64,000 nt of DNA, from assembly GCF_038396675.1 (NCBI RefSeq), contig NC_088921.1:47855001-47919000 (forward strand), written 5' to 3'. Source of the stretch: Hydra vulgaris. Lineage: Eukaryota; Cnidaria; Hydrozoa; Anthoathecata; Hydridae. The position numbers and the translations under genes are program-made. Shown here piece after piece: positions 1-64,000 of the stretch. Numbering within the stretch: position 1 is the stretch's first letter; each line of letters begins with the position of its first letter. The notes under the pieces were generated by a model. It saw only the letters and a program-made list of their open reading frames with translations, ran no database searches and had not been told where the DNA came from.

Positions 1-1434
<1,434 letters not shown>

Positions 1435-1635
1435 TATATTCTATATATTTTAGTTAAAAACTGTAGGTGATGATTTCAGTTTATTTTTCACAAATTTTTT
1501 ATCAATACTTTTGAATAATAAATAATAAATATCACAAGCGAAAATTCCTCAAATTAGTAATAAATTGGGTATATATTTTTTCATGAAAAGCTACTATTCT
1601 AATTTTCAATTTAATAATCAATCTAAAGATATACA

Positions 1636-1859
1636 CAGGCTCGGACTGGCGAGGGGGGTTAGGGATTCCCCCCCCCCCTGGGTCCCTGCTATGTTTAAAG
1701 GTCCTGGGCCGCTCTTGAAATCAAGGTACACAAATAATTTTTATTTGCCTATATCTTTTAAAAAAAGATCCTTGATATGTAATATAGTGAAATTTTTATA
1801 TAAAAGGCGGCCCTGCATCTATGTCTCCACCCGTGCCACCAAATGCCAGTCCGACCCTG
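1636..1859. mobile_element. hAT-type MITE with 8-bp target duplication
   Basis: A 224-bp non-coding element. Its 15-bp terminal inverted repeats start with CAGG and differ at one position: CAGGCTCGGACTGGC at 1636-1650, and CAGGGTCGGACTGGC read on the minus strand from 1859. It is flanked by an 8-bp direct repeat with one mismatch, gatataca at 1628-1635 and gatatgca at 1860-1867. CAGG-type ends with 8-bp duplications are typical of hAT elements. The interior contains a poly-C run and a G/C-rich segment unlike the flanks. It has no transposase and would depend on one in trans. Confidence 0.8.
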
Positions 1860-1867
1860 GATATGCA

Positions 1868-3266
<1,399 letters not shown>

Positions 3267-3910
3267 CAAGATTTAAAAAAAAAGTTAAACCAAGTTAAAC
3301 CTTAAAAACAAGAAAGGAGATCATTTTTGATCAAATGAAAAAAAGGTAACTGTTTTTGAACAGTTACAGTAAAAAACTGGATTAAATGGCACAAAAACTC
3401 AAAAATATTATTAGGTTGATTGAGAGAAAATTTATTCAAAATTATTTTTATTGTTTTTTTTATCTTGTTGCAAAAATAGAAAAAAATAGAAAGAGATTGT
3501 CAATGTCAGAAAGAGAAGGTCAGTATTTGCCTGAACTATGACCACTAATCATATAGCTAATCCCAAACAAAAGTATGGGGTTACAAAAAACCTGTCTTGT
3601 TAAGGACACCATTGATGTCATTTCCATGCCTATTTGTTAGCTGTTATATGTAAGAGCGGTGATAATTGACAAGAATTTCTTAATATAAAGTAATTGAAGT
3701 GTGTTAGAATAAGCAGCAAAAACACTAATCATTGAAAACAAGTTGTTGATTTTTTTATAGAAAAACTGTTATTGACATAATCATTACAAGGAACAATTTT
3801 TTAATGGATATACATTAATGCCAAACCATTATATCGATTTTTTGAGATTGTTGTTCTTGCATAGTTTAAGTAGTTGTTCAGTACATCGTTGTTCTTGTAT
3901 AGTTTAGTTT

Positions 3911-4300
3911 TTATAACTGACAAATAACTGAAAAATTCCTCTTACCCTCACATAAAGTAACAGGAAGTATCCCTAATATCCTCAAAGCTATCTTATTATT
4001 TTCAAATCCAGGAAATGACATTGATTTAAGAGTTAAGGATTTATTGTCAGGAATTGTTCCAGAGAATATTTCCAAATATTTTTCCCAAAGAACTAGTCCC
4101 CTATTAAACGCACTGATATCAGGGAAATCATTTATATAAAAATTACAAAACATTTTAAACTGCTGCCTCCAACAAAATTGGCTTTTAAAAAAATAAATCA
4201 TAGAAAATGGAATAATTGCTAACCCTTTATATACAGCTACAGTTTCTAGTTTAAATCTTGTAGATATAAAGGCATGGTCTATTTGAGGGATAATAACAGC
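3911..4300 (-). pseudogene. hAT transposase C-terminal (dimerisation) fragment
   Basis: The minus-strand frame ends in a hAT C-terminal-like stretch. It has an LW..YLEIF segment, then F.NNKIALRILGILPVTLCEGKRNFSV, in which LPVT, CEG.R and FS match the conserved LPVS/T..CER.FS signature of hAT dimerisation domains. The frame can be read upstream to about 4300 and then decays. There is no N-terminal zinc finger or DDE core nearby, so this is a truncated, presumably dead remnant. The hAT-C assignment is by motif recognition. Confidence 0.6.
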
Positions 4301-5584
4301 TCTTTTGAAGTATTACGAAACAGACTCTGATGGAACATTTGAACAATTGAACAGATTGAACAGATTGAACATAACAAGTTCTTGGTTTCAAAACCAAAAT
4401 GTCTGCTTTACTTAAAAGCAAACATGATGCTTTTTAAAAGCTATTTTGAAAACTATTTATATCATTTCTGATGGAAACTTTTATTTTTAAGAGCTTTAAT
4501 AAGGTGCAAACCTTTTAAGACGGTTTGCGCCTTATTACAGCTCTTAAAATATTTTGCTATTTATATACCCAGTTCATTGTAACTGTTTGTTATTAATGTT
4601 ATTAATAAATTTATCCAATAAAGTTTCCTAAAACATAATTAAGTTAACAAGATCGTCGGTTTAAGTTAACGAGATCGTCGATCGTCCGTTTCCTAAAACA
4701 TATTTAAGTTTGTCGGTTAACGGATCGTCGGTTTAGAATATCTTCAATTAAGTTATAGGCCATGCTTACACATTAAAATTTAAAAGCCTTATATTACACG
4801 ATTTAAGGAAATACTTTGTTGATAGAACGGAGTAAATTTGCTACCAATCAAATAACTACTGCAAATGCTGCAATGTATAGTTTACACTACGATTTTTAAA
4901 AAAGTTATGTTTTTTTACGAATCAGATTGCAACATTTAATAGCGTAAACTAATTACCTTATCCAATTTTTGCATATCCTGCAAAAATTTACATTAGTAAG
5001 TTTTATAAAATAATTTTCTCATATCGTGCAAAGTAGAGTTTGCATTAGCAATTGTTATAAAACAATTTTTGCAACATCTGCAAAACATAGTTTTCACTGT
5101 AAACTTTTTCCTCATTGTATTTTCTAACAAAATATGGCAAAAATATAAAGATCGGCAACTAGTATTAGGCGGGTGTTAGACGTCATAATATCACTACTTG
5201 TATTTATTTTTTTACCCCGTCACTTGCAGCACTCGATTGGGTTTAATGATACCAAAACATTTGTTAAAAAAAAAGAAATCTATACATATGTGCATATAGT
5301 TATAAATTTATGGACAAATGAAAAAATGTTGTATTTTTGCACGAAATTATTTATCATTTTTTAATTGCTCTTAGATACGGTTATTGATTTTTTTTTCAAG
5401 AAATAATTTGAAGCCTATATATTTTTGATAAGCCTGGATAATGTTGTGTTCAAAAATAATAATTTTGGCCAAAAATCAAGTTTTTCACACCACTGTGCAT
5501 TTTCACACCACTGTGCATTCGTAAGTATAATATGTATGATCCAGAAAAAAATATAAGAGTAAACATTAAACCCAAAAGTTGCGA
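4301..5584. other. Intergenic, no gene recognised
   Basis: A/T-rich. Around 4630-4740 a GATCGTCGGTTTAAGTTAAC-like phrase recurs several times as an imperfect short repeat. Around 5483-5518 an 18-bp phrase containing CACACCACTGTGCA is repeated twice in tandem. Confidence 0.5.
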
Positions 5585-6075
5585 ACGAGATTTAGGCATT
5601 CCACAACTATTCAAGTCATCAAAGCCACACAATTAATAGGAATAATAAAAAGAACATTTACATCATATCCAGACTTATTATCCTTCAAAAACTATTTTCA
5701 GCTCTAGTCCGCCCTCACTTAGAATACTGGGGATCAATCTGTCACCCTGGACTTCTCAAAGACAAACGGCAAATAGAAAATGTGTTAAGAAGAGCTTCAA
5801 TGGATTATATGATCTACCGCATGAACAAAGGTTATTGGCGTTAAATATGACAACTGTAAAATACAGGCTGCTTCGTGCAGACCTAATCAACGTCTATAAA
5901 TGGGGCACAAATAACAACAGTGATAGAAGTCTTTTTGAAATAGATAGCCAATTTATTACTCGTGGTCATGTATATAAACTAAAAAAACAATCTTAAAGAT
6001 TAAATTTACGTATGAACTTTTTTCTCAAAGAATAAGAAATAAATGGAACTTTCTTCTAGACAATCATCTAAAAGA
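5585..6075 (+). pseudogene. Non-LTR retrotransposon (LINE) reverse transcriptase C-terminal remnant
   Basis: Plus-strand frames, broken by at least two shifts, read in order ERDLGI, then TQLIGIIKRTF, then ALVRPHLEYWGSICHP, then an RRAS segment, then TTVKYRLLRADLINVYKW. This is the order of the thumb and post-RT region in CR1/Rex/Jockey-like LINEs (EKDLGV, A..LG.I.R.F, LVRPHLEY...W.P, RRA, LGL..L..RR.RGDLI..YK). No YxDD core is seen in this piece. It is an old 5'-truncated insertion. Confidence 0.75.
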
Positions 6076-7007
6076 TGAATGGCTTCTCTACGACTAATCA
6101 ACATTTTATTTTCTATTAATTGTACAAACTCTGTAATTGTCAAGTGTTATATAACTAGGTTGACAGGCACTACACAATTTATTGTAAAACCTTTGTGTAA
6201 GTTTATAATAACTTATCCTTGGGTTGGCTATTACTTTGCAAAATATACGACGTATTGTTTTGACACTCTGCAAATTCCGGATATTGCGTGACGTCGATTG
6301 CCATCTGTCGTTTTAAATGTTTTCAGAGTATTTCTTTAGCATTTCTTTAAAATTTTTAAACTTCTCGCTTTTTCTCTGATTACGGAACCATGTTTCACCC
6401 TTATTAACTGCCACTTTGATGTTTTGCTTAATGTCTCGACTTTTAGATCAAAATAATTAAAAAGAATATATATGTGATTAAACTGGTCATTATAAATAAT
6501 CTTATACAACATTTAATAGAAAATGCAACACTACTATTGCGGCACTACTGTATAAGTTAATAAAATAGTTATGAATAACAGTTGGATTGATAAAAAAGTA
6601 GATTTAAAAACCAAATAAAACTTATTTTTACATCATTTTTTGGTATGTTTTTTTATATTTCTTTGATGAAACAATATTTTTAACTATAATTTTGAGGAGG
6701 AGCGTGTAGGAGGAGGGGGAAGGAGAAGAGGGGGAAAAGGGGGAAAAGGGGGAGACTTGCATAAATTTGGTTGCTCAACTCATGATTATTATCAACTCGT
6801 AATAATTTTTTTACAATTTCAGAACATTGAGTATAAAAAACTTGGAATATTCAAAAGATTTTTTTCTCTTAATTAAAGCAAAGAAACATATTGTTAATGC
6901 GGCAAAAAATGAAATAATGCAAAATGGTTGTGCTTCTCAACATAAAACCCCTTAATAATCTTACGATTTTTTGTAAATAAATGTCTCATTTATTATTCAC
7001 ATTGTGG

Positions 7008-7082
7008 CCTCGGATTCCTTTGTTTACCTCGTTGACCTCGGATTCCTTCGTTTACCTCGTTGACCTCGGATTCCTTTGTTTA
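7008..7082. repeat. 28-bp tandem repeat, 2.7 copies
   Basis: A 28-bp unit beginning CCTCGGATTCCTT and ending CTCGTTGA is present twice (7008-7035, 7036-7063), with a partial third copy to 7082. Only one T/C difference was noticed, so the expansion is recent. Confidence 0.85.
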
Positions 7083-7899
7083 AAAGAAACTACACAGTTT
7101 ATTATCTGATCTCTCAATTAAATTGATTAGAAATGACATGTAACCACATTTTTCCAGATACTGCCATAATATAGTCAAAAGCCATATGTCTTTTTTAGAC
7201 TTCCTTATTTTGTAATATTTTTGTGTGCGCTCGCATGCGCACGTGTGTGTGTATGCGTGAGTTTGTGGGGATGCGCGCAGATGTTGAATGAGATTAAAAC
7301 GCATTCCACTCAAACTATAGTCTCGAACTGCAATCGTGAACGGACGTATTTTCTTAAACAAAGAAAATGAAAAAGTCAAAACATTTCACAACTCAAATAA
7401 AAAATTTCAGATTCGTGAATTCAACCAAATCATTTAACTTTGTTCAATCTAACAATTTGATGCTTGAAACTAATTTAAATTCGGATCTAAGTTATTTTAG
7501 TGATGTAGGAAGCTTTGCAAAACAATTTTTCCTACTTCTATAATAGAGAGATTTCTTGCACGGGATTATTTATTTGTTACTCATCTTAATAACAGAAGTT
7601 TAAAAAAGAATATTGAAAATTTGTGTTCTTTGTGTAGGAAAACAAAAAAAACAAAAAAAAAAATACTCTTTGAGACAATAATGCAGTTTTAATGGTTGTA
7701 TTTTTAACCGTCGACACTAAAAGATACTTATCTGGCAATACTTTTGAGTTTAATATTACTAAAGGATAATTAAGAGCTTATTTTATGACGACTTATTGCT
7801 CTCAACTAAATTTATATTCATCAATAAATTTAAAAAACACACTGTAATCTAACCTTAACGTTTCTTTTTTTTTAAGAATTTTAGAAAGAATTTAGTTCA

Positions 7900-8430
7900 A
7901 CCAAATATCTAACTACCTTGCTAATAATAAAATACTTTTAAAAAGAAATAACACTACTGAACATGCAATAACTCATTTTGATCGAAGTATAACAGATTGA
8001 TTTGAAAAGATAGAAGTTACTTTAAGTCTTTTAATAGACTTATCTAAGGCTTTTGACACTTTTGACATTAAAATATTGTTTAAAAAACGTGATTATTAAG
8101 GCATCACTAGTAGAATTTGAATAGTACTCAAAAGATATTTAAGACATCGCAAACAATTTTCCCACGTTGAAGGATCTTCTTTACATTAATTTTCTAAATA
8201 TTTGGAGTTGCACAAGAATTTATACTAGGACCCTTATAATTTCTAATTTAAGTTAATGATCTCCATAAAGTCTCAAAACTAACAACACTTATGCTTGCTG
8301 ATGGTATAAACCTATTCCTATCTAATGATAACATCGACAAACTTTTTTATGAAATAAACGTTAAACTATCAAAAACCTCTAACTGGGTTTTTTTCTCTTG
8401 AGGCCTTTCTCTAACATGAATGTTCCTAAT
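7900..8430 (+). pseudogene. LINE reverse transcriptase core remnant
   Basis: Decayed plus-strand coding sequence with reverse transcriptase landmarks in order. NNTTEHAI near 7950 precedes LLIDLSKAFDTFD at about 8030 (first catalytic Asp region). FGVAQEFILGPL follows at about 8205 (from G.PQGSILGPL). VNDLHK comes next at about 8250. LMLADGINLFLS at about 8290 is a degenerate ADD box, and DNIDKLFYEINVKLSK ends the series. The catalytic ADD has become ADG, and stops and frameshifts are frequent, so it is inactive. Its style matches the other LINE pieces here but it is a different segment. Confidence 0.75.
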
Positions 8431-9765
8431 ATATACAATTAGTAAATGTTTTTAATATTTAAATATAAAACCAGCTCATCTCCTGCTTTCTTTCTTGATT
8501 TATCATCTTTTTTTGGAAGTGCAACTTTTAACAAAATATAAATTTTGTCAAAAGTTGCGTTGCCATTAACTATTTTGCCATAAGCTATAATTGATTTTCC
8601 TATGAATTGACTAAAACATTGGAAAATTTTGAACTTTTTTTAAAATTTTTTTTATCTCTTTTATGGCGATTCTCTGTAACAAGACCTGAAAGTCTTCTTT
8701 AAGTAATAGTGTTCTTTTTTTTCTTTAAGTAATAGTGTTCTTTTTTTAACAATATCTACACTTGCAATCTTTCTTTTTTATACATATTTGTATCTTAACC
8801 TTAAATATTGTAATAAAGAACACACACCCACAAAAAAATATGCATTTTTTAATCAGATCTTATGAATTTTAAATTACATATAACGACTACGAAATTACAT
8901 TTAGTATTTCTCAAATGCAACTTTTATGCTCTCAACAACATTTTTTGTTTTTGATTTTACGTTTCTCAAATACTTTCTGTACTCAATGTTGTGTGGCAAT
9001 ACATTTATTATCTAATCAGAAAAAGACTCAAAAAACATTAAGAAGATATGACTATCAGCACAACCTTTTCATGGGGCTTTTCATGTACTTTTATGTAAAT
9101 TTAATAAAATATAGATGCATTTTTTTTTTATGAAAGAAAACAAACAGAAGTTTTAAAATCCAATGCATAAAAAAAAACGCTTTAAAAAGAAATTGGCGAT
9201 ATGATGTTTATTTTGTTGCTAACAACAACAACAAAATAAACAAAATAACAAAAGATTGCCAAACGTTAGAAACCGGTGATATATCAAGTTACTACCAAAA
9301 TTGCTTTTACTCGTCCCAGTATTTGGCAAAAAACTACGTTCTTTAATTTTTTATTTGCTTTTTTTATGATATTTCAAGAATGGTCATTTCACAGAACACC
9401 ACCGTACAGCATTTAAGGAGAACGCTTTTGGCTACCTTCCTCAGCGACGTTGGTTTTATGACCAGAGTGGCATTAAATTAAGGTTGTAAAATGTAAAAAA
9501 AAATTAATTTTTCCGTTGTCAACACTTTAACCATAGTGCAACATTTGTTTAAGAAAATGCTCACAAAAAAGTTTTTTTTTTTATGTTTTTATACTTATAC
9601 ATGTTAAGAAAGGTTTGAAATAAATTTCAGATAACATTTCAAAATTAAAATTAAGTTTTAAAATGTATTTTCATAACTTCTAAATAATTGTTTATTTGCT
9701 TTAGATGCATGGAATAAAAATTTTACAATATTTGTAAACTTTATAATTTAGTTCAAAAGTTAGAA

Positions 9766-9766
<1 letters not shown>

Positions 9767-9844
<78 letters not shown>
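9767..9844. repeat. (TA)n microsatellite
   Basis: About 78 bp of TA dinucleotides. Confidence 0.95.
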
Positions 9845-9848
<4 letters not shown>

Positions 9849-10101
9849 TACTTTCTCTACTTTGTTTTATGGCATTCTGTTATCTACAAGCTATAGTTTT
9901 AGCACTAATACTGACATCTAAAGGATGATAATGATTATGCTGTTTATGTCCTTCCCATATTGTTTATCCATCTCAGTAATATACTTAACTGCTTTTTTGT
10001 TTTTGATTTTATATATATCAACAGAGTTAGTTAATGAAAATAAAATAAGATTGAATACAAAAATATTTATTACAAAAATTACAAAAATGTTTAATTAATA
10101 G

Positions 10102-10229
10102 GTACTTCATCTGCTATGCAACAAAGGAAAACAATACTAGGATCAAGCAAAGCAGTAGTAAAATTAGCAATAATACGAGAAAACAGAGAAAAGTTAGAAG
10201 AATTTTTTGATAAAAAAAAAGGGAAGATG
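10102..10229 (+). CDS. Candidate internal exon of an unidentified gene
   Basis: This 128-nt segment lies between an AG (10100-10101) and a good GTATGT donor at 10230. It is open in one frame, starting with two bases of a split codon and ending in phase 0. The 42 encoded residues are charged and helix-prone (ENREKLEEFFDKKKGK) and lack the low complexity of the surroundings. I do not recognise the family. Possible continuation exons lie at about 11.7 and 12.1 kb, but the phases do not join cleanly, so no gene model is offered. Confidence 0.3.
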
Positions 10230-11696
10230 GTATGTTGTTGTTATTTATGGATAAAAAAAAATTTGACCGAAATTCCTAAAAATTGCACCTAAAAATAAGC
10301 TGCATTATGAAAAATTCCTAAACAAATTAAAAACTTCAAACATTAGTTTCAAAGTATCTGCATGTAATATTTAAACCAAATTTTCTAAAATTTTATTTTA
10401 AAAATAAAACTTTAAAGAAAAGTTAAGGTAGGTCAATCGTCCCTATCTTTACTTTTCTTCAAGATTTAACTTTTGAAATAAAAGTTTAGAAAAAGTTAAA
10501 AAAGTCTTTAAATAAAACGAAAAAGTTAATCAATACATGTATAGTGGGTTGGGCAAAGTGTAGAGAAGGGAGGTGGTTCTGATGCATTATGTGTACTGGT
10601 GTATACATTAAAACAATGAATCAAATAAAAAAATTCGAATTTAATTTCGTAAAACTACATTACAAACTATTACAGTTTTTATTCATTTAAAATCCTTTTG
10701 CTATTAAATAATGTATGCTTTTAAAAATAACTTTTTGTTGTCACTCTGTGAATGATTTTAAAAACTGATATGATGACTCATTTTAAAGCAATATTGTAGA
10801 TATAAAATCTCTTAAAAAAAAACACCAAGCGCCATCTTACCTCTACTGTTAGAACATAGCACTTTAACTCGTAGCAAAAACACTATATTTCATTATAAAC
10901 ATTAAAATGCAATTTAATTAACCTTTATTTTAACATTAGAAACTTTGGTCAAAAAATATCTTTTTGACATAAAAATAGGGAGCTTTTTTATTAAAAAAAA
11001 TATTTGCGTGTGAAGTCTCTAACCCAGAATTACCTTTACCATATTAAATGCTAGGCTTGCAATTTTTATAGTACAGAATTGTATGTTTTAATGTGTGTGG
11101 TGAAATAGTTCTACTTGTGTATGATATGTAAAAATTTTGGAGGGAGGGAAAAAAACTAAATAAATACCACATAATTAAGCACATCATAGCATTATTTATG
11201 AAGACCACACGGAAAAGCAACACAAATACATTTAAAAAGTATTGAGAAAGTATTTATTGATCAAGCGTCTTTCTACTAAACAAAGTAATGAAAAATTTTA
11301 TGTAAAAATTATAAAAATTTTACGTTTGGTTAAACTTTAAATAAATAAAAAAAATTATTATACCGTAACTTTTATTTTACTGATTTTAGTGTTTTTTGGT
11401 TTATATAAAAATTTTCATAAATGATCGATAAATATTTTCTAAAAACTTTTTAAATGTTTTTAATATTTTTTCCCAAGTGGTGTATATATATATATTCAAA
11501 AATGACGTAAAAATTCAAAAAATTGTAAAATATTTGTAATCTAATTAATTATAATTTCAGTCAATTTTTTTAGGTAGGAGGGGAGGGGAGAAGAGGATGA
11601 TATTTTGCTAAGCAGATCAAAGAGGCCTAATAAAATTTTCTTTCAATAACTTTTACATATTGTATTAATAAATAAAATAAAAATAAGTTATAATAG

Positions 11697-11890
11697 TTTT
11701 TCTTTTTGCAAAAATCTTGTTTGAATTTCGTAGACATAGTAACAAATTTATCTAATCAATTGGAATTACAATTAAGAAAAAATTTTCCTGGAATGAAAAT
11801 GAAAAAAATGATTCATATCAAGTTATATTCACCAAACTACTATGTCCTGTGCTTACAAGAATGTAAAAAATTATTTGAAAACCAACTGGT
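11697..11890 (+). CDS. Candidate exon of an unidentified gene
   Basis: An open frame of about 64 codons between a possible acceptor (AG at 11695-11696) and a GTATAC donor at 11891, both in phase 0. The middle (NQLELQLRKNFPGMKMKKMIHIKLYSPNYY, shown here only to note its mixed composition) looks like ordinary globular protein. The first codons are T-rich and could instead be a polypyrimidine tract feeding a later acceptor at 11733-11734, which would change the phase. No family is recognised. Confidence 0.25.
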
Positions 11891-12084
11891 ATACGCCGTT
11901 TATACATAATTATATTAAAAATGAAAGAAAACAGCTACTAGGCAAAACCAACAACTTTTTGTAATAAAATTAGAATCAATTATTAAAATAACCCAACCTG
12001 CTGTTAAGGCCTATGATTAAATTATTTTACTACTAATAAAATGAATCATTAAATGTTTGCATTAAAACGTATTGTTATTATTAC

Positions 12085-12252
12085 CATTAGTATTACTTTG
12101 GAAACGCCTAAAATACTTTTTATTTGATGAAATGGAAAAAGGGATGAACTTTAACATCTGCTATGCATCTTTATTATTTCAAATACAGTTAGATTATACT
12201 TTTCTAAAAATGTACTTAATAGATCATCAAGATTGCAGGAGCCAACGTAGTT
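12085..12252 (+). CDS. Weak exon-like ORF
   Basis: An open frame follows an ATTAG acceptor-like site. It encodes a segment with aromatic and acidic residues (WKRLKYFLFDEMEKG) and ends at a stop near 12252. Its phase does not match the exon-like ORF at 11.7 kb. It could be chance in A/T-rich DNA, and the product is unknown. Confidence 0.15.
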
Positions 12253-12259
12253 AAAAATG

Positions 12260-13540
12260 AATATCTTTAATACGAAATAAACAGTTTAAAATCAAAAATA
12301 AAAACTGCTACAATATATTTAGGTGTTGCACTAATCTTTCTTTTAATAATGTTTTTAAATTGCTTTTTCCATTTTTCCATTTTTCCTTAGCTTTTTAGTT
12401 TTATCTTTAATTGTCTTTAATTTTTTTTTATATATTATTATTTTTTTTTTGAAATTTTAAATACAGATATTAAGCAATATAAGTTTACAACGTTATATCA
12501 TTCAGAAATTCACAAACTCATGCACACACAAGCACACAAAATCACATGTTTACTTTGTTTGCAAAACATGACAAACACTATTAAAAATAAAACACGATAG
12601 ACACAATAAAGATGAAAGACACAATAAACTATTACAGTTAAACAATAAAAGTATATGTTTTTCAAGTTGAATATGTCTTTCATTTTTTTCTTTGGGTTTT
12701 GATATACTGGAAACAATTTATTCAAACAAAACTTTTTAACAGTTGTACGTCAACCGACATTTTTGATAAAGCGAGACGTGTTATATTGTTAATCAAATTT
12801 ATTATTTTTTATTCAAACTGTTATTTTATTTTTGTATTTTTTTTTAAGTAAATAAAAAAAAATAGTGTTTACTTCATATTTTATTTTATATAACTGCGTC
12901 CATTTCTGTAGAAATAATATTTGGCAAGAGTAACACTTAAACAAAAAGTTGAAATCATAAAACTTATTTAATCTTGAGTATTTTTATTTCATATTTTGTT
13001 CTCTCTGCCTTGATTCTTTATTTTAATTTTGAGTGTTTGGATCACTTCATTGAAATTAGTTTTCGAAATTTTAATTTTTTAAAAGTAATAATTTTTAAAC
13101 AGATATTATAGAGACAAATGTACCTTAAGATGTTGTTGAGACAAATTTCCTTTAATAAATATTAAAGAGACAAATGGACCGTAAAGACAAAATAAAAAGA
13201 AAATAATTTTAGTTTTTACTTTTTAACTTCTTTTTGTTCGATCGAAAGAAAGATTATACTGTTGCAACTTTATATAACACTAAAGCGGTACAAAGTGCAA
13301 TAAAACACAATACACAAAGTAAAGCATAATTATTAACAACACCTTAATGACGATTAATTAACTTGACAATTAATTAAGCTCACAGTCTTTCTTTAAACCT
13401 CCGTACAACGTCTTATGGCTTTTCACACACTGTAGAACATCCGTGAGACATCCCAAAGACGTTATTTTTTCGCTCGAAGATGTACGATGAACATTATACA
13501 ATCTCTATGACATATGAGGTTTTTTATATTTTTCTTTTTT
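12260..13540. other. Intergenic, upstream of the GPCR
   Basis: A/T-rich with no recognised exon or mobile element. The last few hundred bases before 13543 presumably include the promoter of the receptor gene, but I see no convincing TATA or initiator. Confidence 0.5.
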
Positions 13541-13542
13541 TT

Positions 13543-13556
13543 AGGTAGAAACAAAG
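13543..13556 (+). promoter_or_regulatory. 3' splice acceptor just upstream of the GPCR ATG
   Basis: A run of T ending in TTTTAG stands 12 nt before the start codon. It may receive a non-coding 5' exon or a trans-spliced leader. The sequence alone cannot separate these. Confidence 0.5.
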
Positions 13557-14516
13557 ATGGAAAATAATAACATAACAACACTAGTTTTATTGGATATAGT
13601 AAATAAAAACACAACTATTAGTGGATATACACTGGGGCCCTTTTTGCAAATTGGATTGTACAGTTTTGTAGGCGTGGTTTCACTCGTTACCAATCTTACT
13701 ATCATTTTAGTTTTTTCAACCAACAAACTCCTAAAAACAAGAAGCAATCAACTTTTAATTAACCTAGCGGTATCTGATATTTTTATTGCTCTGATTGGAA
13801 TACCAATTCAATCAATAAATTTATCTTTAAAAAACGGTCCGTTAACAGTCGATATTTTTTGTCAGCTACATGGAGTTCTTGTTGTTATGTCTTTTTTATT
13901 CTCGAATTTTAACTTATGCTTAATAGCAGTGTATCGTTATTTACTGATTGTAAAAACGAAGCTTCACGATGCAATATTTTCCACCGTGAAGTTGCCATTT
14001 TTTATGATTGCAAACTATATAATTGTTACACTAATTTGCTTACCGTCTGTATTAGGTTGGGGAAAGATAGATTACAATAAATACCGTGGACATTGTATGG
14101 TTGTTTGGGAATACAGTTTAAGTTATCTGCTATTCCTTCAGTTTCTTTCATTTTCTATTCCGTTGGTAATAGTAGGATTTTGTTATTATAAAGTTCTTCG
14201 TTTTACTAGTATCTCTCGTAAACGTTTAAGTTTATCCGCTGAACGAATTCAATCTATAAGCAGAACGCAAGATCTTCGCCTGACATTTATGCTAATGACA
14301 GTATTCGGGTGTTTTTTAATCTGCTTTATGCCTTACTGCATTTTGTTGTACTACGAAGGATTGTTTCACAAAAAAGCCACACAAGTATTTAGTTTCTGTG
14401 CAATGTTTTTTGCATATTTTAATGGAATGATGGACTTTTTTATTTATGCAATAATGAACAGAGAATTTAGAAACATTTTGAAGAATAATTTAAAAAAAGC
14501 GTTCAGGAAAAGATAA
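13557..14516 (+). CDS. Rhodopsin-class (class A) G protein-coupled receptor
   Basis: A complete single-exon ORF of 319 aa. The start has a strong context (A at -3, G at +4) and follows a T-rich AG acceptor at 13543-13544. Seven hydrophobic segments are visible. TM1 carries N46, TM2 has LAVSD with D74 (position 2.50), and TM3 follows C102, which should pair with C180 in extracellular loop 2. TM4 ends in LGWG, TM5 has P202, and TM6 has a CFMPY segment with P259. The DRY motif is VYRY (126-128) and NPxxY is DFFIY (293-297). The tail is short and basic. N-glycosylation sequons are N5 and N18. The LGWG loop and TM5 recall melatonin/opsin-like receptors, but TM7 has no retinal-binding lysine, so it is not an opsin. 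The ligand is unknown; it is probably an orphan of a lineage-expanded family. Confidence 0.9.
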   Translation: MENNNITTLVLLDIVNKNTTISGYTLGPFLQIGLYSFVGVVSLVTNLTIILVFSTNKLLKTRSNQLLINLAVSDIFIALIGIPIQSINLSLKNGPLTVDIFCQLHGVLVVMSFLFSNFNLCLIAVYRYLLIVKTKLHDAIFSTVKLPFFMIANYIIVTLICLPSVLGWGKIDYNKYRGHCMVVWEYSLSYLLFLQFLSFSIPLVIVGFCYYKVLRFTSISRKRLSLSAERIQSISRTQDLRLTFMLMTVFGCFLICFMPYCILLYYEGLFHKKATQVFSFCAMFFAYFNGMMDFFIYAIMNREFRNILKNNLKKAFRKR

Positions 14517-14696
14517 GCAACAAAAATATTTTAATATTGGAATTACTATTGTTAATTTTTTTTTAATTGGTGAATTAAAAAATAATGAGACTATTAATAA
14601 TTGTTAATCATTTTAATTATTTTAACTATAATATGTGCACAGTGGGTCAAGATCGAAAGTTTATGAACAAAAAAGCATTTTCAAAGTTTTCAAATA

Positions 14697-14815
14697 AAAA
14701 TTTTTTAGATCATTTAATGCAAACGCAAGTACCCTAAACAACCTTTATTCAAAAAATCTTGTGGATAATTTGATGCAGACGCATGTACCCTTAACAACCT
14801 TTATTCGAAATAACG
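14697..14815. repeat. Degenerate two-copy tandem repeat downstream of the GPCR
   Basis: Two diverged copies of about 60 bp share ATTTRATGCARACGCAWGTACCC and AACAACCTTTATTC blocks. No function is evident. Confidence 0.6.
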
Positions 14816-15542
14816 TGTAGAGCGTAAACAAAAAAAAATTTAATATTAAATTTTTCTTTAATTTTATTACAGTTTTAATACAGTAATTGCTAAAAATGCT
14901 GGTTGTCTATTTATCGTTATCTTTAAACAAAGAAATAAATATGTATCATAAGTTTTATCACAAATTATTGTAAAGAAAATAATATAAAAAACTTAAACAA
15001 TGAAAACAATTTTTAAACACTTCGGACAGACTACTTCGGAATCGTAATTAGAGAGACATACAACTCTGTTGGGTTTTTATAGATTTTTTAAGACCATAAG
15101 TATAACTTGATATTTTCAAGCCACGATCTTGATTGAAATTTATAAAGTCCGATATTTTGACTATTATTATGACTGGAGTTTATTGTTATGGATACGTACA
15201 TTTTGTTGCAACTAACCCTTCGTTTTGGTTGATGTGTTTACACAAAGTTTTGAGCGTTTTATGTTGATTGTTGTTATTTTAGTTAATGTATATTAGCGAA
15301 GAGTTTAGAGTGTTTTTTAAACACAATGAACTATTTTAGTTATTTTAAGGAATATATAATTATTACGCTTCTAAACAAATACACTATCAAAAAACAAATA
15401 CTTTTTAAAAAAAAAAAAATAATAATCGTGGTCTTAAAATCTATAATTGCAAAAAAAGTTTAGATTCTACTGTCATACTATTTGCAGTTCATAAGTGATA
15501 CCTCGTACTTTTTTAAACGAACTTTTCTAAAAATAGGTGCTT

Positions 15543-15652
15543 CTCAATAAACATTTAGTCTAAAAATTGACGTTTTTAATACGTCTTTTAAACGTGTTAG
15601 ACGTTTTTTATACGTTTAAAAGACGTTATTTTTAGTCTAAATGTTTGCTGGG
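15543..15652. mobile_element. 110-bp palindromic MITE with ACGT-rich interior
   Basis: The ends are inverted copies. CTCAATAAACATTTAGTCTA on the left matches CCCAGCAAACATTTAGACTA read from the right end, with four mismatches. Between them are several ACGTCTTTTAAACGT-like phrases on both strands, so the whole element can fold on itself. It is structurally related to the element at 39207-39345 (CCCAG-type ends, repeated ACGTC core) but its terminal sequence differs. The superfamily is uncertain. Confidence 0.7.
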
Positions 15653-16232
15653 TTATATGTAATTTTTCTAAAAATCGGTGTTTATATGTAATTTTAAGCA
15701 AAAATTTTGATTTCTCAATTTAAATTGAAGTTTGAGCTTCTAACTTTTTAGCGTCTTTTTACTACAAGTTATTCCAAGGGCGGATCCGTTGGGATAATGA
15801 GAGAAATTCCCCCTCCCCCCCTCCCCCACCTGAGATATTTAGGAAAGATATTTTGTATATGTTTAACATTAAATATATAAACTTATACTGTATTTAAAAT
15901 TTACATTGTATTACAGTATAAAAACGAAACTAAATCAGGGAGGTTGTTTTAAAGTGATATAAAGTTTTAATAAAATTATGTCGTGCAAATTTTAAATCAA
16001 TTTGTTGGGATGTCAATATAAAGCATAGTTTCATATTCACATAGATTATGACAATAAAAGACTAACATTCTAAGAAAAGTTAACTGAAAATATTTTATGA
16101 TTGGTAGGCTTGCCGGCACATCACCTGTCATTGTATAGGGACAAATATTTGTTCTTTTTAATTTATATTTTGAGCATGTATTGTACAAATTTTACTCATT
16201 ATTATAGTGCCAGGGGCCGCCGTGCGTCTGGC
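15653..16232. other. Intergenic
   Basis: Near 15777 a CAAGGGCGGATCC stretch followed by a poly-C tract resembles a lone hAT terminus. No partner end or gene was found. Confidence 0.5.
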
Positions 16233-16873
16233 TTAACCCTTTCGTGACGAGTGACCCGTATGGCGGTTCATAAAATTTGTTTCTAATTGACGAGTGACCC
16301 GCATGGCGGTGCATAAACAATTTTGAATATTTCAAATCATCTATAGCAATTGGGGAAAACTTTAAACTTATTTTTGAAATGTGAATAATTTCTTAAGTTA
16401 ATGCTTCAAACCGATTGTTAACTGCATTTATAGATCGCTCGAAAATTAATTTTAAAAAATGACAAAAACAGATAAAAAGTATACTGTCATGAATGAGATT
16501 CTTGATATTTTTTTCAGTAATAGTAATGAAGGTTTTTTTTGTTTGATCACCAAGTTAAATATATCATTTATTTAAATTCAAAAACGGTATGTTTATGTAT
16601 TTTTTCTTTATTTGTTAAAGGTTACATATAGAAACTATATATTTTTGTTAATTTCAACATGATATATTTTTGATCACGTTACTAAGATAATAATTTTTTT
16701 TTTTTAGTTTTTTAATTTCATGAAAGCCAATTCTTTGACAAAAAAAAAAGGTCTTATTTGTAAAATTCTGACTAGTAGTTTTTATTTTATACTCTTTTAA
16801 TTGATCATGATCCTAGATCGTTACTTTATGCGCAGTCATTTAGCTGTTTTTAAGTCAGTCGCGAAAGGGTTAA
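16233..16873. mobile_element. piggyBac-type MITE flanked by TTAA
   Basis: TTAA target copies lie at 16233-16236 and 16870-16873 and enclose a 633-bp element. Its ends are inverted: CCCTTTCGTGAC on the left and CCCTTTCGCGAC read from the right. TTAA duplication with CCCTTT-type ends is diagnostic of piggyBac-like elements. Near the left end a phrase of about 27 bp containing GACGAGTGACCCG.ATGGCGGT occurs twice (about 16246 and 16290), resembling subterminal transposase-binding repeats. There is no coding capacity, so it is a non-autonomous derivative. Confidence 0.85.
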
Positions 16874-17359
16874 GATAATAAGGGGTAAGTAACTTTTATA
16901 ACGTTTTGACTGAATTATCAACTAATGCGTTCTCAAAGTTTCTGAAAAGTTGGGTCAACACGGAGACGTTAATTAAACTATAAACAAAATCATGGCCTTT
17001 AAAATAACTAAACAGTATAATAAAATTATATACAAGTTTTATAAATGGCAGTGTCCAGAGTTCTGCCTCAGAATCATGAGGTTCACGGTAATGGAAATAA
17101 GCATTGGTTATCATTATTATTGGATTTAAATGAGTGAACAAAAATTAAATTGAAAAAAAGTTTTACTTTAAAATAAAATTTCTTTAAAATCCTTTATTGT
17201 CAACACTTTGACCGGTGTTTCTCGATCCTTGGATGGATTTATTTTGCGGTGATATAAAAAAACTCAATATATTGAAGAAGACGATGGAAGTGGAAAAAAA
17301 GATGAGATTAAAAAAAATATATATATAAAGCAAAATCTATCATCATCTCCATAAAGGTA

Positions 17360-17960
17360 AACCCATGTCAGTCGCCGACAAGTCTTGCAAAAAAAATTTT
17401 AAATGCAACTAAGTTTTAATAGGAAAAGTATTTAGATATGAAGAATGTAAAGCATATCATATAAAAGAAAGCTCCAAAGCAATTCATTGATGAAGAAATG
17501 AAAACAATTCGTTGTTTAAAAAAGGTAGGAAAACTTTTGAACCGAGAAAACTTAAGCATAATTGAAGATAAAACCTTCGCAAAAAAGACTTTTCACTATT
17601 GCCAGACCAACAATATCTTTATCGGTCGAAAGGTCGCCCAAAAATTAGATATATTCAAACTGAGAAATTTTCTCCCAAGCTCCTTGTATGGCAAGCAATT
17701 TACTCCTGTGGTTTAAAAAGTACACCACACACTACTCGTAAAACTTTAAACGCGGATTTGAATATAAAAAAATGCTTAAAAAATGTCTTTTGAAATTTTT
17801 TGAAAAGTCTAATATGCCCACAACATTTTGGTTTAAATTGGCTACACTTCTCTTAGAGGTCTCTGGAAAGGTATGAACAAAATGGCGTCGAACTCATATC
17901 TAAGAAAGGAAATCCTTTAAATTGTTATGAGCAGCGAGTTATTGATAGTTATAAAAAGAA
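17360..17960 (+). pseudogene. Mariner/Tc1-superfamily transposase remnant
   Basis: Plus-strand coding sequence scattered over frames. Recognisable segments include DKTFAKKTFHYC (first catalytic Asp region), SKGRPKIRYIQTEKFSPKLLVWQAIYSCG near 17650-17710, FWFKLA near 17828 (from FWPDLA, second Asp degraded), and YEQNGVELISKKGNPLNC near 17872-17925 (from NGV.FVPK..NPPNCP). The terminal catalytic residue region is lost. Multiple frameshifts show an old inactive copy. No terminal inverted repeats were found. Confidence 0.65.
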
Positions 17961-20183
17961 TCTTATTGAAAATTTAGAAATTAGCATAGATAAAAAAATA
18001 TAATAATAAGGAATTCACCAGTTAGTTTTATATGGTTATTAAAAGGGGGCAAATTAGAAAAAGCCATTTTGCATTATACAAATACAACCAAATGATTTCA
18101 AAAATTTTAGCGTGTGTGCTAAAATCTTTAATTATAACAGAATACCATATTCAAAAATATGTTATTTTAAATTGACACAAAGTCTTTTTGAGATGGGATA
18201 AAAAGTCTCAATTTCGGAGGAAGCCTAACAAATGTTAACACCATTAGTACTATACAAAAAAGGAAAAGAATGGGTAACAAAATCTAACAGAGCTTAAAGT
18301 GTTGGTTCAAAAGATCAGTTTGTGGAAGAGAAAAAAAAAGATTTAAAAAAATGAATAAATTTATGCTAATCGTTGATCAGAATTATTATAAACAATTCTT
18401 AAATAACAAAAAATAATCAAAATTTATCCTTTATGTAGTATTATTTAATAAAAAGGATTTCTATTTATAACGTTTTACTGTTTTTTAATTATAAAATTAG
18501 TTGAAATCCATAAAAACTACTACGGGATTTGTGAACATGATTGAGAAAAGTATGATTTTGGACTTTGGAAAACTTGTTGCTTCCATATTATTAAGATCTT
18601 AGAGCGATAAGGTTCCAAACAATAAGTTTTGTTTTTCTGACGTTTATACAAAGCTTTTTAATTAAAAAATGGTTAACTATCTTTATTTAAACAAAAAAAA
18701 AGTACTTTTCAATCTGAAATTATGAATTGTAACAAAATAAAAATGGTTTGAAACTTATTATCTAATTTAGCTTATTATCTCAGTTTCATGTTGGTAGTTG
18801 TTGAAATCTTGTTGTTCTCAGGTCGCGATATCGACGACGATTATCTTGTTCTATCTCCATTTTTTGAAAAAATTGAGATATTGATAGTGTTGTGTACTTC
18901 AGAATAATGTTTTTCTACTGTATTAAATCCTAAGTTATAAGTAAAAAGTTGCGGTGAAAACATAAGTTATAAAATCATTTTTTTATGCCGTCTCCTAAAG
19001 TTTTTTTTTTTTAAATCATTTTTATCTTAAAACTAAAAGATATGAAGATAGAACAAGATAGTTCTAACGTCGCGGTATATGATCTAAATATAAGTATTTA
19101 ACAGAACAGTAATTAAATTGGAAAATAATTATTAAAATCCTTTCTTATTTAAAAGGCAAATAAACAGGTAAATTTCATTTTGTCGTATACAAGTTGATAT
19201 CTCTTAAATTTTTAATGGATATTGTAAATAGTTTTTGCTATACATGGAAGCATTTAAAAATGACTTAAACGCACGATGCATGAAAAACTGAATTGGGTGT
19301 CACTAAGAAACGTATTTCTCTCTAAGAATATAAGGAGCTAATTATGTCCTACTTTTTTAACAGTTTTTAAGAGTACATCAGAAACTCCAATTGAGTCATA
19401 GTTTTCTAAAAGTTTGTAGTTTTCAGATTATAAAACAAAAGATATTTATGCGGACTTCCGTACATTAGAAAAAGCACAGGCTTAAACAAACATTTTTCTA
19501 TAAAATCAAAGCAGTTTCAGTATATACATGCGCAATCCTTCAATAAACTAGATTCATTTAGTCAAGCTGCCTTAATGCCTTTGCTATTTAAACTTTTTGA
19601 TTTTAAAGAGTGGCTTTTTTTCAACAAATACCTTTGGTAGTAAAATTGTGAAATTAAAAAATATTCGTATTACAATTAGTTTTTTGATAATAATTTGGTA
19701 ATAAAATTGCGTTTTTAGAGTAATTCCTGAAGACGTTTAATTTTAATTTGCTTTAAAAGCAAAATGAAGTATTGTTTCAATGAAAGACAAAATGTAAGAG
19801 GCATTTTAAAATTTTTAGTCAAAAAGTGTTTGAGGTAAAAGAGTTTTTTTATTTTATTTTCTATTTGCCAGAATATGTACAAGGTAAATTTCATTGAATA
19901 TATAACCGGCAGGATTTCTGGAAGATCACATGATCTTGTTATAAAGTTGAGTAAACTGCTTATGAGCGGTTTACTATATTATTACATAATTGCGTGCGTT
20001 TCTTTGTTATTGTAGTTCTTTAACAGGAGTTTGTTGAATGCATAATTATTCTAGATTAATTATTCCAGACTTCACTTCAGAATTTAAATGACTGTTTTTT
20101 AATCGAAATGCAAACAGTTTTGTGCTTTTCAACATTATTAAAATTTTACATATAAAAAAAACAAAAACAATTTATTATAATCA
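17961..20183. other. Intergenic, no gene recognised
   Basis: Very A/T-rich, with no open frame of protein-like composition and no repeat with clear ends. Confidence 0.5.
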
Positions 20184-20247
20184 TTTTTAAAAAAACTGGA
20201 AACTGATTATTTTTTTAAAAATTATCAGTTTCCAGTTTTTTTAAAAA
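20184..20247. repeat. 24-bp perfect inverted repeat (hairpin)
   Basis: The arms at 20184-20207 and 20224-20247 are exact reverse complements containing the core ACTGGAAACTGAT, separated by 16 A/T bases. There are no target duplications or element ends. Confidence 0.85.
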
Positions 20248-22769
20248 TAAATAAATTCTATAAATTACCAAAATATAACAGGTTAAACTAGTGAGGCTAG
20301 TTAAAGTAAAATTATAAATTTGTTTCAAGGCACCCCATCCATGGGGTTCCCTGATACACACTGCAAGCATCATTAAAAAAGTAAATAAAAAGTATAAAAC
20401 ATAGAGGAAAGGCAGATTTTTATTTGAAATATAAACAAATTAATATTTATGACCCAAATAATGCATCCAATGCTGCAAATCACATTTCAGAAGACCAGAT
20501 AATTTATCATATTAAGTGTCATTTTTAAGCGTCAATAAATAATGGCTTTGTATCGAAATGGGATCTCCTTGTATTATATTTAAATAAATCTTTTTAAAAT
20601 TAACTATAAATATTAAAAGAAATGATTTTTAGAATTGTTTATGACAAAATGGAGTACTATTCTACAGTTTTAGGGCCCCAACAAATGCATGATCAAGTTA
20701 CCCCATACTTACTAATATAAAACAATCGCTTTATTTTTAATATCAATTTGTTTTTTCAATGATTATGTTTAAGGAAACAGCTTATGGATTGTAGTTTACA
20801 AAATAATGTCACTTATTGATAGACACATTGAATAAGACACTTTAAAACTTATGAGCTTTAAAAACTAATAAATTAATTTGTCATAAAAAAAAACAAATTT
20901 CGACCCCACGCAGGCCTAATGATATCAAATGAGATTTTTTTTCAAAACATAACTCTAGTAGTAACTGTTTCACATATATGAAAGTGGTTTTCATAACTCT
21001 TAAGATGCCTCCACAATTACAATGTTTCATGGTGTCCCTTGTATCACGGTCCTCCACTCTCCTCTACTTAGATTCTAGGAACAATAAAAGTCCTAAAGTA
21101 TTGATTTACCCTCGCGCCAAACGTGAGAGCAGTAAAACGTTAAAAAAAATTTTATTCTAAACTAAATCCAACTTATTGGCGCATTTCAAACTTCATTTTA
21201 GAACCCTAATGTTCGAAAGCTATAACCATGTATAGTTATCAAATTTCCAAAAAAAGGGGTTGTAAATTATTTACGGTTATATATATATATGTATATATAT
21301 TGCGCTTTTGCGCATTGCGCTAAAAAATTCAAATTAGAATGCATATAGATTGGAAAATATGCTACAGACCCTTTTTGTATATTTGGTTGAGAAAGCGTAA
21401 GATGTTTCCAGAATTGAAAAATGAAAACTCTTTCAAACTACTTAGATGCAAAATATCTTCCATAAAGTTGTCTTCTATTTCACAAGCTTTAATTTTTACC
21501 AGTTCTAGATCTTTCAACCAAATAAATGAGAATGTTAAATAAACAATTTTCACAATCCTAATTTTGAATTGAATTTGTTAAAGGAAATGGCAAAGGGTAT
21601 ATTTAAAAATAATTACTTTAAGTTTATGTTCGGGAAACGGCTTTAGAGCAGCAGTAATTTTTTTGATAGTTCAGCTATTAGTTTTATAGCGGCAATCTGA
21701 GGTGGATGTCTGGCGTACGAAATCTTGTAAAGCATGATCTTCTATCTAGCGAAACTGCTGCTAAAAAAAATATTTTAAGTTTTTATTTTTTAATTACAAG
21801 GCACAATAAAACTTATGCATAATATTGAATTAAGGGATGCCCACTTGTCTTTAATTCCCACAATGACGTTTATTCTCCAATTATTATTACATTGTTGTCT
21901 ATTAGCTAGCTAACCAGTGATCCAGCTTGATAACTGGTTTCAAATACCAAATATGGCGCATCACAAAGGCTGACTTACATACCTGATTAAATGTCATAAC
22001 ATTTTAAAGGAAGTAGTTTAAAGTAGATCAGGTTTACATAAATATTACCGACTTTGCCAAAACATTCAAAACAGTGTCAAACAACGACTTTTTTGTGAGA
22101 TTCATGCCTATAGGCATGCGTCTTTTGAAAAAATCATTGTGAGAGACTGTGCTTTTTATTTTTTATTTAAAATTGTGATCAAATTTTCTTTTAGAATAAT
22201 TATAAAAGTATTTATGAGATTTTTTTCTGAAATAACCTGACAAAGCTTATCTTTAACAATAAAATATTTTGTTAGGATATGATCTAGCTTTTCTGCGCTC
22301 GCCTGTTGTTGACGAGTTCATGTTGCGTTTTACAAAGTGCTTTCTTAATGTTATTGTTGGTAATGTGCAAAGAATAGTCCCTTAGTACTAGTGTCATAGT
22401 TAAGCACTTCAGTTCTTTTTGTAGATTATTAAGTTCTGTAATGATAGTGCAGTATCTGAGAGCTTGGCTGTATATGGTGCCTCATCCAAAAAAAAGAGAT
22501 AAATTATTTAAAACTATAATTCTTTGATAATATAAATAAAGCAAAGTTAATTGCTATGTGTATCACCAAATAAATTTATTTTATACCTCATCAATGAAAA
22601 CAATTCTTCTTATTATTTTGTAATTAAAACCTCATTCAGTTTTTTTATCTTTCTTTTTCTGGCGCCCCTATTACTTTGGCGTCCGGGATATATGTGTCCC
22701 TTTTGCCCCTCACTCTCGGAGGTCCTGTATATGTAAATACAGGGGAATATACATATATATGTATATATA
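20248..22769. other. Intergenic, no gene recognised
   Basis: A/T-rich. Short complementary ORFs at about 21340-21550 have no family resemblance. A small G/C-rich patch at 22660-22730 is unexplained. Confidence 0.5.
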
Positions 22770-22953
22770 TACAGTATCGGACAAAATGAGTGCAACCAAA
22801 TAATGCTAATTTAATGCTTAATTTATTCATCACAAAGTTCATTATTTGTACACGAAAATTAATAAATTAATCAAAAGTATTAAAAAAATTTGATTACCTT
22901 CCGGACAAAACCAGTGCAACTCAACAAAATGTTGACCAAGCTGTATTTCGCTA

Positions 22954-23979
22954 TCAATATTTCGTGGCGAATCCTTTGTTTTCAATCACAGCCTTGCATC
23001 TTCGAGGCATAGATTCGATCAGGTAATCAATGAAACTTTGTGGAATCGCTGCCCAGGCCTTTTGGATTTGTTCAAACAGTTGATCCTTATTACGAACACC
23101 TTCACGATAAATTCTGCGGTTGACGATCTCCCTCAGGTTCTCGATAGGGTTGAGATCCGGAGATTGAGGCGGCCAATCTATCACCAATAGGTGGTTGTCT
23201 TGAAACCACTGCTTGACTACTTTTGCAGTGTGTTTCGGATCGTTGTCTTGCTGAAAAACCCATTTTATTGGCATATTCCATTCAGCATGAGGTAACATAA
23301 CATCTTTCAGGATATTTTTATACATGAAACGGTCCATTATTCAATCTTTTCGATGTGTTATACCTAGACCGTTAACAGATAAACACCCCCAGACCATTAC
23401 ATTGCCTCCACCATGCTTCACGGTCTTATGGCAGTAACGTAATTCGAGGCGTTTTCCGGCCGATCGACGTACACGGCAAATGCCATCGCTCCCAATGATA
23501 TTGAACTTCGATTCATCACTGAACAGGGCAGTTCGCCATTTCTGCACATTCCAGTCAATATGAGATGTAGCAAACAGGAGTCTTTTCTTCTGGTTTTTTA
23601 GTGAAGTCAGCGGTTTCTTTGCAGGGCGTCGAGAAAACAATCTGGCTTCAACAGCATGTCGTCTGATTGTTCGGTCCGATACAGGCAGCTCTAATTGCTT
23701 TTGTATCTCGATTGATGATATCCAGGGATCCTTCTTGACGGATCTGACGATCATAGAATCCTCTCTAGAAGTGGTGGAACGCGGTCTTCCACCTATATTA
23801 TCTGCTGCCAACTTCCCCGTAGAATGATATTTGGAACATAGTCTTGATACGGTCCAATTTTTCACGCGATATTTATCACAAATACTTTTTTGTGACATTC
23901 CAGTTACGTAATCGCCAATAATTTTCTTTCTTAGTTCCAATCCAAGACTGTCGGGAGCCATTTTTGCACTTGAAGTCAT
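22954..23979 (-). pseudogene. Tc1 DD34E transposase, one nonsense codon (copy A)
   Basis: The frame runs from ATG at 23979 to the stop at 22954-22956, about 341 codons, which is full Tc1 length. The only obvious defect is an in-frame TGA at 23341-23343, where copy C has a glycine codon (GGA). N-terminal helix-turn-helix regions cover about residues 12-110, with the GRPR motif at 64-67 between them. The catalytic triad is D155 (FSDES), D245 (QQDNDPKHT) and E280 (SPDLNPIEN), with 34 residues between the last two. It would cut and paste the element at TA sites. A second in-frame ATG at codon 7 is the first ATG retained in copy C. Reversion of one base would restore the frame, so the copy is young. 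Confidence 0.9.
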
Positions 23980-24246
23980 AAAAATAACAAAAATAAATAA
24001 TCAAGCTTCTCAAGGCTTACGGTGTTACATTAACCTTGTGATGATACAATAATGGTCTGTGGAACACAACGTCTTGTTTGGATGTGGACTGTATTGATGT
24101 AATGAAACACTTGTTGTTTTTCACTTCTTGTATTGATGTTCTTCGATAAAACACTTTGATAAAACTCACTTCGATAAACTGTCTTGATAATACTGACTGA
24201 TTGACTTCCATATACTGACTGAATTACATGTCGATTTACATGTCTC

Positions 24247-24253
24247 TTATATA
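24247..24253 (-). promoter_or_regulatory. TATA box of Tc1 transposase gene, copy A
   Basis: On the minus strand this reads TATATAA within CTATATAAGAG, about 270 bp before the transposase ATG and just downstream of the TTC/GAA array. All three copies retain it. The start site would fall near 24220, giving a 5' leader of about 240 nt rich in A. Confidence 0.65.
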
Positions 24254-24310
24254 GTAAAATGAACCTGTGTGAACCTGTTCTGGACGATTCTAGATGCATC
24301 TTTTCGATGC

Positions 24311-24457
24311 TTCTGGAAGCTTCTGGATGTGTCTGGATGCTTCTGAATGTTTCTGGATAATTCTGGATGCTACTGGATGCTTCCAGATGCTTCTTCTGGA
24401 AACTTCTGGAAGCTTCTGCATGCTTCTGGAAACTTCTGGAAACTTCTGAATACTTCC
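24311..24457. promoter_or_regulatory. Phased heat-shock-element-like array, copy A
   Basis: Fifteen 10-bp units of consensus TTCTGGAWRC run from 24311 to 24453, with a 3-bp slip at 24391-24393. This places TTC and its inverse GAA alternately every 5 bp, which is the nTTCnnGAAn binding pattern of heat-shock factor. Runs of five consecutive perfect pentamers occur at 24394-24416 and 24424-24446, and three at 24311-24323. The array lies immediately upstream of the minus-strand TATA box. It could also be read as a simple minisatellite, but its position and exact phase favour a promoter role. Confidence 0.6.
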
Positions 24458-24738
24458 TTTAATTATTAAAAAACTTCCGTGACGTTGACCAGACTTAAGA
24501 AAATGGAACAAACCAAAAAAGTTGCACTTATTTTGTCCGCTGCAAAATGGCACTTGTCAACGAAATTCTGCCTGTGTGCTGTCACCTATCAGCTGATTGC
24601 TCATGTCATGGCATGCTATGACTCCAGACTCCTGAACTGTTTGCTGTGGTAGTATAGTTCGTTTCGTTTTTAAGACATGTAAAATTAGGAACACTTTTTA
24701 GCATTGTTCGATGTTGGTTGCAAATGTTTTGTCCAATA

Positions 24739-25389
<651 letters not shown>

Positions 25390-25610
25390 GGTGTAGATTT
25401 TTAGTCTGAACTTAAAAGATTGGTGCGCAATAAAAACTGGCAAGCTGAAAATCTAGATAAACTTAAAAAGCAGATCGAGTTTTCATTCAAGAAAATTGCT
25501 ATAAAACGTGTACATCAGCTAGCAGCAGCAATATTTACAAGAGTGGACACTGTTTGTGGTAATGGCATGAAATACATTAGATTTAATTTTTAGAAGTCAT
25601 ATGCAAAAAA
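25390..25610 (+). pseudogene. Mariner-superfamily transposase C-terminal remnant
   Basis: The frame ELKRLVRNKNWQAENLDKL, then KKQIEFSFKKI, RVHQLAAAIFTRVDTVCGNG and KYI matches the C-terminal end of mariner-type transposases (W.A.....L..RI...I..I.......L.....RV......G). The DDE core is absent. It may be the missing 3' part of the same family as the remnant at 17.4-18.0 kb. Confidence 0.6.
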
Positions 25611-25639
25611 ATATACATAGACATATTTACATATATATT

Positions 25640-25664
25640 CATGGCCCCACGGCGCCGGGGGCCA
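25640..25664. repeat. Small G/C-rich palindrome
   Basis: ATGGCCCC and GGGGCCAT arms of 8 bp enclose a 9-nt G/C-rich loop. It stands out sharply from the A/T-rich flanks. Confidence 0.6.
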
Positions 25665-26276
25665 TATATAAATATGCAAATACGCTATATTGTAATTTTA
25701 TAATAAAATGACATAAACAGATGTCTAATTAAAGATTTATTTAGAAATTTAAGGTTTACTTATAATATATTATCTTATACATTATAAAGTTAATATATAA
25801 TTTAAGGAATGAATTCAAATGCTAAAGCATAATGTAGGACTTTTGCATATAATATAGTAATTAATTTTACTCTTGTTATTACATTATTTATTTTGAGTAA
25901 AAATTTGTTTTTTCGTTTTAAGAAGGTTATTTTAATATTAATTATTTTTATCAAAAGGTTATTAACTACTCATTAGGATTAATTACTATTATTTATTATT
26001 TTTCGCAATTTAAAAAATGTTATCTTGTTTTTGAGTGCTGAAGAAGAGGTGAGCGATCATGCGCTCAAACAGAAGTTGCTAACGCAGTAATTATTAAAAC
26101 GCTGTAATTAACTAAAATATAATTCGACTAATTAACTAAAATTTACTTCATTTTTCTTTTTCCAAAAAAACATAACGTTATTATTTTTGTATTGTTTTCG
26201 GACAAAATGCTCGGAATGTATTTTTCTATAAAAATGGAGTAAAAAACGTTATTTTAGAAGTGATGTAAGGTTGATT

Positions 26277-33387
<7,111 letters not shown>

Positions 33388-34117
33388 AAAAAACGGTATA
33401 ATATAATAAAGTATATATATATATTTTTACATTGCAACTTTTCTTTTATAATGAACTGTAAATATTTTTTAAATATAGTTAAGAAAAATATCAATTTATA
33501 TATACGGCCATTGTGTGACATGTGTGACATTAAAACAAATTATATTTAGTATTTTTTACTAAAAATAAGCTTGACTTATGGGAAAAATTTTTTTTACTTT
33601 TTTCGTTTAAATGTTGTTGCTGACCTAAAAGAAATTGTTAAAGGCATTTTATTTGCAGCAACTACAAAGCAGATCAAAGTCAATGATGCATATACCTAAA
33701 ATTCCATATAAGTAGCGGATCCAGATTGTTGTCATTAAGAGGAGTAGTCATAGGAGGGGAAGTCCAAAAACGATAACTTCAAAACCTCTGCTCCTCTCGA
33801 TTGTTTAGAATTTTTAAAAAAGAAATTATTTCCATTTCTAGCAATAACACTGTACTGTAATAGAACAAAGTACAAAGTCAAGTTCTTCAAAAGAATAAAT
33901 ATAGGAGAAAACGGGTCAAGATGGAGGATGGTGCAAGACAACTTTCTATATAACAACTCAAAACAAAAAAATTTAAAAATGGGTGGAAACAAAACTGTAT
34001 TTATAAGTTTTTTATATCAAAACACCATTTTGTTTTTTTAAAACAATGTTAATGTATTTTTTTCAAAACGTTCCCCATCTTTCCAGTCTTTTCCTATTAG
34101 TTATCGATGTTATGAAA

Positions 34118-34120
<3 letters not shown>
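33388..34120. other. Intergenic downstream of the SGNH gene
   Basis: A short TA run lies at 33410-33424. Near 33713 an AGTAGCGGATCCAGA stretch resembles a lone hAT terminus. Nothing else is recognised. Confidence 0.5.

Positions 34121-34121
<1 letters not shown>

Positions 34122-34199
<78 letters not shown>
34122..34199. repeat. (TA)n microsatellite
   Basis: About 78 bp of TA dinucleotides. Confidence 0.95.
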
Positions 34200-34202
<3 letters not shown>

Positions 34203-34749
34203 ATATTATCAATGAGAACTTTACTTTTGTGCCGAAATTATTCAAATAAGAAAAAGTTGATGAGAAAAAATAAATGTTTCTCCGCCATCTGTTAAAATTC
34301 GATACATCTCCTACAAAAAGTAAAGCACTTGCGATTGGAACAAGGTGTAGAGAAACAATGAAACCAACTATGTTGGAGCTAATAACCTATGAAGAAAAGT
34401 AAAAATTAGATGTCATTTTATATTTATGTATTTTAATATTTGAAGTTGTTTTCTTAATATTTATTTAAAAAGTAAAATTCAATCAGTAAAATTATTGAAT
34501 GTGTCATTAAACGACAAACAAACGACATTGAACGACAAAGATTGGGAAAATCTGATTTTTTGAATCTTTTTAAAAGGATAAAATACTTTTTTTTCAAAAA
34601 TCCTTTAAAAATAATTCTCTGAAAAAAATATGTTTTCAAAAGAATTTCTTAAGATATTTAAAGTTTCTTAAAATTTTTTCAAATTATGCTGCATTCAGTA
34701 AACTCATCTGAGCTTCTTAAAAAATATTTAGAAATATTTTTTAAAAAAA

Positions 34750-34872
34750 AAGAGTACCGCGGAAGTTCACGCCTCTATTCTTACCAATGTACTTTATTGG
34801 GCTAGAGCGGGCGTGGAACCTCGGACTTCTGGGTTCGGAGCCAGAACTCTAACCACTGCGCCACAGCTGCTT
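34750..34872 (-). mobile_element. tRNA-derived SINE, copy 1 (partial)
   Basis: The minus strand begins GCAGCTGTGGCGCAGTGG, a pol III A box of the TGGCNNAGTGG type. A degenerate B box (GAGGTTCCACGCCC) follows about 35 bp later. The 3' part contains GGCGTGAACTTCC and GCGGTACTC, then a T/A tail. The same 3' modules occur in the copy at 54571-54740, so the two belong to one SINE family. Cloverleaf pairing is poor, so it is not a functional tRNA gene. Confidence 0.75.
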
Positions 34873-34920
34873 TTAAGATGGTAAGGCCATAAAAGTTATG
34901 AAAAGTACTTTTTTTTTCAG

Positions 34921-34996
34921 CACTATCTTGTTTGCATTTCTACTTGTATCTAGAATATAAATTCTAAATACAAGTAGAAATGCAAACAAGATAGTG
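34921..34996. repeat. 28-bp perfect hairpin
   Basis: The arms at 34921-34948 and 34969-34996 (core CACTATCTTGTTTGCATTTC) are exact reverse complements. The 20-nt spacer itself contains a TAGAAT/ATTCTA pair. Its size is compatible with a microRNA-like precursor, but no evidence of transcription can be seen. Confidence 0.9.
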
Positions 34997-35074
34997 ATCA
35001 AAAACCTGATTTCATGATTATGCGTTTTATTTTTTATTTTTAAACCTAAAATTTTTAGGGTACCTTCACATATA

Positions 35075-35880
35075 CAGTGCATTCAGAAAGTCTATGCATA
35101 AAAGTAAACTTGAATATAAATGACAAAACTAAAGTCTATATATCTAATATAACATTATAATATGCAGAAATAGTTATCATTTAAAAATAGTATTAAATTG
35201 AATCATGTCTTTGGATTTAAATCTCAGAATTCGAATTGTCAAAAGTCTAAGAATTCGAATTTTTGGCAAATTTTGAGAGTGCGGTTGAGGTTGTGAGATG
35301 CCTGAAGCGGGAAAATGCCAAAATACCAGATCCGAGGACAATAACTGTAACGTATAACTGTTTTCTTGAAACTGGATCAGTTGAACACCTAGACCGAAGC
35401 TGACGACCACAAAAAAGCCATGAAAACATGTTTCTTAAGTCATTCAAAACCCAAATACACCAGAAATTATTAGAGGAAGACTTAGATCGTTGAACTCAAA
35501 CTGCCGAAGACAATGTTGCTCTTGGAGAACCATATTTTGGAAAACTTTTTTTTTTTTTTTATAAAGCCACTTTTTACGTATCCGGTAGAGTTCGTAAGCA
35601 GAACTGTTAAATTTGGAGTCACAAAAAACCAAAAGCTGTGGAGAACATGATCATCACAGTTTGAAAGTTAACGTTTATTGCGCTATGTCTTTAAACTGGA
35701 TTGTTGGACCTTTTTTGACGAAACAAATATCAACGACTAAAACTACCTAAAGATCCTTAAAGAATATTTTCATCCAGTATTGGTTCAAAAGCGCTTTGTC
35801 AGACAAATCTATTTCCAACAAGACCGAAGCTCCTGCATACTACACTACTTAAATTAGAGCTTGGTATGATGGATAAGTAA
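35075..35880 (+). pseudogene. Mariner-like transposase remnant with one terminal repeat
   Basis: A possible left end ACAGTGCATTCAGAAAGTCT starts at 35075. Downstream, frames read in order RCLKRENAKIPDPRTI near 35300, then the KATFYVSGRVRKQN segment near 35565 (Glu/Asp of the first catalytic block region). Next come WSHKKPKAVENM, then GLLDLF (from GVVGPFFF), then IYFQQDRS near 35810, from QQDGAPAH with the second catalytic Asp. Many stops and at least three frameshifts are present. The right end was not found. This is a different subfamily from the Tc1 copies A-C. Confidence 0.65.
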
Positions 35881-36300
35881 TAAGCTTTTTTGAAAAACTT
35901 TTTACTGAAAAGATGTTGTTATTTCAATATAACCAATTTTTCACAAAAGCAACTATAGGCTAATGTTTTAATTAAAAAATAGTTTTTTATAACCTTAATT
36001 TTTGATTATTTTATTTTTATCTTTTTTAATTCTTTCTTTTTTTTCCAGATATTATTCGTATTTTTCTTCGGCTAAGAAAAATTCTGAATATTTTTTTTAA
36101 ACTCAGGGTCAAATTTTTTTTAACTTAGTTTTCAAGGAACTTTGATTAATCAGCAAATTGATTTTAAAGAACTCGTTTTTTGTATAAGTAGAGGCTATGA
36201 TTAACTAGAGGCTATGATTAACTAGAGGCTATGATTTGAAATAAAGAATTGAAAGAATTTTTTTTCTTTTGAATAACGTAATAAAGTTTTTGGACGGCAA

Positions 36301-36718
36301 TTCGTCGGATTTTTTTGCGCAAAGTTAAGAAAGTTAGACGAACTTGGTATTTCTCGCTCGTATATTTTTCTATCTACCGAAACAAATAAGTTCCTCAAAA
36401 AAGAGTAATAAAATACATAAGAGTCACTTTAGGGGGTTTTATATCTATTGTTTAGTTGTTTAAATAAACTAAAAACAGTTGAGGTCGATGTTTTAGTACC
36501 CACAGTTGTCATAAAAAATTATTGCTTAAGCAACATACATTGTATGTTGCTTATTAATTTAATTAAATTTGTTTCTTTTTTGTTGTTTTTTTGTTTTAAA
36601 AATCACTTTGGTGCCCCCTCATTTATAGTGTGTAGCAAGATATTTTTCGATCTGATAATTTAAACCTGGTTTTCTCGTCTAACTTCCTAAGCGTTTGAAG
36701 GAAAAGTCAGACAAAATG
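36301..36718. mobile_element. Probable MITE with imperfect terminal inverted repeats
   Basis: The segments at about 36301-36345 and 36673-36718 are inverted and imperfect, sharing an AAGTTAGACGA core with further matches on its outer side. No clear target duplication or coding sequence was found. Confidence 0.4.
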
Positions 36719-37145
36719 TTGTCTAATTCCTAATATTTCCTGTTTTTCTTGTGATATATTTATTAACATTACTTTAAAAAAAGTTACTTATAAAATGATA
36801 TGGTTCCTTGCCTAATTTACAATTTAGTATGAACAACTCATTTTGGTATCTGTTAAGTTGATAAACATTTAGCACATTCATACTTTAAATATTGATTTAG
36901 CATGTGTGAATTTATAACTATAGTAAAATTAATCTTAAAGCGTGATTTTGACGTCGATATAGACTTTTTTAACTTTGTTGTACTCCTATAAGCTCAAGTT
37001 ATATTCGCGTGACTTTGCTACACATAAAAGTTATATTCGCGTGACTTTGCACATAAAATAAAAGTATTTAAAATAAAGTATTTCGGCATTTTAATGTTTA
37101 ATGCACTTTCGCAATTTAGTGTTTAATGTGAATATTCCAAATAAA

Positions 37146-37247
<102 letters not shown>

Positions 37248-37335
37248 CATTTTTTTTAAAATCTATTTATTCAACCAAAAATTGAAAAATTACAAGTTTT
37301 TTATAATTTTACAAAATTATGTTGGATATATATAT

Positions 37336-37943
37336 TAGGGTGCATTGAAAAACAGAATTTTCAGAATTGCCTTGTAATAGCTCTAAATATATGCTATATA
37401 ATAAAATATCACTGAATTAACAAAAAATTTCGAAATTAAAATATTTTTAGAGTTGCCTCTAGTCCCTTAAACATTTTAGGGCTCCTAATATTCTGGGAAA
37501 AAAAATTCTTCAAAAGTAGATCAACCTGGTAATCAAAAGAAGCAAAATTTTATGAAATGTTTGAAAATAATATTTGTTTTATGTAAAAATTATTATTTTG
37601 AATTTCATTGCATAATAACTATGGTTTTTCAACTAAAAATAAAAAAAGTGCATTTTTACAGGTTTTTTGATAATATTTTTAAAGTTTTTTTATAAAACAA
37701 TTATTATTTTCGAACTTTTTATAAAATTTCGCTTCTTTTGAGTACCAGGTTGACCTACTTTTGAAGAATTTTTTTCCCCCAGAATATTACGGGGCCCTAA
37801 AATGTTCAAGGGACTAGAGGCAACTCTAAAAATATTTTAATTTCGAAATTTTTTGGTAATTCAGTGAACACTTTATTATATAGCATATATTTAGAGCTAT
37901 TACAAGGCAATTTTAAAAAAATTCTGTTTTTCAATGCACCCTA
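37336..37943. mobile_element. 604-bp fold-back (long inverted repeat) element
   Basis: The two halves are near-perfect inverted copies. The left end GGGTGCATTGAAAAACAGAA at 37338 mirrors the right end, which finishes at 37941. Arms of about 250 bp enclose a diverged centre near 37600-37680. TA lies directly outside both ends, consistent with a Tc1/mariner-type TA duplication. It has no coding capacity. The arms share internal marks such as GGGACTAGAGGCAACTCTAA. It is a fold-back MITE. Confidence 0.85.
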
Positions 37944-37987
37944 GTATATATATCTTTTTTGATCCCGGACTCCGGCAACGACAATAA

Positions 37988-37988
<1 letters not shown>

Positions 37989-38023
<35 letters not shown>

Positions 38024-38078
38024 TGCATGTATGTATGTATGTATGTATGTATGTATGATGTATGTATGTATGTGTATA
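37989..38078. repeat. (ATGT)n microsatellite
   Basis: About 20 tetranucleotide units GTAT/ATGT, with one ATGC and one ATGATG variant. Confidence 0.9.
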
Positions 38079-38329
38079 TATTATCGATTATTATAACTAT
38101 TTTTAATTAAAAGTAATAGACCCATTAAAATGATGCCATTACAAAACAAGCAAAAGCAAACTAAAAACTTTTAAATAAATATATTAAACTCAAGCTGCAG
38201 GTAAAAAATTTCATAAAAACAATCAAACTAAAAAGAAGTATAACAGCAAACTCAAAAATGGTTATAAAAATGCGTCCTATATCGGGATATTAAGTCTAAT
38301 AGTTTGTTAAACAAATGGTTTGATGCAGT

Positions 38330-38830
38330 TGATAAAAGGTCATAAAAATGGAAGATAAAGTGTAAGATTTTGCATATTGGTATAAACAAATCTAAAACAT
38401 ATGTACACCATCAGAAAAAATGAAAATAAAAATGTTCCGAAGATACCTAGCTAAAATAAGATCAAGATGTATTAATTTTACAAGATTTTAAATAGAAAAC
38501 CCAAATTAATTTAGCAGCTGCAAAGCGCAAATAGTGAGCTGTTGTCAAAAACATTAAATATAAAACCAAATCATCTTTCAAACAGTAGTACATAAGTATC
38601 GTCAGACCTTGCCTTTACTATGCACTTCAAGTACAAGCACCCAATGTGGAGAAAGATGTAATTATCTTTCAATGTATACTTACAAATTAGGCAACACAAT
38701 AATTTTAGAAATAGAACGTTTCTAAAATTGGATTGGAACAAAAAATAATTTCTTCAGAAAGAATAGAAAAAAGAAAAAAAGAGGGTCTAATACAACTTTA
38801 TAAATGCTGCAAAAATATTCAAAATTCTCT
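38330..38830 (+). pseudogene. LINE reverse transcriptase C-terminal remnant
   Basis: In-order segments: KWKIKCKILHIGINKSKTY, then a DFKWKTQINLAAAK-like segment, then SST-VSSDLAFTMHFKYKHP (from IVRPCLEYA.QVW.P), then a final QLYKCCKNIQNS-like segment near 38800. Stops and frameshifts are frequent. The region corresponds to the thumb and post-RT part, as in the copy at 5.6-6.1 kb, but it is a different subfamily. Confidence 0.7.
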
Positions 38831-39206
38831 AAAGAAAATAACTGAAGTAATTAGTTTAAGTTAAAACCTGATTGATGCACTTTTAATTTACATTCGTTTT
38901 AAATTTGTTTACACTCATTTATTTACATTAAATTTATTTATACTCATTGTAAATTACACTCATTTGAAAAATAGTCTTCCTAAAATTTTTTCACTAGTCG
39001 AGTATTACAATTATAAAATAAACTGTCAAATTTAATCGTTAAAACAACTTTAATTTATTGAAATAGTAATTTAAAAAAAAAAATCGTAGAAATGTGGACG
39101 CTTACGTCTGAATATTGTTTCAATAACGAATATTGTTGAAAACCATACTTTAACCAAACCCTAACCTTTCCCTTTAGGGTTTGGCCCAGAGTTTTGGTTA
39201 GGGTAT

Positions 39207-39345
39207 CTCAGTGGGCAGAGGACGTAAAAAAGACGTCTTTAAAACGCTTTTAAACGTCTTTATGACGTTTTGAACGTCTTTTGAACGTTTTGGACGTCTT
39301 TTGAACGTTCAAAAGACGTTTTATTTAAGTCCTGTGCCCACTGGG
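39207..39345. mobile_element. 139-bp palindromic MITE with ACGTC-rich core
   Basis: The left end CTCAGTGGGCAGAGGACGT matches CCCAGTGGGCACAGGACTT read from the right end. The interior is built from many AACGTCTTTTGAACGT-type phrases in both orientations, so almost the whole element is self-complementary. It lies within a wider weak inverted repeat (about 39130-39410) and may be nested in another element. Confidence 0.8.
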
Positions 39346-39609
39346 ATGACTTCCGATAAAATAAAGTTTATTTTTTGGTTCAGGGTTATGGTATAGTTTT
39401 CAATAAATGCTTTGCGTAAAACGTTACTCGTTTTTTACGGATTACTGAAGGAGGAGGGGGGGGGGCCTAAAATACACATCCGCCTGACTTTGAAAAATAA
39501 TTCTTTTAAAAATAAGCGAATATAAAATGCACTAAATATAAATAGTTTTATTTTAAGTTACCTTTGTATTTTACTGCTAACCTCGTCTTATGCATATTTT
39601 CTAGACCTT

Positions 39610-39647
39610 TCTCTAATCGGACACGTAAGTACGTGTCCGATTAGAGA
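39610..39647. repeat. 18-bp perfect hairpin with 2-nt loop
   Basis: TCTCTAATCGGACACGTA at 39610-39627 is exactly inverted at 39630-39647. Only AG separates the arms. Confidence 0.9.
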
Positions 39648-40567
39648 TGGGAGCCCCTTTTTATATTCGGTGTTCACAGAATTTCTAACCGGTCCCAAAA
39701 TTTAATTTCGGTGCCTTTTCCAGTTCGAGAAGAGCGGTAATCATTTCGAACCAAAATCATTACAAATATAAATCCCCGCTGAATGTCTGTGATGGACACT
39801 TTCAGCGTGAATGTTTTTGTTTTTTTTTATTTTGTTTGTCTGTTTTTTTCCTTGTAGTAATTAAAGCTAAGGTTGTTGTATTAGCACTTTATTTTTGCAA
39901 ACAGCGTTAATCAAAATAGTTGAGTAACAAATGCGAATCATGGTTATTCGCAAAAAATTATTAAAACAAATTCCATCAAGTGGCAATAATTTATTGTAAT
40001 AATAAAGTTCTGTCACTTCTATATGTTTTGTTTTATGTAGAAAGATTGGTATGTAAAGTTTTTTTTCTAGTTTTGTAAACCATTAACTTTTATAATAAAT
40101 TTATATTATAATCTTTAAATAATTTAAAGTTTGTAATTTTAGTAAAAATTAAATTTTCATAAGTTTATTTGCTTTTTGTCACTTTTTGGTCATTATTTTT
40201 TAAATAACCAAATTAATTTATTTGTTTATCTTCTAGTAAAATATCTGAACAGATCTGTCTTTAAATTTACTGAGTAAATAAGATATATTTAAGATTTTTT
40301 TTTAATCTTTTTTGGATACATTTTACTAAAAATTTTAAAAAATAATTAGTTAAAAAAATCTTCTGTTACACAAAATAAAGTTAAATTAATAGTATATATT
40401 TTATATACACCATTTCCCCATAGGTGGGGCAATGAGCTACTAAAATGATCTTTTTTACTACCTATTTATATTTATATTTAAATACTATATATTATAAAGT
40501 AGTATAAAATTTTTTTATTGCCTCATTGCCCTTATGATTAGGGACAAGTGGCAAACATATTGGGGGA

Positions 40568-40645
40568 TTTTCGTTCCCAGGCTCTAGTCAGTGCAATATT
40601 TTGCGAAAATATTCTTATTTTACATAAGTAAGACTTAAGTTTGGA
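40568..40645. repeat. Unnamed dispersed repeat, copy 1
   Basis: It shares blocks CCCAGGCTC.A.TCA, GCAA.ATTTTGC, TTATTT.ACATAAG and GTTTGGAGTT with segments at 57357-57435 and, more weakly, 61495-61580. The ends contain an ACTCCAA/TTGGAGT inverted pair in the better copies. Its nature is unknown. Confidence 0.55.
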
Positions 40646-41172
40646 GTTAGTGCATAGCCTTTAAGTGTCATATCTGAAACATCAGAAAATCATCTTGACA
40701 CATATAGATAATTACATCAAGTAACTAGTAGTAGCAGTAGAAGTTGCATCAAACAAATAAAAAAGGAAAAATTAACAATAAAAATATTTAAGCTTGATTT
40801 TTTACATAGGCTAAGAGCAATTGCCACACTTCCATTCCATAACTTTAACATCATCTAATTCAGTTATTACATTTTATATGATACAAAATGTCACAAGCAT
40901 CTCAGCACACCTACTGATCACCTTTATCTCTATGGACACCACAATTAGGACATACAGTGTAATTGTCGTCATCATAATCATTATCATTTTGATCATAGGA
41001 ACTCTTTTTTTTATGTATTTTTTTTTCTTGTTATTTTGAAGCTTCTCTTGTTCATTTTAAACATGCTTCTGATGTTAAACTTTCATCATAGCGAAATCTA
41101 ATAACCTGAGCAGATCTACTATAAGAGGTCTCTGCACATTTTGACTGTAATTGTTTTAGAAAAAAATCAATA

Positions 41173-42365
41173 TCATCTGCTTCTAAAAAATTTAGAAGCA
41201 GATGATATTAATGTTGAAAGGGAAGTATCATTAACAGAAATGCTTTGAAGTTTAGGCATTGAACATGATTTTGTGAGGTGATTAGTGGTGAATATAGGTC
41301 TCTTTATTGGTAACTGAAAACATTGATTAAACAAACATGTGTCAATAGCATCCTTGTTTAGAGGGAAATTACCAGTTCCTTTAAAAACACTTTTGATTTG
41401 TTCCACAGTAAGGGAACTCTGAAAAAGGGTGTATAGTAATTCTGGAAAATATTTCTTTGAGACTGGTCCATTATGTATTCTTGCATATTTTAGAAGTAAA
41501 CTTTGCCTTTTACTTTTTGCGGGTTGAAAAACAGATATATCTAAAAGTTGAAGAAGATGGGTAAGATGAGCAGGAATGTGTAGAAGAATAACTTTTTTTT
41601 TTCCAAATCAATAAGTGGGGAGCTAGTATGAGAAATGTGGCCATCAAATATAAGTACACGTGTGCGGTTTGCAAGATGCTTTGTATAGATTAGAAATAAG
41701 TTTTGAAACCATTTTAAAAAATGAGGACACTCAATCCAGTCCTTATTACTAGTAGTATAAACAACTCCATTAGGGCCACCTTTAACCCAGTCCATATATA
41801 AATTTTTTCTTTTGTAGATTACATATGGTGGCGACATCTGTCTGCTAGCAGGCATGCACAATTTACAGTAATTTGCTCCCAGTCTGAGCCTCCAATGCTC
41901 TGCAACACTCTAGCAGCACCTCGTTTTGCTAAAATAATTTGTTCCTTTGGGTCAGTGATGAACCCTGTTTCATCAGAGTTGAATATTAGTTTTTACTTGG
42001 TCATTAATCTATAAAAGGTGTATAGATACTATCTGCTTTAATTAAATCTTGAACTAGATCTTTACCTCACCTCTTTACTACTTTACCTCACCTCTAGTGA
42101 AACCCCAGCCCCAATCAGCCAATAAAATAAGGCATTCTGACAGCTCTTTTTCCTGCTGTGAAGTTAAAATTGTTTTTCGTCTTGGATGAGCATCAATAGG
42201 TAGCTCACCTTATACTCGTTTTGACATAGCTCTCCTGTCACACCTAAAATGTTTGGATGTCTGGTTTATGGACATTTCTTTACTGAAAACAGAATTGCAG
42301 GCATCTATCATTTCTTGGATATTTTAATAAGATTTTCTTCCTCCCTGTTTTAACTTTTTGTATGT
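41173..42365 (-). pseudogene. pogo/Tigger-like (DDE_1) transposase remnant
   Basis: Read on the minus strand, an N-terminal helix-turn-helix region (about 42365-42200: MIDACNSVFSKEMSINQTSKHF) is followed by the catalytic core. FNSDETGFITDP at about 41990 carries the first Asp. MPPYV-type MSPPYVIYKRKNLY and WVKGGPNGVVYTTS follow. LIFDGHISHTS near 41640 carries the second Asp. A final GTGNFPLNKDAIDTC near 41370 is the GFRKAGI.PLD region. A frameshift near 41865 and stops in the helix-turn-helix inactivate it. Jerky/Tigger-type transposases have this order. Confidence 0.75.
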
Positions 42366-43224
42366 TCGAATTCTAGAAAAAAAGCATAAACAAGATTTAT
42401 TCTCAAAAATACTTAAAAAATTATATTTAAACATAAAAAGCAGTTTTTCAATTTAGCTATAACTTTCTATTTAGTATAAATTTTATGACTTATTTAAATT
42501 CATTAGAGAGTTTAGCCATTTTTTACTTGTCAGGGAGGGCATTAAGAGCAACTTATTTTTAAATTTTTAATTAAAGTTTTATTACTTTAATTTAAAAAAA
42601 TATATTAAAAATTAGATACAAGCATCTCAAATAATTTTTACTTTAGCTAGTAATAAAAATTTTTTTTTGTGTAAGCGAATTTTAAAGATATATGTTTAAA
42701 ATGGGTAAACCTTTATTAGATGGCTCAATGACTTCGCTATTTTTAACTAAAAAAAATAAGACATTTAAATTATTTTTTTATGTCAAAATATTACTTAAGT
42801 AAAATTGTGTAAATTTAAGAAAGTACTTACTTAACTTGGACACTACTTTATTTTCAAGAAAAATAAAAACAAACAACTTGATATATACTTTTTAATTAAA
42901 AACTTAAAAGCACTTAGTTCAGCAAAGTTTCTCATAAACTGTGAACAAACCTAAAAACTGTCAGAAAAATAAAATCGATATTAAAATCCAAATTAACAAT
43001 GGTTATAAAATAGCTATAAAACCTAGAAATGTTTTAAACTACTCCCTCATTTAGTAAGTAAACCTCTATCATGTAAAAATAAATAATTTCTTTTTTACAT
43101 AACTGCATTAAGTGATTTAGTTTAGACTGTTTTAAAATTGATCATGTTGCCCCTCTGATCTTATTACCCCGCTTTACCCTATATTTTTATATTTTATTTT
43201 GAAATATAGTATAATATATAATAT

Positions 43225-43230
<6 letters not shown>

Positions 43231-43291
<61 letters not shown>

Positions 43292-43293
43292 GT

Positions 43294-43376
<83 letters not shown>
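43231..43376. repeat. Compound (TA)n-(TG)n microsatellite
   Basis: About 58 bp of TA followed by about 80 bp of TG. Confidence 0.95.
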
Positions 43377-43377
<1 letters not shown>

Positions 43378-43379
43378 TT

Positions 43380-45536
43380 AGCTACTAATGTTACTGATGA
43401 CATCATATTAAAATATCATACGTAGATACATTCACTGAGGGTCTGGGTTAAGATCAGCACTATCTAGGTATAAAGAAGACTTATTATAGGATTATGAGAT
43501 AAAGTTTATAGAAGTAAATAAAATAGTTATACTATAAAAGTCAGAACTACGAATACACATCAGACAAATATGTTTAGGTTTCAGGTCAGAGTTCTTCAAA
43601 AATTTAATGGAATAATTATCAGTGATTCTTCAGGACACCTTATCTTTGGGCTTCAAACTCAAAAGGTTTGGAAAAAATGATTTTTGAAAAATCTTAGTAA
43701 TTGTTTATTTTTTATTTGAAAAAAATTTATGAGCAAAAAACTATCTTCTTTAAAACAATGTTTTAATTCTAATTACCCATAATTCAACTGTTTCATATTC
43801 ATGTTATAAAATTCAACTATTAGTTTTTAAAGCTAACAATTTGAATAAGTTTTTGACTCGAGTTCATTTAGTCCAAGTTGAATAATCATAGTTTCAGTTT
43901 CTTCAAACTAGATTTTTCTGAGAACTGATTGAGGAACACAATAGCTATAGGTAAAAGCATCCCACTAGTATGATGAAATATGTTTGATAATATTCAAAAG
44001 CATAATAATTTCAATGGCATAAATAGCTAAATCTGTTAAAAAAAGACTTTGCTTTTTAATTTACTAAATAAAAACTGCCAGTGTTTAGATATGTTTAGAT
44101 TTCATACTCAAGTTTCTTTTTTGTTAAGCGATTTTTGTTAAGCAGAAAGATTTGTAAACACATTCATTTCAGTATATTGATGTGGAATTTCCTCTTTCAA
44201 TAAGAAAACTTAACAATCAAAAAAAAAAAAGTGCATGTTTCACAATGTTGGAGCTTACACATCTAGATAATGGGTAGGTTGCTATTGAGTTTTATCTATA
44301 TTTGGTATGTCTTTACTTTCTTTTTGTAAGTTTACATACTTACTGCATGTTGGACATAATTCTACATCAAATATATTTTTTTTAAATTTATACTTTTCCA
44401 AAAAATAATTTTTTTTGAAAATGAAAATCACTTTGGTAAAATTAGTAAAACTTAAATTTACCTGTTAGATAACTCTACACAGATATTGAGTATTCACATA
44501 CTTTTTTGCATAAGCCTCTGTTAATTTAGTCACTCAAATCTCTGTTAATTTAGTCACTCAAATAGGTTTTAAGCATTTCTTCAAGCAATAGCAACAAATA
44601 ATTTTTTTGATTCAAAAATGGTATTGTTTTGCTTTGCTTTTTATTTATATTTATTAGATAATGTGTTAGGAATTTTCTAGAATTTATAGTAAATTATGTT
44701 TATTTATAACAGCAAATTTTATTAGGATATCTTTTTGCAAAAAAAAATTTACAAATGTTCAAAATCCTCCTTTTAAAAAATAGCTAGGCAAAAAAAACCT
44801 TTTATTTTTAAACCAATCAGTTGAGGTTTTGTAAAAATTCAAAGATTTTGATTATATAAAATTTCTTACTTAACCTTATACCTATAACTTGTTTTCTCAT
44901 ATATGCAAAGTTATTCACCCATTATGAAGTATATCACGTATAAGTATTGCTTGATATTTTTGCAAAATTTTGTAGCATTTGATAGAGTATATAATTAATA
45001 TAGAGTATATAATTAATATAGAGTATATAATTAATATAGAGTATATAATTAATATAGAGTATATAATTAGCTAGTAATTAATAGTAATAAAAGTAATTTT
45101 AAGTAATTATTTTATTTGATTGACAATTTTTAATGATTTTCAATGAGATATTTTTAATTTTAAGAATTAGTATGAGTATTATGTATTTCAACTGGTTTTT
45201 TGAGTGATTTTAAGAGTATTGATCAACTATATTACTAGGTAACTATATTTATTATTTTATAATACAATAAACTATTTTTTGAAATGCTTGGGTAGATTTA
45301 CTAAGAATTACTTGACTAAAAACAGTTATCTGTATTTGTTCTTGTCCTGTAAAATCCTTAGTTGTTTAATCCCTTGTAATATCTTTTATTGTTTTTAATT
45401 CAAATTATTATGATTTTTTTATTCAATTAAAAGCAAAAATTTTGTAATGTAACAATAGTCATTTTATTAATTGTTAGATTAATTATTTGTTAATTGATTT
45501 AATTATTGATTTTATTTCACTTTTAAAGATACAAAA
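43380..45536. other. Intergenic, upstream of the phosphotransferase gene
   Basis: A/T-rich with no exon recognised. The promoter of the downstream gene should lie here, or further up if there is a 5' UTR intron. Confidence 0.5.
44984..45070. repeat. 18-bp tandem repeat, nearly 5 copies
   Basis: The unit AGAGTATATAATTAATAT is repeated without visible divergence over about 87 bp. Confidence 0.9.
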
Positions 45537-58129
<12,593 letters not shown>

Positions 58130-58182
58130 GTATCTAGAACTAGAAATTATATTTTTTACATTATTCTTCATTCTTAAAACGA

Positions 58183-58188
58183 AATAAA
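58183..58188 (+). terminator. CEPT1: Poly(A) signal of the phosphotransferase gene
   Basis: AATAAA, 54 nt after the stop codon. A second AATAAA follows about 20 nt later. Confidence 0.5.
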
Positions 58189-58189
58189 T

Positions 58190-58987
58190 ATAATTGTGCA
58201 TTAATAAATAAACGGTTATAGTATTGTTTTTCCTTTGTAAAGCATCAACGTGTATAGAATCAATGTTAGAACAATTTAGCGCGTAATTTTTTAGGTTCAC
58301 TTTAAATATCTCATAATTTAAGACCCTCCAATTTGCGGTTAAACCGGTGTGGCGTTATTAAAATACTGCGCGAAAACTATAACCATTTTAAACTTTCCTC
58401 GCGCTAAAATATTGATGAAATTTTTCATTACGAACAGTTTTTAAAACATGCGGAATACTAATATCCGAATATAAGAGCTATGTCAGTTATATCCGCTCTG
58501 TGAATGACTGCACTATATCAATTCTAATAAAGTTTGCAGTACCAAGAATCTCTGAATTTGTAGGCTATGCTCGTTTTTTTGTCATACCACTTTTGGTGAA
58601 ATACTTTTCCCTACCACCACCTAATTACTCTAATCAAAGGCTGAAACAAGATTGTATACATAATTTCCAATCTAAACACGCACTTTTGAAGAATTTTTTT
58701 TTCATCAGTAAGATCTAGCATAAAAGATTTCGGAATCCTTGTTTTTTGGCAAATTTATTTTAAGGAATGTCTTGTGAAGTTAGGGCGGCGATAAAATTTT
58801 CTTTGATCCCCACATATAATATACAATAATATACAATAAGATAACAATATACAATAAGATAATATACAATAAGATAACAAGTATTTCATATTGATTCATC
58901 CATGAAAAGGTCATTTTCCCTCTTTCTATCATCTTTTTCAAAAAATCTTAAGAGTATTTTCTCGCTAACAAAATAATTTAATGCATA
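58190..58987. other. Intergenic
   Basis: A/T-rich. A minisatellite of ATACAATAAGATA-like units lies at about 58815-58880. No gene is recognised. Confidence 0.5.
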
Positions 58988-58990
58988 CTT

Positions 58991-59069
<79 letters not shown>

Positions 59070-59071
59070 TA
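58988..59071. repeat. (TA)n microsatellite abutting Tc1 copy C
   Basis: About 76 bp of TA running into the TA target of copy C. Confidence 0.95.
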
Positions 59072-59324
59072 CAGTATCGGACAAAACGAGTGCAACCAAA
59101 TAATGTTAATTTAGTTTCTTTAAATAAAAGTGCTGCATTTTTTCAATTTAGAGAAATAACTATGTAACTGTTCAGAGACAAAGTTCTTCAAGTTTTATTC
59201 ATCGCAAATTTCCATATTTGTACACGAAAATTAATAAATTAATCAAAAGTATTAAAAAAGTTGATTTCCTTCTGGACAAAACAAGTGCAACTCGACAAAA
59301 TGTTGACCAAGCTGTATTTTGCTA

Positions 59325-60332
59325 TCAATATTTCGTGGCGAATCCATTGCTTTCGATCACAGCCTTGCATCTTCGAGGCATAGATTCGATCAGGTGATCA
59401 ATGAAACTTTGTGGATTCGCTGCCCAGGCCTTTTAGATTTGTTGAAACAGTTGATCCTTATTACAAACACCTTCATGATTAATTCTGCGGTTGACGATCT
59501 CCCACAGGTTCTCGATAGGGTTAAGATCCGGAGATTGAGGCGGCCAATCCATCACCAATTGGTGGTTGTCTTGAAACCACTGCTTGACTACTTTTGCAGT
59601 GTGTTTCGGATCGTTGTCTTGCTGAAAAACCCATTTTATTGGCATATTCCATTCAGCATGAGGTAACATAACATCTTTCAGGATATTTTTATACATGAAA
59701 CGGTCCATTATTCCATCGTTTCGATGTATTGGACCTAGACCGTTAGCAGAAAAACACCCCCAGACCATTACATTACCTCCACCATGCTTCACGGTCTTAT
59801 GGCAGTAACGTAATTCGAGGCGTTTTCCGGCCGGTCGACGTACACGGCAAATGCCATCGCTCCCAATGATGTTGAACATCGATTCATCACTGAACAGGGC
59901 AGTTCGCCATTTCTGCACATTCCAGTCAATATGAGATGTAGCAAACAGGAGTCTTTTCTTCTGGTTTTTTAGTGAAGTCAGCGGTTTCTTTGCAGGGCGT
60001 CGAGAAAACAATCCGGCTTTAACAGCATGTCGTCTGATTGTTCGGTCCGATACAGGCAGCTCTAATTGCTTTTGTATCTCGACTGATGCTATCCAGGGAT
60101 CCTTCTTGACGGATCTGACGATCATAGAATCCTCTCTAGAAGTGGTGGAACGCGGTCTTCCATCTTTGTTATCTGCTGCCAACTTCCCCGTAGAATGATA
60201 TTTGGAACATAGTCTTGATACGGTCCAATTTTTCACGCGATATTTATCCCAAATACTTTTTTGTGACATTCCACTTACGTAATCGCCAATAATTTTCTTT
60301 CTTAGTTCCAATCCAAGACTGTCGGGAGCCAT
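59325..60332 (-). pseudogene. Tc1 DD34E transposase, one nonsense codon (copy C)
   Basis: Open from ATG at 60332 for 299 codons, then an in-frame TAA at 59433-59435 where copy A has a Gln codon. The same frame continues to the normal stop at 59325-59327. All three catalytic residues (FSDES, QQDNDPKHT, SPDLNPIEN) lie upstream of the stop. A 299-residue product would retain the catalytic core and lack only the last 35 or so residues. The first ATG of copy A is AAG here, supporting the second ATG as the real start. Confidence 0.9.
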
Positions 60333-60617
60333 TTTTGCACTTGAAGTCTTAAAAATAATAAAAATAAATAATCACGCTTCTTAAGGCTTACGGTGTTACA
60401 TCTACCTTGTGATGATACAATAATGCTCTGTGGAACACAACGTCTTGGTTGGATGTGGACTGTATTGATGTAATGAAACACTTGTTGTATTTCACTTCTT
60501 ATATTGATGTTCTTTGATAAAACATTTTGATAAAACTCACTTCGATAAACTGTCTTGATAATACTGACTGATTGACTTCCATATACTGACTGAATTACAT
60601 GTCGATTTACATGTCTC

Positions 60618-60624
60618 TTATATA
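60618..60624 (-). promoter_or_regulatory. TATA box of Tc1 transposase gene, copy C
   Basis: TATATAA on the minus strand, conserved in position with copies A and B. Confidence 0.6.
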
Positions 60625-60648
60625 GTAAAATGAACCTGTGTGAACCTG

Positions 60649-60787
60649 TTCTGGAAGCTTCTGGGTGCGTCTGGATGCTTCTGAATGTTTCTGGATACTT
60701 ATGGATGCTACTGGATGCTTCCAGATGCTTCTTCTGGAAACTTCTGCATGCTTCTAGAAACTTCTGGAAACTTCTGGATACTTCCTT
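60649..60787. promoter_or_regulatory. Phased heat-shock-element-like array, copy C
   Basis: The same 10-bp TTCTGGAWRC units, somewhat shorter than in A and B. Perfect pentamer runs include TTCTGGAAGCTTC at its proximal end and a run of five near 60751-60773 (TTC.. .GAA..TTC..GAA..TTC). Confidence 0.55.
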
Positions 60788-60896
60788 TAATTATTAAAAA
60801 ACTTCCGTGACGTTGACACGGATTAAACTTAAGAAAATGGAACAAACCAAAAAAGTTGCACTTGTTTTGTCCGCTGCAAAATGGCACTTGTCAACG

Positions 60897-60920
60897 AATT
60901 TAATATTAATAATATTAATA

Positions 60921-60951
<31 letters not shown>

Positions 60952-60960
60952 TGAAAAAGA
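60897..60960. repeat. AAT-rich simple repeat
   Basis: Irregular (AAT)n/(ATT)n at the breakpoint of Tc1 copy C. Confidence 0.8.
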
Positions 60961-61095
60961 ATAAAAAATCAGTATTTTTATTTTTTTTTGTAAATTTATA
61001 AATTTTTATTTAAAATTGAGTAGCATTACATATAATGTACAACTTTTATCTTAATATAAAACTAAAATTAGCTAAGAACGATAGTTAAAGTGCAT

Positions 61096-61269
61096 GTAAA
61101 AAAACAGTATATTTATTCATGGAAAAAGCAACAGAGCTTCCAATATTGTGAGAAATATAACGGTCACCCTCGCAGAAAATATGGAGGTATTTTTGAACAA
61201 AAGATTGTTTTAGGTAAAGGTGGTGATGGTATTTTGAGCGAATGGGAATCTATGGGGTTTATGTCATAA
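61096..61269 (+). CDS. Weak exon-like ORF of unknown identity
   Basis: An open frame follows an AACAG acceptor-like site. It encodes FQYCEKYNGHPRRKYGG and GKGGDGILSEWESMGFMS before a stop. The composition (G, W, C, R, P) is unusually protein-like for this DNA. No family is recognised; it could be the last exon of an unseen gene or a decayed element. Confidence 0.2.
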   Translation, partial: VKKQYIYSWKKQQSFQYCEKYNGHPRRKYGGIFEQKIVLGKGGDGILSEWESMGFMS

Positions 61270-61494
61270 GTACAAGCTAAATTGGTGGTTATCGCATAGT
61301 ATGTGTCAGCAAGGATGCTAGTTTTATAAAGCATAAAATTTTTTTACTAACTAAAGAAATCAAATCGTTATGTCATATCTTATCATACAAAACTAAAAAA
61401 ACTCTACAATAAACTAAAACAAGCGTGCAAATAATATTTTGCGCTTACAGAACTGTGTTTTGTAATCCTCTTCGGTGAGACTTTGGATATATTG

Positions 61495-61580
61495 GTAACC
61501 AGACTCCAATCATTGCAAGTTTTTGCAAAACATTTGGCATAAGCATTAACATAAAAAAGTTTGGAGTTTGCTCTATGTCT
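61495..61580. repeat. Unnamed dispersed repeat, copy 3 (diverged)
   Basis: It contains ACTCCAATCATTGCAA, GGCATAAGCATTAACATAAA and GTTTGGAGTTTGCTC, as in the copies at 40568 and 57357. Confidence 0.5.
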
Positions 61581-61689
61581 TTTTGATTTCTTTTTACACT
61601 CTTCAGACAAAATATATCTGGCTTCATCGCAGGTCATGTATACTACATCAATATAATTTGACGTATATATATATTTTTTATGTGACACC

Positions 61690-62005
61690 TAGATTACTAT
61701 AAAAACTAATATGTAGATTTTTTTAAAGCAATTTTTTTTATAGTTGGTAAATTTCATTTATATATATTTATATTCATTTATTTATATTTATTCATATATA
61801 GTTATTCAATTTTTATTGCAAAATAAGCAATATTCCTTCAAGAGTAACTGATTGATTCTGTTATGGTATTTCTCGTTTTTTAAAGAAATAAAAAACTTTG
61901 ATGTTTTTCAATTTAGTTTCAATCCAGATCACTTATTATTTTTACCTCCAATAAGTTGCGTAAAGCGTCCATAGATGGCATGGAATGCCTACTTTCACCA
62001 TTGGG
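61690..62005. other. Intergenic downstream of the arylsulfatase gene
   Basis: A/T-rich, and presumably holds the 3' UTR of the minus-strand gene. No clear element was seen. Confidence 0.5.
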
Positions 62006-62456
62006 TTAAACTCCTATTTTGCTACGGTCTAATGTTTTTCGACTTTTTTCAAGTTTAATTAGTGTTAATTTTAACGATAAATCTTTATATGTGTTGTCCC
62101 ATTCTTCCAAGGATCTTTTATCTCTGTATACAGCAGAAGTATTATATTTGTTTAGTGTATATGTTAATGCTTCAACAGTTTGTGGCATATAATATGCAAC
62201 ATTGTTTCGTTCGCAAGGGTCAAAACGAACATTAAATAAACAAGGTTCGATATCTGGCCAACATCCAATTGCGTCAGGATAGTCGGCACATTCTAACTCA
62301 CTATCCCAAACTGTAATTGGTTTAATTAAATTGTCTAGTTCTCCTTTTGCTAAAGGTCTGGGAGAGAGTGGAACATAACTTTCTCCAGTTATAAGCTTAA
62401 AGTCTCCTACACGTACTGCAGCTTTATTTCCGTTGATGCCGTATAATATTTCCATT
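62006..62456 (-). CDS. Arylsulfatase (ARSB-like), last exon
   Basis: The acceptor TGCATTTAG (minus strand) begins the exon with one base that completes an Arg codon from the previous exon. It encodes MEILYGINGNKAAVRVGDFKL, the sulfatase C-terminal R.GD.KLI segment. A cysteine-containing stretch ending CLFNVRFDPCERNNVAYY follows, matching LF....DP.E..N of arylsulfatase B/I/J-like proteins. The stop is at 62006-62008. Arylsulfatases hydrolyse sulfate esters, usually of glycosaminoglycans, in lysosomes or outside the cell. Confidence 0.88.
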
Positions 62457-62603
62457 CTAAATGCAAAGTTTGTAATGCATAAAATATACTAATTTATAAA
62501 TTTTAAATAATAAATATTATAATAAATAATATTAACATTTAATTTATTTATTATATTTTTATTTCTACTACTTCGTCTTAAGAAATGTGTTTGGAAATAA
62601 TAC

Positions 62604-62745
62604 CTTGGAGAATAGTCATCGTTGTTTATTGAATCCCAAACATCCATGCCATCACTTTCAACTACATGATCAGGGTTACCTCCAGCTAGACGAAATATTG
62701 TTGGCAACCAGTCATTTATATGTACAAGACCATAAGAAACTCGAC
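62604..62745 (-). CDS. Arylsulfatase (ARSB-like), penultimate exon
   Basis: A 142-nt exon. Acceptor GTAATTTAG and donor CCAAG|GTATTA on the minus strand. It encodes GRVSYGLVHINDWLPT and LAGGNPD, then DGMDVWDSI and DDYSPR, the sulfatase (H)..D..PT...AGG....DG.D.W segment before the SPR.E/M..L motif. The N-terminal exons with the catalytic C-x-P-S-R are not in the window and should lie beyond 64000. Confidence 0.88.
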
Positions 62746-62799
62746 CTAAATTACCAGTTACATATGTCAAAAAATGCAAAATGTAAAAAATTCTAAAAG

Positions 62800-63090
62800 G
62801 AGTTAAAAAAAAAAAAAAACTGTAAAAACCGAAACCATAAACTTTTAATAAGCTTTTGGATAAAATATTTGCACTAAAGTTCTGAGTAAAGTTCTGAGTA
62901 AAGTTCTTAAATCGCTACTTTGTTAATTCTTATTAATAGTTACAAACCATACTGTATTATTGTTCAGGCAAAAAATATAATTCATTAACAAATATTTTTA
63001 TTACTGTTTATTCCATTAAAGCGAATAAACAGTAATACAAATATTTGAATCTGAATTTAAGCAATATTTTGTCTTCAGCATTACCCGCAA
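62800..63090. other. Arylsulfatase intron or intergenic sequence
   Basis: A/T-rich, no exon recognised. A small inverted repeat lies around 63001-63035 (ATTACTGTTTATTC and GAATAAACAGTAAT). Confidence 0.5.
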
Positions 63091-63099
63091 CAACAGATG

Positions 63100-63420
63100 T
63101 TTCGTTACAATAAATGAACAGTTGAAAAAATTTCAAAACATAGTGTATGCAGATGATACAACCATCTATTTTGCCAAAATTTTAGTAATTAAAAGTGAAA
63201 ACATTTTAGTAATTAAAAGGGAACTAAGCCGTGAGCTTTTTCCGTGACTTAGATAACAGTGGCAGGTATTTTGATTCTAATATTTTATTTATTAATTTAA
63301 ACTGGAAAACCGAATGTGCGCTAGTCAGCACTCCGAGAAAACTTGCAATTAAAATTAAAAGTTTTATCGCAATGTATAAAAGAATTGTCACAGACTTTTG
63401 CAAGAACACAATAATTTAGG
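63100..63420 (+). pseudogene. LINE reverse transcriptase remnant (YADD region)
   Basis: The frame FQNIVYADDTTIYFAK carries an intact reverse transcriptase YADD box at about 63150. It is followed by a diverged ELSRE segment and, in another frame, the part ending RKLAIKIKSF. A duplicated ATTTTAGTAATTAAAAG phrase at 63180-63220 disrupts it. The remainder to 64000 has no clear continuation. Confidence 0.6.
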
Positions 63421-64000
63421 AACCGTAGTTGTTTGTATCACGTTAAACACTGCATCACCTTTAAGAATAAATGAAAAAATAAAACCAGATCTGATTTCAG
63501 CTGCTTGTAAAAAGGTTTAAAAACAAAAGACTGTTCCAGATTTAACATATAAGTTTGTTCCCCAAAAAAACGCAGCTCCAAAACTTCACACACTCGTGAT
63601 ATTTATCATGCAATGGAATAATAGTATGAACTCATTACACAATATCTTCAATCGTGACGTATGTGTTGGAGTTAAGATGTGTCTCGAAGTAAAACATGTT
63701 ACCATTTTTAGGAAGACTTTACTCCAAAGAATAAAAAAACATTTACGAGAAATCAAAAGTAGTTAGCGCTTCTCTCTAAAGTTAAACTTAAAATTTCAAG
63801 GAAAAAATACAAGTGTTATCTTGTCGGAGAAAAAATTTATAATAAGTGTCCGTTAGAACTCGGAAAAATTAAAATTCAATATTACCACAAATAGGTTGCG
63901 CAATACTTAAATCTTATTTTAGACATGGAGATATATAACACAAGTAGAAACCAATTTTTACCGCAATCTTTTAATGGTCTCAGTTTAGTTGATACAATAC
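63421..64000. other. Window end, unassigned
   Basis: Several short protein-like frames (for example RKTLLQRIKKHLREIKSS near 63710-63765) hint at more decayed mobile-element coding sequence, but no family could be named. Confidence 0.4.

Follow-up and report, generated by a model that had tools for sequence, protein, structure and literature searches.

Does a Tc1-type transposon of Hydra vulgaris carry a heat-shock promoter of its own? The question is raised by copy A of such an element, in which a long array of GAA and TTC triplets, laid out in the manner of heat-shock elements (HSEs), lies just before the TATA box of the transposase gene in the window, the 64-kb stretch of DNA analysed here, positions 47855001-47919000 of contig C2. 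On balance, the array is probably a clustered HSE that makes up the upstream, activating portion of a promoter belonging to the transposase itself and driven by heat-shock factor (HSF).

The Tc1 element and its promoter DNA

The features of copy A, and of copies B and C in the same window, are as follows.

22772..24741, minus strand: Tc1-type transposon, copy A, with CAGTATYGGAC termini, TA flanks, and DDE_3 and HTH_Tnp_Tc3_2 domains
22770-22771 and 24742-24743: TA flanks of copy A
22954..23979, minus strand: transposase frame of copy A, broken into ORFs 23979-23341 and 23337-22954
24521..24542, minus strand: inner direct repeat in the 5' inverted repeat of copy A, found by eye (IR/DR layout)
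22901..22922, plus strand: inner direct repeat at the 3' end of copy A, found by eye
24278..24456, minus strand: HSE-type array of copy A, 179 bp, about 17 ten-bp units, with GAA in nearly all and TTC or ATC as its partner
24394..24416: perfect five-pentamer HSE
24424..24446: perfect five-pentamer HSE
24311..24323: perfect three-pentamer HSE
24246..24253, minus strand: TATATAAG box of copy A, with TATATAA at 24253-24247
24217..24222, minus strand: TCAGTC, Initiator-like, its A 33 bp past the initial T of the TATA box; start predicted at 24220
55212..57100, minus strand: copy B, with its array at 56657-56815 and TATATAA at 56632-56626
56773-56805: perfect seven-pentamer run of copy B
59072..60898, minus strand: copy C, 5' terminus absent and right edge set by eye, with its array at 60649-60784 and TATATAA at 60624-60618

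Copy A is a Tc1/mariner element of the Tc1 branch, as established by its domains, DD34E signature, TA target site and terminal inverted repeats. Both PF13358 (DDE_3) and PF01498 (HTH_Tnp_Tc3_2) score above the Pfam cut-off in its transposase, and the 34 residues from the second D to the E were measured in another copy, one with an open 341-codon frame. The terminal sequences pair as inverted repeats, and each end has two GGACAAAA-type repeats, one outer and one inner, in the IR/DR layout, the inner repeats being recognised by eye; in copy B, a pattern scan found one repeat of this type at each end. Among 23 copies that were fetched whole or lie in the window, both ends are present in 17, 14 of them with TA on both sides, and the full 341-codon frame is found in one and lacking in the other 22. 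The 5' end is kept in 27 of the 30 copies tried, and over up to 1.7 kb these 27 are 87.7-99.0% identical to their majority sequence, with a median pairwise identity of 95.3%; 40 scored places in the genome resemble the promoter DNA of copy A.

Several copies are surrounded by tracts of TA dinucleotides (24742-24975 and 59000-59071 in the window, and the flanks of several fetched copies), and the placement of Tc1 copies inside such tracts is in line with TA target choice. Two copies on contig C15 (L046 and L047, ~37.22-37.23 Mb), opposite in strand and separated by ~10 kb, share 100% identity over 1.7 kb but diverge just past the 3' end, a pair that possibly reflects inverted duplication or gene conversion. 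Beside copy A, the window also holds an 809-codon open frame (26479-28908).

The array has a period of 10 bp, with 14.8 copies reported by TRF at 24306-24456. Perfect alternating TTC/GAA runs of 3, 5 and 5 pentamers occur in copy A, of 3, 3 and 7 in copy B, and of 3, 3 and 5 in copy C; an HSE being defined by at least 3 contiguous alternating nGAAn/nTTCn pentamers, the array is one by this criterion. Nine of the 10 runs of at least 3 pentamers in the window lie in the three Tc1 arrays. First-order Markov versions of the array A region hold a mean of 0.01 such runs, and the observed runs were reached in 0 of 2,000 Markov-1 simulations for each of arrays A, B and C. Under a relaxed scoring that allows at most 1 mismatch per subunit while keeping the G or C (adapted from a Drosophila screen as set out in PMC2871787, but less strict when runs are long), arrays A and B and the majority sequence each reach a longest run of 9 subunits and array C one of 7; in shuffled versions (300 each) the longest run averaged 2.4-2.6 subunits and never exceeded 6.

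The TATA box and its neighbourhood recur among copies. The nearest GAA starts 27 bp upstream of TATATAAG; an HSE is expected no more than about 400 bp before the transcription start, which here is a predicted one. In 24 of the 30 copies sampled, the 21-base surroundings of the box match with at most 2 mismatches. TCAGTC, which is Initiator-like by consensus and spacing, stands at the same spacing in four of five copies looked at, copy B being one base different there. From a start at 24220, the untranslated leader is predicted to span 241 nt to the first ATG at 23979. Many Hydra transcripts receive their leaders by trans-splicing (PMC12220107).

The initial annotation, which had recognised a Tc1 element with runs of five perfect pentamers (24394-24416 and 24424-24446 in copy A) and an array directly before a TATATAA box, upstream of the transposase, is upheld on these points. 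It had also described TTC and GAA as alternating every 5 bp; here the 10-bp period and the perfect runs stand, but the alternation is imperfect. In a majority sequence of 46 copies (48 tried, 2 skipped for missing anchors; a biased sample, because some were picked for a five-pentamer HSE, L009-L038, or for likeness to copy A), read in the sense of the transposase, GAA is present in 15 of 17 units and its partner is TTC in 6/17, ATC in 9/17, and ATG or ATT in 2/17. Units of 13 bp in the array also break the register, moving it by 3 bp.

The array across the family and the genome

A search of 911,502,276 bases in 15 contigs with a transposase-start pattern (at most 2 mismatches) found 2,247 places in the genome, and the reversed control found 0. 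Thirty copies, the first matches listed for this pattern, on contig C1, were picked regardless of the array; a run of at least 3 pentamers is present in 28 of them and one of at least 5 in 20, and in the two copies lacking a run unrelated DNA substitutes for the array region. The 30 copies showed no run of at least 3 in the 600 bp of downstream coding DNA, nor any run in their reversed upstream control, and their Markov controls gave a mean of 0.48 copies in 30 with a run. The array is thus family-wide, in nearly all sampled copies. That it is an oddity of one copy is ruled out by the runs in 28 of 30 unselected copies, that it characterises the sequence of the element as a whole by the absence of runs from the coding 600 bp (30 copies), and that it arose by chance by the Markov simulations, the 30-copy controls and the shuffles. 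No sister Tc1 family lacking the array was found in searches that favour the closest copies first.

On the evidence of the first 100 five-pentamer matches listed, a large share of the HSEs in the genome comes from the element. The five-pentamer pattern TTCNNGAANNTTCNNGAANNTTC has 2,342 matches in the genome, overlaps counted, and the same pattern backwards has 22. Judged by eye, 93 of the first 100 listed (all on C1) have the spacers of the Tc1 element, and 30 of the 30 checked among these lie inside it, in 18 separate copies; the other seven represent three places in a second, unrelated repeat, and by their spacers all 100 appear to come from these two families (37/100 read in DNA). When the first spacer is restricted to AT, the pattern yields 254 matches vs 17 in its control. 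For the three-pentamer pattern the figures are 27,538 and 12,789, so that about half of its matches exceed the control; 43 of its first 100 listed have Tc1 spacers or lie within such a cluster. Scanning other copies for the array, and the scattering of HSEs by the element, had both been put forward at the outset; the scan is positive in 28 of 30 sampled copies, and the scattering is borne out by the first-listed five-pentamer places.

At one further site (L119:349-517), which is promoter-like, HSE runs of 3, 3, 7 and 5 pentamers lie near TATAAATAAA; the site showed no sign of membership in the Tc1 family or the second repeat.

The main role of the arrays might be that of a host-level sink, or of enhancers for neighbouring genes, with the element's own transcription silenced, as would suit the 2,247 transposase-start places, the 22 of 23 copies lacking a full frame, and the precedent described for the HSE-bearing Helitrons of Caenorhabditis (PMC6927752). 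The array, however, is placed before the transposase TATA box and is not scattered through the element, and we regard this account as highly improbable.

A second repeat family and the possible use of the array

The reading of the array as part of an HSF-driven promoter gains from the second dispersed repeat, since an unrelated family with the same layout, an array before a TATA box, counts in its favour. In this repeat, which is unrelated to Tc1, an HSE array lies directly before a TATAAAAG box (L094, L095 and L096, 1-1801 each; L097-L118). Its TATA segment was found with at most 2 mismatches at 92 places (control, 0), and its promoter at 40 scored places of 86-100% identity. In the majority sequence of 23 copies GAA and TTC are in register at 13 of 15 steps, separated by spacers such as CG, AA, AC, CA and CT, and the final TTC ends 18 bp before TATAAAAG. 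Over seven 10-bp units, minority letters make up 2/42 in the triplets vs 11/28 in the spacers (p=0.0004), and conserved triplets among varied spacers would be the trace left by HSF use. Among genomic copies of the repeat, triplets and spacers are substituted at 6.7% and 8.8%, respectively, outside CpG, a difference that is not significant (p=0.23). The downstream gene looks spliced, by eye, and has a weak BED-like zinc finger below the cut-off. Two weak matches in pieces of the repeat were taken for chance, and four further pieces gave no match.

Within the Tc1 array itself the corresponding contrast is weaker, and here the main rival explanation arises, namely that the array is a passive 10-bp minisatellite which reads as an HSE by luck, hitch-hikes with the element and is unused by HSF. 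Array length varies among copies by whole 10-bp units, gained and lost, which suits a minisatellite, as do the ATC partners in 9 of 17 units. Minority letters amount to 10/102 in triplets vs 12/68 in spacers, so that excess constraint on the GAA/TTC triplets is not significant (17 units, p=0.10) and the array may be a tandem repeat of recent origin with 10-bp units. A random 10-bp unit of this base composition has the HSE layout at 0.3%, which is rare but not negligible over many repeats. The weak contrast may, on a post hoc explanation, arise because the tail-to-tail spacer is itself constrained. In HSEs this spacer is often pyrimidine-purine, the head-to-head spacer is free, and guanine is the most conserved base of the pentamer, according to the account in PMC8379338. 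Among the 17 Tc1 units, 16 have a pyrimidine-purine tail-to-tail spacer, the head-to-head spacer holds 8 of the 12 spacer changes, and the ATC variants retain the C opposite the pentamer's guanine. A minisatellite would make coincidences of that pyrimidine-purine spacer, of the position of the array between the inner direct repeat and the TATA box, and of the independent HSE array before the TATA box of the second repeat; we consider it unlikely.

On the host side, the genome contains five places that match the HSF DNA-binding domain, all above the cut-off and one with internal stops, and four of the five have an RQLN-type motif in an open frame, RQLN being what we take to be the HSF recognition-helix motif. 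Several HSF places would also suit a promoter element that works without heat, through an HSF active in stem or germ cells or another factor that recognises GGAA- or TTCC-type cores, and that gives cell-type-specific Tc1 expression at normal temperature; Ets- or NFAT-like factors read cores of this type. To our knowledge, HSF is the factor that requires GAA and TTC alternating every 5 bp, which argues against other factors. Tc1-type elements are named among the putatively active, expressed elements of Hydra in a class-level statement (PMC12220107), and that class is wider than the present family, which likewise weakens the case for a heat-free promoter; such a promoter is distinctly unlikely.

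Hydra vulgaris is reported to synthesise HSP70 after 90 min at 33 C, and the response is absent in H. oligactis according to a title cited in the same paper (PMC2908143). As a host positive control, two hsp70 promoters, L120 with 380 bp and L121 with 269 bp before the start codon, were read, and no two-pentamer HSE was found in either; they may belong to constitutive genes. Together with ATC in 9 of 17 partners and the scarcity of full frames, these two HSE-free promoters count against the HSF-driven reading. In both L120 and L121, a TTGTACCCCCGTATTGCAAA box precedes a TATAAATTGA box. PF00012 has 44 matches in all, of which the nine best-scoring look like separate genes, and hsp70 matches on C10, C11 and C12 form four pairs with equal or near-equal scores, 10-23 kb apart, three of them on opposite strands.

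With a long HSE array just before its own gene, the element could be woken by heat. When heat or another proteotoxic stress occurs, trimers of Hydra HSF would settle on the perfect blocks of five to seven pentamers and would bind the GAA/ATC units closer to the TATA box more weakly. Bound HSF would then promote transcription from the TATATAAG box, with a start predicted near 24220, and the burst of transcription would yield more transposase and more mobility. Insertions of whole copies would bring the array along, seeding new strong HSEs, with possible effects on neighbouring genes. If HSF does drive the element, heat stress would raise transposition in an animal whose self-renewal depends on stem cells.

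A broader proposal, which we offer tentatively as a possibility, is that mobile DNA largely makes the strong HSEs of Hydra: at least two unrelated families would have independently evolved or captured arrays before their own TATA boxes, and heat would both mobilise them and lay new heat-responsive promoters. With a second family of this layout at hand, one can test whether transposons have convergently captured the heat shock response, and Hydra is well suited to such tests because of the reported HSP70 response in Hydra vulgaris and its reported absence in H. oligactis (PMC2908143).

Comparison with known systems

The Hydra element resembles those of the Sleeping Beauty type, Tc1/mariner transposons with DD34E, IR/DR ends and a TA target, in its transposase domains, DD34E, TA target and two direct repeats per end (the inner ones by eye). 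We know of no HSE array in Sleeping Beauty type elements.

HSE-bearing transposons are already known from Arabidopsis and Caenorhabditis. Among the matches listed in searches of titles and abstract openings of the open-access literature, no Tc1 element with an HSE array in its own transposase promoter was found; likewise, the matches listed included no cnidarian case of such a Tc1 element plus a second family of like layout.

Canonical HSEs of Drosophila heat-shock genes, as presented in PMC2871787, comprise anywhere from 2 to 11 subunits; what they share with the Hydra array is a set of 3 or more alternating pentamers a short way upstream of a gene. They belong to heat-shock genes, whereas the Hydra array is long, is built of several blocks with many one-mismatch subunits, and resides in a transposon.

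A parallel in promoter design is ONSEN of Arabidopsis, which uses HSFA2 (Cavrak 2014, PMC3907296). ONSEN's own promoter has a heat-responsive element that heat stress factors of the host recognise (PMC3907296), and the array in the promoter of the Hydra transposon would be its counterpart. ONSEN is an LTR-copia retrotransposon whose activation by heat has been demonstrated (PMC3907296), whereas the Hydra element is of class II and is known from its sequence; membership in the ONSEN family is ruled out, as the element encodes a Tc1 transposase.

In genomic weight, the nearest counterparts are the Helitrons of Caenorhabditis, which hold 61.4% of that genome's HSEs by motif scan, in dense clusters (Garrigues 2019, PMC6927752). 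There too a group of DNA transposons supplies most of a genome's HSEs in dense clusters. Helitron identity is ruled out for the Hydra element by its Tc1 ends and DDE transposase. The Caenorhabditis elements are Helitrons, of the rolling-circle kind, on which occupancy by HSF-1 and Pol II has been measured, whereas the Hydra element is a cut-and-paste Tc1 described at the level of its DNA; and, unlike those Helitrons as portrayed in the cited account (PMC6927752), it places its array directly upstream of the TATA box of its own transposase.
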